A stretch of DNA of 64,000 bases from Nitrospirota bacterium (lineage in GTDB: Bacteria > Nitrospirota > Thermodesulfovibrionia > Thermodesulfovibrionales > UBA6898), in contig JACRMT010000005.1 of NCBI GenBank assembly GCA_016214855.1, positions 1 through 64,000 of the forward strand. The letters are read 5' to 3'. Below, in pieces: positions 1-64,000 of this stretch. Below the pieces are notes generated by a model. It was not told where the DNA came from. It made no database searches and was given only the letters and a program-made list of their open reading frames with translations. The position numbers were made by a program, and so were the translations under genes. The stretch's first letter is position 1. Every line of letters starts with the position of its first letter.

Positions 1-1
1 C

Positions 2-109
2 CGAGCATTGAAGGGTTATGGGTTATTGCAGAATGTTTACGAAGAAAAACAGTTTGTCGACGGGATTATGAAATGCGAATCGAAGGTGCTTGAAAGGATG
101 GCCGCCTGA
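2..109 (+). CDS. C-terminal fragment of an unrecognised protein (5' end outside window)
   Basis: An open frame enters from the left edge and stops at TGA 107-109, giving about 35 residues that end in LERMAA. The residues read like an ordinary helical C-terminus with charged and hydrophobic alternation. There is too little sequence to name a family. It ends 16 bases before the stop of the convergent small membrane protein gene, so the two genes face each other. Confidence 0.4.
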   Translation, partial: RALKGYGLLQNVYEEKQFVDGIMKCESKVLERMAA

Positions 110-124
110 TGGCTTTTTACACAC

Positions 125-367
125 CTATTGACAAGACCTCAAATTTCTCCATTGAAACGCTTGCTCCTTAAGCATTTGTTTTAGGATTTTTTGCCTGGCT
201 TCATCGATTCTTTTCTGCTTTTTGCCCTTAAACCACTCTATGGCAAAGTTCCCGATGAGGGTTAGAACGGAACCCACAATAGCCCCGATGAAACCGACAA
301 GAGCAATCCAAAACTTTGTGTCATTAACAACCTTTGTAGCAATCAGAGACAATTCTTGCTCAGTCAT
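125..367 (-). CDS. small single-span membrane protein, unknown function
   Basis: The 80-residue product has one clear hydrophobic segment at about residues 19-43, followed by a strongly basic, helical tail (KGKKQKRIDEARQK) that should face the cytoplasm. A GGAAGATGA ribosome-binding region directly precedes the ATG. The shape (short soluble N-terminus, one span, charged coiled tail) resembles many small accessory membrane proteins, but I recognise no family. It is convergent with the gene fragment at the left edge and points away from the vapBC promoter. Confidence 0.65.
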   Translation of the reverse strand: MTEQELSLIATKVVNDTKFWIALVGFIGAIVGSVLTLIGNFAIEWFKGKKQKRIDEARQKILKQMLKEQAFQWRNLRSCQ

Positions 368-561
368 TCATCTTCCCATGCTGCGCGCTGCATAGTTATT
401 ACTACACGGCCCAATATTTTTCGAATTCATGATGAACTATATCACATTAAATGCTCTGAAAACAGAAAACCAAAAAAAAGCCCCGAAATCAAAAGGCTGG
501 AGTAGGACTGATTCGGATGAGAAGAGGTTCTAACATAAATTCTGGGGCACATAAACCTTTC

Positions 562-590
562 TTGACAGGCATATAAATAACGCATACAAT
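562..590 (+). promoter_or_regulatory. sigma70-type promoter of vapBC
   Basis: TTGACA (562-567) and TACAAT (585-590) are separated by 17 bases, an almost ideal -35/-10 pair. The expected start of transcription near 597 leaves a very short leader holding an AGGAGG ribosome-binding site at 603-608. Confidence 0.75.
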
Positions 591-616
591 AAAAGCATAT
601 CAAGGAGGTGTATGAT

Positions 617-853
617 ATGCGTGCGACATTAAACATACCAGATGACCTTGTTGCTGAAGTTCAGAAGCTTTCAGGAGAAAAATCCAAGACCAAGGCTATT
701 GTGACTGCCATGGAAGAGTTTGTCAGGGATAAAAAGATCAAGAAACTGCTCTCCCTGAGAGGAAAGATACAGATCGAGGACGTTACAAAAGAGCTTGATG
801 AGCTTGAGTTGAAGGAGATGGAAGATAATGATAAAAGATGGCGTAATAGTTGA
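617..853 (+). CDS. vapB: VapB-family antitoxin (type II toxin-antitoxin)
   Basis: The 78-residue protein begins MRATLNIPDDL, the typical first strand of ribbon-helix-helix/DUF2191 VapB antitoxins, and continues with an acidic helical tail that would wrap the toxin. Such antitoxins bind their own promoter and neutralise the VapC ribonuclease. I chose ATG 617 because AGGAGG (603-608) sits 8 bases upstream; an in-frame GTG at 608 overlaps that site and is unlikely. The gene overlaps the toxin by 26 bases, the usual translationally coupled order antitoxin-toxin. Confidence 0.85.
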   Translation: MRATLNIPDDLVAEVQKLSGEKSKTKAIVTAMEEFVRDKKIKKLLSLRGKIQIEDVTKELDELELKEMEDNDKRWRNS

Positions 854-1220
854 TACGTCTGTTCTGATTGATTTTTTGAAAAATACAGAGCCGAATGCCG
901 GGGCAGTTGAAACTCTCATTACTGCAAAACGAGTTTTCACAACCGGAATAATTATGGCTGAGTTGTTGCAGGGGATCAAGTCTGCAAAAGAAGAGGGGTA
1001 TGTTACCGAGCTTCTTGACGGCATTCCCGCAATCGAGGTGAACTCTGCCACCTGGGTCAACGCCGGCAAGCTGGCTTGTTCTCTGCGCCGCAAGGGGCTT
1101 ACGCTACCTCTTACCGATGTTGCCATTGCTGCCGTCGCCATCGAACATAACCTCTCGGTCTTTACTCTCGACAAACACTTTGAGCAGATACCGGGAGTTC
1201 AGATTTATAACGCTTCATAG
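828..1220 (+). CDS. vapC: VapC-family PIN-domain ribonuclease toxin
   Basis: This 130-residue protein is a complete PIN domain. The acidic metal-binding residues are Asp9 (IVDTSVLID), Glu45 (MAELLQG), Asp97 (LTDVAIAA) and Asp115 (TLDKHF), all in the expected order and spacing, so the nuclease should be active. VapC toxins cleave RNA, often tRNA or rRNA, when VapB is degraded. The start ATG lies inside vapB, indicating coupled translation. Confidence 0.9.
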   Translation: MIKDGVIVDTSVLIDFLKNTEPNAGAVETLITAKRVFTTGIIMAELLQGIKSAKEEGYVTELLDGIPAIEVNSATWVNAGKLACSLRRKGLTLPLTDVAIAAVAIEHNLSVFTLDKHFEQIPGVQIYNAS

Positions 1221-1318
1221 CCTTAATGCTGGTGGGGAGGTCTTGTAAGCTTAACGCATAGTTTGATAGTCGGATTCACAAAAATGTCTGAGACAATAAA
1301 AAGCTTTTGGAGGTTTGA

Positions 1319-2248
1319 TTGATTCCGTCAAGAATACTTCTCGTAGAGGATAGTGAGATACAGGGAACGATTACCAGGAAGACCCTTGAAAAAACAGGCT
1401 ATGAAGTAATTTGGGCCAAAGACGGTATCTCTGCGCTTAAGGCTGTCGTAACAGCTTCCCCGGATGTTGTGCTTCTGGACCTTAACCTCCCTGATATGAG
1501 CGGCACAGAGATCTGCCAATGGATGAAGCACAACAATAATGTAAAAGGCATCCCGATCATCATGCTCACTGAAAAAAGCTCGCTGGATGAAAAGATCTCC
1601 GGCATCGAGGCGGGCGCTGACGACTATCTTCCAAAACCATACAACGCTGCCGAACTCAATGCCAGGATATATGCCTCGCTGAGGACCAAGGCGCTTCAGG
1701 ATGAGTTAAGACACAAAAATAAACAACTCAGCGAGCTCCTGGCAAAGGTGGAGGCCCTTTCCGTCACAGACCCTTTGACCGGGCTTTATAACCGAAGACA
1801 GATTGATTCCACGCTTGATACTGAATTTAAAAGGATGGCGAGACACGAATTTTCCGTTACATGTCTATTATTAGACATCGACCATTTCAAGTCAGTCAAT
1901 GACAATTGTGGTCATGATGCTGGAGACTCGGTCCTTAGAGAGATTGCGCAAATACTCAGAAGCAGTATCAGGGAAGTAGATACCGCTGGGAGGTGGGGAG
2001 GCGAGGAGTTTGTTGTTATACTGCCTCATACGGACAAGCCTCAGGGAATGATAGTCGCAGAGAGAATATTGGGGAAGGTGTCTTCATATGTATTTGCCGA
2101 CATCCCTAAGCGAAACATTACCGTAAGTATAGGTCTTGCTGTCTCAAGCTCCTTGATTGACACAACTGATAAAATAATTCATGCAGCCGATATGGCCCTT
2201 TACGCAGCAAAAAGGGAAGGCCGAAATAGGGTGAGGACCGATTTATAA
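1319..2248 (+). CDS. response regulator with diguanylate cyclase output (REC-GGDEF)
   Basis: The 309-residue protein has a receiver domain (about 4-120: acidic pair Glu10/Asp11, phospho-acceptor Asp54, Lys106), a coiled linker (about 125-147) and a GGDEF domain (about 148-309). The catalytic GGEEF is at 227-231 and a product-inhibition I-site RxxD at 218-221, with the correct five-residue spacing. It should make cyclic di-GMP in response to an unidentified sensor kinase, in the same architecture as WspR. The start is TTG, supported by GGAGG a few bases upstream. No kinase gene is adjacent, so it is probably an orphan regulator. Confidence 0.9.
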   Translation: MIPSRILLVEDSEIQGTITRKTLEKTGYEVIWAKDGISALKAVVTASPDVVLLDLNLPDMSGTEICQWMKHNNNVKGIPIIMLTEKSSLDEKISGIEAGADDYLPKPYNAAELNARIYASLRTKALQDELRHKNKQLSELLAKVEALSVTDPLTGLYNRRQIDSTLDTEFKRMARHEFSVTCLLLDIDHFKSVNDNCGHDAGDSVLREIAQILRSSIREVDTAGRWGGEEFVVILPHTDKPQGMIVAERILGKVSSYVFADIPKRNITVSIGLAVSSSLIDTTDKIIHAADMALYAAKREGRNRVRTDL

Positions 2249-2426
2249 TGAGAAATTAAGGCATTTGACATATGCGCCAAAGAATAACAGTCTGAGCAAG
2301 ACTGACCGGCAGTATAAAATACCCCAGTCATTACCTATATTGAGAAAATCGCTATGACGTGCTAATCTTTTAAATGTCGAAAAATAATATTCTCCTGCAT
2401 AAAGTGTCAGCCGAGGTGAACTCCCC

Positions 2427-3548
2427 ATGAAAAAGCGCATTATTTTCGCCGCCATCGGCCTGGCTATTCTCATTGTCATACTGGGAGGCATCAAGACCTT
2501 CCAGATCAGGGCTATGATCGACCAGGGCAAGAAGTTCGTCCCTCCGCCCGAGACCGTAACAACCGCGTCAGTAAAGTCTGAGACCTGGGATACTGCTCTG
2601 ACCGCTATCGGCACGCTGAATGCCGTGCAGGGGGTTACCGTGGCTGCTGAACTGTCAGGTAAAGTGGTCAGGGTCGAGTTCGAGCCGGGCACCAGAGTGA
2701 AGAAGGGTGACATGCTGCTCCGCCAGGACACTACGTTCGAAGAAGCGCAGCTTCCGGGTGCGCTCGGCCAGGTAAATTTGTATGTCACAAATCTTGAAAG
2801 AGCGGATCAGCTGTTCACGAAGGGGCTCATCTCAAGGGCAGACCGCGATATGGCGGTCGCAAATGCAGAGCAGGCGCGGGCCCAGGCTGAGACCATCCGT
2901 GCCACTATAGGCAAGAAGACGATCCGTGCCCCGTTCAGCGGCCATATCGGTATCCGTCAGGTGAATCTGGGCCAGCTCCTCCGCGAGGGCGATCCGATCG
3001 CCACGCTGCAGTCACTTGATCCCCTGTATGTTGATTTTACGCTGCCGCAGCAGCAGGTCGCACAGATACGCCAGGGCCTGCCGGTGCGGGTTACCGGCGA
3101 TGCACTGCCGGACGTGACGATCGAGGGCCGGATAACGACCATAAATCCGAAGATTGATGTTGAGACCCGCAGCATAAAGGTGCAGGCAACCGTCTCAAAC
3201 CGCATGGATAAACTTCGACCCGGGATGTTCGTTAATCTGTCTGTCGGACTGCCTGCGCGTCAGAAGGTAATGACCATCCCTGCAACAGCAGTTATGTACG
3301 CTCCGTACAGCGACTCGGTCTTTGTGGTCGAGGAGAACAAGGATGGCAAGGGCGGCAGGACGCTACGCCAGCAGTTCGTTCGGCTTGGAGAAAAGCGCGG
3401 CGACTTTGCAGCGGTCACCAGCGGGCTCAAGGAAGGCGAGACCATCGTCAGCACCGGCGTTTTCAAGCTGCGCAACGGCCAGTCAGTGGTGGTTGACAAC
3501 AAGCTCGCACCTGACTTTCAGCAGGCGCCCAAACCTGAGAACAACTGA
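2427..3548 (+). CDS. RND efflux periplasmic adaptor (HlyD/AcrA-MexE type)
   Basis: The 373-residue protein starts with a membrane anchor (about 5-23) and then shows the order of membrane-fusion proteins: beta strands and half a biotinyl-lipoyl-like domain (VAAELSGKVVRVEFEPGTRVKKGD), a short helical hairpin (about 100-160), the second lipoyl half (IRAPFSGHIG), then beta-barrel and membrane-proximal domains. It links an inner-membrane RND pump to an outer-membrane channel. It is 14 bases upstream of the pump gene, hence one operon. No TolC-like outer-membrane gene is present next to it, so the channel must be encoded elsewhere. Confidence 0.92.
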   Translation: MKKRIIFAAIGLAILIVILGGIKTFQIRAMIDQGKKFVPPPETVTTASVKSETWDTALTAIGTLNAVQGVTVAAELSGKVVRVEFEPGTRVKKGDMLLRQDTTFEEAQLPGALGQVNLYVTNLERADQLFTKGLISRADRDMAVANAEQARAQAETIRATIGKKTIRAPFSGHIGIRQVNLGQLLREGDPIATLQSLDPLYVDFTLPQQQVAQIRQGLPVRVTGDALPDVTIEGRITTINPKIDVETRSIKVQATVSNRMDKLRPGMFVNLSVGLPARQKVMTIPATAVMYAPYSDSVFVVEENKDGKGGRTLRQQFVRLGEKRGDFAAVTSGLKEGETIVSTGVFKLRNGQSVVVDNKLAPDFQQAPKPENN

Positions 3549-3562
3549 CCAGTGTCCTGTCA

Positions 3563-6500
3563 ATGAATATCACTGATCTGTTTATCCGCCGCCCGGTCCT
3601 TGCCCTGGTGCTGAACCTTCTTATCATCATTGCAGGCCTTCAGGCGATCCGCACACTTAATGTCCGCCAGTATCCGCGCAGCGAAAACGCAGCGGTGACA
3701 GTTACTACAGTGTATATTGGTGCCAGTGCCGACCTCGTGCGCGGCTTTGTCACAACACCGTTGGAGCGGGCAATTGCTGCAGCAGATGGCATCGAGTATA
3801 TGGAGTCGCAGAGCAGTCTCGGCCAGTCAATCATAAAAGTGAGGCTCAAGCTCAACTACGATGCAACCAAGGCCCTTGCAGAGATCAGTTCCAAGGTCGA
3901 TCAGGTCCGACGCGACCTTCCCCCTGAGGCTGAGGTGCCGGTCATCAACATCGAGTCTGCAGACAGCCAGTTCGCCTCTGCATACCTCAGTTTCACCTCT
4001 GACATGCTCAAGCAGAACGAAATTACCGAATATCTGGTGCGTATTGTCCAGCCCCGTTTATCAGCGATCGAAGGTGTGCAGCGTGCAGATATCCTCGGCG
4101 CCCGTACTTTTGCAATGCGTATCTGGCTCAAGCCGGAGCGGATGGCAGCGCTGAACATCAGCCCGGCACAGGTGCGGCAGGCATTAGCGGTCAATAACTT
4201 CCTGTCAGCGCTCGGCCAGAGCAAGGGCTCGTTCATCCAGGTCAATATGACCGCTAACACCAACCTGAGCACAGTGGATGAGTTCAGGAACCTGGCAGTG
4301 CGGGAGCAGAATGGCAGCATCGTACGTCTGGGGGAGATCGCAGACGTACAGCTTGGGGCCGAGAACTATGATGCTGAAGTGCGTTTTTCAGGACAGGCCG
4401 CGGTCTTCATGGGCATCTGGCCTCTTCCCAATGCGAACTCCCTGGATGTTATCAAGCGTGTGCGGGCAGAGATGGATGCCATGCAGCGCGACCTGCCGAG
4501 CGGCATGAAGGCAGTTATTGCCTATGATGCAACCAACTATATAACGAACGCCATCCAGGAGGTGCTTAAGACCCTTGGCGACACGCTGCTGATCGTAGTG
4601 GTTGTCATCTTTCTCTTCCTCGGCTCTTTCCGGTCGGTCTTTATCCCGGTCATTGCGATCCCGATCTCCCTGATCGGCGCTGTCTTCCTGATGCAGTTCT
4701 TCGGCTTTACGGTCAATCTGCTTACGCTTCTGGCGGTGGTCCTGTCTGTCGGTCTGGTCGTTGACGACGCCATCGTGGTGGTCGAAAACGTGGAGCGCCA
4801 TCTTGGCGAGGGCAGATCACCCCTTGATGCAGCCCTGATCGGAGCGCGTGAACTGGTCGGGCCGATCATCGCCATGACCATCACCCTGGCAGCGGTATAT
4901 CTTCCGATCGGTCTGCAGGGCGGATTGACCGGTTCTCTTTTTCGTGAATTCGCCTTTACCCTGGCAGGTGCTGTCACCATCTCAGGGATCGTTGCCCTGA
5001 CCCTGTCACCGCTCATGTCTGCCCGGCTGCTCAAGCCCGAAGTCAGCGAACACGGATTGGCAGGCCGCATCTCCCGCGGCTTTAACCGCCTCAAAAATGC
5101 GTACGGCAGGCGGCTTGACGCAACCCTGAACGCACGGCCTGCAGTGTATGCGGTCTGGATCGTTGTTTCGCTGCTGACCGTGCCGATGTTCATCATGTCT
5201 GCACGGGAGTTGGCCCCGACCGAAGACCAGGGGGTCATCTTCGGCATCCTGGACGCATCGGCCAATTCGACCCTGGACCAGAACAGCCGGTACGCAGCCG
5301 CAGTAAATGAGGCGTTCATGAGTGTGCCCGAGACCGACTTTACCTTTCAGATCACCTTTCCCAGTTCCGGGTTCGGCGGCATGGTCACCAGGCCGTGGGA
5401 CAAACGTAAACGCAACGTCTTTCAGATCATGCCGGAAGTACAGCAGAAACTCCAGGCCATACCGGGTATTCAGATATTTCCGCTGACACCGCCTGCGCTC
5501 CCTGGCGGCGGCCAGTTCCCGGTCGAGTTTATCCTGGCATCGACTGCCGAAACCGGCCAGATCCTCGACTTTGCCCGTCAGTTGCAGATGAAGGCAATGC
5601 AGAGCAACATGTTCGCTTTTCCGCCGGTGATCGATGTGAAGATCGACCAGCCCCAATCCGAGTTCGTCATAGACCGCGATAAGGTGGCGGCACTCGGACT
5701 CAATCTGGCACAGATCGGCACAGACCTGGGCGGTATGGTCGGCGGCGGGTTTGTCAACCGGTTCGATATAGCCGGACGCAGCTATAAGGTCATACCGCAG
5801 ATACAGCGCATCGGCCGCCTTAACCCTGAACAGCTCCAGAATATCCATGTCACCGGTCCCAATGGAAATCTGATCCCGCTCAGCACCATTGCCACGCTGC
5901 GGGATTCGGTCGTGCCGCGCTCGCTTAACCGTTTCCAGCAGCTCAATGCGGTGAAGATCAGCGGTGTAGCGATCCGGCCTTTGGACGAGGCCCTGCGCTT
6001 TCTGGAGGATGAGTCAGCCAGGATACTGCCGAAGGGATATGTGCTCGACTACACCGGCGAGTCGCGCCAGCTGCGCACTGAGGGGAACAAATTCCTGTCT
6101 GCCTTCGGACTGGCCGTCATCCTCATATTCCTGGTGCTGGCTGCCCAGTTCAACAGCTTCCGCGACCCCTTTGTGATCCTGGCAGGTTCTGTGCCGCTCG
6201 CCATGTTCGGCGCCCTGATCTTCACCTTCCTGAAGATACCTGACCCGAACACCCCTTTCTGGACCCACGGCTGGACAACAACGCTCAATATCTACTCGCA
6301 GGTCGGACTGGTCACCCTGGTCGGACTGGTATCAAAGAACGGCATACTGATCGTGCAGTTTGCCAATCAGCTTCAGCTGAAGGGACACACCAAACTTGAG
6401 GCAGTGCGTGAGGCATCCATGACCCGTCTGCGGCCGATCCTTATGACCACTGCAGCTACTATTGCCGGTCATTTTCCTCTGACACTGGTCACGGGGGCAG

Positions 6501-6658
6501 GTGCTGCTGCCCGTAACTCGATCGGTCTGGTGCTGGTGGGCGGCATGTTTGTCGGCACGCTCTTCACCCTCTTTGTTGTCCCCTCGATCTATATGCTGAT
6601 AGCGCGTGACCACAGCAAAGACCTCAAGTCAGAAACAGTCATATCTGCAGCTCCTTAA
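3563..6658 (+). CDS. RND efflux pump, inner-membrane permease (HAE1 family, AcrB/MexF-like)
   Basis: At 1031 residues this is full length for a hydrophobe/amphiphile efflux pump. It opens with the family N-terminus (DLFIRRPVLALVLNL), has two large periplasmic loops and twelve predicted spans. The proton-relay residues are present: Asp401-Asp402 in the fourth span (GLVVDDAIVVVEN) and Lys925 in GLVSKNGILIVQF. It would export hydrophobic compounds with proton antiport, together with the adaptor encoded just upstream. Substrates cannot be told from sequence. Confidence 0.95.
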   Translation: MNITDLFIRRPVLALVLNLLIIIAGLQAIRTLNVRQYPRSENAAVTVTTVYIGASADLVRGFVTTPLERAIAAADGIEYMESQSSLGQSIIKVRLKLNYDATKALAEISSKVDQVRRDLPPEAEVPVINIESADSQFASAYLSFTSDMLKQNEITEYLVRIVQPRLSAIEGVQRADILGARTFAMRIWLKPERMAALNISPAQVRQALAVNNFLSALGQSKGSFIQVNMTANTNLSTVDEFRNLAVREQNGSIVRLGEIADVQLGAENYDAEVRFSGQAAVFMGIWPLPNANSLDVIKRVRAEMDAMQRDLPSGMKAVIAYDATNYITNAIQEVLKTLGDTLLIVVVVIFLFLGSFRSVFIPVIAIPISLIGAVFLMQFFGFTVNLLTLLAVVLSVGLVVDDAIVVVENVERHLGEGRSPLDAALIGARELVGPIIAMTITLAAVYLPIGLQGGLTGSLFREFAFTLAGAVTISGIVALTLSPLMSARLLKPEVSEHGLAGRISRGFNRLKNAYGRRLDATLNARPAVYAVWIVVSLLTVPMFIMSARELAPTEDQGVIFGILDASANSTLDQNSRYAAAVNEAFMSVPETDFTFQITFPSSGFGGMVTRPWDKRKRNVFQIMPEVQQKLQAIPGIQIFPLTPPALPGGGQFPVEFILASTAETGQILDFARQLQMKAMQSNMFAFPPVIDVKIDQPQSEFVIDRDKVAALGLNLAQIGTDLGGMVGGGFVNRFDIAGRSYKVIPQIQRIGRLNPEQLQNIHVTGPNGNLIPLSTIATLRDSVVPRSLNRFQQLNAVKISGVAIRPLDEALRFLEDESARILPKGYVLDYTGESRQLRTEGNKFLSAFGLAVILIFLVLAAQFNSFRDPFVILAGSVPLAMFGALIFTFLKIPDPNTPFWTHGWTTTLNIYSQVGLVTLVGLVSKNGILIVQFANQLQLKGHTKLEAVREASMTRLRPILMTTAATIAGHFPLTLVTGAGAAARNSIGLVLVGGMFVGTLFTLFVVPSIYMLIARDHSKDLKSETVISAAP

Positions 6659-6720
6659 CAACCCTGCTTTGTTTCCCTCAAGTTCATTTTTCTCATCTGC
6701 CTCAGGTATCATAAAGAACC

Positions 6721-7686
6721 ATGAATATTCAGAAGATCGTTAAAGATTTCAGGAAGAGAAAGATCCTGGTCATCGGCGACATTATCCTTGACCATTACAT
6801 CCTGGGCAGAGTGAACAGGATATCTCCTGAGGCGCCGGTGCCGGTTGTAGAGGTAACAAAGGAGAATTTACTTCTTGGCGGCGCTGCGAACGTTGCGAAC
6901 AATATTGTTTCGTTGGGCGCACATGCTGCAGTGATCGGCATCAATGGAGATGATATCGCAGGAGAGGCGCTGAAGAGCATCCTGCTCCAGAAGGGTGTTG
7001 ACTGCGCCGGTCTTTTTACTGAGAATAGGCCGACAACGGTCAAGACACGCGTCATAGCCCATAACCAGCAGGTGGTCAGGTTCGATCGCGAGGACAGCAA
7101 GTATGTGGACGGCAGGATATTGAAAGGCATCCTGTCTCATATCCACAGCATTGTCAATGACTTTGACGCGGTGATCATATCTGACTATAAAAAGGGCATG
7201 ATTACGGCAGATCTGGTCAGGGGCATCCTGAAAAAGACAAAACCGAAGAATATATTCGTTGCGGTCGACCCCAAGGTCGGCCATTTTGATTTTTATAAGG
7301 GCGTGTCGCTCATTACGCCGAATCTCATGGAGGCTGCGCTCGGCGCAGGCATGGAGATTACTGACGACAGATCGCTGAACAAGGCAGGCCAGGCCCTTCT
7401 GAAGAAGCTGTCGCTCAGAGCTGCGCTTATTACAAGAGGCGAACAGGGCATGAGCCTTTTTGAAAAGAAGAAGGTTACCCACATCCCGACCGTTGCGCGG
7501 AAGGTCTATGACGTTACCGGCGCAGGCGACACGGTCATATCTGCGTTCACTCTTGCCACTGCATCAGGCGCAAGCCTTGAAGATTCTGCGGTGATCGCCA
7601 ATCATGCAGCAGGCATTGTTGTCGGTGAGGTCGGCACTGCCGTTGCCACCCCTGAACAACTTTTAGCAGTAATGGGTAATGGGTAA
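6721..7686 (+). CDS. rfaE1: D-glycero-beta-D-manno-heptose-7-phosphate kinase
   Basis: This PfkB-fold kinase of 321 residues has the N-terminal signature GGAANVANNIVSLG (about 53-66) and the C-terminal DVTGAGDTV with catalytic Asp270. Together with LDHY near residue 24 and ISPEAPVPV near 35 this is the HldE kinase domain. The adenylyltransferase half of bifunctional HldE is absent, so it corresponds to stand-alone HldA/RfaE1. It phosphorylates heptose-7-phosphate at position 1 for ADP-heptose and LPS inner core, which fits the LPS genes further along. The last codons (VMGNG) and the TAA stop lie inside a tandem GTAATGG array. Confidence 0.93.
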   Translation: MNIQKIVKDFRKRKILVIGDIILDHYILGRVNRISPEAPVPVVEVTKENLLLGGAANVANNIVSLGAHAAVIGINGDDIAGEALKSILLQKGVDCAGLFTENRPTTVKTRVIAHNQQVVRFDREDSKYVDGRILKGILSHIHSIVNDFDAVIISDYKKGMITADLVRGILKKTKPKNIFVAVDPKVGHFDFYKGVSLITPNLMEAALGAGMEITDDRSLNKAGQALLKKLSLRAALITRGEQGMSLFEKKKVTHIPTVARKVYDVTGAGDTVISAFTLATASGASLEDSAVIANHAAGIVVGEVGTAVATPEQLLAVMGNG

Positions 7687-7761
7687 TGGGTAATGGGTTA
7701 AAAAAAAATGGCAAGTCTGTTACGCATCACCCATCACTCATTACGCATCACCCCTCACGTC
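7669..7761. repeat. heptanucleotide repeat pair (inverted arrays) spanning a stop/start junction
   Basis: GTAATGG occurs four times in perfect tandem (7669-7696), followed by a degenerate unit and AAAAATGGCAA. A second array (7720-7761) holds six 7-base units of the form TYACNCN, such as TTACGCA and TCACCCA, which are roughly the reverse complement of the first. The two arms could pair as a hairpin. The first arm contains the stop codon of the heptose kinase gene and the start of the next gene; the second arm encodes that gene's N-terminal [12 protein letters not shown]. Confidence 0.85.
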
Positions 7762-8795
7762 CTGTAAAAGCCATTGCCCTGTACTCAGGCGGTCTTGACA
7801 GTACGCTCGCGATCCTGGCGGTAATGAAGCAGGGGGTCGAGGTGAAGGCTGTTACTTTTTTGAACCATTTCGGCTGCGACATTACCGACAAGTCGTCCTG
7901 CTCTAAAAATCCCTTTGCTGCAGCGCAGCAGTTCGGGTTTGAGGTGAAGCTCTGCCATCTTTCCGACAAGTTTATCGATATTGTAAAAAATCCGAAGTTC
8001 GGCCATGGCAAGAACATGAACCCCTGCATGGACTGCAGGATATTGATGCTCAGGGAAGCCAAAGAGTTCATGGATATGGTCAACGCGGACTTTATCATCA
8101 CCGGTGAGGTGCTGGGACAGAGGCCCATGAGCCAGCGCAGGGATGCCCTTGATATCATAGACAGGGAGACAGGCCTGCGCGGCCGTATCCTGAGGCCGCT
8201 TACCGCAAAACTGCTGAAGCCTACCATTGCCGAACAGGAGGGGCTTGTGAACCGCGAGCTGCTCTACGGCTTCGGCGGCCGCACGAGAAAACCCCAGATG
8301 GCGCTTGCTGCTGAATTCGGTCTGGTTGATTATCCTTTGCCTGCGAGCGGCTGCCTTCTGACAGAGCCGAACTATTCTTATCGTCTGAGCGAATCGCTCG
8401 CCCATGACAGGGATCCGTCTCTTGACGACCTGAACCTGCTTCGTGTTGGCAGACATTTCAGATTATCAGATACCTGCAAGGTAATTGTAGGAAGGGATGA
8501 AGGGGAGAACAACGCCATTCTTCTGATCCTTGGAGAAAAGGGTACCTTCCTGAAGGCACAGGACCATGCCAGTCCGATTACGGTGATCAGGGGAGAGGCA
8601 GACGATGAGATGATCGGAATAGCAGCATCCTTATGTGCACGCTATTCAGATGGCAAACATCTTTCTGAGGTTAAGGTGAAGATATGGAACGGAGACGATG
8701 TCCGGTATCTCATGGTGCCGCCTGCTGACCAGGCCACGATAGATCAATACAAGATAGAACGCAAAGACAAGAGTAAGGTGCCGCAGAAGGCGTAA
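7686..8795 (+). CDS. PP-loop ATPase, probable tRNA thiolation enzyme (ThiI/MnmA-like)
   Basis: The PP-loop signature SGGLDS is at residues 34-39, preceded by a short strand (AIALY), as in tRNA sulfurtransferases and other adenine-nucleotide alpha hydrolases. A CxxC (NPCMDC, Cys113/Cys116) follows, which could carry sulfur or metal; GEVLGQRPMSQ is a further conserved-looking block. The roughly 370-residue length exceeds a bare PP-loop domain, so a C-terminal RNA-binding part is likely. The first 25 residues are encoded by repeat DNA and are probably dispensable. The start codon overlaps the upstream stop (TAATG), giving coupled translation. The exact substrate is not known. Confidence 0.75.
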   Translation: MGNGLKKNGKSVTHHPSLITHHPSRPVKAIALYSGGLDSTLAILAVMKQGVEVKAVTFLNHFGCDITDKSSCSKNPFAAAQQFGFEVKLCHLSDKFIDIVKNPKFGHGKNMNPCMDCRILMLREAKEFMDMVNADFIITGEVLGQRPMSQRRDALDIIDRETGLRGRILRPLTAKLLKPTIAEQEGLVNRELLYGFGGRTRKPQMALAAEFGLVDYPLPASGCLLTEPNYSYRLSESLAHDRDPSLDDLNLLRVGRHFRLSDTCKVIVGRDEGENNAILLILGEKGTFLKAQDHASPITVIRGEADDEMIGIAASLCARYSDGKHLSEVKVKIWNGDDVRYLMVPPADQATIDQYKIERKDKSKVPQKA

Positions 8796-9132
8796 GTTAT
8801 TTGAAGCATATCTTTGCATGAATGCGAGGTTATGCTTCAATGGATTTGGGAATCTTTAACTGCGTTGCCTTCTTTCGGACATTCACAGGTGCACTTGCTT
8901 TCTGTAAGTCTACGCCTCTTGAAATCACTCAACGATGCGCATTTTACCTCCAAACTAACACGTATCAGGCTTTTAAGCTATCGCGCCTTTCCAAATGAAA
9001 CATGTTTAATGACATGGTGCAAATGGCACCGACAAAGTGTGAAAGTGGATGAGGGAAATCTGTATACTTCCAATTGCAGCGAGAACCAGATAAAAACTAT
9101 ACTACGCTGCCCTCTCTGAATACTCGCTGCAA
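8796..9132. other. non-coding stretch with direct-repeat copy and inverted repeat
   Basis: These 337 bases lack a convincing gene; the one plus-strand frame here has no ribosome-binding site and unprotein-like composition. What can be seen is one copy of a ~65 bp direct repeat (left side) and a perfect 12 bp inverted repeat at the right end, both listed separately. The rest shows no recognisable structure. Confidence 0.6.
8846..8912 (+). repeat. left copy of a ~65 bp imperfect direct repeat
   Basis: About 65 bases resemble 11909-11974 in the same orientation. The core TTCTTTCGGACATTCACAG is identical and is flanked by shared TTAACTGCGT and GCACTTG blocks, with overall identity of roughly four in five by eye. 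The two copies bracket the propeller-lipoprotein gene and the DUF6516 toxin-antitoxin pair. On the minus strand both copies can encode a similar KCxCECPKE peptide. Confidence 0.75.
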
Positions 9133-9134
9133 TT
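9072..9134. terminator. 12 bp inverted repeat at the end of the propeller gene
   Basis: AATTGCAGCGAG (9072-9083) and CTCGCTGCAATT (9123-9134) are perfect reverse complements separated by 39 bases. The right arm overlaps the stop codon of the minus-strand lipoprotein gene, so a 3' hairpin or terminator role is likely. It has no uridine tract directly after the stem, so the role is not certain. Confidence 0.5.
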
Positions 9135-11064
9135 AATGCACAGGATCTGATTGGATAACGGTGCCATTATCCCCCACGGCCACAAAGGTGCCATTGCAAT
9201 AGGTCACCCCATCCAAGGTCACCCCATTCAAAAAACCAGTTGAACCATTTGTGCCCAAGTCTCTGGACGTCCACGTTACTCCGTCAGGGGAGGTGTAGAT
9301 CGGACTTAAAAAGCTGGAGGCATCACGTCCCACTGCCACAAAAGTGCCACTACCATATGTTACTCCCCTAAAATAATTAGTTGAACCAGTTGTGCCCAAA
9401 TTTCTGGGTGTCCACGTTATTCCGTCAGGGGAGGTGAGGAAAGGGCTTGCGAGACTAGAGCTAGAAGAACCCACGGCCACAAAGGTGCCATTGCCATAGG
9501 CAATACTCAACAAAGAATCTTGTGCCATTCCCCCGGTTCTGGGTATCCACGCTACTGCGTCGGTGGAGGTGAGGATAATCGGCCTTATAACGTTAGAGAT
9601 ATCATACCCCACGGCAACAAAGGTGCCGTTGCCATAGGTTACCCCAGTCAAGACACCAGCGGCACCAGTTGTTCCGGAGTTACTGGATGTCCACGTTACT
9701 CCGTCAGAGGAGGTGAGGACGGTGCCAGAATCCCCCACTGCGACAAAGGTGCCGTTGCCATAAGTCACCCCCTTCAGGATAACAGTTGTTCCGGAGTTAC
9801 TGGATATCCACGCTACTCCGTCAGAGGAGGTGAGGACGGTGCCAGAATCCCCCACTGCGACAAAGGTGCCGTTGCCATAAGTCACCCCCTTCAAGATAAC
9901 AGTTGTTCCCGAGTTCCTGGATATCAAAGTTATTCCATCAGAGGAGGTGAGGATGGTGTTCCCCACGGCCACAAAGATGCCGTTGCCACAGGCAACACTC
10001 AACAAAAAATCAGTCCTTCCCACGGTTCTGGATGTCCATATCACTCCATCAGGGGAGGTGAAGATCGTGCCATGATCCTCCACGGCGACAAAGATGCCGT
10101 TGCCATAGGCCACACTCACCGAAGCACTAAAATCAATATGCGAGTCTCCGGATGTCCACGTTACTCCGTCAGGAGAGGTGAGGATGGTGCCATCTTCGCC
10201 CACTGCAATAAAGATACTGTTTCCAAAGGTCACCCCCTTTAAAAAACGAGTTCTTGAGCCACTGGACGTCCACGTGACGCCATCACGGGAGGTGAAGATG
10301 GTGCCAGAAGTCGTCACAGGGACCCTATGCCCCCCCACTGCGACAAAGGTGCCGTTACCATAGGCCACACTCACCAAGAAATCCGTTGTTCCAGAGTTAC
10401 TGGATGTCCACGTTACACCATCAGGGGAGGTGAGCATGGTGAAATTACCACCGAATCTCTCCGCCTGTCCTCCCGCCCCCACCGCGACAAAGGTGCCGTT
10501 GCCATAAGTCACCCCATTCAGGATAGCAGTTGTTCCGGAGTTACTGGATGTCCACGTAATTCCATCAGGGGAGGTGAGGATGGTGCCGACAGACCCCACT
10601 GCGACAAAGATGCCGTTGCCATAAGTCACCCCATTCAAGATAACAGTTGTTCCGGAGTTCCTGGATATCCACGTAATTCCATCAGGGGAGGTGAGGATGG
10701 TGCCGACAGACCCCACGGCGACAAAGGTGCCATTGCCATAGGTTACACTCACCAAAATATCCGTCGTTTTCGAGTTTCTGGATGTCCACGCTACTCCATC
10801 AGGGGAGGTGAGGATGGTGCCGACAGACCCCACTGCGACAAAGATGCCGTTGCCATAGGTTACCCCGACAAGGGAATTGCCTTGCGGTAAAGGATATCGC
10901 CAGTGCCATGAGTCGAGTGGTGAGGCAAGTGAAGGTGGAGCGACTGGTGGAGGTGGAGTGACTGACTCACTGCTTCCGCCACCCCCGCAACTTGCCATAA
11001 GAAGAGAAAAGCAGAGCATAAATACTGTAGTGGAAAAAAATAATAAATCCCGTTTCTGTAACAT
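9133..11064 (-). CDS. beta-propeller-type repeat lipoprotein (14 repeats)
   Basis: The product begins with a lipoprotein signal (MLQKRDLL..., lipobox LMASC, Cys26) followed by a Gly/Ser/Pro linker. After it come fourteen copies of a ~39-48 residue unit with consensus GVTYGNGTFVAVG and TSPDGVTWTS; the last copy is partial. The unit resembles BNR/Ycf48-type propeller blades; fourteen could make two seven-bladed propellers. It would sit on the outer or inner membrane facing out; the ligand is unknown. I start at the internal ATG (GGGGGACAAATG) because the longer frame adds a charged stretch that would spoil the signal peptide. Adjacent repeats are nearly identical in DNA, indicating recent amplification. 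Confidence 0.85.
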   Translation of the reverse strand: MLQKRDLLFFSTTVFMLCFSLLMASCGGGGSSESVTPPPPVAPPSLASPLDSWHWRYPLPQGNSLVGVTYGNGIFVAVGSVGTILTSPDGVAWTSRNSKTTDILVSVTYGNGTFVAVGSVGTILTSPDGITWISRNSGTTVILNGVTYGNGIFVAVGSVGTILTSPDGITWTSSNSGTTAILNGVTYGNGTFVAVGAGGQAERFGGNFTMLTSPDGVTWTSSNSGTTDFLVSVAYGNGTFVAVGGHRVPVTTSGTIFTSRDGVTWTSSGSRTRFLKGVTFGNSIFIAVGEDGTILTSPDGVTWTSGDSHIDFSASVSVAYGNGIFVAVEDHGTIFTSPDGVIWTSRTVGRTDFLLSVACGNGIFVAVGNTILTSSDGITLISRNSGTTVILKGVTYGNGTFVAVGDSGTVLTSSDGVAWISSNSGTTVILKGVTYGNGTFVAVGDSGTVLTSSDGVTWTSSNSGTTGAAGVLTGVTYGNGTFVAVGYDISNVIRPIILTSTDAVAWIPRTGGMAQDSLLSIAYGNGTFVAVGSSSSSLASPFLTSPDGITWTPRNLGTTGSTNYFRGVTYGSGTFVAVGRDASSFLSPIYTSPDGVTWTSRDLGTNGSTGFLNGVTLDGVTYCNGTFVAVGDNGTVIQSDPVH

Positions 11065-11082
11065 TTGTCCCCCAAGTGCCTC

Positions 11083-11091
11083 ATTATAGCA
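11083..11091 (-). promoter_or_regulatory. extended -10 promoter of the propeller lipoprotein gene
   Basis: On the minus strand the sequence reads TGCTATAAT, an extended -10 element with a perfect TATAAT, about 20 bases before the chosen ATG. No good -35 box is visible at 16-18 bases, which is common for extended -10 promoters. Confidence 0.55.
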
Positions 11092-11161
11092 CACGGATCT
11101 TTTCAACGAAACAATAGTTGTTGCCAATTATCGCACATAGTAGGCACCATTTTATCGCTTC

Positions 11162-11191
11162 TTGACACCTCTTTTATGTCTGCCTGATAAA
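11162..11191 (+). promoter_or_regulatory. promoter of the DUF6516 toxin-antitoxin pair
   Basis: TTGACA (11162-11167) is followed after 18 bases by GATAAA (11186-11191). It lies upstream of the palindrome that abuts the toxin start codon and points toward the toxin-antitoxin genes. Confidence 0.5.
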
Positions 11192-11229
11192 ATTTGCTGC
11201 CAAGTAAAATAATGTTGCCCGATCACGCT

Positions 11230-11250
11230 GGTTGGTATACAATACCAACC
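11230..11250. promoter_or_regulatory. perfect palindrome directly before the toxin start codon (probable operator)
   Basis: GGTTGGTAT, spacer ACA, ATACCAACC form a perfect 9 bp inverted repeat that ends one base before the toxin ATG. It replaces the ribosome-binding site. A DNA-binding antitoxin dimer could use it for autoregulation, or in mRNA it could form a hairpin that hides the start. Both readings fit a self-limiting toxin-antitoxin operon. Confidence 0.65.
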
Positions 11251-11547
11251 ATGAAGGCACGTCTTATCCTGCACACAAAGGAAATGAAAGATGACGAGAT
11301 CGTAGAGATCAAACTCTGGCAGGTGCCAGTAACGCCGGATAAACCAAATGGGGTGAAGATATCACTTATATATGTGAAGGCCGGGAAACGACTTGTCTGT
11401 TATGACAATGCAGAGGGCAAGGGGTATCATCGGCATTTTCTCGAGGCAGAGTCGCCGTATAGGTTTCACGATATCTGGAAATTGCTGAATGATTTCAAGA
11501 AAGACGTTACACGGATAAGAGGAAGGAGATGGGACGATGAAAGTTAA
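11251..11547 (+). CDS. DUF6516-family putative toxin
   Basis: The 98-residue protein has a conserved-looking block KGYHRHFLEAESPYRFHDIW followed by LLNDFKKDV, which I associate with the DUF6516 family found next to HTH antitoxins. The His/Arg/Glu cluster could be catalytic, though the activity is not known to me. The start at ATG 11251 follows the palindrome directly; a longer frame upstream would run through the operator and is rejected. It overlaps the antitoxin gene by 11 bases. Here the toxin comes first, opposite to vapBC. Confidence 0.65.
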   Translation: MKARLILHTKEMKDDEIVEIKLWQVPVTPDKPNGVKISLIYVKAGKRLVCYDNAEGKGYHRHFLEAESPYRFHDIWKLLNDFKKDVTRIRGRRWDDES

Positions 11548-11902
11548 AACGATACATATTGAGGTGAAGAGTCTGGACAGCGCATTAAAGGAGGCCGGTG
11601 AGGTCTTTGAAAAGATTGCACAGGGCAAGGTCGTGAAGAAAAAAGATGCCATTTATTTCAGCAATCTCAAAGAGATGCGGCGGGCGCTTACGGAGAAAAG
11701 GCTGGAACTGCTCCATATCGTGAAGAAGCAAAAACCGTCTTCGGTGTATGAACTGTCAAAGATGCTGCACCGCGATCTCAAGAATGTGCTCCAGGATGTC
11801 GAATATCTGCGTGAGCTCGGAGTCCTTGAGGTGGAAGAGACGAATGACAGGAAAATCCCCAAGGTGGAGTATGACAAGATAGCACTTGAAGTGGCGGTTT
11901 AG
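11537..11902 (+). CDS. winged-helix antitoxin/regulator partner of DUF6516 (HVO_A0114-like)
   Basis: This 121-residue protein has a short N-terminal strand-helix part (about 1-50) and a winged-helix DNA-binding region (about 55-115) in which SSVYELSKMLHRDLKNVLQDVEYL reads as the recognition part. It matches the MarR-like antitoxin type of DUF6516 modules. The likely binding site is the palindrome before the toxin start. AAAGTTAAA follows the ATG; the coding overlap with the toxin gives coupled translation. Confidence 0.7.
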   Translation: MKVKTIHIEVKSLDSALKEAGEVFEKIAQGKVVKKKDAIYFSNLKEMRRALTEKRLELLHIVKKQKPSSVYELSKMLHRDLKNVLQDVEYLRELGVLEVEETNDRKIPKVEYDKIALEVAV

Positions 11903-11908
11903 CTTTAA

Positions 11909-11974
11909 TAGGTTCGGAAATCCTTAACTGCGTGTTACGTTCTTTCGGACATTCACAGTTGCACTTGTTTCTTA
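11909..11974 (+). repeat. right copy of the ~65 bp imperfect direct repeat
   Basis: This is the second copy of the repeat seen at 8846-8912, same orientation, beginning 6 bases after the antitoxin stop codon. It closes a 3.1 kb interval containing the propeller lipoprotein and the toxin-antitoxin pair. Confidence 0.75.
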
Positions 11975-11987
11975 GCACAATAATTTA

Positions 11988-12473
11988 ATGAAAAAAAGCT
12001 TTAATGTGATTGTTAAGAACTTGCAGGGCATCGCTTTTCCAGCATACTGCATTGTATGCGGACGACCGCATAATAATCAGCATGGCACGATAGAAGTTAC
12101 TCCGCGTGGTGCCTACTGGCATCATCTTATCTCTTCTATTGACGACATATCCTCAAAGAGACATGTGATATCTGTGCCTGGACATCCTAAATGTTTGAGA
12201 TCGGTGCGACAGTCTTTTTGGATCCGCTGGCTTTTCATAATTTCGATTATTATTCCTACTACTATTTACGGTGCAGCAAAAGATTGGAGTAGATTTCACA
12301 TATTAGGAATCGATTTGATAATCGCGTCGCCCTTTATTGTCTGGCATCTCGCAAATCCTCTGCCGATCGAATACACTCATATGAGCGGCAAATATATTTT
12401 TTCATTTACAGATAGATATTATGCTGAGCGTTTTGCCACATTAAATAACTCGAAAATCGAGGAGCGACGCTAA
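11988..12473 (+). CDS. hypothetical two-span membrane protein with CxxC
   Basis: The 161-residue product has an N-terminal soluble part with CIVCGRP (Cys21/Cys24), suggesting a metal site, and two hydrophobic segments (about 82-103 and 107-127), then a short C-terminal domain. I do not recognise the family. It stands alone between the toxin-antitoxin pair and convergent hisF, and its base composition is more A+T-rich than the his genes, which fits an accessory gene. Confidence 0.6.
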   Translation: MKKSFNVIVKNLQGIAFPAYCIVCGRPHNNQHGTIEVTPRGAYWHHLISSIDDISSKRHVISVPGHPKCLRSVRQSFWIRWLFIISIIIPTTIYGAAKDWSRFHILGIDLIIASPFIVWHLANPLPIEYTHMSGKYIFSFTDRYYAERFATLNNSKIEERR

Positions 12474-12515
12474 CGACTCAATCAACCCGACGCGGATTAA
12501 ATGGAGAAAATTCTT

Positions 12516-13448
12516 TTAGAGTCTTATCGGTACGTTTCGTTCCCTGAGGTATTCCTTTGCTTCGTGTACCGAGTATTCCCTGAAGTGAAAGATCGAGGCT
12601 GCGAGTGCTGCATCTGCCTTCCCTGCAGTAAGACCCTCATAAATATGTTCAAGGTTGCCGACGCCGCCTGAGGCGATCACCGGTATCGAGACCGCCTCGG
12701 AAATGGTCCGGGTCAGCTCGATATCATACCCGTCTTTTGTGCCGTCCTTGTCCATGGAGGTGAGCATGAATTCTCCTGCGCCAAGCTCTTCCATCTTCTT
12801 CGCCCATTTCACAGCATTGATCAGCTTCATCTGACGGCCGCCATGGGTCGAGATCGCCCAGGATAATGTCTGGTCGCTTTCTTTCAAATCCCCCCAACCC
12901 CCCTTTTCTAAAGTGGGGCTTTCTGAAGTTCCCCTCTTTGACAAAGAGGGGCGAGGGGAGATTTTTCCAGTGATATCGAGGATGACATCTTTCAGCGATG
13001 CATCATTAAACCAGTCTTCACCGGTTGCCTTGGCCATATTGTCAGCGACCCTTTTTGCATCGATCGCAACGACAATGCACTGGCTGCCGAACTTCTCTGC
13101 AGCGCGGCTGATGAAATGCGGGTCTTTCACTGCGGTCGTGTTGATAGAAACCTTGTCACAGCCTGAATTGAGCAGGTTGCGTATGTCCTCAATGGTCTTG
13201 ATCCCGCCGCCGACTGTCAGAGGCATGAATACGTCCTCAGCGGTCTTTTCGACAATATCAAGGATGATCTTCCTTTTTTCGTGGGAAGCGGTTATGTCGA
13301 GGAATATGAGTTCGTCAGCGCCCTGTTCGTCATAGAACTTTGCGTTTTCGACCGGGTCTCCGGCATCACGCAAGTTGACGAAGCTCACGCCCTTGACCAC
13401 GCGGCCGTCCTTGACATCGAGACAGGGGATGATGCGTTTAGCTAACAT
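12516..13448 (-). CDS. hisF: imidazole glycerol phosphate synthase, cyclase subunit
   Basis: HisF makes imidazole glycerol phosphate and AICAR from PRFAR and ammonia delivered by HisH. The TIM-barrel motifs are intact: Asp11 in CLDVKDG, Asp130 in VVAIDAK, then [19 protein letters not shown] and VIASGG. The protein is 310 residues instead of about 255 because of a long insertion at about 134-197. Residues about 163-188 of that insertion ([14 protein letters not shown]...) are encoded by a dispersed palindromic repeat in frame. The loop lies after the catalytic strand, away from the core, so activity is probably kept. hisA is immediately upstream on the same strand. Confidence 0.95.
12886..12964. 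repeat. palindromic MITE-like repeat inserted in frame in hisF
   Basis: The 79-base element starts AAATCCCCCC and ends GAGGGGAGATTT, so its ends are inverted. Inside it are two palindromes: a perfect one, CCCCTCTTTG-A-CAAAGAGGGG (12931-12951), and an imperfect CCCCCCTTTT/AAAGTGGGG. It keeps the hisF reading frame open. It looks like a small non-autonomous dispersed repeat. Confidence 0.85.
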
Positions 13449-13458
13449 GGGAGAGACC

Positions 13459-13507
13459 GTAATGGGTGATGAGTAATGAGTGATGGGTGAAAGGTGAAAT
13501 GAAAAAT
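13459..13507. repeat. heptanucleotide repeat array between hisA and hisF
   Basis: Seven successive 7-base units follow the pattern GTRATGR and then drift: GTAATGG, GTGATGA, GTAATGA, GTGATGG, GTGAAAG, GTGAAAT, GAAAAAT. The array ends with AAAAATGGCAAA, the same sequence that follows the array at 7669, so the two are related copies. It fills the short gap between the two his genes. Confidence 0.8.
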
Positions 13508-13544
13508 GGCAAAATAAAATGCATGATCTTTTGCGGATAATTGG

Positions 13545-14273
13545 TCATTGCGTATTTTGTTCCGTCAGTTTTATTGCTTCTTTAAGGTCGAGGGAACCGG
13601 CATAGATTGCCTTTCCGGTGATAGCGCCCCAGAGGTTCGGGATCTTCAGAAGGTTGCGAATGTCATCTATATTTGCGATGCCTCCTGATGCAATGACCGG
13701 GATAGTTACGGTCCTTGCCATCTCTTCCTGTGCCTGGATATTCGGACCTGTGAGCATGCCGTCGCGGGCGATGTCAGTATAAATAATGCCTCCCACGCCG
13801 ACGGTCTCGACCCGCTTTGCCAACTCGATCGCATCAATGCTGCTCACCTCTTCCCACCCCTTCACCGCCACCTTGCCGTCCTTGGCATCAATACCGATGA
13901 AGATCTTGCCGGGAAACTGTTTGCATGCCTCCATGAAGAAGGAGGGGTCTTCTATGGCTGATGTGCCTATGATCACCCGGTTGATGCCGGCCGAAATAAG
14001 CCGGTCTACAGTAACAATATCCCTGATGCCGCCGCCGACCTCGATGATCATTTTGACACTCTTTCTGATCTCCATGATCTTGCTGAGGTTCTGCTGGCTG
14101 CCGGTAAAAGCGCCGTCAAGGTCTACGACATGGAGTACTTTTGCACCCATGGCCTCCCATTTTTTTGCCGTGCCTGCGGCATCGCGGGAATAGACCGTGA
14201 CAGCCTCTTTCCGCCCCTGTTCGAGCCTTACGCAGACGCCGTCCTTCAAATCTATTGCAGGAATAATAAGCAT
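13545..14273 (-). CDS. hisA: phosphoribosylformimino-AICAR ribotide isomerase
   Basis: The 242-residue TIM barrel has the HisA signature at both ends: PAIDLKDG with catalytic Asp8 and GIDAKDGKVAVKGW with Asp129, plus VGGGIR and ASGGI phosphate-binding loops. HisA isomerises ProFAR to PRFAR, the substrate of HisF encoded next. The length is normal and no repeat insertion is present, unlike hisF. Its start faces a divergent DUF3108 gene across a short A+T-rich gap that should hold promoters for both. Confidence 0.95.
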   Translation of the reverse strand: MLIIPAIDLKDGVCVRLEQGRKEAVTVYSRDAAGTAKKWEAMGAKVLHVVDLDGAFTGSQQNLSKIMEIRKSVKMIIEVGGGIRDIVTVDRLISAGINRVIIGTSAIEDPSFFMEACKQFPGKIFIGIDAKDGKVAVKGWEEVSSIDAIELAKRVETVGVGGIIYTDIARDGMLTGPNIQAQEEMARTVTIPVIASGGIANIDDIRNLLKIPNLWGAITGKAIYAGSLDLKEAIKLTEQNTQ

Positions 14274-14321
14274 GTATTACTATACCAAAAACCTTTTTTA
14301 AATTATAGTGTTAACCAATCC

Positions 14322-15128
14322 ATGGATACCATGAAGAGAAAATCAGAATATACAGCGGCAGGGATGCCGTTTTCCCGGAACAGTGCTGCGGCAGGTATAG
14401 TTCTGGCTGCCGGTGTTCTCTGCCTGATACTGTTGCTGCCTGCTGTTTCGCCGGCTTTTACCGTTCCCGAAAAGCTCATCTTTGATCTCAGCTGGACGGG
14501 CGTGAAGGCAGGGACTGCCGTACTTGAGGCAGTGGATGAAAAAGAGACGATACGACTGATCTCTACCGCAAACTCTGCTGCGTGGGTCTCGGTATTCTAC
14601 ACGGTTGACGACAGGGTGGACTCGGTGCTCGCCAAGGGCAAGTCCCAGGTATTCATCGGACAGACCAGGAACTTCAGGCTGAAGATCAGGGAGGGTAAGC
14701 ACAGAAGAGACAAGGAGATCGTTTTCGACCATAGTAGGCATACAGCCCTGTACATCGATCATCTTGATAAGGACAGAGAACGGAAAGAGCAGACTGTTCA
14801 CGAAAATGTATTTGACCCTCTGTCGGTCCTCTACTATGTGAGGACCCTGAAGCTTGAGGTCGGAAAACCGGCCTATGTGGATATCTTTGACAGCAGTAAA
14901 CTCTGGAATGTCGAGGTCCAGGTGCTCAGAAAGGAAAAGATCAGCACGATCCTCGGCGAAGTGGAGACTATAGTCATCAAGCCCCTGATGAGATCAGAAG
15001 GCATCTTCAACCGCAAGGGAGAGATGCTTATCTGGCTGACCGACGACCAGAAGAGGATCCCGGTCAAAATGCAGACCAAGGTCGCTGTCGGGTCCATTAC
15101 AGCCACACTGGCCGGAGGGCGTTATTGA
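14322..15128 (+). CDS. DUF3108-family exported protein
   Basis: A 268-residue protein with a hydrophobic N-terminal segment (about 20-46, ending SPAFTVPEKL) that reads as a signal peptide with a long basic start. The mature part begins LIFDLSWTGVKAGTA and contains FDPLSVLYYVRTL, both typical of DUF3108 proteins, thought to be periplasmic beta-rich proteins. ATG 14322 is preferred; ATG 14331 is also possible. The open frame extends further upstream into hisA but has no signal for that. It lies just before msbA, so a role in the envelope is likely. Confidence 0.8.
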   Translation: MDTMKRKSEYTAAGMPFSRNSAAAGIVLAAGVLCLILLLPAVSPAFTVPEKLIFDLSWTGVKAGTAVLEAVDEKETIRLISTANSAAWVSVFYTVDDRVDSVLAKGKSQVFIGQTRNFRLKIREGKHRRDKEIVFDHSRHTALYIDHLDKDRERKEQTVHENVFDPLSVLYYVRTLKLEVGKPAYVDIFDSSKLWNVEVQVLRKEKISTILGEVETIVIKPLMRSEGIFNRKGEMLIWLTDDQKRIPVKMQTKVAVGSITATLAGGRY

Positions 15129-15218
15129 TCGGTTTGTGGTAAGAGCAGTTCTGAATTCTCTGCATAGAAAGTTTGACGTGAGGGCGATGGCCCGCCGCTG
15201 ACCATAGGGAGATATTTT

Positions 15219-16937
15219 TTGTCGGAAGATTATAAAAAAATTGTTCAGCTCGTAAAACCGTATTGGCGCAGGGTTGCCCTTGCCGGGATAATCAGCGTCA
15301 TAGTATCGGGACTCAACGCATCTCTTGCCTGGCTGGTAAAGCCTATGATGGATGATATCCTGATCAAAAAGAACACGACGCTGCTCTGGCTGCTCCCTGC
15401 GGCAATATTCCTTATCTTTGTGCTGAGAGGGATGTTCCTTTTTTTTCACGAATATCTCATGAAATCTGCGGCACAGAAGATGGTAATGAACCTCAGAAAT
15501 ACCCTGTATGCTCATATCCTGGACCTGCCGATAGGGTATTTCGGCAAAACGTCGAGCGGAGAACTTATCTCAAGGACAATAAACGATACCTCTATCCTGC
15601 AGGGAGTCATATCGCTTACGGTCAAGGACCTGTTCATCGAGAGCACCACGGTGATCGCGCTTTCCGCTGTCGCTTTCTGGCGGAGATGGGACCTGACGCT
15701 CATTGCGCTCCTGGTCCTGCCGTCCGCTTTTTATATCGTTGGGCGGCTGGGGAAAAGAATAAAACTTATCAGCCGGCGCACCCAGGAAAAAATATCTATT
15801 ATTACGGCATTCCTGAACGAGAGTTTTTCAGGCATCAAGATCATAAAGGCGTTTTCCCGTCAGTCTGATGATCAGGAGCGCTTCGAACGTATAAACAAGG
15901 ATTTCTACCGGGAAAACATGCGCGCGACCAGGGTCTCTGAATTTGCTGCCCTGATCATGGAAGCGGTTGGCGGGATAGGGATCGGGTTTGTCATCTGGTA
16001 TGGCGGCAGACTTATTACCGGCAATGTCATTACGATCGGGGACTTCACCTCATTCCTGACCGCTATTTTTCTGGTCTATACGCCCGCAAAGAGACTTGCC
16101 AAGGTCAGCGTAGGCATACAGCAGACGCGCGGTCCGCTGGAAAGGATATATTCTTTGCTGGCGGAGAAAAAGGAACCGGAAGGCTTTGTTGAACTGAAGC
16201 CGATCTCAAAAGAGATCGAGTTCAGAGGGGTTTCTTTTCAATACCCTTCAGCCAAACAGGAGGCGCTGCGGCATATAGACCTGCATATAAAAAAGGGCGA
16301 CGTGCTTGCCATAGTCGGAAAGAGTGGCGGCGGCAAGACCACTCTTATTAATCTGCTGCCCCGGTTTTACGTGCCGACAGAAGGAGCTATTTTTATTGAC
16401 GGCACGGATATATCTTCTGCCACGCTTCATTCATTGAGGAGCCAGTTCGGCATCGTAAGTCAGGAAGTGATACTTTTTGATGACACTATTTTTGCCAATA
16501 TAGCATATGGAAAACCCGGTGCAGTCATGGCAGAGGTGATAGCCGCGTCAAAGGCTGCTTATGCGCATGACTTTATTATGGAGCTTCCTCAGGGGTACGA
16601 TACCATGATCGGTGAAAGGGGGGTGAGGCTTTCCGGAGGGCAGCGCCAGAGACTCTCGATCGCCCGGGCCATACTCAGTAACCCGCCTGTTCTCATACTC
16701 GATGAAGCGACCTCGTCCCTTGACACCTCGTCGGAGATGATGGTGCAGAAGGCTCTTGAGAATCTCATGGAGAACAGGACGACCTTTGTGATCGCACACC
16801 GGCTTTCCACCGTGAAAAGAGCGGACAGGATAATTGTTCTGGACAAGGGCATGATCGTCGAGTCCGGGACCCATCAGGAGCTCTTTGAACAGAACGGGAT
16901 ATACCGGGACCTGTATGACCTCCAGTTCAGCCGATAG
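15219..16937 (+). CDS. msbA: lipid A/LPS flippase ABC transporter (MsbA-like)
   Basis: The 572-residue half-transporter has six predicted spans in the first 320 residues and one nucleotide-binding domain with Walker A GKSGGGKTT, signature LSGGQRQRLSIARAI and Walker B VLILDEATSSLD. MsbA flips core-lipid A across the inner membrane. The start is TTG with GGGAG a few bases before it. Neighbouring LPS glycosyltransferases and O-antigen ligase support the LPS assignment over a generic multidrug exporter. Confidence 0.9.
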   Translation: MSEDYKKIVQLVKPYWRRVALAGIISVIVSGLNASLAWLVKPMMDDILIKKNTTLLWLLPAAIFLIFVLRGMFLFFHEYLMKSAAQKMVMNLRNTLYAHILDLPIGYFGKTSSGELISRTINDTSILQGVISLTVKDLFIESTTVIALSAVAFWRRWDLTLIALLVLPSAFYIVGRLGKRIKLISRRTQEKISIITAFLNESFSGIKIIKAFSRQSDDQERFERINKDFYRENMRATRVSEFAALIMEAVGGIGIGFVIWYGGRLITGNVITIGDFTSFLTAIFLVYTPAKRLAKVSVGIQQTRGPLERIYSLLAEKKEPEGFVELKPISKEIEFRGVSFQYPSAKQEALRHIDLHIKKGDVLAIVGKSGGGKTTLINLLPRFYVPTEGAIFIDGTDISSATLHSLRSQFGIVSQEVILFDDTIFANIAYGKPGAVMAEVIAASKAAYAHDFIMELPQGYDTMIGERGVRLSGGQRQRLSIARAILSNPPVLILDEATSSLDTSSEMMVQKALENLMENRTTFVIAHRLSTVKRADRIIVLDKGMIVESGTHQELFEQNGIYRDLYDLQFSR

Positions 16938-17012
16938 CGGTTGGGTACAAAGAAAAACGGGCTGGGAAATGCCGGACAGGAGCAGACAGGTCAGAGAACA
17001 GAGCTGCTGTTT

Positions 17013-18149
17013 TCAGTGAGGCGCTTCTGCTGAAAGGCACCCGTCGACTATCTTGCCTAACTGTCCGTCGAACTCAAGATGTCTTACTGATCCTCTGATC
17101 TCTGCCTTTGACAGGTGTTTCTGCATGGCAGTACTCATGGCTTCAGCAACAGACCCGATCTTCTTCAGATCTTTGATCACTGTGCCCGCTCCCTTTTGAA
17201 TGACCTCGGAACAGCCGTTTGCATTGCTGGTCACGGTATAGAGCCCCATTGCCAATGCCTCCAGAGAGGCGTTGGAGAACGGATCGTAGATGGTCGGCAG
17301 GACAAAGGCGTCGGCTGACTGAAAATAGGGAATGACATTCTTTTGCGGTCCGCAGAAATTGACCCTTGCTGAAAGTCCAAGCCTGTTCGCCAGCCTTCGG
17401 TACCGCTGCTCATGTTTGTCTTTTCCCACGATGATCAGCCCTGTCTTCTCAGGGAGCATTGTCAGTGCTTCTATCGCCTTTGCGACTCCCTTCCGCTCAT
17501 ACCCGCTCCCCACATGAAGGAAGTAAAACATATCGTCGCGCAGCGAGAGCTCTCTGCGCAGCGTATCCCTTTCTCCGAGCGCCTGCTCGAAGACCCCGGA
17601 GAACTCAGCCCATTCCACCCCATTGTGTACAACGGTGATTTTTCCGGCTGCGGCAGGATAATACCTGAGCATATCGTCGCGCACAAGAAATGAGTTGCAA
17701 AAGATCCTTTTCAGGGTATCTGAAACAAAAGCTTTCTTTTCCATCCGGAGCATCATCCGGTGAAAGGGGTTGATGCGAAAGCTGAGGCACCTGAGGGGGG
17801 AGGTTTCAGCGCATCTTCTGTCGAGCCATCCCGCATGGCAGCCACCCCCGGCACGAAGGTGTGTCTGATAATCCGTACGGTCCATGCCGAGCACACAATC
17901 GTATCCGGTGGTTTTAAAGTGCCTGTTGGCCGAGGCGTTGAACGAAAGAAGCCTGAGCAGGTTATTGTGTTTAAACTGTTTCAACGTCACCCAGTTGACA
18001 TTCGAGGAGGTCATCTCCCATCGTGCAGGTTCTGCGGTGACAACATCGACAGTAACATCTCTCTGCACAAAGGCATTGATCAGGCGCGTGGTATATTTCT
18101 CCCCGCCGCCAAATGGGGTATAGTTACTTTTGATTATTGCAACCCGCAC
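17013..18149 (-). CDS. GT4 glycosyltransferase, LPS core (WaaG-like)
   Basis: At 378 residues, this has the GT-B layout with N-terminal YTPFGGGEKYTTRLI and the C-terminal donor-binding ExxxxxxxE region SLEALAMGLYTVTSNANGCSEV. The pattern is that of WaaG/RfaG, which adds the first outer-core glucose to LPS heptose. The gene is convergent with msbA and starts with GTG near yejM. The sugar specificity is inference from context. Confidence 0.85.
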   Translation of the reverse strand: MRVAIIKSNYTPFGGGEKYTTRLINAFVQRDVTVDVVTAEPARWEMTSSNVNWVTLKQFKHNNLLRLLSFNASANRHFKTTGYDCVLGMDRTDYQTHLRAGGGCHAGWLDRRCAETSPLRCLSFRINPFHRMMLRMEKKAFVSDTLKRIFCNSFLVRDDMLRYYPAAAGKITVVHNGVEWAEFSGVFEQALGERDTLRRELSLRDDMFYFLHVGSGYERKGVAKAIEALTMLPEKTGLIIVGKDKHEQRYRRLANRLGLSARVNFCGPQKNVIPYFQSADAFVLPTIYDPFSNASLEALAMGLYTVTSNANGCSEVIQKGAGTVIKDLKKIGSVAEAMSTAMQKHLSKAEIRGSVRHLEFDGQLGKIVDGCLSAEAPH

Positions 18150-18253
18150 AGGGTGTTCACCAGACAGGACTGAATATGATATTTCGGCCCGTGCTTTTTA
18201 GTATAATAACGCATGCGTAAGCGTAACATTTTCCTTCCTCTAAGAACAGAAAA

Positions 18254-20146
18254 ATGAAAAAGCATCGTATCTCTCCGCTGTTCTTTTTCTCCCTGTTCCC
18301 TGTTGTGGCGGCTAACACGGTCCTCTCAATGGGTATCTCTTACCCGCTGTTCGCCTTTGGGGCGAAGAACAGCACTCTGTTTGGGCTGGCGGCCGGCCTT
18401 GTATCATTTGCAGGTCACTATTTCCTGCTCAATCTTGCTGCCGGAATGATCATACTGCTGCTGACCAGCTTCCTCCCCCGGAAGATAATGCTTGCTCTCA
18501 GGATAGTGCTCTTTGCCCTCTTGCAGACACTCCTTCTCGTGGATACGAAACTTTATTCCATCTTTCGCTACCATGCAAATTCACTTGTACTCAATGTGAT
18601 CACTACTGAAGGGGTAAGGGATTCCGTGGTGCTTGGAAGCGGTACGATAGCAATGCTTGTTCTCTGGATCGCGGTGATCCTATCTGCGGAGTTCATCACG
18701 AACGTATATGTCGCAGGGTACTACAGAACCATGGCTCCGGTCATGCTTGCCCGGGCGATAAGGATCTCACGGGCGGCCTTTATTGTCGGTCTGCTGTTCG
18801 TTGCGGCTGATAAGGGGCTTTATGCCTATGGTGACCTTTACAACATAACCGGCATTACCGGCAACGCCAAGCTTTACCCCTTGTATCAGCCCCTGACCAT
18901 AAGGAAATTTGCCTCCAGGGTCCTTCATATGCAGGTCAACCGGGAGGAAGGGTTTGCGTTTTCACCCTCTGCCACATCCCTGAATTATCCCCGGAAGCAG
19001 CCTGTCTTTGATCCGGGCAGCGGCCATAAGTACAATATTGTCATTATTGTACTCGACGGTCTCCGCTTCGATATGCTTGATGCAGGGGTCATGCCCAACC
19101 TCTCTGCTTTCGCAAATGAGAACATCGTATATGCCGAACACTACAGCGGAGGGAACGGCACGCGGTTCGGCATGTTTTCGCTGCTGTACGGGATCCATGG
19201 GTCATACTGGCACACGTTCCTTGCCCAGCGCAGGTCCCCGGTACTCCTGGATACCCTGCAGGACAGGGGATATGATTTCACCATCCTCTCGAGCACACGA
19301 CTGTCATTCCCTGAATTCAGAAAGACCGCTTTTATCAGGATCCCCGACCATATAAAGGATACCTATAAGGCTGAGACCGCCATACCGGAACGTGATGAGC
19401 TGTTGACAAGGGACTTTGAGGATTATCTCGGGTCCAGGGATCTTCAGCGGCCGTTCTTCGCCTTCCTTTACTATAATTCCTCCCATGAGCCGTTTGTCTT
19501 TCCGGATGAATTCACAAGGTTCAGTCCGGTCATCAGGGGAGAGATAAACTATTTCAGTGATATGGAGAGGTCAAAGGTCCCGCTGCTCAGGAACATGTAC
19601 AAAAACGCTGTCTTCTATGAGGATCATCTCCTGGGGAAGGTCATCAGGTCTTTGAAAGAGAAACGCCTGCTGGACAATACGATCGTCGTTGTTACCGGCG
19701 ATCATGGAGAGGAGTTCTTCGAAAACGGCTTTTGGGGACATACGTCATCTTTTGATGACTACCAGCTGAAGACAGCCTTTGTCATGCATTACCCGGGTAT
19801 CGGCCGCCGTACCGTTCAGAGGATCACCTCACATCATGATCTGGTGCCGACACTGATGGAGTCCCTTGGATGCGTCTCTCCTCCCGGGGAATACTCCCAC
19901 GGATTTTCTCTTCTGCGGGATGAAAGCCATGCCTATATCACGGCGGCAAATTGGGATACTGCTGTCATGATCGACAAAGAGGTCAAGATCGTCTACTCGA
20001 CCGAGATGTACAATATGGGTTCCTTTACCGTGCATGCCAAGGGGGACTATGCAGTTGTCAGCGCCCCGGCTGAGCTGCTGAGGCAAAAGAATGCCCAGCT
20101 GCTTGATGTCCTGGTGAGGATGTCGGAATTTTACAAAAAAATGTAG
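18254..20146 (+). CDS. inner-membrane sulfatase-like protein (YejM/PbgA-like, DUF3413)
   Basis: The 630-residue protein begins with about five spans carrying the DUF3413-like stretch LVDTKLYSIFRYHANSLVLN, followed by a periplasmic sulfatase-fold domain from about residue 260. Visible sulfatase features are IVLDGLRFDMLD (metal Asp), GGNGTRFGMFSL (Thr at the nucleophile position) and VTGDHGEEFFENGFWGH (metal Asp/His). In enterobacteria YejM controls LpxC stability and outer-membrane lipid balance. Placement between LPS-core genes fits such a role. It may still be a phosphoethanolamine-type transferase, so the exact function is open. Confidence 0.82.
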   Translation: MKKHRISPLFFFSLFPVVAANTVLSMGISYPLFAFGAKNSTLFGLAAGLVSFAGHYFLLNLAAGMIILLLTSFLPRKIMLALRIVLFALLQTLLLVDTKLYSIFRYHANSLVLNVITTEGVRDSVVLGSGTIAMLVLWIAVILSAEFITNVYVAGYYRTMAPVMLARAIRISRAAFIVGLLFVAADKGLYAYGDLYNITGITGNAKLYPLYQPLTIRKFASRVLHMQVNREEGFAFSPSATSLNYPRKQPVFDPGSGHKYNIVIIVLDGLRFDMLDAGVMPNLSAFANENIVYAEHYSGGNGTRFGMFSLLYGIHGSYWHTFLAQRRSPVLLDTLQDRGYDFTILSSTRLSFPEFRKTAFIRIPDHIKDTYKAETAIPERDELLTRDFEDYLGSRDLQRPFFAFLYYNSSHEPFVFPDEFTRFSPVIRGEINYFSDMERSKVPLLRNMYKNAVFYEDHLLGKVIRSLKEKRLLDNTIVVVTGDHGEEFFENGFWGHTSSFDDYQLKTAFVMHYPGIGRRTVQRITSHHDLVPTLMESLGCVSPPGEYSHGFSLLRDESHAYITAANWDTAVMIDKEVKIVYSTEMYNMGSFTVHAKGDYAVVSAPAELLRQKNAQLLDVLVRMSEFYKKM

Positions 20147-20176
20147 GGGGCAGACCCGGGGCAGAGGGTTATTCCC

Positions 20177-21166
20177 TTATTTACCCGGCATGCTGAGCAG
20201 CAGGTCTGCAAGGTTCTTGCCGATCACTTCGACAGAATAATGTGTTTCTGCTTTTATCCTGGCATTTCTCCCCAATTCGATCCTTTGCTCTTTGTTTTCC
20301 AGTAAAGACCGTATGGCGTCATGGAAACCTTCCGGAGCCGGTACTACAAGCCCCTCCTTGCCATGCCCGACGACGTCCCTGTTGATGCCGACATCCGAGA
20401 CAACCGGCGGCACCCCTGCCGCCATATACTGCAGCGCCTTGTAAGCACACTTGCCTTCGCTCCACTTATTCAGGGGAAGCGGCATGACGCCGATGTCAAA
20501 AAGGGAGATCTCTTTTTCCTGCGTTTCAAGATCCCAGGGCACGAAGTCGACCTGCACGCCCGGGATCTGCACGGTATCACTGCAGATCACTCTCAGCCGA
20601 AACCTGCAGCTGCAGGCCAGTCTTTGAAATGTTTCTGACAGCATTGCCAGATGGCGAAGGTTCCCTTTCCCGCCTACCCAGCCGATAACGATATCCCTGT
20701 TTCCGCCGGCATGATCTCTCACAGGAGTTCCGCGGGTCTCTACGGATGAAGGCAGTACGAGCACATGGTTATTGTACTTATCGGCATAGTCGGCCAGCAC
20801 CCTGTTGCCGGCAATGACCATGTCCGCTGCTTTGGCGATACTTCCGAATTTTGTCCGTCTTGACCTGCTTTCAAATGACGCGTGCGAATCATCCCGGTAA
20901 TAAATGGCGTCATCAAAGTCAAAAATAAGCAGTCTGGAAAAAGACCTGAGCAGTTTTAGTTCGATGGGTGAGGGCAGCTTCTTCTGGAGATATACGATAT
21001 CGAATTTTCTGAGGTCCCTCCAGAGGAGTATCTTATCGGAGAGGCCTTTCGGATAGACCTTGGCTTCGGCGCAGATCCCTGCTTTTCGTATCTCGGGAAG
21101 GAGGTTGGAGACCCTGATCCTGCTGCTCGGCATCTCCATTTCCTGACAGAGAAATAAGACATTCAT
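20177..21166 (-). CDS. GT4 family glycosyltransferase
   Basis: The 329-residue GT-B enzyme has an N-terminal start VLFLCQEMEMPSSRIRVSNLLP and a C-terminal donor site KCAYKALQYMAAGVPPVVSDVG. Similar proteins act in LPS or O-antigen assembly. It is the last gene of a minus-strand set that includes a methyltransferase, a WaaE-like transferase and the O-antigen ligase; only three bases separate it from the methyltransferase. Confidence 0.85.
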   Translation of the reverse strand: MNVLFLCQEMEMPSSRIRVSNLLPEIRKAGICAEAKVYPKGLSDKILLWRDLRKFDIVYLQKKLPSPIELKLLRSFSRLLIFDFDDAIYYRDDSHASFESRSRRTKFGSIAKAADMVIAGNRVLADYADKYNNHVLVLPSSVETRGTPVRDHAGGNRDIVIGWVGGKGNLRHLAMLSETFQRLACSCRFRLRVICSDTVQIPGVQVDFVPWDLETQEKEISLFDIGVMPLPLNKWSEGKCAYKALQYMAAGVPPVVSDVGINRDVVGHGKEGLVVPAPEGFHDAIRSLLENKEQRIELGRNARIKAETHYSVEVIGKNLADLLLSMPGK

Positions 21167-21169
21167 CTG

Positions 21170-22168
21170 TCAGATCTCCTTTTTTGATGCAATAACGGTC
21201 ATTCTGCTCGTTCTGCCTGCTGCCGACAGTATGCAGATCAGCCATTTAAAGAAAGGCTTAAAGATCCCTTTGGTCAGATACTTCAGCCAGGACAGGCGTT
21301 TTTTTTCATCCAGGGCATTATCGAGACTCTTGATAAAGTCCCTGTCCGTCCTGTGGTGCAGGATCCCCTGCAGCGTAAAGCCGTATGTGACCAGATACTT
21401 CGAAATCGTCCTGGGTGAAAAATGATATACATGGTTAGGCAGGTGGAGACCGTAGAAAAAACCTCTAAAAAGTCTGGCCTCGGCCCCCGAGATATCCGGC
21501 AATACCAATATGAGCCTGCCGGAGGGCTTTAACCATCTGTTTATTTTCCTGAGGGCTTCTGCAGGCGAAAAGACGTGTTCGAGGACCATTCTCATGACAA
21601 CGACATCAAACGAATTTTCTTCAAAGGACACACTATCCAGATCCTGACATATCAGATCGATATCAAACACCTTCTTGCAGGCAGCCGCCGCTTCGCTGCT
21701 CATTTCTATGCCCTGCACGTTCCATCCCATGCTCTTCATGCCATGCAGGAATTTTCCGTATGAACTGCCGATCTCAAGCAGTGCCCCGTTCGGGACATAA
21801 TCCGGTATCGCTTCAATGGCGAACTTATGTCTTTTGATCAGATAATAAGGGAGCAGAAGAGCCCTGCGAAAAGGCGAACTTTTTTTTGCGCCGGGATAAC
21901 CCCTGAAATACTGCAGCATTGACCTGTAGCTTCCGCTCAGGACCTTCATCGGCTCAAGGTCCTTTTCGGTGAATACATAATAAGAGGTGGACGCAGGATA
22001 GAAAGCAGACATCTCCGTTCTGTTGGGCCGGGGATTGGTATAGATCAAACCGCACGCCCTGCATTGGACAACGGAAAATATCCCCTCAATCCTGTTGATA
22101 TGATCCCTGGCCCTCAGATAGGGCTGACAGTCGAAGCTCCCGCACAGATCACATGAAACCGTTTCCAT
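21170..22168 (-). CDS. class I SAM methyltransferase with N-terminal zinc-ribbon
   Basis: The 332-residue protein opens with CDLCGSFDC and, about 28 residues later, CRACGLIYTNPRP, together a four-Cys zinc ribbon. A Rossmann SAM-binding loop follows (GALLEIGSSYGKFLHGM) and then VVMRMVLEHVFSP, as in sugar or small-molecule methyltransferases of glycan clusters. It probably methylates a sugar of the LPS or O-chain. It is tightly packed with the flanking glycosyltransferase gene. Confidence 0.82.
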   Translation of the reverse strand: METVSCDLCGSFDCQPYLRARDHINRIEGIFSVVQCRACGLIYTNPRPNRTEMSAFYPASTSYYVFTEKDLEPMKVLSGSYRSMLQYFRGYPGAKKSSPFRRALLLPYYLIKRHKFAIEAIPDYVPNGALLEIGSSYGKFLHGMKSMGWNVQGIEMSSEAAAACKKVFDIDLICQDLDSVSFEENSFDVVVMRMVLEHVFSPAEALRKINRWLKPSGRLILVLPDISGAEARLFRGFFYGLHLPNHVYHFSPRTISKYLVTYGFTLQGILHHRTDRDFIKSLDNALDEKKRLSWLKYLTKGIFKPFFKWLICILSAAGRTSRMTVIASKKEI

Positions 22169-22197
22169 CAGGGCATATTTCCGTTGGTCCCGACAGC

Positions 22198-22968
22198 TCA
22201 GCCGGCAGCGGTATGATCGCGCTGCAGCTCAAGGAGTTTGGCATACTTCAGGAAGGAACCTCCCGCCCTGGTGATTGCAATGACAAAACCGTCAAGGCCG
22301 TCGAGAAAACCCCGCTTTAGGATATAGACCTGAATGAACATTGTGGCCCCATGCAGGAATGGAGTAAAAGCATTCACGCGCCTGCCTGCATCAAAGAGTT
22401 CTTTTGCCATGTCCGTAGATCTTCCCTCCATGATCTTAAGCATGTCAGAATAAGAACCAAAGCTGAAATGTTCAATCGGTGCATGGGTCAAGGCCAGCGT
22501 GCCACTGGTGGCCCAAATGCCGTGGGTTATGGATCTGTAGCGCCCTTTGCTCTTTTTGACGAGACGTATTATTCTGTCCGGCCACCAACCGCAGTGTTTG
22601 ATCCATCTGCCATGGAAGTAGTTCTTTCTCGGAAAGCTGTATGCGTCCGCACCCTGGTCATTGTCCAGGAGTCTTCTGATCTCAGCCTTTGTCTCCTCAG
22701 GGATTCTTTCATCAGCATCAACGATAAGGACCCATTCATGGCTGCATTTATCTATGGCGCTGTTCTTTTGGGGACCGTCACCCTTCCAGTCTTCTACAAA
22801 TACCCTGCAGCCGAGATCAGTTGCTATCGCAACCGTTCTGTCGGAGCTCCGGGAGTCGACAACTACTATTTCATCGGCAAAGGAGACGCTTCTCAGGCAG
22901 TCCGGAAGATTCTTCTCCTCGTTCTTTGTGATGATCGCAACAGAAAGAGGGATTTTTTCAGGATACAT
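22198..22968 (-). CDS. GT2 glycosyltransferase, LPS core (WaaE/KdtX-like)
   Basis: Starting at ATG 22968 (MYPEKIPLSVAIITKNE) gives 256 residues. The GT-A motifs are NEEKNLPDCLRSV, DEIVVVDSRSSDRT, QKNSAIDK and VLIVDADERIP (metal-binding DxD). This pattern is characteristic of WaaE-type transferases acting on core heptose. The start overlaps the end of the O-antigen ligase gene by 11 bases; a longer frame into that gene is less likely. Confidence 0.85.
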   Translation of the reverse strand: MYPEKIPLSVAIITKNEEKNLPDCLRSVSFADEIVVVDSRSSDRTVAIATDLGCRVFVEDWKGDGPQKNSAIDKCSHEWVLIVDADERIPEETKAEIRRLLDNDQGADAYSFPRKNYFHGRWIKHCGWWPDRIIRLVKKSKGRYRSITHGIWATSGTLALTHAPIEHFSFGSYSDMLKIMEGRSTDMAKELFDAGRRVNAFTPFLHGATMFIQVYILKRGFLDGLDGFVIAITRAGGSFLKYAKLLELQRDHTAAG

Positions 22969-24145
22969 GTAATGCCTCGGATCGTCCGGCAAACAGAGAA
23001 AGGGCTGTAGCCGTTGCAAAGGTGAGTACCTGGGTATCGCTCAGGCTTCCGATGATGAAAACTGCGGTAAACGCGAATACAGAGAATCCCGGCATTGAAT
23101 GCCGGCCTTGCCAGCCTTTTTTCAGCAGGAGATAGAGAAGGTAACAGAAGGCTGCCAGCCCAACTATGCCATAACTCACCATCATGTGGAGAAAACTGTT
23201 ATGGGGATGGTCATGAAAGGGAAGCGAGGGGTCTTCCTTGTAGCTTTCCCATGATCTCCTGAAGCCGCCGGTGCCGATACCGGTCAATGGGTTTTTCCTT
23301 ATCTCGGATACGGCGATCCCCCACATCTGGAACCGCAGCCCCAGAGAGGTATTACTATTACCCGCGCGGTAATGAACAATATCTTCCTTGGCCTGTATAA
23401 AACGCGAACGTATGACAGGGGAAACAAACAGAAGGGATGCAGCAATGATACTGACCGCAATTATTTTTATGATATGCTTTTGCCCTATGATGTTGTACAC
23501 GACAAAAGGGGACAATATTATCAGGGAGATATAGCCGCTCCGCCCGCCGACGTATCCGATGGTGAAGAGATACTGGAGCATGAGCGACGCGTACAGCAGG
23601 CGCTCTCTTGTTGATTTCGATTTCAGGACGCCGAAAGACGCAATGAGTATTCCGGTCGTAAGGAGCAGGGAATAGGTGATATGCGGCGAACTTCCTCCGA
23701 GAAGACCGGTTGCAAGCCCTTTCCTGAGAGAAAGTATCCCTGCGAACTGCAGCACTGAGATGACACTGTTGACCGAAAGTCCGGCGAGAAACATCCTGAT
23801 GATCAGGTCAGGCTGCCGCTCTTTATCCGGGAGAGAAGCAAGGGCTATTGCGTACAGCCAGTAGTGGGTTTTCAGGGCGATAGGGAGTCCGTATGAGGGC
23901 ACGGGGGAGTAGAGGAGTCCGATCCATGGGACACTCACGATTATTATGACAGGAAGCATCAGGTCAGATCTGGAGAAGGCCTGTATGCCGGCGAGAAATT
24001 TTCCGGACAAGACCCAGACGATAAGGACAAAGGCACCACAAATGACCGTTGGAGATGTCGCCAGCGGGAGGGAAAAGAACATGCCCGAGTATCCTGCCCG
24101 GAGCAGCGTCTCGGGATCAATTTTTCTTAAAAATGCCATTTTCAC
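22958..24145 (-). CDS. waaL: O-antigen ligase-like membrane protein (WaaL/Wzy_C family)
   Basis: The 395-residue protein has about ten to twelve hydrophobic segments and a large loop containing the ligase/polymerase signature DHPHNSFLHMMVSYG. WaaL transfers finished O-chains from undecaprenyl diphosphate to core-lipid A in the periplasm. Wzy polymerases share the fold, so polymerase is the alternative; the core-transferase neighbours favour ligase. It overlaps genes on both sides. Confidence 0.82.
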   Translation of the reverse strand: MKMAFLRKIDPETLLRAGYSGMFFSLPLATSPTVICGAFVLIVWVLSGKFLAGIQAFSRSDLMLPVIIIVSVPWIGLLYSPVPSYGLPIALKTHYWLYAIALASLPDKERQPDLIIRMFLAGLSVNSVISVLQFAGILSLRKGLATGLLGGSSPHITYSLLLTTGILIASFGVLKSKSTRERLLYASLMLQYLFTIGYVGGRSGYISLIILSPFVVYNIIGQKHIIKIIAVSIIAASLLFVSPVIRSRFIQAKEDIVHYRAGNSNTSLGLRFQMWGIAVSEIRKNPLTGIGTGGFRRSWESYKEDPSLPFHDHPHNSFLHMMVSYGIVGLAAFCYLLYLLLKKGWQGRHSMPGFSVFAFTAVFIIGSLSDTQVLTFATATALSLFAGRSEALHVS

Positions 24146-24905
24146 AAAAGTATATATCCGCGTTGATCGTATCGTCCAGAAGTTTTTTATTCAGGTCTCC
24201 TACGGTTTTGTTTGTCGGATGCCAGAGATGAAAGCAGATGGCGCTGAAGGGAGAGATTTTCTTTGCCAGACCGTATCTGATAAATCTGCAGGCAAGATCA
24301 GAGTCTTCATTTCCCCATCCGACATAATTTTCATTGAAGCCGTTTACGGCCATTACATCCTTTCTGAAAAAACTCATGTTGCATGATTTAATCCCTACGA
24401 GCTTTTTATTCCTGACCGACATTGAATAAGGAAGGCGTATCAGATGGTGGATATTGGAAAGTTTGCCGGTCGCGGCCAATTTCAATAACATCAGAAAAGA
24501 ATTGGCCTGATGATGGTCGAAATATTCCATGGACTCTTTATTGACAAGGACCCTTTTGCCCTGGATGAAATATCCTTCTTCAGCAAGGGAAAGGTGATCC
24601 AATACAAAGTTCCTATCAACCACGCAGTCGCCGTCCAGAAGGATAATATAATCGCCGGAAGACCGGGCTATACCCGAGTTGCGGATCTTTCCTGCCCGGA
24701 AGCCTTTATTTTCCTGCCAGACATGCAGCAGCGGGAAACTGAACAGGGCGGATGATCTTTGGATCAGCTCCGCGGTATCTTTCCCTGAACCGTCGTCAGC
24801 GATAATGATCTCATCAGGAGGTTTTATTTGGCAGAGAAAACCATCGAGCACCTTCTTTAAGTACGCAGGACTGTTATAGGTCGATACGATAACGGATACT
24901 TTCAA
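24117..24905 (-). CDS. GT2 glycosyltransferase
   Basis: The 262-residue GT-A enzyme has VIVSTYNSPAYLKKVLDG, DEIIIADDGSGKDT and the metal site ILLDGDCVVD. The C-terminal YVGWGNEDSDLACRFIRYG is the galactosyltransferase-type acceptor/catalytic block. It is the first gene of the minus-strand LPS set after trxB, ending 29 bases inside waaL. Confidence 0.85.
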   Translation of the reverse strand: MKVSVIVSTYNSPAYLKKVLDGFLCQIKPPDEIIIADDGSGKDTAELIQRSSALFSFPLLHVWQENKGFRAGKIRNSGIARSSGDYIILLDGDCVVDRNFVLDHLSLAEEGYFIQGKRVLVNKESMEYFDHHQANSFLMLLKLAATGKLSNIHHLIRLPYSMSVRNKKLVGIKSCNMSFFRKDVMAVNGFNENYVGWGNEDSDLACRFIRYGLAKKISPFSAICFHLWHPTNKTVGDLNKKLLDDTINADIYFCENGIFKKN

Positions 24906-25853
24906 TCATTTGCCCCAGTCGAGCCTGGTCTTCGTCCTGTTATGCAGGAATTTTTCTGCGGAAAGGGCTGCCTTTGCACCGTCTGACACGGCTGCTACCA
25001 CCTGGCGCACTTCAGTGCATATGACATCGCCGGCAGCGAATACGCCTGAGAGGGATGTTTCCATCATCCTGTTCGTATCGATGCATTCCTCTTCCGTAAG
25101 GGGCACAGCACCATACAGAAAATCTACGATAGGCTTGCTGCCCTGAATATAGACAAATACGCCTGCCATGGCGAGCTGGAGCTCCTTTTTATCGGCATCA
25201 ACAAGGTTGATCTTTTCGACCGTGTCTCTGCCTTCGATGGATGTGACCGTATGGCTGAGAAGAACCTTCAGATTTTGAGCTTCAAGGGCAGGGTGATCTT
25301 CGACCTTCAGTTTTGGTGTGGGCGAGATGAGATAAACCGTCTCCGCAAAGCGGGTAAGGTACCCTGCTTCCTTGACTGCCTCTTCTGAACTGCCGATGAC
25401 GCAGACGGTCCTGCCTTTGAAAAAGGCGGCATCGCAGACAGCACAGTAACTTACCCCCCTGCCCAGGAACTCCGCCTCTCCCTTGATCGCAGGCTTTCTG
25501 CCCATTGAACCTGTTGCAATGATCACACTCCTGCCCTTATATCCTCCTTCCATGGTGAAGACTTCCTTGATCTCGCTGCCGAGATTCACACCTATGACCT
25601 GAGCTTCCACGTATTCTGCGCCGAACCTGATTGCCTGGTCCCTGAAAAGATCGAGCAGTTGCCTCCCCGAAACAGGACCCGGCACGCCCGGATAGTTTTC
25701 GATATGGCCGGTGTACGCAAGTGCGCCGGCGGTCTTTGATTTGTCCAGAACAACTGTCCTGAGTTTGGACCGCGACGCATACTGGGCTGCAGCAAGGCCT
25801 GCCGGCCCGCCGCCTATGATCAGAACGTCATATATATTCTCTGTGTCAGACAT
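24906..25853 (-). CDS. thioredoxin reductase-like FAD protein without the usual NADPH motif
   Basis: The 315-residue flavoprotein has the FAD site GGGPAG (14-19), ATG motif, redox pair CAVC (Cys137/Cys140) and C-terminal FAAGDV, all typical of TrxB. But the second Rossmann loop reads GSSEEA (154-159) instead of GGGxSA, and the HRRxxxR motif that binds the NADPH phosphate is replaced by SPTPKLK (177-183). This suggests NADH, ferredoxin or another donor. It directly precedes the LPS set and follows mqnC; the transcription link with either is uncertain. Confidence 0.8.
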   Translation of the reverse strand: MSDTENIYDVLIIGGGPAGLAAAQYASRSKLRTVVLDKSKTAGALAYTGHIENYPGVPGPVSGRQLLDLFRDQAIRFGAEYVEAQVIGVNLGSEIKEVFTMEGGYKGRSVIIATGSMGRKPAIKGEAEFLGRGVSYCAVCDAAFFKGRTVCVIGSSEEAVKEAGYLTRFAETVYLISPTPKLKVEDHPALEAQNLKVLLSHTVTSIEGRDTVEKINLVDADKKELQLAMAGVFVYIQGSKPIVDFLYGAVPLTEEECIDTNRMMETSLSGVFAAGDVICTEVRQVVAAVSDGAKAALSAEKFLHNRTKTRLDWGK

Positions 25854-25862
25854 GGGTCCTCC

Positions 25863-26972
25863 CTACAAAAGTCTCAAAATATTGTAATACGTATCCCGCT
25901 GGGCAGGGACAAAGCCGGCCGAGCGGATGGCGCTGATGATGTCATGCATGGTGACCGCATAGCTCACGCCGGTAGCGGCCACGACATTCTCCTCGATCAT
26001 GGTCGAACCGAAGTCATTCGCACCAAAACGGAGGGCTACCTGAGCCATTTTCAAGCCCTGGGTCACCCACGAGGCCTGGATGTTCTCGACGTTGTCGAGA
26101 TAGATCCTTGAAAGCGCCAGCACCCTGAGATAGTCAACAGCTGTTGCTGCATGAAAAGTTGACTTTTGAGTTTTGAGTTTTTTCACGGCTGACGGCTGAT
26201 TACTGACGGCTGATTGCTGATTCAATTCCGTATTGCCCGGCTGGAATGACCAGGGTATGAAGGCCGTAAATCCGCCTGTTCTGTCCTGAAGCTGCCTGAC
26301 GGCATCAAGGTGGGTAATGATGTCCTCAGGTGTCTCGATACTGCCGAACATCATGGTCGCTGTTGTCCTCATGCCAAGCCTGTGCGCTGCTTCCATCACC
26401 TCGAGCCAGCGCGAGGACTTGATCTTCCTGGGGCTCAGCACCTCCCGCACGCGGTCAGAAAGTATCTCTGCGCCGCCGCCGGGGATCGAGTCCAGACCTG
26501 CAGACCTCAGTATCCCGAGAGTTTCCCTTATGGTCAGGTCTGATGCATCTGCGATATAGCAGATCTCCGGCGGTGAAAAGCCGTGGATATTGATATCGAA
26601 CCGATCCTTGATAGAAGAAAGAAGATCAGTGTAATAAAAAATATCGAGTGCCGGGTGGAGGCCGCCCTGGATAAGTATCTGTGTGCCGCCGAGCTCGACC
26701 GTCTCTTCGATCTTCCTGAATATGGTATCCGTGTCAAGCAGATAGGCATCCGCATCATCTTCATCCTTCCAGAATGCGCAGAAGGTGCACTTATTAATGC
26801 AGATATTTGTGTAGTTGATGTTCCTGTCTACAACAAAGGTGCAGATCTTATCAGGATGGAGCGTTCTCCTGATAGTATCCGCCCACATGCCCAGGCCAAG
26901 CAGGTCGGCATTTTTGAATAAGGCAAGCGCCTCTTTACCGCTTATCCGGCTGTTGATCCGTTGTGTCGTCAT
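25863..26972 (-). CDS. mqnC: cyclic dehypoxanthinyl futalosine synthase (radical SAM)
   Basis: MqnC closes dehypoxanthinyl futalosine in the futalosine route to menaquinone. The radical-SAM cluster CxxxCxxC is Cys58/Cys62/Cys65 (NICINKCTFC), followed by ILIQGGLHP and SIPGGGAEIL typical of MqnC. The protein carries an extra Gln/Ser/Lys-rich stretch at about 251-274, encoded by 7-base-periodic repeat DNA, between PGNTEL and ATAVDYLR where relatives have only a short loop. Its ATG overlaps the mqnE stop (ATGA), so the two are coupled. Confidence 0.93.
   Translation of the reverse strand: MTTQRINSRISGKEALALFKNADLLGLGMWADTIRRTLHPDKICTFVVDRNINYTNICINKCTFCAFWKDEDDADAYLLDTDTIFRKIEETVELGGTQILIQGGLHPALDIFYYTDLLSSIKDRFDINIHGFSPPEICYIADASDLTIRETLGILRSAGLDSIPGGGAEILSDRVREVLSPRKIKSSRWLEVMEAAHRLGMRTTATMMFGSIETPEDIITHLDAVRQLQDRTGGFTAFIPWSFQPGNTELNQQSAVSNQPSAVKKLKTQKSTFHAATAVDYLRVLALSRIYLDNVENIQASWVTQGLKMAQVALRFGANDFGSTMIEENVVAATGVSYAVTMHDIISAIRSAGFVPAQRDTYYNILRLL
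26158..26220. repeat. heptanucleotide repeat array inside mqnC
   Basis: On the plus strand TTTTGAG occurs twice (26164-26177), then CGGCTGA twice, TTACTGA, CGGCTGA and TTGCTGA (26186-26220), all in 7-base register apart from a single-base phase shift near 26185. The array is in frame within mqnC and adds about 20-24 residues. Confidence 0.8.
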
Positions 26973-28078
26973 CAGTATGTCCTGACCGCCTTATAAAATG
27001 AATCCCGCTCTACAGCTGTTTTGCCTGCCTTCTGTATCAGGTTCACCAGCTGTTCTGCCGTGAGCTTTTCACCGGCCAGTCCCCCCGCCGAATGGGTGAT
27101 CTTCTCCTCAACGATTGTGCCGTCAATATCGTCAGCCCCGAACAGGAGAGCAAGCTGGGAGATCTTTTCTCCCAGCATGATCCAGTAGGCCTTGATATGA
27201 GCAAAATTATCGAGGAAGATGCGGCTCACTGCTGCTGTCCTGAGATCGTCGATGCCGGAGGTATAGCTGCCCTTGATCTCCGTATTTTTGGGGTGATAGG
27301 CAAGGGGGATGAACGCCTGGAAGCCCTTTGTCCTGTCCTGCAGACCTCTCAGGCGCGAGAGATGATCGACCCTGTCAGCAAGGTCTTCAACATGTCCATA
27401 GAGCATGGTCGCATTCGTCCTGATGCCGACCCGGTGGGCTGCTTCCATCACCTCGATCCAGCGGTCACCCGGGATCTTTTCCGGACAGAGCCGGTTCCGT
27501 ATGCCTTCTCTGAAGATCTCTGCGCCGCCGCCCGGCATGGAGCCGAGCCCGTTCTTTTTCAGGGCGGTAAGCGTATCGTGAAGAGAACGTCCGCTGATCT
27601 TCGAGAAATAATCGATCTCCACTGCAGTGAATGCCTTGATATGGAGCCTTGGAAAATGTTTTTTTATGGCAGAGATCATGTTGAGATAATGCTCAAAGGG
27701 CCATTCAGGATGAAGGCCGCCAACGATATGGACCTCGGAAATGCCGAAAACAGCCTGCCTGCCTGCCGGCTTGCCCGCCCGCCCGCCAGTTTGCCCTTCG
27801 CCAATCTTCTTGATTATTTCATCTATGGTGAGCTCGTATGCGCCCTCCTGCCCCTGAGACCTGCTGAATGCGCAGAACTTGCAGCGGTTCACGCAGATGT
27901 TTGTCGGGTTGATATGCCTGTTCCGGATGAAATAGGCCTTGCTTCCGTTTTTCTTTCCGGCCACATGAGATGCGAGAGCGCCGAGGGTGAAGATGTCGTC
28001 GGTCTCGAAAAGGCGCAGAGCGTCCTCTTCGGTGATGCGTTTGCCTGCGAGGACTTTTTCCCGTATTCCGGAGAGCAT
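26972..28078 (-). CDS. mqnE: aminofutalosine synthase (radical SAM)
   Basis: MqnE joins SAM to 3-(1-carboxyvinyloxy)benzoate to form aminofutalosine, an early menaquinone step. The radical-SAM cysteines are Cys62/Cys66/Cys69 (NICVNRCKFC); VHIVGGLHPEWPFE and SMPGGGAEIF are MqnE-like. A Gly/Arg/Lys-rich stretch, QTGGRAGKPAGRQA (about 96-109), is encoded by tandem 4-base repeats and looks inserted. mqnC follows with a 4-base overlap; other mqn genes are not in the window. Confidence 0.93.
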   Translation of the reverse strand: MLSGIREKVLAGKRITEEDALRLFETDDIFTLGALASHVAGKKNGSKAYFIRNRHINPTNICVNRCKFCAFSRSQGQEGAYELTIDEIIKKIGEGQTGGRAGKPAGRQAVFGISEVHIVGGLHPEWPFEHYLNMISAIKKHFPRLHIKAFTAVEIDYFSKISGRSLHDTLTALKKNGLGSMPGGGAEIFREGIRNRLCPEKIPGDRWIEVMEAAHRVGIRTNATMLYGHVEDLADRVDHLSRLRGLQDRTKGFQAFIPLAYHPKNTEIKGSYTSGIDDLRTAAVSRIFLDNFAHIKAYWIMLGEKISQLALLFGADDIDGTIVEEKITHSAGGLAGEKLTAEQLVNLIQKAGKTAVERDSFYKAVRTY

Positions 28079-28140
28079 GGAACATTATAAATCAAAACAC
28101 CGGTCAAAGACCAAAAGGCTCTCGGCCAGGACTGCTTTTA

Positions 28141-28170
28141 TTGACCTGCTGTTGTGGCCTATGGTATAAC
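28141..28170 (+). promoter_or_regulatory. promoter of the rpsF operon
   Basis: TTGACC (28141-28146) and TATAAC (28165-28170), 18 bases apart, lie about 80 bases before rpsF and drive the rpsF-ssb-rpsR gene string. Confidence 0.65.
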
Positions 28171-28185
28171 AATTAGCTCCTTGCT

Positions 28186-28227
28186 CTTCCCTTGGGGAAG
28201 GGCTTTAATCTCCCGGTCTGCGGGAGA
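28186..28227 (+). promoter_or_regulatory. two-hairpin leader of rpsF (possible S6:S18 autoregulatory site)
   Basis: CTTCCC pairs with GGGAAG (28186-28200), and TCTCCCG pairs with CGGGAGA (28209-28227) around GTCTG. Many bacterial rpsF leaders carry a hairpin with CCG near its tip that binds the S6:S18 complex and represses the operon. The position and the CCCG are suggestive; the match to that motif is my inference. Confidence 0.45.
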
Positions 28228-28250
28228 ACAATCCATAAGGAGGTGTTTGC

Positions 28251-28640
28251 ATGAACATCTACGAGAACGTCGTCATCCTCAACGCCTCACTCTCTGATGA
28301 AGAGATCAATGCTGCTGTTACAAAGATTAAGGACGTGGTCGCAAATTCCGGCGGTGAGACAATCAAGGCAGATCTCTGGGGCAGAAAAAAACTTGCCTAT
28401 GAGATAAAGAAGCAGCAGAAGGGCTTCTACGTGCTTTTTATCTTCAAGACCCCGGCTGCCTCGATCAGAAAGCTCGAAGAACTTTACAAGGTCTATGATT
28501 CGGTCATTAAATTCATGGTGATCAAGCTCGGGCCAAAGCAGGTCAAGGCACTGGAAGCTGCGCAGGCTGCGGCGGAGGCTGCTGCCCAGGCGGCTGCGCA
28601 GGCTGCTGCAGAGGCAGAGCAGGCACCGAAAGAGGCTTAA
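28251..28640 (+). CDS. rpsF: 30S ribosomal protein S6
   Basis: The first ~95 residues are a typical S6 ferredoxin-like fold, MNIYENVVIL... through LWGRKKLAYEIKKQQKGFYVLF. S6 binds S18 and 16S rRNA in the platform of the small subunit. The C-terminal ~30 residues are almost only Ala, Gln and Glu, a low-complexity helical tail. AAGGAGGTG precedes the ATG. The gene order rpsF-ssb-rpsR is the conserved bacterial arrangement. Confidence 0.97.
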   Translation: MNIYENVVILNASLSDEEINAAVTKIKDVVANSGGETIKADLWGRKKLAYEIKKQQKGFYVLFIFKTPAASIRKLEELYKVYDSVIKFMVIKLGPKQVKALEAAQAAAEAAAQAAAQAAAEAEQAPKEA

Positions 28641-29039
28641 ATGTTCAATAAGGTCATACTCATAGGCAATCTTACGAAGGACCCTGAGCTCAGATATACT
28701 CCGAAGGGAACGCCGGTATGCACCTTGAGGCTTGCCTCCACTACAAGATACAAGTCCGGCGACAGCATGAAGGATGACACGTTGTTCATCAATGTTGTCG
28801 TATGGGGCAAGCAGGGCGAGACCGCGGCCCAGTACCTTGCCAAAGGCAAGTCTGTCCTTGTTGAAGGAAGACTGCAGGAGCAGCGCTGGGAGACTGACGG
28901 CCAGCAGAAGTCCCGGTTTGAGGTCGTTGCGCAGGGAGTCCGCTTCCTCAGCAAGAAGGATGAAGGAGGCTCTCACGACAGCGGTGCTTCCGATGACTTT
29001 GCCCCCCCTGACGAGACAACGGACCTTGAGCCGTTCTAA
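28641..29039 (+). CDS. ssb: single-stranded DNA-binding protein
   Basis: The OB-fold (about 1-105) starts MFNKVILIGNLTKDPELRYTPKG and contains VWGKQGETAAQYLAKG, both standard SSB blocks. The flexible tail ends DLEPF, the acidic tip that recruits repair and replication partners. At 132 residues it has a rather short linker. It starts directly after the rpsF stop and is cotranscribed. Confidence 0.97.
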   Translation: MFNKVILIGNLTKDPELRYTPKGTPVCTLRLASTTRYKSGDSMKDDTLFINVVVWGKQGETAAQYLAKGKSVLVEGRLQEQRWETDGQQKSRFEVVAQGVRFLSKKDEGGSHDSGASDDFAPPDETTDLEPF

Positions 29040-29071
29040 AAAATAACGATCGAATAAAAAAAGGAGATACT

Positions 29072-29302
29072 ATGGCAGCACCACAGAAAAGATTTCAGAG
29101 AAGAAAGTTCTGCAGGTTTTGCTCCGAGAAGGTGGATTTCGTAGATTACAAGGACATCAAGTTCCTCAGAGGCTACCTCACGGAGAGAGGAAAGATACTT
29201 ACCCGCCGCATGACCGGAACGTGTGCGCTCCACCAGCGGGTGCTGAGTGAAGCGATCATGAGGGCAAGAAGCATTGCTCTCATCTCTTTTATCGAGAGAT
29301 AA
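29072..29302 (+). CDS. rpsR: 30S ribosomal protein S18
   Basis: The 76-residue protein has the S18 core YKDIKFLRGYLTERGKILTRR and a basic N-terminus. CRFC near residue 14 is the pair seen in zinc-binding (C+) S18 forms. An AAAAAAAGGAG ribosome-binding site precedes the ATG. Confidence 0.97.
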   Translation: MAAPQKRFQRRKFCRFCSEKVDFVDYKDIKFLRGYLTERGKILTRRMTGTCALHQRVLSEAIMRARSIALISFIER

Positions 29303-29303
29303 G

Positions 29304-29585
29304 ATGCGCATACCGAAATCATGGGTTCCGATCATGGCAAAAAAGATCATTGACAACCTTATTGCCGGACAGATGATCACGCCGAAAATCCCTGTAGAGA
29401 AGCTCATTGAACAGGCGGACGCGATCATTCTTGCGGAACTCATGATTGAGGACAGGCTGAACAACGAGGTGCGGGAGCTCCTGAAGAAGCACGAGACGGA
29501 TATCGAGCGCAACCGGATGGACTACCGCAAGCTTTTTGAGCTTACCAAACAGAAATTGGTAAAGGAAAGGAATCTGGTCCTATGA
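29304..29585 (+). CDS. DUF507 family protein (first copy)
   Basis: The 93-residue, charged, helical protein starts MRIPKSWVPIMAKKIIDNL. It is a DUF507 member; function unknown to me. I start at ATG 29304, one base after the rpsR stop, instead of the upstream ATG inside rpsR. Its last bases overlap the second DUF507 gene, so the pair is translated together after the ribosomal genes. Confidence 0.8.
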   Translation: MRIPKSWVPIMAKKIIDNLIAGQMITPKIPVEKLIEQADAIILAELMIEDRLNNEVRELLKKHETDIERNRMDYRKLFELTKQKLVKERNLVL

Positions 29586-29869
29586 TGCTCTCTGAAGACA
29601 AGGTCTCGCATCTCAGCCATATCCTTCTGAACAAGCTTTATGATCTGGACATCATCGATATGGATGAGGATGAGGAAGCGACCGTCAGGAAGGAGATCAA
29701 GCGCACGATCGTGGGCGAGCTCAAGATCGGCGAGGAGATCGACCAGATCGTCAGGAAGAAGCTTCTGTCATTCTCAAAGAAACTCGTAGAAGGTAGCGCT
29801 GAATGGGAAGTTCTCTACAACAAATATTTCCGGGAAGAGGAGACAAAAAAGGGAAGAGCTACTGGCTGA
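29582..29869 (+). CDS. DUF507 family protein (second copy)
   Basis: The 95-residue paralogue of the preceding gene has LSHILLNKLYDLDIIDMDEDEEATVRKEI and a C-terminal EWEVLYNKYF. Two tandem DUF507 genes suggest a hetero-oligomer. The start overlaps the previous stop by 4 bases (ATGA). The 3' end overlaps the predicted start of the downstream GGDEF gene by 67 bases in another frame. Confidence 0.8.
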   Translation: MMLSEDKVSHLSHILLNKLYDLDIIDMDEDEEATVRKEIKRTIVGELKIGEEIDQIVRKKLLSFSKKLVEGSAEWEVLYNKYFREEETKKGRATG

Positions 29870-31833
29870 GGGGAGCATCTGTTCTTCTGCTCGTTGCCTC
29901 CTGGGCCGGCCTGCTGCTTAATTATCCTGTCCAATTTCCCCGAATCTGGTTTCCGTTCACTGCAGTTACCCTTATTGCCTGCGGTGCGTTGCATCTGCTT
30001 TCGGGAAGGCGTGAATATGCGATAGAGTTCCTCTACGCTATCCTTCTCATTCTTGCCGGCATAATAGATATCTCGGCCTTTTTGTGGCTCAAGCTTGCCT
30101 ATTTCCCCTTTATCATCGCCATGACCAGATTTTACCGCATGAACGTCATCATTCCTCTTGCGGTTCTTGTACCCTTCAATGCGTTAAGGTCATTTACGAT
30201 AACCAGGGAAAACATTGCAGGGGAAGCGGCATTCTCTTTTTTTTTGATCCTCACGTCTGTCGTTGCCTCGTTTATGTTCAGGGTACTGCGCAGTGAAAAG
30301 GAGAAGGCGGTCAACGAGCTGGCGAAGATCACGACCGGCGCACGCGAGAGGACGCAGGACACCGAGATGGAGTCCCTCGGCAGCGATGAGCTTATCTCCC
30401 ACTACTTTGCGTCGAAGATAAGGGCAAACGAGGAGATCCAGGAGCTGCTCCATGCGATAAAGCATGCAGTGTTCGCTGATGCTGCATACTTTTTCGAGTC
30501 ACACGGCGATACCATTTCCCTGCGGTGCTCCACAGACGACAAGGGGAAGGTGATCATTACCGGCAAGGGAGTACTGGCGACCTGCCTGAGGGAACGCAAG
30601 CCTTTTCTGTCCGGCGAAGTTGATGAAAAGAATATCGAGGTCGGCTACATCAAGGACGCCAGGATCCTTTCGCTCATTGCGGTACCGGTTATGGAGGGCT
30701 CCACGCCGGTAGGACTTCTTACGGTCGACTCCTCTCGGTACCATGCCTTCAACGAGCCCGGGCAGATGACCGTTAAAATGTTTTCCGGCCAGATCGCAAA
30801 GATACTGGAGCGCGAGAGAGTTTACACGATTATCAAGCATGACATCACGGCGCTCAGGATCATCAAGGAGTTCAGCTCAAGTCTTGCCGCATCGATCCAT
30901 TATGACGATGTGGTCAATAAGCTGTGCCACTATTCCCGGCAGGCGTTTTCCGGAGCCCCGTTCTTTTTTGAGCATGGCATGCAGGGTTTTCAGGCAAAGC
31001 AGTTCCCGGGTGAAATCTCCGGAGCGCCGAAAGAGATAGACTTCCGGGGGACTCTGGCAGGCCTTGCTATAGAGAACAGACATAAGGAGTATGTCAGCGA
31101 CATCAGGCAGTTTGTGATGAAGGTGCTGCCTCCCCAGTTCAGAACAGAAGATGCGCGCTCGGTGATCGCGGTGCCGCTTTTTTTTGAAGGCGACCTGATC
31201 GGTATTTTCGGGATGCTGTCAACACAGAAAGAATTTCTTGACAGCAGACAGATCAGTCTTGTCGAGGTGATGTGCAACCAGGCGGCGACGTCGATCGCCA
31301 ATGCCAAGATGCATGCGGAGATCGAGCGGATGGCGACAACAGACGGTCTTACCGGCCTGTACAACCACAGGGTCTTCCAGCAGAAACTGACCGAGGAACT
31401 CAAGCGGTCTGAGCGGCATGAAACGCCGCTTTCCCTGCTGCTGACTGACATAGATTTTTTCAAAAAGGTAAACGACACGTACGGCCATCCTGTGGGAGAC
31501 CTTGTGCTCAGGGGCGTTTCAAAGATCCTGCTGCATGAGATCCGGGACATCGATATCGCAGCGCGGTACGGCGGCGAGGAGTTCGTTGTGATCCTGCCGG
31601 GCACGGACAGCGTCGGCGCAAAGAACATTGCGGAGAGGCTGAGAAAGGCGATCATGGCAGAGACGTTTTCTTCTGACAACAGGACCCTGAAGGTCACGAC
31701 GAGCATCGGTATTGCTACCGTGCCTGCTGATGCGCGGACCAAGGAAGAGCTGATAGAGAGAACAGACCAGGCACTTTATCATGCTAAGCATAATGGCAGA
31801 AATCAGAGCGTGAACTGGGAGATGATCCGATAA
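29803..31833 (+). CDS. membrane diguanylate cyclase with GAF domains (MASE-like + GAF + GGDEF)
   Basis: This 676-residue protein has about five N-terminal spans (about 20-165), a helical linker, two GAF-like sensor regions (about 200-330 and 350-500) and a GGDEF domain (from about 508). The catalytic GGEEF is at 590-594 with an I-site RDID at 581-584, so it should make cyclic di-GMP under feedback control. The start is not certain: ATG 29803 lies deep within the DUF507 gene, but later in-frame starts are poor. It probably belongs to the rpsF transcript. Confidence 0.85.
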   Translation: MGSSLQQIFPGRGDKKGKSYWLRGASVLLLVASWAGLLLNYPVQFPRIWFPFTAVTLIACGALHLLSGRREYAIEFLYAILLILAGIIDISAFLWLKLAYFPFIIAMTRFYRMNVIIPLAVLVPFNALRSFTITRENIAGEAAFSFFLILTSVVASFMFRVLRSEKEKAVNELAKITTGARERTQDTEMESLGSDELISHYFASKIRANEEIQELLHAIKHAVFADAAYFFESHGDTISLRCSTDDKGKVIITGKGVLATCLRERKPFLSGEVDEKNIEVGYIKDARILSLIAVPVMEGSTPVGLLTVDSSRYHAFNEPGQMTVKMFSGQIAKILERERVYTIIKHDITALRIIKEFSSSLAASIHYDDVVNKLCHYSRQAFSGAPFFFEHGMQGFQAKQFPGEISGAPKEIDFRGTLAGLAIENRHKEYVSDIRQFVMKVLPPQFRTEDARSVIAVPLFFEGDLIGIFGMLSTQKEFLDSRQISLVEVMCNQAATSIANAKMHAEIERMATTDGLTGLYNHRVFQQKLTEELKRSERHETPLSLLLTDIDFFKKVNDTYGHPVGDLVLRGVSKILLHEIRDIDIAARYGGEEFVVILPGTDSVGAKNIAERLRKAIMAETFSSDNRTLKVTTSIGIATVPADARTKEELIERTDQALYHAKHNGRNQSVNWEMIR

Positions 31834-31837
31834 CCGT

Positions 31838-32146
31838 ATGGACTATTTTATCTCCGAAGTGAGCGATGCTGAGATCAAAAAAGAGCGGGCCAAAGCGCGC
31901 GAAATGAGGCATTCCCCGTGGTGGAAGAGGAGGCTTGCAGAGGGCCGCTGCTATTATTGCAGCCAGCCGTTTCCTGTACAGGAACTGACCATGGACCATA
32001 TTGTGCCGCTCGTGAGAGGCGGCAGGTCGACCAAAGGGAATTGCGTGCCTGCCTGCAAGGAATGCAATAATAAGAAGAAGCATATGCTGCCCATTGAATG
32101 GGAGGAGTATCTCACTGCCATGCAGCAGGGCGAAGAATTGGAATAG
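31838..32146 (+). CDS. HNH endonuclease
   Basis: The 102-residue protein carries a compact HNH fold: CYYCSQPF, then MDHIVPLVRGG (His of the motif), NCVPACKECNNKKKHM (Asn and His), with two CxxC pairs holding a structural zinc. It matches the small stand-alone HNH family with DNA-nicking activity. It begins 4 bases after the GGDEF gene and ends before an MFS gene. There is no phage or intron context, so it may be a housekeeping or defence nuclease. Confidence 0.88.
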   Translation: MDYFISEVSDAEIKKERAKAREMRHSPWWKRRLAEGRCYYCSQPFPVQELTMDHIVPLVRGGRSTKGNCVPACKECNNKKKHMLPIEWEEYLTAMQQGEELE

Positions 32147-32208
32147 GGCATGATGCAAGACGATCGCTTTGTTATCCCTGCCCCATGATCAGTCTTACGC
32201 AATACATT

Positions 32209-33672
32209 ATGATAACAGGAAAAGATACCGTGCAGAATAAAGGATGGACCGTAACGCTTGCAGGCATAGGCATCAACCTTGCTCTCGGCGTACTCTACGC
32301 CTGGAGCGTTATCAAAAAGGCGATACCGTCAGAGTGGGGCTGGTCTGACGCGGACAAGGCGCTTCCGTACTCGATCGCCTGCATTGTCTTTGCGCTGGTG
32401 ATGGTGCCGGCCGGAAGACTGCAGGACCGGGTCGGGCCGCGGTGGGTCGCAACTGCGGGCGGCCTCCTGACCGGGATAGGCTGCATTATCGCGTCCTATG
32501 CCGTTACCGTGCTCTGGTTCGTGATCGGCTTCGGGATCTTCGCCGGTGCCGGCATCGGTCTGGGATATGCATCTGCCACCCCGCCTGCGGTCAAGTGGTT
32601 CTCTGCACGCAAGACCGGTCTTATCGCCGGCCTCGTGGTCGCAGGCTTCGGCCTTGCCTCGGTCTACATCTCGCCTGTTGCGAACTACCTCACCGGCTTC
32701 AGCCTCACCGGCCAGCCGCTTCCTGAAGTGGTGGAGCTGGCGCGGGCTAAGGATCTGGCCGACAGGGAATACGAGAAGGCGCGGACAGAGCTGGCAACGA
32801 CCCAGGCCGAGTTCGGCGGATTGGACATTGCGCATGTCGTATCAGACCTTACTGACAAGGATATTGCCCGCAAGGATGCAGCAGCTCAGCTGCTTGCTCT
32901 GAAGGAGCGCAATATCCACCGGACGCTGCTCTTTTTCGGCGTCGGCTTCCTGATCGTGGTCACACTGCTTGCCCAGTTTCTGATCGCGCCTCCGGCAGGG
33001 TATCAGCCCCCTGATGCCGGACCCGGTGCTGCGAAGGCTGCTGCTGCCGCCGCAATAAATCTTGGGCCGGGTGAAATTCTGCGGACGCCGCTCTTTTACC
33101 TCCTTTGGACCATGTACGCCTTTGCTGCAGGCGCCGGCCTTATGATCATCGGCAACATCACCACGATTGCGAAGCTCGGCAAGATCGAGGCAGGCTTCAT
33201 CCTTGTTGCCCTGCTTGCGATCGGCAATGCCGCAGGCCGGATCATCGCCGGGATGCTCTCTGACCGGATCGGACGCCTCTGGACCATGTGCATCATCTTC
33301 CTGTTCCAGGCCGGTCTGATGATGGTGCTCCGCACAGGACTGGGCAATATGACCGCCTTTGTTGTTGTCTCGATGCTCCTGGGATTCAATTACGGCGCCT
33401 GCCTCTCGGTCTTTCCCTCAGCAGTAAAGGACAACTTCGGTCTCAGGAACTTCGGTATAAACTACGGCCTTGTCTTTACGGCCTGGGGTGTCGGCGGCTT
33501 CATCTTCCCGCTTGTTGCCGGCAGGCTGTTCGAGACGGCAAAGAAGAGTACAGGCACCGGTAGTTATAATGAGGCCTATCTGATAGCTGCCGTGGTGCTG
33601 GTGCTTGCTGCAGTGCTGACCTTTGCTGCGCGGACGATCGAGAAGAGGCACAAGGACCGCTTTGCACGGTGA
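32209..33672 (+). CDS. MFS transporter, oxalate/formate antiporter (OxlT) type
   Basis: Twelve spans and GINLALGVLYAWSV, VPAGRLQDRVGPRW and GNAAGRIIAGMLSDRIGR are typical of the oxalate:formate antiporter family, which exchanges small organic anions. An unusual charged helical stretch (EYEKARTELATTQAEF...) of about 70 residues sits between spans 5 and 6. The start is unclear: ATG 32209 is used; GTG 32230 has a better AGGAAAAG upstream; longer frames overlap the HNH gene. The substrate is not inferred. Confidence 0.8.
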   Translation: MITGKDTVQNKGWTVTLAGIGINLALGVLYAWSVIKKAIPSEWGWSDADKALPYSIACIVFALVMVPAGRLQDRVGPRWVATAGGLLTGIGCIIASYAVTVLWFVIGFGIFAGAGIGLGYASATPPAVKWFSARKTGLIAGLVVAGFGLASVYISPVANYLTGFSLTGQPLPEVVELARAKDLADREYEKARTELATTQAEFGGLDIAHVVSDLTDKDIARKDAAAQLLALKERNIHRTLLFFGVGFLIVVTLLAQFLIAPPAGYQPPDAGPGAAKAAAAAAINLGPGEILRTPLFYLLWTMYAFAAGAGLMIIGNITTIAKLGKIEAGFILVALLAIGNAAGRIIAGMLSDRIGRLWTMCIIFLFQAGLMMVLRTGLGNMTAFVVVSMLLGFNYGACLSVFPSAVKDNFGLRNFGINYGLVFTAWGVGGFIFPLVAGRLFETAKKSTGTGSYNEAYLIAAVVLVLAAVLTFAARTIEKRHKDRFAR

Positions 33673-33750
33673 GGGCGGAATACTCTGCATCCGCTGCAGA
33701 GGTGCTGTTGTCAGCGGACTGACCGGGTTGACTTCCGGGGATTCATAACC

Positions 33751-34449
33751 ATGCAGATCCCTCCCTATCTTCTGAATGAACATTATGACGACCGCTATTT
33801 CGATGTGGTCAGTGCCATTGAAGAAGCAAAGCATATCTTCTTTCAGGGCTGCAGCCTCCTTGATGCCTTTTCAGCCATGGGGCCGGGCAGCAGGGAATTC
33901 AGGATAGGTGAAACAGGCTTCGGCGCAGGCCGTGTCCTGATCGCCCTGATGGACTTTCTGGAGAGCAGCGCCTTGAAGGATCTGTCCATAACGTACAACT
34001 CCGTTGAACTGCATCCGATCTCTGCTGAACGGATGGCCTCGATCCTCGAACCGTTCAGGCCCCAGGTCGGCCCGCTCATAGACCTGCTTGTCCGGACCTA
34101 TGGCTGCCTTGAAACCACCAGATCGGGCTGGCACCAGATGCAGGTCACGCGGTCTTTCGGCATCCTGACCCTTAATCTCTGGATCGGCGAGGCGCTTGAA
34201 ATGGTCCAGGCACTTGCTGCGCCCTGTGACGCATGGTTTCTCGACGGCCACGGGCCGAAGAAGAACCCTTTCATCTGGCGGCCTGAGCTTCTCCTGGCGA
34301 TCGGAGAGAAAAGCGTGTCAGGCGGTGCCTGTGCCACCTATACAGTCGCCGGAGCGGTGAGGCGGGGACTTATGGCCGCAGGTTTTGCCGTTGAGCAGGT
34401 CCCCGGTTTCGGCGGGAAAAAAGCAGTGCTCAGGGGTATAAAGCAGTAG
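33751..34449 (+). CDS. MnmC-type tRNA U34 methyltransferase domain (DUF752)
   Basis: The 232-residue SAM enzyme shows FRIGETGFGAG (SAM loop, about 50-60) and DAWFLDGHGPKKNPFIW, which is characteristic of the methyltransferase half of MnmC. That half makes 5-methylaminomethyl-2-thiouridine at the wobble base. The FAD oxidase half is absent, so it acts alone (MnmD-like). The PP-loop tRNA enzyme at 7686 could act in the same modification, but the genes are far apart. Confidence 0.83.
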   Translation: MQIPPYLLNEHYDDRYFDVVSAIEEAKHIFFQGCSLLDAFSAMGPGSREFRIGETGFGAGRVLIALMDFLESSALKDLSITYNSVELHPISAERMASILEPFRPQVGPLIDLLVRTYGCLETTRSGWHQMQVTRSFGILTLNLWIGEALEMVQALAAPCDAWFLDGHGPKKNPFIWRPELLLAIGEKSVSGGACATYTVAGAVRRGLMAAGFAVEQVPGFGGKKAVLRGIKQ

Positions 34450-34565
34450 TTCAGAGATGGTCCCATGGCGGCCGGGATCGATAGACCTCCGTGCCCGCTG
34501 GCAAAGATGGCTGACCTTAACCCTCAATATGTAATAATTAGTTAAACTGCAATCCCAATATCAAT

Positions 34566-34594
34566 TTGACAAGCAGGGATCTCCCTGTTACTGT
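34566..34594 (+). promoter_or_regulatory. promoter with internal palindrome upstream of the HMA protein
   Basis: TTGACA (34566-34571) and TACTGT (34589-34594, with TG two bases before, an extended -10) are 17 bases apart. Between them lies CAGGGA-TC-TCCCTG, an inverted repeat. A regulator bound between -35 and -10 is the MerR-family layout, fitting a metal-responsive gene; the spacer is shorter than typical for MerR. Confidence 0.45.
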
Positions 34595-34641
34595 TTAGCT
34601 GAATAAAGGTTTCCGAATTATTATTTATCAGGGGGAGTATT

Positions 34642-34950
34642 ATGAAAAAAAGAAAACAGGTTGTCTCAGCTGCTCTGGTCTTTCTGTTCCTGACATTGGC
34701 CGCCCTTGTCCATGCCGAAGAAATAAAGGTCAGATTGAATGTGCCTACGGTATTTTGAGCATCAGCTGCAATGACGGCAAGTTTTGCCGTGGAGGCCCTT
34801 GCAGGGGTAAAGAAAGTTGATGATGATCAGGAGAAGCGTACGCTCACCATTATTTTTGATGACAGCAAGGTTACGGTTGAGGCAATTAAAGAAGCATTAA
34901 TAAAAGCCGATCACAGAGTTGAGGGTAATGGTGAAATATTGTCAAAGTGA
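34642..34950 (+). CDS. periplasmic heavy-metal-associated (MerP-like) protein, probable selenoprotein with in-frame TGA
   Basis: Reading through TGA 34756-34758 gives one 102-residue protein. It has a signal peptide (MKKRKQVVSAALVFLFLTLA..., cleavage near VHA-EE at 25/26) and then a complete HMA/MerP fold: IKVRLNVP, a metal loop, helix, AGVKKVDDD, TLTIIFDD, TVEAIKEALIKA. The TGA is codon 39. It lies exactly 16 residues before the conserved Gly55-Val56, the position of the first Cys of CxxC in MerP. The second Cys is Ala42. A perfect hairpin follows 15 bases downstream. GGGGGAG precedes the ATG. The alternative is a nonsense-broken gene, but the fold is undamaged on both sides. Confidence 0.72.
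34774..34790 (+). promoter_or_regulatory. SECIS-like hairpin for Sec insertion at TGA 34756
   Basis: ACGGCAA (34774-34780), loop GTT, TTGCCGT (34784-34790) is a perfect 7 bp stem. Bacterial SECIS elements need an apical loop beginning with G (or G second) about 16-37 bases after UGA; here the loop starts 22 bases after it and begins with G. This fits SelB-dependent selenocysteine insertion. Confidence 0.65.
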
Positions 34951-35085
34951 CCAATAGGAGCATCGAACAGTAAGAAGTCAGTATCTGCCACCGGTCCCTG
35001 AACAGCTCTCGAGCATCTTCTCCTGGACCCCGGCCTCGCGGGTTGCGGGCCGCGACGTGCAGCGTATGTTCTGTCCTGTCATTAT

Positions 35086-35421
35086 CTAAGCAGGGAACCA
35101 GCCGTACCCGCCTCTGCCGAGCAGACGGGTGAGTCCGATGAAGATCACATACCATCCGACCAGGAGGACCAGAAGGTCGAGCACCAGCCACAAAAGAGCA
35201 GACCATTTGAGGGAGAACCGGTACCTGGTATCCTTCTCAAAGAAGAACATATCCAGAAAGCCGGCGGCAGGATGGGCAGCGATGAAGAGGCCGAGCATAA
35301 CGCCGGTGATCCCGTCACCCTTGGCCGTTCCGGTCAGGGTCTGAAAATAATAGAGCAGACCGCTGTACGCGATCCCCAGCGCAGACGCAGCAAGCATCAT
35401 GATCATGCGTCTTCTGTTCAT
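35086..35421 (-). CDS. small membrane protein, about three spans, unknown function
   Basis: The 111-residue protein has hydrophobic segments near 7-27, 38-58 and 72-98, with a charged loop FFFEKDTRYRFSLKW between. GGAGGCGCT precedes the ATG. I recognise no family. It faces the HMA selenoprotein gene (convergent) with about 135 bases of non-coding DNA between. Confidence 0.6.
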   Translation of the reverse strand: MNRRRMIMMLAASALGIAYSGLLYYFQTLTGTAKGDGITGVMLGLFIAAHPAAGFLDMFFFEKDTRYRFSLKWSALLWLVLDLLVLLVGWYVIFIGLTRLLGRGGYGWFPA

Positions 35422-35605
35422 AGCGCCTCCTGCCTGATTTCCGTGTGTCTCACCGTCAGTCCGTTCCCCGTGATTCAGTCTATCACATGTTCAGTCGGGA
35501 CAGGGTTGAAGAGTCCGGGGCAGGTGACGGGCGATTCTGATCTGCTTGAGATCAAAAAGTATCAAGGGTCAAGGTCCTGCCCCCCGAGGGATTTTGAGGC
35601 ACTTT

Positions 35606-35734
35606 TTATAATTTAAGATCCAGGGCGCATCTTAAACGAAAACCGCAGAAACGCCCAAAAGTGACAAAGGCCACACCGCCTATCCAGATGACCACGCCGA
35701 GGACATGTATTGCAGTAAGAGCTGAAATAAGCAT
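35606..35734 (-). pseudogene. N-terminal remnant of a CopD-like membrane protein
   Basis: A strong GGGAGG ribosome-binding site is followed by MLISALTAIHVLGVVIWIGGVAFVT, a good first span of CopD/DUF2269-type membrane proteins. Homology then breaks into unrelated FGRFCGFRL... and a stop after 42 residues. Other frames do not continue the protein. The gene was probably truncated by a deletion or rearrangement. Confidence 0.55.
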
Positions 35735-35866
35735 GGCAACCTCCCTTTCCTGCTGCATCTGACGTTCTCTCACAGCAGCTTCAGCAAGTTCGGCGAAACC
35801 TGCCAAATACCCTGATGCATTTCAGGGACTTGCTCAAACTTTCGTTACAATCAAAGGTGCAGCTCT

Positions 35867-35901
35867 GTAATGCGTAATGCGTGAAGAGTAAACTGTAATC
35901 G
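35867..35901. repeat. heptanucleotide repeat array
   Basis: Five 7-base units in register: GTAATGC, GTAATGC, GTGAAGA, GTAAACT, GTAATCG. They share the GTRA core with the arrays at 7669 and 13459. The array is intergenic, between the CopD-like remnant and dodecin. Confidence 0.75.
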
Positions 35902-35954
35902 CCCTCCGGAGCGGGTCCGCCGGGGCGGATGAATCGTGAAGGTTCTCAGAATTG

Positions 35955-35991
35955 CATAAGCAGGGATGCCAGGGTGACACCCCTGCTTATG
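35955..35991 (-). terminator. strong hairpin downstream of dodecin
   Basis: CATAAGCAGGG (35955-35965) pairs perfectly with CCCTGCTTATG (35981-35991), 15-base loop. It lies 24 bases past the dodecin stop, so transcript end or mRNA stabilisation is likely; no uridine tract follows. Confidence 0.55.
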
Positions 35992-36015
35992 ACGGATAAT
36001 CGCTCTCAGGCCCTA

Positions 36016-36228
36016 TTACTTATCGTGATACTTGAACGAGAGCTTTACTTTTGCCCGGTAAGCCTTTATCTTTCCGTCCTCGATATGCATATCGAGCTTC
36101 TCAACCTCAGCAACGCGCAGGTCCTTTAACGTCTTGGATGCCATCTTGACCGCAGCAGTTGCAGCTTTTTCCCATGATTCCGTACTTGTTCCTACCAGCT
36201 CAATGACCTTGTAAACACTTTCAGGCAT
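36016..36228 (-). CDS. dodecin
   Basis: The 70-residue protein MPESVYKVIELVGTSTESWEKAA...VAEVEKLDMHIEDGKIKAYRAKVKLSFKY is a complete dodecin. Dodecins are hollow dodecamers that bind flavins (or CoA) and act as flavin stores. ATG 36228 has AAGGAG upstream; an earlier ATG would add seven residues and is rejected. Confidence 0.9.
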   Translation of the reverse strand: MPESVYKVIELVGTSTESWEKAATAAVKMASKTLKDLRVAEVEKLDMHIEDGKIKAYRAKVKLSFKYHDK

Positions 36229-36319
36229 GGTCTGCTCCTTCCGGCACATCTCCCCTGAGGAGGCGGGGTGCGCCCGGTTGCGTATTTATCGCGGCGGCAA
36301 GGCCGCCGTTGAAAGGCCG

Positions 36320-36361
36320 TAAGGCGTAAAGCGTGAGTCGTGAATCGTAGGGCGTAAGCAG
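36320..36361. repeat. heptanucleotide repeat array
   Basis: Six 7-base units in register: GTAAGGC, GTAAAGC, GTGAGTC, GTGAATC, GTAGGGC, GTAAGCA. It ends six bases before the stop codon end of the next minus-strand gene. Confidence 0.75.
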
Positions 36362-36367
36362 TTCAGA

Positions 36368-36916
36368 TCATTTGGCCACCGGCGCAGCAGGGTAGTATTT
36401 TTTTATATCTGTCAGGATATCCTGCTTCAGTTTTTCGAGCTCTTTTTTGAAGGTATCGCTGGCCAGTACTCGTCTGGACAATGCATCGACCCTTGTGGAG
36501 ATCGTGTCATGCATAAGCTCCCCAACCTGGGCCGTCTGCTGATTGATCGATGTCTGGGTCTCATTGATGGAAGTCTGAGTATTGATCGTGGCCTCAATAA
36601 GCCGTTCCATCTGAGCGTTGTTGTCCGCCAGCTTCTGATCAATGGATTCAAGGAAAATGAGCAGTTGATCGAGCTTGTCTGCTGTCTGTCTGGCGGAGAT
36701 CGCAGTCAGCTGAGACGGATCTGCCATCTGTCCTTCGCAGTACCCGGGCCTGCCGGGATCGGTCGACGGCACCCATCTGCCGATGCAGATTATCGATCCG
36801 GAGCCGCCGCGGACGACGGTATAGCCGCCGATCTCCTGGGTTTGGGACTGGGCTGACGAAGCGCAGATGATAATGAGCGCAAAACAAACTGTAGCAATAC
36901 CGATGATCCTCTTCAC
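36368..36916 (-). CDS. exported coiled-coil protein, unknown function
   Basis: Starting at GTG 36916 (AGGAGGGATC upstream) the 182-residue product begins with a signal peptide (VKRIIGIATVCFALIIICASSAQSQ). The N-terminal part has IICIGRW...GYCEGQ with two Cys that could form a disulfide; the rest (about 70-170) is a long Gln/Thr/Ile coiled coil with INETQTSINQQTAQVGEL. It is probably periplasmic. The ATG further upstream adds an unlikely charged extension. Confidence 0.65.
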   Translation of the reverse strand: MKRIIGIATVCFALIIICASSAQSQTQEIGGYTVVRGGSGSIICIGRWVPSTDPGRPGYCEGQMADPSQLTAISARQTADKLDQLLIFLESIDQKLADNNAQMERLIEATINTQTSINETQTSINQQTAQVGELMHDTISTRVDALSRRVLASDTFKKELEKLKQDILTDIKKYYPAAPVAK

Positions 36917-37406
36917 GATCCCTCCTGCATTGCAATAATTTGACTCTGAAGTCAACTCCTCTTTCAGCTTCATTTATAACATACAACAGGCAATTAGTCA
37001 TTATGTTTAGTTCAGCATGTCAAACCATAGTTCATTCTGCTGCTCATGGCTTTCTGAAATGGGGCCGGGAAGTGGGACCAGCCTGCATTATCTTGATAAG
37101 ACCGCATGGAGACGTGCCATAATAGAAAGTATGCAAAGAGCTTCTTCACCTGCTGCGTTGTCTGTGCAGAGGGCAGATCAGATATCTGCTCCGGAAGTTA
37201 CGATATGGTGTATCCATTTCGAGTGCTATAAATACCTCAGGGTCTGCAATAGATGCCGTGTCCGGATCAAGTGCGGGAATTATCTGGATTACTGGTCCCC
37301 GCGTTTTGATTTTTGATTTTTTGCGCTTCCAAAACAGCTGCAGGCCTTCACCGTGAAGCAGGTCTGAAGATTATGCCGGGAAACACGCAACCCCTTGATT
37401 TTAAAG
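36917..37406. other. mostly non-coding stretch before tRNA-Leu
   Basis: This 490-base interval holds one doubtful short frame (37131-37316) and no clear promoter, terminator or repeat. The composition is ordinary. Confidence 0.5.
37131..37316 (+). CDS. possible small Cys-rich protein
   Basis: A 61-codon frame from ATG 37131 ends with a Cys-rich stretch, IWCIHFECYKYLRVCNRC, then CGNYLDYWSPRF, looking more protein-like than random. The ribosome-binding site is weak (GAAAG) and I know no relative. It could be a remnant or a chance frame. Confidence 0.3.
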   Translation: MQRASSPAALSVQRADQISAPEVTIWCIHFECYKYLRVCNRCRVRIKCGNYLDYWSPRFDF

Positions 37407-37491
37407 TGGTGCGGAAGAGGGGAGTTGAACCCCTACGGATTGCTCCACTGGATCCTAAGTCCAGCGCGTCTGCCAGTTCCGCCACTCCCGC
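37407..37491 (-). tRNA. tRNA-Leu (anticodon UAG)
   Basis: On the minus strand an acceptor stem GCGGGAG/CTTCCGC, D arm GCGGAACTGGCAGACGC, anticodon arm CTGGA-CTTAGGA-TCCAG, a long variable arm (GGAGCAATCC) and T arm AGGGG-TTCAACT-CCCCT fold correctly. The long variable arm and anticodon TAG identify leucine. The 3' CCA is encoded (37407-37409). Confidence 0.97.
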
Positions 37492-37540
37492 ATGATTAAT
37501 TGTAAGAGAATTTTTTGCATGAGGTCAAATATCCCGCTGT

Positions 37541-37569
37541 CTGACAGGGCTTTCAGCTGTCTTTATAAA
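37541..37569 (+). promoter_or_regulatory. promoter upstream of wbaP
   Basis: CTGACA (37541-37546), 17 bases, TATAAA (37564-37569). It lies about 55 bases before the WbaP-type gene and probably drives the glycan gene string. Confidence 0.6.
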
Positions 37570-37623
37570 ATAAATTATTCATTGTATGATAAGCGATCAT
37601 GCATAAGATGAGCGCTGCTATTA

Positions 37624-39060
37624 TTGAAAAATAGAATCAGAAAAATTGGCGAATTACTGGCACTCACGCTTGCTGATACCGGCGCCGTTCTTCTCGTTTT
37701 TGAACTGGCGGTATCGATCAGAAAAGTCTTGCCTCTTCTCTTTCATTCCAGCTTTCCGGATGATGCGCCGATTGCCGGCCCCTTGCGTCTGTGGTGGATA
37801 TTTGTGGTCTGGATATTCTTCTTCTATTATGAAGGTCTCTATACACGGATGTTTTCCTACTGGGATGAGATCAGGATCTTATGGAGGGTTTCATTCCTTT
37901 CAACGATAGGGATTTTTACCATTGCTTCAGTTGGCAAAATAAGCGATGAAATATCCCGGACCGTTATTGTCCTTATGGGCCTGCTGGCGGTTGTGTTGCT
38001 GCCTTTGATACGAATGACCGCAAAAAAAGCACTGAGAAGATCTGGTCTCCTGAAGAGAAGGGTTCTGATCCTCGGCGCCGGCAAAACAGGAAGGCTTATG
38101 CTGAAAGCGCTGATGAGAGAGCCGAATTATGGCTATACCATTATTGGTTTTGTGGACGATGACCCCGAAAAATGCGGCAAGATGATAGAAGGCATAAAAA
38201 TCCATAGAGGCGTGGACAAGGTAATGCATTACATAAACCGGTGCAGCATTGAAGATATTTTTATTGCCATGCCGGGCGTGGGCAAAGAACGGCTTCAGAC
38301 GCTGATAAACAAGCTGCAGCATAAGGTTAAGAATATTCTGTTTGTGCCTGATATATTCGGCATTGCAGTATTGGGAACGCATTTGCGGCATTTTTTCTAT
38401 GAAGAGGCCTTTGCCTTTGAGATGAATAATAACCTCTACCGGCCGGTCAATATCCTGCTAAAGAAATGTTTTGACCTGGTTATCAGCTTCGTGCTGCTGC
38501 CCCTGCTCTTTTTCCCCATGATGGTATTGATCGTTCTTATCCATCTCGATTCAAAAGGGCCGGCCATATTTTCTCAGGAAAGGGTCGGGAAAAACGGAAG
38601 AACGTTCAGATGTTATAAGTTCAGAACGATGTATGCCGATGCCGAAGAACGGTTAAAGGATCTTCTGGAAAATAATCCTGCAAGAAAGAATGAGTGGATT
38701 ACTTTCTGGAAGCTCAGGGACGACCCGAGAATTACCCGCGTTGGGAAATTTTTGAGAAAGACATCACTGGACGAACTGCCGCAGATAGTGAATGTTCTCA
38801 AAGGTGAAATGAGCTTTGTTGGGCCGCGGCCGGTGACCGTGGATGAAATACAGGAGTATTATAAAGAAGCTGCTGATATATGCTATAGTGTGCTTCCCGG
38901 TATAACAGGCTTATGGCAGGTCTCCGGACGCAGCAATACGGTCTATGATTACCGGATCGCCATGGATTTATGGTACGTAAAAAATTGGCAATTATGGCTG
39001 GATATTGTTATCTTGTTCAAGACCGTAAGAATAGTATTGCAAAGGGAAGGAGCTTATTGA
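37624..39060 (+). CDS. wbaP: polyprenyl-phosphate sugar-1-phosphate transferase (WbaP-type)
   Basis: The 478-residue protein has four N-terminal spans, a nucleotide-binding-like middle (RRVLILGAGKTGRLM), a further span and a C-terminal bacterial sugar transferase domain (QERVGKNGRTFRCYKFRTMY, LDELPQIVNVLKGEMSFVGPRP, LPGITGLWQVSGRS). It starts glycan repeat synthesis by moving a sugar phosphate to undecaprenyl phosphate. The start is TTG, with a weak ribosome-binding site. Three glycosyltransferases follow on the same strand. Confidence 0.92.
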   Translation: MKNRIRKIGELLALTLADTGAVLLVFELAVSIRKVLPLLFHSSFPDDAPIAGPLRLWWIFVVWIFFFYYEGLYTRMFSYWDEIRILWRVSFLSTIGIFTIASVGKISDEISRTVIVLMGLLAVVLLPLIRMTAKKALRRSGLLKRRVLILGAGKTGRLMLKALMREPNYGYTIIGFVDDDPEKCGKMIEGIKIHRGVDKVMHYINRCSIEDIFIAMPGVGKERLQTLINKLQHKVKNILFVPDIFGIAVLGTHLRHFFYEEAFAFEMNNNLYRPVNILLKKCFDLVISFVLLPLLFFPMMVLIVLIHLDSKGPAIFSQERVGKNGRTFRCYKFRTMYADAEERLKDLLENNPARKNEWITFWKLRDDPRITRVGKFLRKTSLDELPQIVNVLKGEMSFVGPRPVTVDEIQEYYKEAADICYSVLPGITGLWQVSGRSNTVYDYRIAMDLWYVKNWQLWLDIVILFKTVRIVLQREGAY

Positions 39061-39183
39061 CCGGGCACTTGGGGCGCGGTATAGGACATGCGGATGGCTG
39101 TCTTTTCTGTAAGTCCCTGCAGGGCTGTTGATTTCCCAAATCTCAGTTCATAAAGAGAGAAAAAATGAAAGGTTATACGCGTG

Positions 39184-41535
39184 ATGAAGGCTAAAGACGT
39201 GCTCGTCTCCATAATCGTCAGGACAAAAGACCGGCCCGGGCTTCTGAGGAGGGCGCTCATGAGCGTTGCTGCCCAGACCTACAGGCCTGTGGAAGTTGTC
39301 CTGGTGAATGATGGCGGCTGCGACCTTGACATCGCTGAGATTAAGGATATCCTTGACGACGTCTCGCTCAACTATATCCGCCTTGAGAAGAACATGGGGA
39401 GGGCGCATGCAGGTAATGTAGGCATTGAAAACGCAAAGGGACGATACGTGGGCTTTCTGGATGATGATGACGAGCTTTTTCCTGAGCACGTTTCTGTACT
39501 CGAATCTTTTCTGTCGAAGGGGTCCTACAAGGTCGCCTATACTGATTCTTTAATGTCATATAGAGAATACGACGCGGACTTTAGGGACTTCAGGCTCATA
39601 AAAGAGGAATTGGTTTTTTCGCAGGATTTTGATGCAGACATGCTGCTTTTTGAAAATTACATCCCTCTCATGTGCCTGCTCTTCGAAACCGGAGTTTTGT
39701 CCATTTCAGGTGGCTTTGCTGCAGAATTAGATCTGTATGAGGACTGGGACTTTCTTGTGAGGATCGCACGGGAAGCCTCTTTTTGCCATATACCCAGGAT
39801 TACCGCATATTACATCCAGTGGAATCCGGAATTGCAGATAGCTCAGGGGAATCAGGACATTTCTTTTCTGGACATGTCTTATCTCAAGGTACTGTCACGG
39901 CATTGGGACCAAATCACGATCCATCAGGTGCAGAGCTATGTCCATGAAGCTGTGGCTGCCAGGATGCTGCTGAAAGACTATAGAAAGGAATGTGATCCGC
40001 TCGTGCGCGGAATCGACAAACTTGAATCTGAACTGAGGGAAAAAAAGAGTCTCGTGACTGATCTTCAAATTGATCTGAGGGATAGGGATGTCCTCATCAA
40101 GGCAATGACTGAGACACTTGGATGGAGGCTTCTTGATAAATACCGGCTTACGCGCAAAAAATTATTCTCTTTCGTGCCGCAACAGATGAAGAATCAGCTT
40201 GTTCAGGGGATCAGCGTGCTGAGGAAGCAGGGACTGAAGGCGGTTTTGCGGAAGGCAAACAAAAAATTGCTGTTTAATAAATCCATTAAACAGACGATGA
40301 AGCCTATCAGAATATCCGAACTGTCTGTTCTCACTATTGGCAACCCTGTAATTGAAGACCCTCTGAAGGCAAAGGTATCTGTTATTATTCCCACAAAAAA
40401 TGCAGGGGATGAATTCGATTATACGCTGAGAAGAATCATGCAGCAGGAAGGCATTGAAGACATAGAGTTGATTATTATTGATTCGGGTTCGCAGGACAGC
40501 ACTCTGGAGATAAGCAGGCGATATACGAAAAATGTATTTCAGATCTTTCCCGAGGAATTTCACCATGGGGAGACGAGAAATATCGGGGCCGGTAAGGCGG
40601 GAGGCGAATTCCTTGTTTTTACGGTCCAGGATGCGATTCCGGTCGGGACCCAGTGGTTATATAAACTTATCCATCCGATACTCGCCGGGCAAGCGTCTGC
40701 TGTAACGGTCAGGCAGATCCCCCGCTCTGATGCGGACCTTTTCGCCAGTTGGTCAATCTGGGGATACAACCTCTATCTCGGATACGACAATGACCGTTTC
40801 GCCGATGACTCGCTGTTCAAGAAATTTGACGATCTTGATCTGAAGGCAAAAAGAACCATGGCAGGTCTCGACAATGTCTGCCTGGGAGTCAAAAAAGAGG
40901 TCTTTGACAGGTACCGTTTTACAAAAAGCTATGGGGAAGATCTTGACCTTGGGGTGCGTCTTATTCAGGACGGTCACGTCTTGATGTTTCAGTCCTCCAA
41001 TGCGGTCATCCATTCACATACGAAGCCGTCACTTTATCTATTTAAAAGGTATTATGTCGATACCATCTCATTGCTGAATACTTTAGGGGTCAGCCGGAGG
41101 AGTCTTCCGAAGGAATCCATTCTGGGCGCGGCGAGTTATCTGTATTGCTCGGTGAAAATGGCCGTTGCCAAAATGCAACATGAAAAGGAATACACGACCT
41201 CTCCCGAGATGCTCGTCCGTTCATTTGTGAGCAGTCTGAAAGACGGAATCACGGTTTTTGACCGTTCGTGGATGTCTCTGCAAGGGGACCCGTCTCTGGA
41301 TGAATATTTCTCCCGCATTGTTCCGGAAGATCGCCAGGATATCATCGCTGAGATGTTTGGGGCACTGACGGGAGACATTATGAGTTTTGCCGACTTCATA
41401 AAAAACGTCGAGGCCATCAAGGATATTGAAGGAGATTTTATGGGCGGTATCTACAAGTTTTTCAGCACAAGCGCAGGTACTTATCTCGGCGCGAACAGTA
41501 ACGACAGAATAGATTCATTCTTCAGGGGGATTTAA
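39184..41535 (+). CDS. bifunctional two-domain GT2 glycosyltransferase
   Basis: At 783 residues the protein has two GT-A domains: one near 1-230 (SIIVRTKDRPGLLRRALMSV, VGFLDDDDELFPEH) and one near 395-640 (SVIIPTKNAGDEFDYTLRRI, DLELIIIDSGSQDST-like region). They are joined by a coiled segment ending in a TLGWRLLDKYRLTRKKLF tail. Two transfers in one chain may build a repeating disaccharide. A GTG lies just before the chosen ATG. The stop overlaps the next start (TAATG). Confidence 0.87.
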   Translation: MKAKDVLVSIIVRTKDRPGLLRRALMSVAAQTYRPVEVVLVNDGGCDLDIAEIKDILDDVSLNYIRLEKNMGRAHAGNVGIENAKGRYVGFLDDDDELFPEHVSVLESFLSKGSYKVAYTDSLMSYREYDADFRDFRLIKEELVFSQDFDADMLLFENYIPLMCLLFETGVLSISGGFAAELDLYEDWDFLVRIAREASFCHIPRITAYYIQWNPELQIAQGNQDISFLDMSYLKVLSRHWDQITIHQVQSYVHEAVAARMLLKDYRKECDPLVRGIDKLESELREKKSLVTDLQIDLRDRDVLIKAMTETLGWRLLDKYRLTRKKLFSFVPQQMKNQLVQGISVLRKQGLKAVLRKANKKLLFNKSIKQTMKPIRISELSVLTIGNPVIEDPLKAKVSVIIPTKNAGDEFDYTLRRIMQQEGIEDIELIIIDSGSQDSTLEISRRYTKNVFQIFPEEFHHGETRNIGAGKAGGEFLVFTVQDAIPVGTQWLYKLIHPILAGQASAVTVRQIPRSDADLFASWSIWGYNLYLGYDNDRFADDSLFKKFDDLDLKAKRTMAGLDNVCLGVKKEVFDRYRFTKSYGEDLDLGVRLIQDGHVLMFQSSNAVIHSHTKPSLYLFKRYYVDTISLLNTLGVSRRSLPKESILGAASYLYCSVKMAVAKMQHEKEYTTSPEMLVRSFVSSLKDGITVFDRSWMSLQGDPSLDEYFSRIVPEDRQDIIAEMFGALTGDIMSFADFIKNVEAIKDIEGDFMGGIYKFFSTSAGTYLGANSNDRIDSFFRGI

Positions 41536-42776
41536 TGAGGATTCTTCTGGGTGTGCATCAATTTTTTCCTGATCACTATACCGGGACCGAACGGTATGTC
41601 CTGAATCTCGCAAAGCAACTTCAGAGGATGGGGCACTATGTAAAAGTACTGACGTACGCCTTCAGAGACAAGGGTGAATTCAGGGAGGATACGGCAACAA
41701 AATTGCTTTATAAGGAATACTCCTATGAGGGGGTTCCGGTGATTGCCATAAGACACCGGGACCAGCCTGATGATCTGGTCTTTGTTTTCGATTTCCTCGA
41801 TATGCAGCTTTATCGTATGGTCAAAACTATTTTTGAATCGAAGAAGTTCGACCTTTACCATTGTGCGCATCCCCTTCGGATCGACGCGTCCATCAAGGCA
41901 GCGGCGGATGCCGGCGTTCGCGTTGTATTGATGGTGACGGATTACTTCCTGATGTGCCCTATGGGGATCATGCTCCGTTCGGACAACACGCTCTGTGACG
42001 GGCCTGACCATGGTCGGAACTGTCTTAAGTATTGTTTTACGCAGGTCAGTGAAAAAAGGATGAAGGACCGGATTGCGCGTGCTGAAGCTCTGCTTCAGAG
42101 TTGCGATCAACTGCTTTCCCCTTCCAAGTTTCTTATCGGGTTGTTTAATATTGCCCAGTTCATACCGGTTGAGCGGTTTATACTTTCCAGACATGGATTT
42201 GATTACCAGAAAAAGAAAAAATACTTTTCCAAAGAGCCGGGCGAGGTTATTACATTCGGGTATATCGGTACTGTCCAGTATCACAAGGGAGTCCATGTGA
42301 TGGTGGAGGGGTTTAAAGCAGCCAATTGTCGCAATACCCGTCTTAAGGTGTGGGGTGGATGTTTTCATGAGGAGGCATATCAGAAGACCGTCATGAAGAT
42401 TGCCGGGAATGATCCGCGTATTGAGTTCAAAGGATCCTACAACTTTAATGATATCGAAACTATTCTGGAGGAGATTGATGTTGTTATTGTCCCTTCCATC
42501 TGGTATGAAAACGCGCCCCTGACCATATCTACGAGCCTTGCTTACGGCATACCGGTTATCACCTCTGACATCGGGGGCATGAGCGAGGCTGTGGAGGATG
42601 GAAGGACAGGTCTGACCTTCCGGGTGGGGGATCCGCTCGATCTCGCCGAGAAGATCAGATTGCTTGCTGACAATCCGGATATGATTTCCGGTTTCAAGGA
42701 ACAGATACAGTATCCGATCAGGGTAGAAGATGAAGCTTTCAATACCGAACTGGTTTATAAAAAGCTGGTTTGCTAG
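41535..42776 (+). CDS. GT4 glycosyltransferase
   Basis: The 413-residue GT-B enzyme begins MRILLGVHQFFPDHYTGTERYVLNLAKQL and has the donor block APLTISTSLAYGIPVITSDIGGMSEAV with the expected acidic pair. It has no unusual features. It overlaps the two-domain GT2 gene by one base, so the products are probably made together. Confidence 0.88.
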   Translation: MRILLGVHQFFPDHYTGTERYVLNLAKQLQRMGHYVKVLTYAFRDKGEFREDTATKLLYKEYSYEGVPVIAIRHRDQPDDLVFVFDFLDMQLYRMVKTIFESKKFDLYHCAHPLRIDASIKAAADAGVRVVLMVTDYFLMCPMGIMLRSDNTLCDGPDHGRNCLKYCFTQVSEKRMKDRIARAEALLQSCDQLLSPSKFLIGLFNIAQFIPVERFILSRHGFDYQKKKKYFSKEPGEVITFGYIGTVQYHKGVHVMVEGFKAANCRNTRLKVWGGCFHEEAYQKTVMKIAGNDPRIEFKGSYNFNDIETILEEIDVVIVPSIWYENAPLTISTSLAYGIPVITSDIGGMSEAVEDGRTGLTFRVGDPLDLAEKIRLLADNPDMISGFKEQIQYPIRVEDEAFNTELVYKKLVC

Positions 42777-42791
42777 GCACCGGCGATTTAT

Positions 42792-43778
42792 TTGAAGACT
42801 GTTTCCCTTATCATCGTCAATTACAATGGTCTGCATTTGCTGAAGGAATGTCTTGCGTCGCTCCGCCTTCAGACCTTCAGGGATTTTGAAATTATTGTTG
42901 TTGATAATGCATCCCGGGATGGGTCAGCAGAATATATTGCAGCGAACTTTCCGGAGGTAAAACTTGTTGTACTCCCCCGGAACATCGGTTTTGGCGGAGC
43001 CAACAATGAGGGACTGAAACAGGCGGAAGGGGAATTTATCGCACTGCTCAATAATGACGCTGAAGCAGACAGGGATTGGCTGAGAAAGCTTGCAGATGCG
43101 ATTGCAGGGAACCCGGCTGTCGGCATCTGTGCTTCTAAAATGCTCGTTTACGGGACGCAGATAATTGATAGCGCCGGTGATGGATTTGCAACGAACCTGA
43201 AGGGATTCAAGCGAGGGGAAGGTCTGTCTGCAGACCAATACTCTCAGGAAGAATTTGTCTTTGGAGCGTGTGCCGGGGCCGCCCTGTACCGGAAAAAGAT
43301 GCTGGATGAAATCGGTTTTTTCGACGAGAGTTTCTTTCTGCTCCATGAAGATACTGACCTGAACCTGCGCGCCCAGCTTGCGGGATGGAAGGTCCTCTAT
43401 GTCCCTTCAGCGCTTGTGCATCATAAGGTCAGGTCATCAATCGGAACCATGAGTGATCTGGCAGTTTATTATACGCTCCGCAACAGTGAACTGGTCAGGC
43501 TCAAGAATGTTCCTGCTTGTCTGTTTTTCAGATGTTCCCCTGCCTGCATTATTGGAATGATTGCAGATTTTTTATTTTTTGCGGTAAGATATCGCAAAGT
43601 AAAGCTCTATATGCAGGCGAAGTCTGACGTTCTGAAAAACCTGCGTCTTATCGGTGGTTCGAGAAAAAAAATAATGCAATTAAAAAAAGCAGATATATCC
43701 TATTTGCATCGCATGATGACACCGGTCTGGAGCAAAGAGTTCTTTCGTCAAAAAGCCGGAAAGCTTTTTGGGCGGTAA
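42792..43778 (+). CDS. GT2 glycosyltransferase (rhamnosyltransferase-like)
   Basis: The 328-residue protein has SLIIVNYNGLHLLKECLASL, EIIVVDNASRDGSAEYI, ALLNNDAEADRDWL (metal site) and FFDESFFLLHEDTDLNLRAQLAGW, the pattern of GT2 enzymes resembling rhamnosyltransferases. A TTG start is used; an ATG of similar quality is not present nearby. It closes the plus-strand glycan string before gspD. Confidence 0.87.
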   Translation: MKTVSLIIVNYNGLHLLKECLASLRLQTFRDFEIIVVDNASRDGSAEYIAANFPEVKLVVLPRNIGFGGANNEGLKQAEGEFIALLNNDAEADRDWLRKLADAIAGNPAVGICASKMLVYGTQIIDSAGDGFATNLKGFKRGEGLSADQYSQEEFVFGACAGAALYRKKMLDEIGFFDESFFLLHEDTDLNLRAQLAGWKVLYVPSALVHHKVRSSIGTMSDLAVYYTLRNSELVRLKNVPACLFFRCSPACIIGMIADFLFFAVRYRKVKLYMQAKSDVLKNLRLIGGSRKKIMQLKKADISYLHRMMTPVWSKEFFRQKAGKLFGR

Positions 43779-43862
43779 TGTGATGGAGAGCAGCAGGCCA
43801 TTGCCTGCCTGTCAGGAATCTTTAGTCGTGCCTACAGGCATTATGTTTGAACGAGGTGTTTT

Positions 43863-45812
43863 ATGTATAAAAAATTGAGCACGAGTTTGTTTGCTGTAAT
43901 TGCCGTCCTGGCGTTGTTTAATGTCAGTTTATCGATTGCCGCCGGGATTGAGTTAACTCCCGGACCAGGGGCGTTGGGCAGTGGACAACAGATGACCGTC
44001 CCCAAATCTCCGTCGGAGCCTCAACAAACATTGACTGCACCTTCAAAGGTCACAGTCGCTGAAGCCGCCGTTATACAGGGCAATGTCAGTTTTAACTTTG
44101 ATGACGCGGATATTTTTGAGGTTGCAAAGACAGTTTTTGGTGATGTGCTCAGGGTGAACTATATTATAGATTCCAGAGTTACGGGAAGAGTCAACTTCAG
44201 GACCGTTACTCCAATAGCGAAGAGTGATGTGCTGTCTGTAATGGAAGTTATTTTCAGGTTGAGCGGTATAGGATTCCTTGTTGAAGAGGGACTTTATCGG
44301 ATTGTCCCCATAAATGAAGTCTCCAGGGAGCTTGTCTTCAGCCAGGTCGGCAAAGAGCCTGGCAATGTGGCAATGGAGCTTTTTACCTTTAAGAACCTGA
44401 ACCTGAAGGATTCCATGAAGGATATAGAGAATGCCTTAGGTTTATCGGTTAAAGGAGGTAAGATCAGGGTCCTTCCGATATACAGGCTGAATGCCCTTCT
44501 CGTTGTGGCTTCTACAAAGGAGCAGCTTGATTATGTCAGGAAATGGGTGACCACGTTCGATCAGATCTTCAACGGCGCAAAACCCAAGGTATATGTTTAC
44601 CCTGTTCAAAACAGCAAGGCCGCTAATGTCGCAACCTTGCTTCAGGAAATATTTCTCGGGGTCAAGGCACCGGGGCAGACCTCATCGAGTTCAAAAAACG
44701 TGCAACAGGCATCCAGGTCTTCATCGGAGCCGGCAAAGCCGCAGACCTCAGCGGGCGGGAATGTACAGTCTCCAGCTCAGTCGCCCCCTGCTCTTTCGAT
44801 GACGCCATCGGGCGGGGAATCGCTTGTCTCCGAGGTTACCAGAATATTTCCTGATGAGATTGCGAATTCAATAATTATATTGGCAACGCCTGAGGACTAT
44901 GAACTGATTTCCGAGACCATCATGAAAATCGATGTTGTGCCCCGGCAGGTGATGATAGAGGCGCTGGTTGCAGAGATCAAACTGACGGACGACATGACGT
45001 TTGGCCTGGCATGGTCCTTAAAGACCGACCTTAAAATAAATCGGGACATCAATCTCGACGGTAACCTGGGGTTTAATTCGTCTAAATTATCAAAACTGGA
45101 TGTCTCAAGCCTTGCAGGCTTTGCTTTTGCGGGAGTGGATTCCGCAGGTGTTGTACGGACGCTGCTTGAAAGTCTTGCCTCAGACGCAAAGGTCAAGGTT
45201 CTTGCCTCGCCCCATATTCTTGTGTCGGATAACCGCGAGGCAAAGATACAGGTCGGCGACCAGGTCCCGATCGCAACGTCACAAACAAATGTTGCAGGGA
45301 CGACTGATATACAGACGACCATACAGTATAAAGACACGGGAATAATATTGAAGGTGAAGCCTCAGATCAACGAAGGTGGGCTGGTGGCGCTTGACGTATC
45401 TCAGGAGGTCTCAAATTTTTCGACACAGAAGATACTGGGAAGTGACCAGGTGGTGATAAGCAAGAGAGAGGCTGCCACGAATCTTGTCATACAGGATGGA
45501 CAGACAATAGTGATTGGAGGACTCATAAGGGAGGATAGTTCTAAATCAAGAGACGGGATACCCTTTCTCAGCAAAATTCCTCTGCTGGGGTATCTTTTCG
45601 GCAGTACCTCAGACAAATATACAAGTACCGAGCTTGTTATTCTGATTACCCCTCGTGTTATCAGGAACCAGGCGGAGGCAGCGCGGGTTTCCTCAGATTA
45701 TATGCGGAAGGCGAAAAAGACCAGGCAAGAAATAGATCGGTTTAGATCGACGAACGAGAGTGACGGGGAAAACAGTGCAATCGAAAAGCAGGACGCTCCG
45801 GATGTCCGCTGA
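43863..45812 (+). CDS. gspD: type II secretion outer-membrane secretin
   Basis: The 649-residue protein has a signal peptide (about 1-27), N-domains (GNVSFNFDDADIFEVAKTVF, FRLSGIGFLVEEGLYRIV), a Ser/Gln/Pro-rich linker (about 265-320) and the secretin core (DNREAKIQVGDQVPI, VISKREAATNLVIQDGQTIVIGGLI, GYLFGSTSDKYTSTELVILITPRVI). It forms the outer-membrane channel for folded substrates. It stands on the plus strand about 10 kb from the other gsp genes, which lie on the minus strand, so the system is split. Confidence 0.92.
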   Translation: MYKKLSTSLFAVIAVLALFNVSLSIAAGIELTPGPGALGSGQQMTVPKSPSEPQQTLTAPSKVTVAEAAVIQGNVSFNFDDADIFEVAKTVFGDVLRVNYIIDSRVTGRVNFRTVTPIAKSDVLSVMEVIFRLSGIGFLVEEGLYRIVPINEVSRELVFSQVGKEPGNVAMELFTFKNLNLKDSMKDIENALGLSVKGGKIRVLPIYRLNALLVVASTKEQLDYVRKWVTTFDQIFNGAKPKVYVYPVQNSKAANVATLLQEIFLGVKAPGQTSSSSKNVQQASRSSSEPAKPQTSAGGNVQSPAQSPPALSMTPSGGESLVSEVTRIFPDEIANSIIILATPEDYELISETIMKIDVVPRQVMIEALVAEIKLTDDMTFGLAWSLKTDLKINRDINLDGNLGFNSSKLSKLDVSSLAGFAFAGVDSAGVVRTLLESLASDAKVKVLASPHILVSDNREAKIQVGDQVPIATSQTNVAGTTDIQTTIQYKDTGIILKVKPQINEGGLVALDVSQEVSNFSTQKILGSDQVVISKREAATNLVIQDGQTIVIGGLIREDSSKSRDGIPFLSKIPLLGYLFGSTSDKYTSTELVILITPRVIRNQAEAARVSSDYMRKAKKTRQEIDRFRSTNESDGENSAIEKQDAPDVR

Positions 45813-45933
45813 AGCAGGCGCTACGTTTAAGTATTGCAGAAAAAACACAGGTTAAGATTAATAAGATACACAGGAGCATATGTCCCGGACAATATTATCT
45901 TCTAAAATCACAATGTTTAACAAAGAAAAAGTG

Positions 45934-45949
45934 CGGCATGGTTATTGCA
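45934..45949 (+). promoter_or_regulatory. sigma54-type (-24/-12) promoter
   Basis: CGGCATGGTTATTGCA matches the -24/-12 consensus TGGCACGNNNNTTGCA at all but two fixed positions, including GG and GC at correct spacing. It points to the secreted protein gene 350 bases downstream. Confidence 0.5.
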
Positions 45950-46004
45950 AGTTGGATGATTTACATGTTACTAAGAATGACAGCAGAAGGGGTTGTAATT
46001 GCGC

Positions 46005-46033
46005 TTGACAAAGAGAGATCCTTTCATTAGAAT
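46005..46033 (+). promoter_or_regulatory. sigma70-type promoter
   Basis: TTGACA (46005-46010), 17 bases, TAGAAT (46028-46033), close to consensus. It implies a leader of about 260 bases before the secreted protein. Confidence 0.65.
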
Positions 46034-46301
46034 ACAGGCTAATTATGCATCATTGGCAAAAATGTCATTGAATCTTTTGGAAATTCTTTCTATGCGGGAG
46101 GTGAGCGAAAAACGGGTAGGATGCTTTTTGCAGGGGCCGAAATGAAAAGAAGTCAGATACTACTTTATTAAGGGGGGTGATACATCAGAGGAGAGCAGGC
46201 GCTGGAAAGTTATTCTGTTTCAGACGGCCGAGGAATTTAGGCATAATATTCTTAGTGTTAGACTAAGAGAAATCGAAATTAAACTTAGGAGGTTTTTATC
46301 A

Positions 46302-47417
46302 ATGAAGAAAGTATTTGTATTAATGGTTTTAGTCCTGGTGATGCTTTTCGGCGTCAACCAGAAAGCAGATGCCGCTTCTAACATGCTTGAGGCCGTGAAG
46401 GTTGGCGGCGGTTGGGTGAGCGTCGTGTCCTACATCAATACCCACACCCCACCTGCCGGCGGCTCGGTATTCATTCATGCAACTCATCAGTCAAAGAACC
46501 CAAATAACCTTACTGATGCTTGCTTGCACTTGGATGGACGTAGCGCTACAACGGTTAATGACCTCACCACCACCGTGCTTTCATTAACTGGCGGCGGCGT
46601 TGGATCCGTATTCCCTGTAGCGGATACTGTCGGCAGTGCTCTTATCAACCCGTCGACCATGCCTGCACCAGGAATTGCTGAGGGCTTTTTGATCCTTGAG
46701 AACTACAACAGCGCTGGCGTATTGGGTGCTGATGGTACTCTCACATCTGAGGCTATAGTCTTCAACCTTGCATCTGGCTTCCTGTATGGCCAGAGAGCAT
46801 TAACCGTGAGCCACGCTGTTGCTTCTCCGGGTGGAACCACGACTATTGATGCTCCTGGCTGCGGCGTATGTAACTACCTGCCTGGAACACCAGCAGGTTA
46901 TGTATATGCTGTTGCTGACAACGGTACTGCTGGAACCTTGACCAGATTTGCGTTCCTGCCGCCGGCGACTGCTACAACCGGCGCATACGTAATCGCAATC
47001 AACAGGCCTGGCACTGCCGAGGCTGCTGACTCTGCAACCACCACGAACCTCGTTGCAGCTGGCTTTAATGCCAGGATCGGTCTTGAAGCTAGAATGGATT
47101 TTACTCAGAGCTATGCGCTTGGCGTATATGACAGACTTGAGAACTTTAGAAGTCTGACACAGGTTAACGATATTGTCTGCCTTGCCCAGCTCTCACCTGC
47201 ACAGCTGACAGGCTCTGTCGTGCCTACCTTCATCGATAACGGTGGATGGATGAACCTCGCACCAAGATGCAGAGAGAATGACGGCGCAATTCAGCTCTGT
47301 GACGTTGATGGTGCAGGTACCGAGCTTGGTGATGCAGCTATCATTTACAAGGTGGAGACCGCAGCCGGTTACGGTATGGCCATAACACCTGCACATCAGC
47401 AGTGGTTTGTAAAGTAA
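46302..47417 (+). CDS. abundant secreted protein, unknown function
   Basis: The 371-residue protein has a clear signal peptide (MKKVFVLMVLVLVMLFG, cleavage near ADA-AS, 24/25). The mature part is Gly/Ala/Thr/Val-rich and probably beta-structured, with scattered Cys (DACLHLDG, GCGVCNYL, IVCLAQL, PRCREND, QLCDVDG) that could pair in the periplasm or outside. TTAGGAGG precedes the ATG; strong promoters and a strong terminator suggest high expression. It sits next to gspD, so it could be a type II substrate or surface-layer component. I do not recognise the family. Confidence 0.75.
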   Translation: MKKVFVLMVLVLVMLFGVNQKADAASNMLEAVKVGGGWVSVVSYINTHTPPAGGSVFIHATHQSKNPNNLTDACLHLDGRSATTVNDLTTTVLSLTGGGVGSVFPVADTVGSALINPSTMPAPGIAEGFLILENYNSAGVLGADGTLTSEAIVFNLASGFLYGQRALTVSHAVASPGGTTTIDAPGCGVCNYLPGTPAGYVYAVADNGTAGTLTRFAFLPPATATTGAYVIAINRPGTAEAADSATTTNLVAAGFNARIGLEARMDFTQSYALGVYDRLENFRSLTQVNDIVCLAQLSPAQLTGSVVPTFIDNGGWMNLAPRCRENDGAIQLCDVDGAGTELGDAAIIYKVETAAGYGMAITPAHQQWFVK

Positions 47418-47449
47418 CATAGCACTCTGTAGGCTTTTCTTTAAGCCTG

Positions 47450-47485
47450 TTACCCCTCCCCATATCGGGGAGGGGTAATTTATTT
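47450..47485 (+). terminator. rho-independent terminator
   Basis: TTACCCCTCCCC (47450-47461) and GGGGAGGGGTAA (47467-47478) form a perfect 12 bp stem with a 5-base loop, followed by TTTATTT. It ends the secreted protein transcript. Confidence 0.85.
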
Positions 47486-47680
47486 AAGAAGGCAGTCAAG
47501 TAACTCAGCCCGCCATAGTTCTGAAATTATCGAAGTCAATTCAGGCTATATTATGTAGTAAAAATTGAGCAACTCAGTGCGTAATATTAGAAACGCTTCC
47601 CTATCTATGTATCGTTTGAGCAAAGGTGAATTTGACCTATTACGCGATTATATTTACTTATAATAGAAGGAGACCTCTTC

Positions 47681-49528
47681 ATGTTGAAAAAGCTGTTTTT
47701 AGCTGTTGTGTTCCTTTCCCTTGTTGCATCCTGCGTTAAAAAACCATCCATATCGGCCTTAGACATGCCCTCATCAGATACATCTTCATTAGATGCGCCT
47801 TCAGTGGTGCATTCTGACTTTAGTCCCGAGAAATATATGCTTGTAAAAGAGCTGAGTGCAAAAGGTAAGGCGGTTTTTTTCTATCAGGACCAGGATGGTT
47901 ATATGCATTATCACAACGGCAAGAAAGACAGAATTATAAACAGGGAGATCATGGACAAGTACAAGAAGATGGGCGCTGTTCCCATGGGCATGTCATACGG
48001 CTATGACGGGAAGTACGTCTACTTTTCCCAACCATTGAGGTGGGGACCCAAGAAGCTCATCTTCATCAAACTTGAGCAGGACGGAAGCGTGGTCTATACA
48101 AAGGAATTGTCTGCACTGGAGCAGGTGTTAAGACCTGCATCCATGGCCTTTGACGGGAAGGGGGGCGTCCTCTTGTCGTGGCTTGACGAGACCCCTCCCC
48201 TTATGAATGCAGTCTACAAGCTTATTAAGGAGGACAACTTTTCGGAGCAGGAGGCGCTTATATCCTACCAGGATAAGGCAGTACTTTTTGCCCAGTCCGT
48301 CCATACAGATAAAGGCTTAGCCGTGGTTTATTCGACGACGAGTACAGCGGGATATACAACAGGAAGCACAATGGGAAACACAGTCGGAAGTACAGCGGGC
48401 ATCACAATGGGAAGTGCAACGGAAAAATCAGAGCGAAGAGGGGAGATAAGGGTAAGATTTCTCTCGGACGGCTCTGAAAAATTGCTTTACTCCGGCAAGT
48501 TGTATGACGCAGACCTGATAGAAGGCAAGGGCGTCTTTCTTTTAAGACCTTACGAACAGTCATTGAACATAAAGCTTATTACCTTCAACACCGCCTTTGA
48601 CAGGATAAAGGAACACACGATAGAAAAGCCGAAGGAGCTTGGAGAGGCGTTCTCCCTCTTCAGCAACGGAGGCTTTTCCGGAGGAGAGCCCTTTGTTCTT
48701 GGCGCTGGCTCGCCGCCACTGAGCGTGGAAGTTGAAGGTCGTTCCCTTCCTCAGAAGCCGAATCTCTTCTATTCATACGCAGGCAAAAACTTTGAGAGGT
48801 TCGGGGGACAAATGCCATTCATGTTCTCAAGCGAGCTCCCCTCTTTTGACAGCTCAGAAAAATATACGGTTGTCGCCTACATGGACAGGAGAATAGTAAC
48901 TCCCACTGTCATGGTGGCGGTATTTAGCAGCGGAGGAATGCTCGTAAAGAAGGATGTTATCATAGAGAAGCCGGGGGTCAGCACGGGCAGTCCGAGAGTG
49001 GCCCATCTTGGAGGAGACGTTTTCAGGGTCTTTTACCCTGTTGAGGATAAAGGAGAGAAAGTTTGGATATACAGAGCAAAGGATATAAAGGCTGACAGCA
49101 TCGAGAGCCTCTACGAACTTCCTTCCGGAAAGGACAAGATGAGGCTGCTGACAGAGTCGGTCGAGACCTTCTCGAATTGCAGGAAGAATAATGATTACGG
49201 GTGCGTTTATGATTTGCTTGACCCTGCTTACAGATCCCAAAAATCGAAGGCCATACACGCGGAGATGATGAAGAGTATTGGCGCAACTATCATGGACTTC
49301 AAGTTCGAAAACTGCAAGATACTTGCGGACTCAGTTTTTGCCGCATGCGATGGCTACATTAAAGCGAAGCTGCCCGAAGAGATGAGGGGTGATAAGTTTA
49401 CAAATCGCCTAAGGGAAAACGAGAGGATTGTAGAGCAGGAGATAAAAGGAGACCTATGGGTCTTCATAGATGGAACGTGGTACTACGTGCTCAATATGCC
49501 CATGCTCGGGTATGCCCTTCAGTGGTAA
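47681..49528 (+). CDS. large lipoprotein, unknown function
   Basis: A 615-residue lipoprotein (LSLVASC, Cys18) with a Ser/Asp-rich linker. The body shows repeating beta-like strands with YDGKYVYF, FDGKGGVLLSWLD and similar, perhaps propeller-like. A low-complexity GST-repeat stretch (about 218-247) is encoded by degenerate 15-base repeats. The last ~125 residues (CRKNNDYGCVYDLLDPAYR ... LWVFIDGTWYYV) resemble an NTF2-like fold. GAAGGAG precedes the ATG. No specific function is inferred; it may assist secretion with its neighbours. Confidence 0.7.
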   Translation: MLKKLFLAVVFLSLVASCVKKPSISALDMPSSDTSSLDAPSVVHSDFSPEKYMLVKELSAKGKAVFFYQDQDGYMHYHNGKKDRIINREIMDKYKKMGAVPMGMSYGYDGKYVYFSQPLRWGPKKLIFIKLEQDGSVVYTKELSALEQVLRPASMAFDGKGGVLLSWLDETPPLMNAVYKLIKEDNFSEQEALISYQDKAVLFAQSVHTDKGLAVVYSTTSTAGYTTGSTMGNTVGSTAGITMGSATEKSERRGEIRVRFLSDGSEKLLYSGKLYDADLIEGKGVFLLRPYEQSLNIKLITFNTAFDRIKEHTIEKPKELGEAFSLFSNGGFSGGEPFVLGAGSPPLSVEVEGRSLPQKPNLFYSYAGKNFERFGGQMPFMFSSELPSFDSSEKYTVVAYMDRRIVTPTVMVAVFSSGGMLVKKDVIIEKPGVSTGSPRVAHLGGDVFRVFYPVEDKGEKVWIYRAKDIKADSIESLYELPSGKDKMRLLTESVETFSNCRKNNDYGCVYDLLDPAYRSQKSKAIHAEMMKSIGATIMDFKFENCKILADSVFAACDGYIKAKLPEEMRGDKFTNRLRENERIVEQEIKGDLWVFIDGTWYYVLNMPMLGYALQW

Positions 49529-49605
49529 GCACCTGGCAGAATTCTTCGAGCCAGCGGGCTTCTCAGTAGTTTTTTTATGGCACTGAAGTAAGGAGTATGA
49601 CGAAG

Positions 49606-49627
49606 GGGACGGCCTCCCGGCCGTCCC
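49606..49627. terminator. convergent-gene hairpin
   Basis: GGGACGGCC-TCCC-GGCCGTCCC is a perfect 9 bp stem with a 4-base loop between the lipoprotein gene and the convergent GNAT gene. It could terminate either transcript; no clear uridine run is seen. Confidence 0.6.
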
Positions 49628-49681
49628 TGGATCTAACAGACCGAGCAGTCTCTCACCGCGCAAACTGTAATATCATCCGGA

Positions 49682-50629
49682 CTACAGAAAATCTGTGTCG
49701 CCCATGGTATAGAAAAACTGATCTTTTATCTCGTCTTTCTTAAGCCATGCCGGATGTGTTGTTCTGGGGATACAGGTACCAGATTTGCGCACAGTGAAAC
49801 CGAGTTGTTTGAGGCTTTTATTGAGGTATTCCGGATGCCAAAGCCGGAGGTTCCTGCATCCGGATACGACGGCATAATTTTCGGTTTTTTGAAATAATGC
49901 GGCAAGCTGCTGAAGCGGGCAGAGGAAATCAACAAGCAGAAGATCCTCTCCATCTTTTCTGAGGAGCACAAAACCAATCAGTTTTTGCTGCCAGCGCCTC
50001 CTTATACCCCATAGCTCATATGTAAAAAATGGATGCTCTTTATAGCGCCATTTCAGGTAGCTCCTGTTTCTGATAACGGCAAGGTTAAAGCGGTTCTTCA
50101 GGGAATCCCAGAGTGCGTCAATTCTTTCATCATCAAAATGCAGCGGAAATAATTTATAGAGAAAGCGCACAGGATTGTTGATGGGCTTCACTTCTTTGAC
50201 AGACTCCCAGACATCTTCGACTTTTTCATACACACCCAGTATTTCCGGCAGGCGCATGGCGCGCTCATTAGGAAAGCCATATCCGAGCATAAAGCCGTCC
50301 TGGGCGGAAGCATCAGGCAGCAGCTCGGCGATTTTTTTGAAGAGCTTGGTGCCGCGGTATGACGGATGCACCATGACGTCACCAATTGCCATGCCGAACA
50401 TTTCCCTGCTGTTGTGTACCATCTGTTGAGGCATGCCGCCGTAGTGGGCGATTACAGCCCCATGGACGTCTACGGCAACAGAGGCATATACGCGCGGCTT
50501 TCCGATGACATATTTCCACTGCCATTCAGCAAGAGACATCTCCCTGCCGAATATCTCCCTGAAAAGTTTGACGATACCATGCTCATCTCCCTTTTCATAA
50601 AGGCGTACTGTTAAAGACTCTCCCGGCAT
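49682..50629 (-). CDS. GNAT-family acyltransferase
   Basis: The 315-residue protein has an N-terminal GNAT fold: VRLYEKGDEHGIVKLFREIFG, then GDVMVHPSYRGTKLFKKIAELL containing the acyl-CoA-binding R/Q-x-x-G-x-G/A-like loop, then LGYGFPNERAMRL. A second half follows, as in GNAT proteins from polysaccharide clusters. It could acylate a sugar of the exported glycan. It is the last gene of the long minus-strand string that begins at gspE. Confidence 0.78.
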   Translation of the reverse strand: MPGESLTVRLYEKGDEHGIVKLFREIFGREMSLAEWQWKYVIGKPRVYASVAVDVHGAVIAHYGGMPQQMVHNSREMFGMAIGDVMVHPSYRGTKLFKKIAELLPDASAQDGFMLGYGFPNERAMRLPEILGVYEKVEDVWESVKEVKPINNPVRFLYKLFPLHFDDERIDALWDSLKNRFNLAVIRNRSYLKWRYKEHPFFTYELWGIRRRWQQKLIGFVLLRKDGEDLLLVDFLCPLQQLAALFQKTENYAVVSGCRNLRLWHPEYLNKSLKQLGFTVRKSGTCIPRTTHPAWLKKDEIKDQFFYTMGDTDFL

Positions 50630-50675
50630 GCAGATTCCTCACAGGGTAAAGATAACATAATCTCTCAGGCGCGTG

Positions 50676-51464
50676 TCAGGAGCCCTGAAATAGAAATACC
50701 TCGTATCCCAATATATTATTTTCAAACATTGCGGTGTGCGTCTTCCAGCCTTCAATCAAAGACTCTATTTCCTGTCTTGCATTGCCCCTGATCGGAGAAA
50801 ATTCGCTGATAAGGGAATCTTTATGATTAATAATATTCTTTAGCGCGATGTGCCTTGTCTTCATTACCTTAAGGGTAATATCTTTATTGAATCTAATACC
50901 AAAACCGTATTCATGGGCAATACTCTCAATCTCCTTTTTTTCATGGAAAGAATTACCAGCTGAATTTTCACGCCGGATTTCATCACATATCAAAATAAAG
51001 CCCCCTTTGTTCAAAAGCTCTTTACTGTGCGAAAAAAGAAATCTAATATCTTTTATATATTGAGCGGACTCCTGGAAAAGAATCAGGTCGAACAGTTCAG
51101 CGCTCTGGTAATCTTCGAATGAGGAGATTACGAGTTGAGACTTACATTCTCCGTATTTAACCTTTGCCATTTCCATGAGTTTCGTATCAGGAGAGATGCC
51201 GATTACACTATAACCTGCTGCTGCCAGGTCACAGGTTGTCCTGCCCAATCCGCAGCCGGAATCAAGAATCCTTTTCACCCCATCAGGTATTAAGGATTTC
51301 ATCAGGGAGGCCAAATTTTCCTGGGCATCTTTTAATTGACGTGTGTCGTCTTCCCAAAGCCCATAATGCATATAGTCTATCAGGCCCGTACGATCAATTA
51401 TGTAAGCATAATAACAGAAAGGAAATTCAAGAGTTTTTATGAGTTCCGTAAATTGATTATTCAT
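50676..51464 (-). CDS. class I SAM methyltransferase
   Basis: The 262-residue enzyme has the SAM loop VKRILDSGCGLGRTTCDLAA, VIGISPDTKLMEMA and ELFDLILFQESAQYI, followed by a short C-terminal domain. Such enzymes methylate sugars or capping groups in ABC-exported O-antigens; a Wzt with a carbohydrate-binding domain lies just upstream, and chain-terminating methylation is a common partner of such exporters. The acceptor is inference. Confidence 0.82.
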   Translation of the reverse strand: MNNQFTELIKTLEFPFCYYAYIIDRTGLIDYMHYGLWEDDTRQLKDAQENLASLMKSLIPDGVKRILDSGCGLGRTTCDLAAAGYSVIGISPDTKLMEMAKVKYGECKSQLVISSFEDYQSAELFDLILFQESAQYIKDIRFLFSHSKELLNKGGFILICDEIRRENSAGNSFHEKKEIESIAHEYGFGIRFNKDITLKVMKTRHIALKNIINHKDSLISEFSPIRGNARQEIESLIEGWKTHTAMFENNILGYEVFLFQGS

Positions 51465-51554
51465 CTGGAAATAACATTACAGCAAGTCAGGTTTTTAGTC
51501 AACGACTCTATAAAAGCCTTCTCCTGTCTCTGCCCGGGAAAAATCACATGCATC

Positions 51555-52721
51555 TCAGATCGTCCACTTGTAGGGTATATTGATGAATCCCATTTCCACA
51601 CTTTCTTTCGGGACGGTAAATGGATCTGAGACCTTCATATCAAAGACATGAACAAATTGGTCGTCCATTGCATAAAGCTCGATAAAAAAAGTGCCTTCCT
51701 TTAACTGCAGAGCGGGGAAACAGAGATTGATTTCCCGGTTTCCGTATAAAGGATCGTAATCCTTCGTTCCTATCCCGATGATGTCAATCCCATCTATTCT
51801 CTTTAGTATCGCCGCTACATGATAGGATTGGGAGCTGTCCCGGGCCTCGATTTCAATTACGATATTCAGGTCATCACCGCATCTCACGGTCGGAAAAGGC
51901 GTAACAACGACGTTACGGATCAATACCAGGGAGGATGATGAAGACTCCACCGCAGTTGTTGCCTCTGCTGTTTCACTCCGATTCAGCGCCTCTTTTTTCA
52001 GCTGATACGTTTCGTAAGCCTGTGTGACCGCATGGGGAGTGCCATGCATCGTAACTGAGCCGTTCTTCAGCCAAATGACCCTGTCACACAACCTGTTGAT
52101 ATAGTACATATTGTGAGAGCAGAAGACGATTGTCTTCCCCTGCTTTTTAAACGCAAGGATCTTCTCCGCGCTCTTCTTTTGGAAATAGAGATCCCCCACA
52201 GAGAGCGCTTCGTCAACAACAAGTATGTCCGGATCCACTGCCATGGCAACAGAAAAGGCGAGCCGCACATGCATCCCCGAAGAATAGGTCTTAATGGGAT
52301 AATTGATATGCTTACCTATGCCGGCAAAAGAGATTATATTTTCAATCCTCTGCTTCATTTCCGAAGAGGATATGCCGAGAAGGGAACCGTAAAAGTATAT
52401 ATTCTCAATGCCGGTAAACTCGGGATGAAATCCTGAACCGAGTTCAAGCAACGACGAAACCCTCCCCTGAACATGAACTTCGCCTTCTGTCTGTTTAAGG
52501 GTCTTCGATAGTATTTTCAGGAGAGTAGACTTTCCGGCCCCGTTTTCTCCGATAATGCCGAAGGTCTCTCCTTGCTTCACGTCAATATTAATCCTGTCAA
52601 GGGTGACGAATTCGTCGTGATACTGCTTGCGGAAGAGCATCTCTTTAAGCCTGTCTATCGGCTTCGCATATAATTTGTAAGCCTTTATGAGATCTTTTGT
52701 GGTTATTACGGAAATTTCCAT
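51555..52721 (-). CDS. wzt: O-antigen ABC exporter ATPase with carbohydrate-binding domain
   Basis: The 388-residue protein has an ABC ATPase (GENGAGKST, YSSGMHVRLAFSVA, ILVVDEALSVGD) and a C-terminal Wzt-type beta-sandwich (about 265-388: SLVLIRNVVVTPFPTVRCGDDL to SVEMGFINIPYKW). This C-domain recognises the modified end of the polymer before export. The start at ATG 52721 sits one base after the wzm stop. Confidence 0.92.
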   Translation of the reverse strand: MEISVITTKDLIKAYKLYAKPIDRLKEMLFRKQYHDEFVTLDRINIDVKQGETFGIIGENGAGKSTLLKILSKTLKQTEGEVHVQGRVSSLLELGSGFHPEFTGIENIYFYGSLLGISSSEMKQRIENIISFAGIGKHINYPIKTYSSGMHVRLAFSVAMAVDPDILVVDEALSVGDLYFQKKSAEKILAFKKQGKTIVFCSHNMYYINRLCDRVIWLKNGSVTMHGTPHAVTQAYETYQLKKEALNRSETAEATTAVESSSSSLVLIRNVVVTPFPTVRCGDDLNIVIEIEARDSSQSYHVAAILKRIDGIDIIGIGTKDYDPLYGNREINLCFPALQLKEGTFFIELYAMDDQFVHVFDMKVSDPFTVPKESVEMGFINIPYKWTI

Positions 52722-52722
52722 G

Positions 52723-53490
52723 TTAGAGTATGTCTGCAAAGCCTTCGTTCAGTTTATTAAATACCCTTATGCCGAGGAACAAAAACAATCCGGAAACAAA
52801 GACCATCCCTCCCATATGCCACAGACCCGGCAAAGATCTCTCGAAAATTATTATGTGATAGGCTTCAATATATAGGGTGACAGGGTTCAGATATGCAAGG
52901 CTTCTGAATTTATCAGGAATGGCGTCAAGACTATAGATCACAGGGGATAAAAAGAACATCCCCTGGAGCAGATACCCTATAACCTGCTGGAGGTCTCTCA
53001 CATAGGGAATAACTGCCGCCATGAGCATACCTGCTCCTAAAGAAAACAGAAGCTGGAGCAAGAGCACAGGAATTATGAAAAACAGGTGGAAGTGTGATAA
53101 CCCGGAAACAGTATAGATTATGATAAAAAAGATAACCCCGATCATGTTGTGCAGATAACCCGAGAGTGTTACTGATATGGGCAGGACGATATTCGTGAAG
53201 GGGACCTTTTTCACCAGTTCGGCATTCTCGATGATCACCGTCCCTGATCTCAGAATTCCATCAGGAATGGAGAGCCAAAAAAAATAGGTCGACAGAAGAT
53301 AATAGATGTAGGGAATCTGGGCATTGGAATAAGGTCTCACCCGCATTATTGTCGAAAAAACAAACCAGTAAAGGAGTATCTGGAATATCGGCATGGCAAC
53401 AGTCCAGAGAAGCCCCAGGCCTGAACCGGCATATCTGACTTTTATGTCCTTAACAACGAAGTACTTAAGAAGGTTAAAGCGTGTTGACAT
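52723..53490 (-). CDS. wzm: O-antigen ABC exporter permease
   Basis: The 255-residue ABC-2 permease has about six spans and the family start FNLLKYFVVKDIKVRYAGSGLGLLWTVAMP with the ending FLSPVIYSLDAIPDKFR...LNPVTLYIEAYH. Together with Wzt it moves the polyprenyl-linked glycan across the inner membrane. Confidence 0.92.
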   Translation of the reverse strand: MSTRFNLLKYFVVKDIKVRYAGSGLGLLWTVAMPIFQILLYWFVFSTIMRVRPYSNAQIPYIYYLLSTYFFWLSIPDGILRSGTVIIENAELVKKVPFTNIVLPISVTLSGYLHNMIGVIFFIIIYTVSGLSHFHLFFIIPVLLLQLLFSLGAGMLMAAVIPYVRDLQQVIGYLLQGMFFLSPVIYSLDAIPDKFRSLAYLNPVTLYIEAYHIIIFERSLPGLWHMGGMVFVSGLFLFLGIRVFNKLNEGFADIL

Positions 53491-53563
53491 AATAAGCCTT
53501 AAGTATACTTTATTTATACCGTGAATATCTACGCGCGATACTCTGTTTTACTAACAGAGGTGT

Positions 53564-54526
53564 TCAATCACTCTTGAGATAACTTACCAATTTTTTGTAA
53601 TACACCCGGGACCGTGCTCCCTCAGGAAAGAGGGCATCTCTCAGCCGGTAGTATCTCTTTGCCAATTTCCAGAACAGACTTTTCTCCCTCTGTTGCCGTT
53701 CGCTCTCATATTGTTCCTTTTGGGACAGCAATGCGCTTATTTCCGCATTCTTCTCTCCTAATTCGAACAGAAGCGTGTCCAGAGTCTTCAATCTCGGCAA
53801 AAAAGACTTCTGCGGATCAGTAAAGTAAAAATCATAGGTAATCCAGCTTAACATTGTATTTCTGGATAATGGTTTGGTGATAAACCAGAATGCTTCAAAA
53901 AACCCTGTCTCCCGGGCAAAGAGCATTCTGAAACGTGCAAGGCCTTTCACTGCCTCACAATATAGATCAGGATTATTTTGCAGGCTCTGCCTGTATAAGG
54001 TCATGGCTCTTTCTTTCTGAGGCATTGTTTTCGAAATATTTACGAGGAGATTGAATCGTATCGGCTGATAGACTTCATAGAAGGCGATGCCGGCATTATG
54101 TCGTTCCTCAAGAAATCTTAAAGCTATACCGGCAACCGCAATATGGTCTTTGTGATGATCCAGCGGAGATGGTGCAAAGATGATGTCAGGAAGAAATTCT
54201 CTGGTCAATGTGTCGACTTTCGACCATATTTCAGTGGTGAAGGCATCCAACCTACCATCCGGAAAGTCCCAAAACTGTACCTCTCCTATGCCGAGCACCT
54301 TTGATGCCTGCATTGCCTCCTGCTTGCGTATTTCCATTAATGCCCGGTTGCTGATGTCAGAAGACAGCTCATTGGCGTTAGAAATAACTACTAAGCGGAT
54401 ATCAGCACCTTGTAACGCATAGAGTGCAATAGTACCCCCGCATCCGATAGTCTCATCGTCGGGATGAGGGGCAAGAATCAGGACGCGTTTTGCCTCAGGC
54501 GGATCTGAGTAAGTGAGCGATGTCAT
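53564..54526 (-). CDS. PIG-L family deacetylase
   Basis: The 320-residue protein has the zinc-binding PHPDDETIGCGG and SPLDHHKDH motifs of N-acetylglucosaminyl deacetylases. The C-terminal tail ends FWKLAKRYYRLRDALFPEG, a tail shared with the GT2 tandem enzyme. It probably deacetylates an amino sugar of the glycan. ATG 54526 overlaps the upstream stop by 4 bases (ATGA); an earlier ATG is unlikely. Confidence 0.87.
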   Translation of the reverse strand: MTSLTYSDPPEAKRVLILAPHPDDETIGCGGTIALYALQGADIRLVVISNANELSSDISNRALMEIRKQEAMQASKVLGIGEVQFWDFPDGRLDAFTTEIWSKVDTLTREFLPDIIFAPSPLDHHKDHIAVAGIALRFLEERHNAGIAFYEVYQPIRFNLLVNISKTMPQKERAMTLYRQSLQNNPDLYCEAVKGLARFRMLFARETGFFEAFWFITKPLSRNTMLSWITYDFYFTDPQKSFLPRLKTLDTLLFELGEKNAEISALLSQKEQYESERQQREKSLFWKLAKRYYRLRDALFPEGARSRVYYKKLVSYLKSD

Positions 54527-55623
54527 GTCAATTGTAAGACCGCTGCCATTTTCTCTTGCCACAATTCGATGGTGTACTGTTGTTCAACAGTTTCACGCGA
54601 CTCCGCTCCTATTCTGCATCTCCATTCTTCGTTTGCCCTTAGCAGTTTTATTTTATCAAGAGCGGAAGCAGCCAACCGTTCTGATCCTTCAGAAAAATCA
54701 GGGAGCAGGAGTTCCCGAAACGGTTCGCACTTATAGATAGTCTTGGCTACACCGACATTTGTTGTAATAACGGGAAGTTCGCACGCCATTGCTTCAATAA
54801 TAACATATCCAAATGCCTCATACCTTGAGGGGAAAAGCATGAAGTCGGAAGCAGAATAGACCTGGGTCAATTTCTCATGGTCCATCTCCTCAAGCACGAG
54901 GATATTGCTGCTGGCGGGCAAGATATTTCTGTCACTGCCGGTGCCCATCACTAAGACCCAGAATGTTTCAGGGTCGGCTGCTATGACTTTTTCCAGCACG
55001 GACGCTCCCTTGGTTTCATCCCATCTTCCAACATAAAGACCGACAAAGGAATCCTCGGGGATGCCGAAGGATCTTCTGGCCCTCTGTTTATTCAATTTTC
55101 TGAAGGTGCCTGTGTCAATACCATGCGGAATGAGTTCGATGTCCTTAAAATTGTAATAATCCCTTAATTCATCCCGAACGCTCTCACTTACGGCAATGTT
55201 CAATCTTCCGAATCCGCTTGTTGCTTCACAGAATTCTCCGCATAACAGCTTCCATTCGAGATAGACAGAATAGGGGATTACATTCAGTAGTTTCTCTGCA
55301 AATGCGGCATGGGTTGAGTGAAAAATGTTCAGAGTTCTCACTCTGGGGGGGAAATACCCGAACCCGTAAAAGGAGTTTGCAATTATGACATCATATTCAA
55401 GGTCGAATTTGAACATTTCCCTGCCCAAATGATAGAGCTTGCCAATGAAATTATTATGAAAACCGGGATCTTCTTTGATCATGCCAGTGTGATAAATATC
55501 AACCGAGGCATTATTTTTAATCAGAAAATTGATGAGCTGAATCGTATATGTCTCAATTCCGCCTTTAAAGACAGAAGGGTCAAATGCCGTAATTATTGCT
55601 ACTTTATACTGTGGAATGCTCAT
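54523..55623 (-). CDS. GT4 glycosyltransferase
   Basis: The 366-residue GT-B enzyme has FKGGIETYTIQLINFL in its N-terminal part and MLFPSRYEAFGYVIIEAMACELPVITTNVG at its donor site, with GRWDETKGASVL. It begins 42 bases after gspC and may be transcribed with it. The PIG-L gene follows with a 4-base overlap. Confidence 0.88.
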   Translation of the reverse strand: MSIPQYKVAIITAFDPSVFKGGIETYTIQLINFLIKNNASVDIYHTGMIKEDPGFHNNFIGKLYHLGREMFKFDLEYDVIIANSFYGFGYFPPRVRTLNIFHSTHAAFAEKLLNVIPYSVYLEWKLLCGEFCEATSGFGRLNIAVSESVRDELRDYYNFKDIELIPHGIDTGTFRKLNKQRARRSFGIPEDSFVGLYVGRWDETKGASVLEKVIAADPETFWVLVMGTGSDRNILPASSNILVLEEMDHEKLTQVYSASDFMLFPSRYEAFGYVIIEAMACELPVITTNVGVAKTIYKCEPFRELLLPDFSEGSERLAASALDKIKLLRANEEWRCRIGAESRETVEQQYTIELWQEKMAAVLQLT

Positions 55624-55665
55624 GGTAACGATACCTTTTGCAGAATTGAGAGAGACGTAACGATT

Positions 55666-56205
55666 CTATGATTTCTTTACCCTTTTGGGTTTTGATGGGT
55701 CTTTGACCGAGACCTCAATCCTCTCCTCTCCTCTGACCATCACAACCCTGTCAGTGAAGACCTCGGTCAACATATAGCCGCTCAGGCTTTTGCCCTGGGA
55801 TACGGTATGCTGCCTTTTCCCCCTCCCGGGGGTAGACTGCGGGGACTTTAGATCGTCCATAAAGGCGAGTTTCAGTGTGTCTGAGATCAAGGTTCCGTAC
55901 AGCACAAAATCGGCTTTAGGGACTGCCTGCGCTTCTGTTGCCGTAAGAGGTATTTTTCTTTCCGGGTGAAAAACGTTCTGCTCTGTTATCGTCACAAAGT
56001 CAAAAGGCGAAGGTGTCTTTGTCAGATCAGCTCTGTTTTCGGCGCCGAATTCAGGCTTTTCCTGTTTAACGGCAACCGGAGGCGCGTACTGATTGTCCTT
56101 GTTCAATAATGGAAGCAGCTTATAGCCGACAAGAAAAATGAGTATCCCTGTCAGTATTATATTCAGCAGATTGATATGGGAAAGCAAATGTCTTGCCCTG
56201 CTCAT
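55666..56205 (-). CDS. gspC: type II secretion protein GspC
   Basis: The 179-residue protein has one N-terminal span (about 14-33) and a periplasmic HR domain (FDFVTITEQNVFHPERK, ADFVLYGTLISDTLKLAFM, YMLTEVFTDRVVMVRGEE). It lacks the C-terminal PDZ domain of longer forms. GspC links the inner-membrane platform to the secretin GspD. Confidence 0.82.
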   Translation of the reverse strand: MSRARHLLSHINLLNIILTGILIFLVGYKLLPLLNKDNQYAPPVAVKQEKPEFGAENRADLTKTPSPFDFVTITEQNVFHPERKIPLTATEAQAVPKADFVLYGTLISDTLKLAFMDDLKSPQSTPGRGKRQHTVSQGKSLSGYMLTEVFTDRVVMVRGEERIEVSVKDPSKPKRVKKS

Positions 56206-56206
56206 T

Positions 56207-56758
56207 TCATTTAGCGCCGGTTAATGCAGATATATCTATTTTTACCAACAGGTCTTTCGGACTGATGGGGTTTTTCACCCTTGTTTCAAGCTCTTTTACA
56301 ACGAGATATGGAGTGCGTGTTTCTATTGAATATAAGATCTCGCTGAGGACATGAGTATCGGGCATTACAGCATCCAGACTAACGGTTATAACTTTATACT
56401 TGCCCAGGTCTTCGGGTCGGCCTACCCTTTGACTCGATATCGCACCTCCCTTCTCAACAACGATCCCTGTGACAATTTCCTGAAGAGTTGCTGCAGCGAG
56501 GGAAGGAGTCTGTCCTTCGATCAGTTTGGAAGCATCTGACTTGCTTTCGGTTTTTAATAAGCTGATCTGCTTTTCTATCATGGGTTTTTCTGCTATCAGG
56601 GCCATGTACTTCTGCATCAGTTTAAGCTTGATCTCCTGTTCTTCTTTTACAGAAGCCTTGTCAGTTCTTATGCCCTGATAGCCATACTTGTACGCAACCA
56701 TGAAGACCAGGATGAGCATCAGCGGGACCGCAAAAAAAAGTGTCTTATTTCTTTTCAT
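56207..56758 (-). CDS. gspM: type II secretion protein GspM-like
   Basis: The 183-residue protein has one N-terminal span (about 8-25), a coiled segment (QEIKLKLMQKYMALIAEKP) and a C-terminal ferredoxin-like domain (ISALTGAK end), the layout of GspM/PilO. It pairs with GspL in the inner-membrane platform. Identification rests mainly on operon position and topology. Confidence 0.75.
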   Translation of the reverse strand: MKRNKTLFFAVPLMLILVFMVAYKYGYQGIRTDKASVKEEQEIKLKLMQKYMALIAEKPMIEKQISLLKTESKSDASKLIEGQTPSLAAATLQEIVTGIVVEKGGAISSQRVGRPEDLGKYKVITVSLDAVMPDTHVLSEILYSIETRTPYLVVKELETRVKNPISPKDLLVKIDISALTGAK

Positions 56759-58286
56759 TATTTATTTTTTCACCGGTGCTGTTATTGAGGTCTTCCAACT
56801 CCATCTTTATATTGAACCGCTCGGCATTCATTCTCTGATCCCTGATAGTTGGAGACGAAAACTCCACCTTTCTGAAATATTTTGAGGCCTCTAATTTAGG
56901 CAAAAGCTCGGTTGCTGTGCCTGCATACCCTTCGATTTCGACTGATGTTGTCGTGAGCCTTACCCTTGATAGCCAGGCTGTTTTGGGGAGTGTCGAGGTA
57001 AGTTCTTTTATGATGTTCAGTGTCATAATCCGGTCATGCTTGAAATTCTGTATGGAGGAAATATCTGAACGGAGAGATTCAGCTTCCTTTATTAAATCTT
57101 CGACTTTTCTTGCCTCTTCTTTTTTTGCGGCGATTTTTTCGGATATTTCCTGAAGCTTCCTTTTCTCTATCTTGAGGGGCGCAATCCTATATCCCCCCAG
57201 GACTGTCATGATTATCAGCAACAGCAGTATCGTCAGGGCGTAGGGGACTTTTTGTTTTTCATGACACCCTTTCTTCAGCAGATTTATCTCCTCAGTCTTC
57301 TTCCCTAAGGATTGCAATACACTTCCGACTGCGGCCCAGGGCACATCGTTCAGTGGTTGCGGCAAGCGCAGACCAATGTCTGTTTCCTCCAGAAATCTGA
57401 GCGGCATACCCACCTTTGCCTTGAGCATCTCTTTAAAGACAGGGTTATTATCTCTTAACAATGCAATAATTTCAGGGGCGCTGTTTCTGCCCTTAGACGA
57501 CTGAAGCAAGGACGTAATCTCTGCACAGAGTATCGTAACCTTTGCTGTTTCATCACTCCCCGTGAACGTACCCGAAAAATTGTGTGCCGGCAGGCCATTG
57601 CTGAAAAGAGCTCCCTCGTAACTGCTCTTTCCTGCTTCCAGAAAAAGGAAGTCCGATTTATCAGCTCTATGGCTGTATAAGGTGCCGATTGCAGACAGAT
57701 TTACGGTGATCCTGTCCACAACATAACCGCCTTCCTTCAGAACATCCAGATATGGCTTAAGCTGGTCGGTTTTTACTGCCATGAGCAGTATGGATAACCG
57801 TTCCCCCTTGTCTTCAACTACCCGAAAATCAAAAAAAGCCTCTTCAGCAGCAAAGGGAGTCAGCCGATCGAGTTCATAGGCTATTACCTCGTTGAGATTA
57901 TCTTTCACCGTTGAGGGGAGGTCTACAGTTCTGACAATCGTCCATTCCTTCGGGATGCTGAGGGTTATACCTGACTTTGGGAGGTCAAATTCGCTGAATG
58001 CCAATGACAGGGAAGACAACAGTTCTTCCGGTTGCGGGTAGTGGTCTTCTGTATACAGGTATTTCTTTATTCTTTTAATGCGAATTGCTGAAAGAACACG
58101 AGTCCCGTACGCCAGAGAAACATTTCCTCTCTGTAAGGCAACTGAGATTTCTTTCAGGGGAAAGATACGGTCGTCTGCAGGACTCAAGGTGAGCACCTTC
58201 AGGATGGCATCCCATATTCCGGACAGTTTAGCTCCCTGCCTGGGAGGGACGATGAGTATATTCCTGATATTTTTCATATGGCTCAT
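56745..58286 (-). CDS. gspL: type II secretion protein GspL-like (PilM-PilN fusion layout)
   Basis: The 513-residue protein has a cytoplasmic actin-like half (about 1-325: EWTIVRTVDLPSTVKDNLNEVIAYELDRLTPF) with no membrane segment, then a span (about 345-365), a coiled coil and a ferredoxin-like periplasmic part. This is GspL, here with a PilN-like end. It recruits the ATPase GspE to the membrane. Overlaps on both sides show tight coupling. Confidence 0.85.
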   Translation of the reverse strand: MSHMKNIRNILIVPPRQGAKLSGIWDAILKVLTLSPADDRIFPLKEISVALQRGNVSLAYGTRVLSAIRIKRIKKYLYTEDHYPQPEELLSSLSLAFSEFDLPKSGITLSIPKEWTIVRTVDLPSTVKDNLNEVIAYELDRLTPFAAEEAFFDFRVVEDKGERLSILLMAVKTDQLKPYLDVLKEGGYVVDRITVNLSAIGTLYSHRADKSDFLFLEAGKSSYEGALFSNGLPAHNFSGTFTGSDETAKVTILCAEITSLLQSSKGRNSAPEIIALLRDNNPVFKEMLKAKVGMPLRFLEETDIGLRLPQPLNDVPWAAVGSVLQSLGKKTEEINLLKKGCHEKQKVPYALTILLLLIIMTVLGGYRIAPLKIEKRKLQEISEKIAAKKEEARKVEDLIKEAESLRSDISSIQNFKHDRIMTLNIIKELTSTLPKTAWLSRVRLTTTSVEIEGYAGTATELLPKLEASKYFRKVEFSSPTIRDQRMNAERFNIKMELEDLNNSTGEKINNEKK

Positions 58287-59284
58287 GGTGCACTATCGGC
58301 AGGACTTTTATAGTAATTGTATTTGAATCTATTATTACCATCAAGAGTGATCGTGGCCCGGAGAGGATAACCGGCACGCTCTGTGCCAATAAATCCGGCT
58401 GATTCAATGGTAAATGAAATGGCCTGCATCAGGCCAATATAACGTGATGCCAGAGAATAGTTATTTCCGAGAACTCCCTGGATATCCTGTATCTCCCTGG
58501 TCTCCCTGACAGCAAGCAGAGCATCAGCAAGCTCAGGAGTTATTCCGGGTATAGCCAATAAGACCTCTTTAGGTGCGGCATTTATATTGATCTGTTTCGC
58601 TCCTGAATGGACCGTAAGAAAATCAATTATTCCCTTTTTTCCCCGATCTCCATAAAGTATCTCAGGGGTCATACCTTTGATCAGAAGAAGCTCCTCCAGG
58701 GTTTCAAAGTAAGCATTTTTTGCCTTATACGGGTTTGGTAAAGACATATAATAGTCATCTTCTGCACCATGCAGCCGGTGAAGGTTGTCCGGATCCTTCC
58801 AGTCCATGATTGAATCCACAATAGTCTCTGTGTGATCGGCGTTTACGCCGAGATTTAGCAATAAAGTTTTTAATATTAACTCAGGCGTTGTATTTATGTC
58901 TACCTTGCCGCTTTCGTTCACAATGCTGATCGTGTAGTACCCATTGTCGGTTAATAGCTTGTACCGTCTGCCGTCTGTTCTCCAAACCTCGCTTCCTGCT
59001 ATTACCGTTGGTGCATTCCTGTTTTCATTCAGATAAAATAACTCGGCTATCCCTCTTTCTATTCCGGCTTCAGCAAGGAATTTCTTTTCGACTGTCTGCC
59101 TGAAGGACAGGGCGGCATAGGCTTCTGTCCGTGCCATATACGAAAACGAAAAAACAATAACGGTCAAAATGGTCAGAACCCAAAGCACCATGAGCAATGC
59201 AATGCCTCGCTCTGTCCCCGAAGCCGCTCCTGTCCAGTCACGGGTTCCTGACTGAATGACTGTATTGAGACGTATCTTCCGCAC
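58283..59284 (-). CDS. gspK: type II secretion minor pseudopilin GspK
   Basis: The 333-residue protein has a pilin-type N-terminus (ERGIALLMVLWVLTILTVIVFSFS) without the usual Glu5, as is typical of GspK, and a large globular domain with DINTTPELILKTLL. It caps the pseudopilus with GspI and GspJ. Confidence 0.9.
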   Translation of the reverse strand: MRKIRLNTVIQSGTRDWTGAASGTERGIALLMVLWVLTILTVIVFSFSYMARTEAYAALSFRQTVEKKFLAEAGIERGIAELFYLNENRNAPTVIAGSEVWRTDGRRYKLLTDNGYYTISIVNESGKVDINTTPELILKTLLLNLGVNADHTETIVDSIMDWKDPDNLHRLHGAEDDYYMSLPNPYKAKNAYFETLEELLLIKGMTPEILYGDRGKKGIIDFLTVHSGAKQININAAPKEVLLAIPGITPELADALLAVRETREIQDIQGVLGNNYSLASRYIGLMQAISFTIESAGFIGTERAGYPLRATITLDGNNRFKYNYYKSPADSAP

Positions 59285-59287
59285 GCT

Positions 59288-60034
59288 CTACTTTCCTTTT
59301 TTTTCAGATATGCCTTGCTTGTCAATAGCCCGGTTTGGCATAGTCTGCGATAGTGTTCCGGCTGTCCTCAGCGGTATGATCATCGAAATATCCTTCTCTC
59401 CGTAAAGAAGATGCAGTTTTATTTTTCCGGGGATATTCGCCATATCTGTCCAGGCTTCCACCCATCTCCCCTCTTCCTCCGTAGGGTCCTTGAAAAAATA
59501 CTCGAAATGTATTGCATCAGCTGAGCGGAACAGTTTTGATTCCCTATTGCCGGTCATGCCTATAATATTCTCGGATATTGATAATAACTGTTTCCCTGTA
59601 TCATCCGACTCGACCTTGTATCTGACCAGTACATACCCCTTCTGGCCTCCCCACAGGGAATAGTTGGTGGCAAGCTGCAGCGAACCCCTGTTCCCCTGAA
59701 AATAGTATTTTCTTTCACCCTGTTCCTCGTAAGAAAGCGGGATCTGGGACTGGATCTGCGAGTCGATGATAGTAAAAGATGCCCGTATCCTTTCAAGGTG
59801 GTCGATCCTTTTTTCTCCAGCGCTGACCGTGCGCAGGCCAAGCCGCATGGCACCTGTCGCAATTAAGGCGATGGCCCCTATCATAACAAGCGAGATAAGC
59901 AGTTCAAGAAGCGTGAACCCACGGGAATCATTACACAGCAGAAGATATCTTTTCTGACAACCCGTGCCCGGGCCGGCCGGTTTTATCCCGGGAATAGGGT
60001 AATTAGCTTTCCACATATTCAGCTGAGGGCTCAT
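59288..60034 (-). CDS. gspJ: type II secretion minor pseudopilin GspJ
   Basis: The prepilin site SRGFTLLELLISLVMIG follows an unusually long leader of about 38 residues; an internal start may be used. The rest (248 residues in total) is the GspJ globular domain. It overlaps gspI by 4 bases. Confidence 0.85.
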   Translation of the reverse strand: MSPQLNMWKANYPIPGIKPAGPGTGCQKRYLLLCNDSRGFTLLELLISLVMIGAIALIATGAMRLGLRTVSAGEKRIDHLERIRASFTIIDSQIQSQIPLSYEEQGERKYYFQGNRGSLQLATNYSLWGGQKGYVLVRYKVESDDTGKQLLSISENIIGMTGNRESKLFRSADAIHFEYFFKDPTEEEGRWVEAWTDMANIPGKIKLHLLYGEKDISMIIPLRTAGTLSQTMPNRAIDKQGISEKKGK

Positions 60035-60450
60035 ATCTGTTTCTTCACCATCTTCAGGGTTTTGAGGTTAAAAGTCCTTTCTTTTGAGCCCTTAGACCAG
60101 AAGACCGTCAGGCTGATCTCAAGCAGTTCAATCTGAAGATTTTTCGTCCTGTCACTTTCAGTCCTTCTCACAACAGCATCTATTCGGTAGCCATTCCCCG
60201 TTGACTCAGTCCAGACGCGCTCTGCCAGGGTCTCGCTATCGAGGATCTCTCTCATCTTTGATTCTGCCAGGATAACGGCATGGGATATATCATCCGACTT
60301 CACTATCCCTTTCAGATTTGCCGAGAAGAGTTCAAAAATAGCAGCTAATGCAATGCTCAGCAGTACCAGGGCAACAAGTACTTCGAGAAGGGTAAATCCT
60401 CTGTCAGTACTGCTGAATACAGGATATCTTTTTTGTCTGTTGGGTTTCAT
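60031..60450 (-). CDS. gspI: type II secretion minor pseudopilin GspI
   Basis: A 139-residue pseudopilin with TDRGFTLLEVLVALVLLSIALAAIFELF and a small beta domain (SKERTFNLKTLKMV end). It initiates the pseudopilus tip with GspJ and GspK. Confidence 0.87.
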   Translation of the reverse strand: MKPNRQKRYPVFSSTDRGFTLLEVLVALVLLSIALAAIFELFSANLKGIVKSDDISHAVILAESKMREILDSETLAERVWTESTGNGYRIDAVVRRTESDRTKNLQIELLEISLTVFWSKGSKERTFNLKTLKMVKKQI

Positions 60451-60888
60451 CTATCGAATTATCACGGCACCTGCAACAGGGTCTATATCTATTCGTGCCA
60501 CCCTGGCGTTATTCCAGAGAATGACTGTTCCGCCTTCGGTGCTCCCTGTCGCCTGGAAGGCGATAGGGTAGCTGCCGCGTGTAAGTTCACCTGCCAGCGG
60601 GTCTATTATTTTGAAGAATATTCCGGATGGCAGGGTTTTTCCGGTCTGTCCTTCCATGCCATAGCTCTTTGCGTCCATATTTATTATGACGATCTGCTTT
60701 TCTCCGTTACGCTGTGCAAGATGTTTAGCCTGCCGCATGGTGGCTGCAATTTCTCTTGCCGTTGCATTAAATCTGCCGGTCGGGAGTGTATTTGCAAAAA
60801 AAACCGAAGAGAGGCCAAGCATGAGCGTAATCAGGAAGAGCACAATTATCAGTTCAAGCAGTGTAAAGCCGGTTCTGTCGAGTTTCAT
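60451..60888 (-). CDS. gspH: type II secretion minor pseudopilin GspH
   Basis: A 145-residue pseudopilin with RTGFTLLELIIVLFLITLMLG and GTVILWNNARVARIDIDP at the end, typical of GspH. The order E-F-H here shows where the major pseudopilin GspG is absent. Confidence 0.85.
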   Translation of the reverse strand: MKLDRTGFTLLELIIVLFLITLMLGLSSVFFANTLPTGRFNATAREIAATMRQAKHLAQRNGEKQIVIINMDAKSYGMEGQTGKTLPSGIFFKIIDPLAGELTRGSYPIAFQATGSTEGGTVILWNNARVARIDIDPVAGAVIIR

Positions 60889-60905
60889 GCCTTATTGCCG
60901 GGCAT

Positions 60906-62099
60906 TTATAACGGCAGGTCAGTCATGCTGAATATGCCCATCAGCATCGAAAGAACGATGAATCCTATGATCAGCCCCATGCCCAGGATCAGTGCCGGTT
61001 CGAGAAATCCTATGAACCTTTTCATGGCAGTTTTGAGACCCTTTTCGTATGTGGATGCGACCTTCAGCAGCATTGTATCGAGTTGACCCGTCTCCTCGCC
61101 TACCTTTATCATGGACAGGGCAAGGGGAGGAAAAACATTTGCATTGGATAATGGCCCTGCTATACCCTTGCCCTCTTTTGCGCCTTTTGTAACCGCATCG
61201 ATTGTCAAGGCTATGACCTGGTTATTAATGATATCCTTTGCGTTTTTCAATGCCTGAAGAAGGGGCACCCCGCTTTTTAAAAGTGTGCCGAGGGTCCTGG
61301 TAAACCTTGCTGTTTCAAGCTTGACGATTACGTCTCCGATGAGTCTTAGCTTGAAAGCATCCCATCTGTGCCTGCCATCCGCAGACCGCATGTAGTTTCT
61401 GAAGGCAACCCATCCTGCCACGGCTGACAAGAGGATTATCCACCAGTATGATTTCATGATAATGCTGAATTTGATAAGAGCCCGAGTTGGCAGCGGCAGG
61501 GATGCGCCCATTTCGCTGAATATGATCGAGAATTTTGGAAGGACATAGACCAGAAGAATGATTATCGAGAACCCGCCTGTAATAAGCAGGATAGCCGGAT
61601 AGATCATTGCAGAAAAAATATGTTCCTTGAGCTCTCTTGAGGATTCAAGGAACTCATTCAATTTATCCAGGACGACGTCCAGTACACCGCCGACTTCGCC
61701 TGCCCTTATCATGTTTATATACAGTTTTGAGAACATTTTGGGATGTTTCTGCAGGGCATCAGAAAAGGAACTGCCCTCCCTGATCGATTTGAGGATAGAC
61801 TGGATGACGACTTTCATCTCTTTGCCTTCAGATATCTCAGCGAGCATATTAAGGGATCTGTCAATCGGCAAGCCTGCACTCAACAGTGCGGAAAGCTCTG
61901 TAGTGAATGTCAGCATATCGCCCTTTGACGACCTGAACGATAACTTTCTTTTGGTGCCTTCGGATGAGGCGCCGATTTTTAAGGGGATAATACCTGAGTT
62001 TTTCAGCCTGTTAATTGCAGTCGGTTCATCAGCAGCTTCTATTACACCTTCAACAATTTGGCCGTCCGGGGTGGTGGCCCTGTACGAAAAAATGGGCAC
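60906..62099 (-). CDS. gspF: type II secretion inner-membrane protein GspF
   Basis: The 397-residue protein has the two repeated GspF domains (LNEFLESSRELKEHIFSAMIYPAILL; TLLKSGVPLLQALKNAKDII) and three spans. It is the platform protein that works with GspE. Confidence 0.94.
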   Translation of the reverse strand: MPIFSYRATTPDGQIVEGVIEAADEPTAINRLKNSGIIPLKIGASSEGTKRKLSFRSSKGDMLTFTTELSALLSAGLPIDRSLNMLAEISEGKEMKVVIQSILKSIREGSSFSDALQKHPKMFSKLYINMIRAGEVGGVLDVVLDKLNEFLESSRELKEHIFSAMIYPAILLITGGFSIIILLVYVLPKFSIIFSEMGASLPLPTRALIKFSIIMKSYWWIILLSAVAGWVAFRNYMRSADGRHRWDAFKLRLIGDVIVKLETARFTRTLGTLLKSGVPLLQALKNAKDIINNQVIALTIDAVTKGAKEGKGIAGPLSNANVFPPLALSMIKVGEETGQLDTMLLKVASTYEKGLKTAMKRFIGFLEPALILGMGLIIGFIVLSMLMGIFSMTDLPL

Positions 62100-63641
62100 T
62101 TATGTCTCCTGTGTTACCCTGAGTACTTCGCTCAGGGTAGTGATCCCCGCCCTGATTTTTTCAGCGCCATCTTCCAGAAGGGTCTTCATCCCATGCTGTC
62201 TGGCCATAGCTCTTATCTGATTTGAATCAGCATTTTTCAACCCAAGTTTTCGGATGTCGTCGTCAATAATCAGGAGTTCAAATATGCCGGCCCTGCCGAA
62301 ATAGCCGGTATGAGCACACTGCTCACACCCTGCGCCTCTGTACAGTGAAGTCTCCCTCTCGATCCCGAGTTTCAAGAGCTCTTCTCTGTCAGCGGTTGAA
62401 GGGTCTGTCTCCTTGCAGGAAGGGCATATTAGCCTTACGAGTCTCTGCGCAAGCACCCCCCTGATTGTAGATGACAGAAGAAAACTTTCAACACCCATAT
62501 CAAGGAGCCTCGTGAGAGCGCTCGGTGCATCATTTGTATGCAGGGACGAAAATACCATATGACCGGTCAATGCTGACTGGATGGCGATTTCGGCAGTTTC
62601 GAGATCTCTGATCTCGCCTATCATAATGATGTCAGGGTCCTGCCTGACAATATGTCTGAGCGTATTCGAAAAATTAAGGCCTATCTGCGGTTTGACCTGG
62701 ATCTGATTGATTCCCTTGAGTTGATATTCAACCGGGTCCTCAACCGTGATTATTTTTTTTTCGGGTGAATTGATCTTATCCAGAGCTCCATAGAGAGTAG
62801 TCGTCTTCCCGCTTCCCGTAGGGCCGGTTACCAGGATGATCCCATTGGGCTTTCCGATCAGCTGCTGAAATTGTATGAGCATCTTTGGCGGAAAACCGAG
62901 AAGTGCCAGGTCTATTGTTATGCCTTCTTTGTGAAGAATTCTCATGACAACGCTTTCACCATGAAGGATCGGTATGGTGGATACCCTAAGATCCACCTCT
63001 TTTTCTCCCACCTTAAGTCGTATGCGTCCGTCCTGCGGCAGCCTTCTTTCCGCAATATTCAATTTTGCCATGATCTTGATCCTTGAAATGATTGCGGCCT
63101 GCAGTTTCTTGGGGGTGGATTCTGCATCGTGCAATACGCCATCGATGCGGTACCTGACCTTTAATTCATCATCGAACGGTTCTATATGGATATCGCTTGC
63201 GCGTCCCTCGACCGCTCTGGTTATTAGAAGGTTCACAAGCCGTATGATGGGGGCCTCTGAAGCAAGATCCTTCAGATGTCCGATATCCTCTTCATCTTCC
63301 CTGACGAACTCGAACCCCTTTTCCCCCATATCTTCCACAATCTTGTTTATATCCTGCGATTCCTGACCATAGAATTTGGCTATATATTCACCAAGGGCCC
63401 TGCGGTCAGCCGCAAAGACCCGGATTTCTGCAGACGTTGCGACCCTGAGGGCATCTATGGTCTCCCGGTCATCAGGGTCTGCCATTGCCACTTTCAGCAC
63501 GTTTTGCTTCAATTCCAGGGGAATAACCATGTTTTCGCGAATAAAGCGGGGAGATATGGCAATAAGCACGAACGGCACTTTTGGGAGGTCTTCACTGTTA
63601 ATAAATGGTCTTTTTAAGGCAGAATCTGCTGTGGTCAACAT
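62100..63641 (-). CDS. gspE: type II secretion ATPase GspE
   Basis: The 513-residue ATPase has an N-terminal domain, Walker A GPTGSGKTTTLYGALD, Asp box ITVEDPVEYQ, Walker B DPDIIMIGEIRD, and a zinc-binding four-Cys region (CPSCKETD...GCEQC). It drives pseudopilus growth. It has no ribosome-binding site: an extended -10 TGTTATAAT lies 7 bases before ATG, so the mRNA may be leaderless. Confidence 0.94.
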   Translation of the reverse strand: MLTTADSALKRPFINSEDLPKVPFVLIAISPRFIRENMVIPLELKQNVLKVAMADPDDRETIDALRVATSAEIRVFAADRRALGEYIAKFYGQESQDINKIVEDMGEKGFEFVREDEEDIGHLKDLASEAPIIRLVNLLITRAVEGRASDIHIEPFDDELKVRYRIDGVLHDAESTPKKLQAAIISRIKIMAKLNIAERRLPQDGRIRLKVGEKEVDLRVSTIPILHGESVVMRILHKEGITIDLALLGFPPKMLIQFQQLIGKPNGIILVTGPTGSGKTTTLYGALDKINSPEKKIITVEDPVEYQLKGINQIQVKPQIGLNFSNTLRHIVRQDPDIIMIGEIRDLETAEIAIQSALTGHMVFSSLHTNDAPSALTRLLDMGVESFLLSSTIRGVLAQRLVRLICPSCKETDPSTADREELLKLGIERETSLYRGAGCEQCAHTGYFGRAGIFELLIIDDDIRKLGLKNADSNQIRAMARQHGMKTLLEDGAEKIRAGITTLSEVLRVTQET

Positions 63642-63648
63642 GTTGAAA

Positions 63649-63657
63649 ATTATAACA
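63649..63657 (-). promoter_or_regulatory. extended -10 promoter directly before gspE
   Basis: On the minus strand TGTTATAAT ends 7 bases before the gspE ATG, putting the expected transcription start at or within a base of A of ATG. No ribosome-binding site lies between. It would drive the gspE-F-H-I-J-K-L-M-C string. Confidence 0.55.
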
Positions 63658-63816
63658 TACGGGTAGTTTTTTTACCAAAATCGGGGTCGTTCCATAGGGA
63701 TTTCACGACCATGCTAAACCAAGAAATTTCTTCTCAATATCTCTGCGCGAAAGATAAGGCCGCACAAGCCCAAATCTGTGCCCTATTTATGCATGTGGCA
63801 CATTACTTCAAACGAA

Positions 63817-64000
63817 CTAATTGCCAGTAAAGTTCTGACCTGTGACATTGGCTCCGCTGACAGTGACTGCCCTGTTGACAGGAGTAAACGTATTTCCAGG
63901 CTTAGCTGGAGTGACCGTATAGTTGCCATTTGCAAGTCCCGTGAAAGAGTAATTGCCTGATGCATTGGTAGTTATAGTGCCACTGGCGGCCCCGGATAAG
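63817..64000 (-). CDS. C-terminus of a surface protein with carboxypeptidase-regulatory-like (Ig-type) repeat
   Basis: The open frame enters from the right edge and ends at TAG after about 60 residues: LSGAASGTITTNASGNYSF followed by TGLANGNYTVTPAKPGNTF and NRAVTVSGANVTGQNF. GNYSFTGLANGNYTVTP is characteristic of carboxypeptidase-regulatory-like/SpaA-type domains common in large secreted proteins. It points to the gspE gene and may be a secretion substrate. Confidence 0.8.
   Translation of the reverse strand, partial: LSGAASGTITTNASGNYSFTGLANGNYTVTPAKPGNTFTPVNRAVTVSGANVTGQNFTGN

Follow-up and report, generated by a model that had tools for sequence, protein, structure and literature searches.

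The HMA fold is the textbook two-thiol metal carrier. Selenocysteine (Sec) has already been met within it: the Sec-bearing HMA proteins known so far comprise NF041115 (UxxU), NF045683, a P-type ATPase with UxxC and two 'MerP' sequences of the GOS survey, whose Table 2 lists a selenoprotein 'Mercuric transport protein MerP' with two sequences and no Sec motif (PMC2398784). A family with a lone Sec is hence a variant among these. It appears to be uncatalogued, as none of the NCBIfam models reached its cut-off on the eight sequences tested and neither MerP nor HMA is named in a 2026 review of prokaryotic selenoproteins; it may be described by Haft and Tolstoy 2025, reportedly the source paper for the Tso (three selenoprotein operon) system.

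Here we analyse such a gene, Sec-HMA, in a 64,000-nucleotide stretch of contig JACRMT010000005.1 (the window) from a Nitrospirota genome (3.30 Mb in 23 contigs, with a listed completeness of 100%). Its product is almost certainly, judging from sequence, a selenoprotein with an HMA fold.

An in-frame TGA in an HMA gene

With the TGA read as Sec, the gene (Table 1) encodes MKKRKQVVSAALVFLFLTLAALVHAEEIKVRLNVPTVF-U-ASAAMTASFAVEALAGVKKVDDDQEKRTLTIIFDDSKVTVEAIKEALIKADHRVEGNGEILSK, that is MKKRKQ...VPTVFUASAAMTASF...EILSK. The original prediction had put the TGA at the first Cys of the metal-binding motif with undamaged protein on either side, and both points are borne out: in MerP and CopZ homologues the first Cys of MTCxxC stands opposite codon 39, Sec also falls on the first Cys of the metal loop, without gaps, when the profile is aligned to HMA structures, the spacing of 16 residues from U39 to Gly55 is correct, and an export signal comes before the TGA and an HMA/MerP fold after it. 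On our reading of the sequence the signal has a basic start, a hydrophobic core and an A-x-A-type end, from which we infer export to the periplasm. The second Cys had been predicted to be Ala, as it is (Ala42), so the metal loop reads U-A-S-A and lacks the two-Cys CxxC of HMA proteins. Since the clade members read also have a residue other than Cys at the second position, loss of this Cys in the window's clade would leave a lone Sec at the metal site.

Table 1. Features of the Sec-HMA locus, in window positions
Feature	Position	Strand	Remarks
Probable promoter	34566..34594	+	TTGACA, 17 nt, TACTGT; dyad CAGGGATCTCCCTG (34574-34587) in spacer
Ribosome-binding site	34631..34637	+	GGGGGAG; sequence reading
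Sec-HMA gene	34642..34950	+	102 residues, Sec39, stop TGA 34948-34950; full-length TGA orthologues
Predicted export signal	34642..34716	+	residues 1-25 (...LVHA/EE); sequence features, in-frame in relatives
HMA domain	34735..34908	+	Pfam PF00403 match, residues 32-89
Predicted UGA Sec codon	34756..34758	+	residue 39, first Cys position of HMA CxxC
SECIS-type hairpin	34774..34790	+	7 bp stem, loop GTT

Assignment to the HMA fold comes from a Pfam score above the cut-off (30.9 bits against a gathering score of 24.8) and from an AlphaFold2 model on a 30-sequence alignment (mean pLDDT 81, above 90 across most of the domain), which has the beta-alpha-beta-beta-alpha-beta order typical of HMA proteins and finds MerP (1osd) as its top solved match in Foldseek (TM-score 0.89 by target length). 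The claim that the protein is MerP-like thus stands for the fold but not for the family, given a score of 45.8 bits, which is below the cut-off (92.55) of the MerP equivalog TIGR02052 and a genome without MerT. With MerT present in only one of the 20 genomes checked, we reject a role in a mer operon. NF041115 (31.4 bits, cut-off 95) and NF045683 (22.8 bits, cut-off 375) score below their cut-offs too, and with its single Sec the window protein does not belong to the UxxU family.

Upstream of the gene, the -35/-10 stretch is preserved in both close orthologues, and the dyad CAGGGA-TC-TCCCTG of the promoter spacer is kept in one of the two; the -10 element is weak and was not listed by a consensus scan. 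Sec-HMA would have a promoter of its own, possibly regulated, together with an operator.

Conservation and decoding of the TGA

Under table 11 the TGA is a stop and an in-frame ATG (34771) follows five codons on, as would suit a plain stop, whether the gene has decayed, the sequence is in error or a peptide of 38 residues precedes an internal start. Many genomes share the TGA, however, and none of them has TAA or TAG instead. Full-length TGA-bearing orthologues within the genus are 82-84% identical, and downstream of the TGA Ka/Ks is 0.08 and 0.07 for the window against its two closest orthologues: the codons after the TGA are under strong purifying selection, which excludes a decayed tail. 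Moreover, the upstream signal peptide is in-frame across relatives, which counts against internal initiation, and the downstream ATG is not conserved. On the strength of conservation, Ka/Ks and the in-frame signal peptide we reject pseudogene, sequencing error and internal start, and consider the plain-stop explanation highly improbable.

The homologues, which the original prediction had named as a test, carry TGA at the same codon and never TAA or TAG. Exactly one TGA, at the codon 39 site, is present in the full-length members (L006-L011, L013-L017, L031-L033) that came from a kin search of 61 genomes; in our first alignment 14 of 15 sequences had TGA and the remaining one Cys. A Cys form, for which that prediction proposed to search, occurs in genome G019 (L012/L062), where TGT takes the site and a second Cys is again lacking (C-A-T-R). 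Its origin through loss of the Sec machinery is ruled out, SelA being present in G019. Other homologues have CxxC, with Cys at the UGA position. Further TGA forms, in order-level relatives, emerged from a phylum-wide search (L063-L068, L081 and L077, the latter with two tandem copies), nearest named records being Nitrospirae MAGs, Thermodesulfovibrio sp. SW.3.86 and a Thermodesulfovibrionales bacterium, and others from Deltaproteobacteria and Syntrophaceae MAGs (L136, L172 and, twice, L164), among which tree taxonomy assigns L172 to Thermodesulfobacteriota and L164 to Myxococcota. In 395 genomes of the L136 phylum, TGA forms account for 15 of the 16 loci that score best. In a tree the window groups with 16 other Sec rows and one lone-Cys row (clade support 99/97), and four label changes suffice for the TGA forms compared with 17.6 in shuffles, on a short alignment with weak deeper branches. 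Two tandem Sec-HMA genes per locus are seen in unrelated genomes (L164:5583-6225, L104:7733-8321), and exported HMA relatives with a CxxU motif, where Sec comes one residue later, occur at L184, L185, L186, L192, L193 and L195-L197.

All four of selA, selB, selC and selD, proposed as a check on the reading, are found in the window's genome. SelB scores 375 bits (cut-off 242), SelA 616 bits and tRNA-Sec 70.9 bits (cut-off 47) with anticodon tca (UCA), while SelD has an in-frame TGA of its own in its N-terminal CAGUAAKFSP (...LSGCAG-TGA-AAKFSP), so that UGA is very probably read as Sec elsewhere in this genome too. Of 36 Nitrospirota genomes checked, comprising carriers and family members, 34 have SelA, as do three of four carriers reached by other tools; two genomes with TGA genes (G002, G404) gave no SelA, their assemblies possibly being incomplete. 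Decoding of the TGA without Sec, e.g. as Trp or Cys by near-cognate read-through, would agree with the Cys that one clade member and the CxxC homologues have at the site; against a full Sec machinery and a conserved SECIS-type element, we hold it to be exceedingly improbable.

As for this element, published rules for bacterial SECIS hairpins ask for G in the first two loop positions, a loop 16-37 nt from UGA and an energy of at most -7.5 (PMC13188914). The perfect hairpin that had been predicted 15 bases past the TGA is there (34774-34780 paired with 34784-34790) and falls within these rules, with its loop 22 nt past UGA and -7.9 kcal/mol; if the innermost A-U pair is left open, the loop becomes AGTTT and the apical loop lies 21-22 nt past UGA. 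Taken alone the window hairpin is modest (fold z-score -1.53) and 3.7% of synonymous recodings equal it, so the strength of the SECIS case is comparative. Past the TGA 23 sequences align without gaps, and 85.7% of cells form a conserved 7-pair stem (14-20/26-32 nt past TGA). Its covariation score of 0.429 was equalled by none of 500 shuffles (0.181 +/- 0.027) and compares with 0.05-0.17 for slid versions of the stem, and 23 stem cells are altered on both sides against 8.0 +/- 2.0 in shuffles, bearing in mind that relatedness of the sequences can inflate such results. Conservation across relatives thus lifts the hairpin above chance. The loop has G followed by U or G in 28 of 28 Sec sequences and in 1 of 57 Cys homologues at the same offset, and GU/GG is retained across the codons AGT (Ser), AGG (Arg) and CGT (Arg), meaning that the nucleotides are preserved although the residue varies. 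One sub-group (L052, L053, L056, L057, L011) has a wider loop, CAGUGAC or CCGUGAC, outside the strict hairpin rule. In L184-L186 and similar loci, where the TGA is one codon later, we recognise by eye a hairpin AGGATAG-GTT-CTATCCT or close to it, and it seems that the Sec codon shifted and the hairpin did not. Rfam gave only an insignificant match at the locus. The selenoprotein reading is strongly supported by these several independent lines, and Sec would indeed be incorporated at residue 39.

Gene neighbourhood and possible roles of the lone selenolate

We propose that the product of Sec-HMA is a secreted selenoprotein with a single HMA domain (MerP/Atx1 fold), whose UGA39 would be decoded by SelB and Sec-tRNA(UCA), aided by the SECIS hairpin that closely follows the codon. 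In its mature form the periplasmic protein would offer a single selenolate in place of the two thiols in the metal-binding loop of MerP, because the second Cys is lost. This selenolate would most likely bind a soft metal or metalloid, i.e. Hg(II), Cu(I) or As/Se species, with a second ligand supplied by a small thiol, by a partner or within a dimer, and the bound element would be buffered or handed over at the cell envelope. Given a selenoprotein with an HMA fold, we think it reasonably probable that the lone Sec serves as such a ligand, and the whole account, a secreted HMA selenoprotein whose selenolate binds a soft metal or metalloid, is the one we favour on balance. HMA chaperones normally use more than one ligand, so a single one counts against this function, as do the scarcity of MerT and the lack of a clade-wide neighbour.

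A methyltransferase gene (PF05430) and an MFS gene precede Sec-HMA, and the window neighbours examined by Pfam comprise MFS, methyltransferase, GGDEF, HNH and genes without assignment; no Tso genes are among them. A clade-wide operon is ruled out, no neighbour being common across the window's clade. Thermodesulfobacteriota-type genomes have the gene between unrelated genes, e.g. Maf and an opposite-strand nucleotidyl transferase. In two MAGs a gene pair is divergent from Sec-HMA (L136:2775-5584, L164:2311-5352), coding for an FG-GAP repeat protein and an outer-membrane-porin-like protein without Pfam match. Elsewhere in the window (25863-28078), two adjacent minus-strand radical-SAM-like genes are a candidate futalosine menaquinone pair.

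A different picture emerges from two order-mates, L101 (7320-10976) and L106, with an ArsR regulator, Sec-HMA, a TsoC-like selenoprotein, a TauE permease, SelD and another TauE permease on the same strand. The TsoC-like gene, read in L101 (8026-8274), encodes NEPMGKRU and scores 38 bits with the TsoC profile (cut-off 45), and SelD again has its own TGA, so that three predicted selenoprotein genes stand together in what is possibly a selenium-supply or metalloid operon. Such clustering would suit a periplasmic selenium handler whose Sec carries Se (as selenenyl-sulfide or perselenide) toward the permease and SelD, or senses and buffers reactive Se/S species; the next-best specific families of the ArsR protein, BigR (sulfite sensing), CmtR and TsoR, also fit, all of them below cut-off. 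Yet the cluster is confined to two closely related genomes, and no such genes are seen in the window or in any other neighbourhood examined, which makes this role unlikely in our view.

Redox enzymes make up the majority of predicted Sec proteins (PMC2398784), and UxxS and UxxT sites are known from other selenoproteins. Accordingly, the lone selenol might reduce peroxides, disulfides or metal species through a one-Sec mechanism, with the HMA fold a mere scaffold. Fold and sequence indicate metal carriers instead, and a thioredoxin-like neighbour was seen in one genome alone (L087), so we regard a redox enzyme as distinctly doubtful. Selenium handling and redox catalysis are nonetheless the main rivals of the metal-ligand role that we prefer. 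A broader and quite tentative view, which we would not rank above a possibility, sees exported HMA selenoproteins across several phyla whose two-thiol site has given way to a single selenolate, where Sec drifts by one codon among sub-groups (lone U, CxU, CxxU) with the SECIS fixed to the protein, and some members may act alongside TsoC, TauE and SelD in supplying Se or metalloids, not in mercury resistance.

Relation to described HMA selenoproteins

Standard annotation ends at the TGA, so genes of this kind are likely to be missed or shortened. A family that kept one selenolate and discarded the second ligand makes single-site selenolate binding chemistry directly testable, and it adds to the exported selenoproteins listed for bacteria that are poorly cultured and represented mostly by MAGs.

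Among described systems, MerP (TIGR02052; PDB 1osd, 1afi) shares the export signal and the HMA fold with Sec-HMA and is its top structural match, but it has two Cys where Sec-HMA has one Sec, at MerP's first Cys position. The 'MerP' of the GOS survey is likewise a Sec-containing MerP and can be compared by its description only. In the Tso system the link is by neighbourhood, a gene resembling TsoC (NF045708) following Sec-HMA in the relative L101, whereas no Tso gene is seen next to Sec-HMA in the window. The MerT/CopZ fusion-like heavy metal transport selenoprotein (NF045683) is also a selenoprotein with a CopZ-like heavy-metal domain, though fused to a membrane transporter, while Sec-HMA is free-standing. 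The UxxU metal-binding (seleno)protein (NF041115), finally, is HMA-like with Sec in the metal loop just as Sec-HMA is, but carries two Sec where Sec-HMA is without a second ligand.
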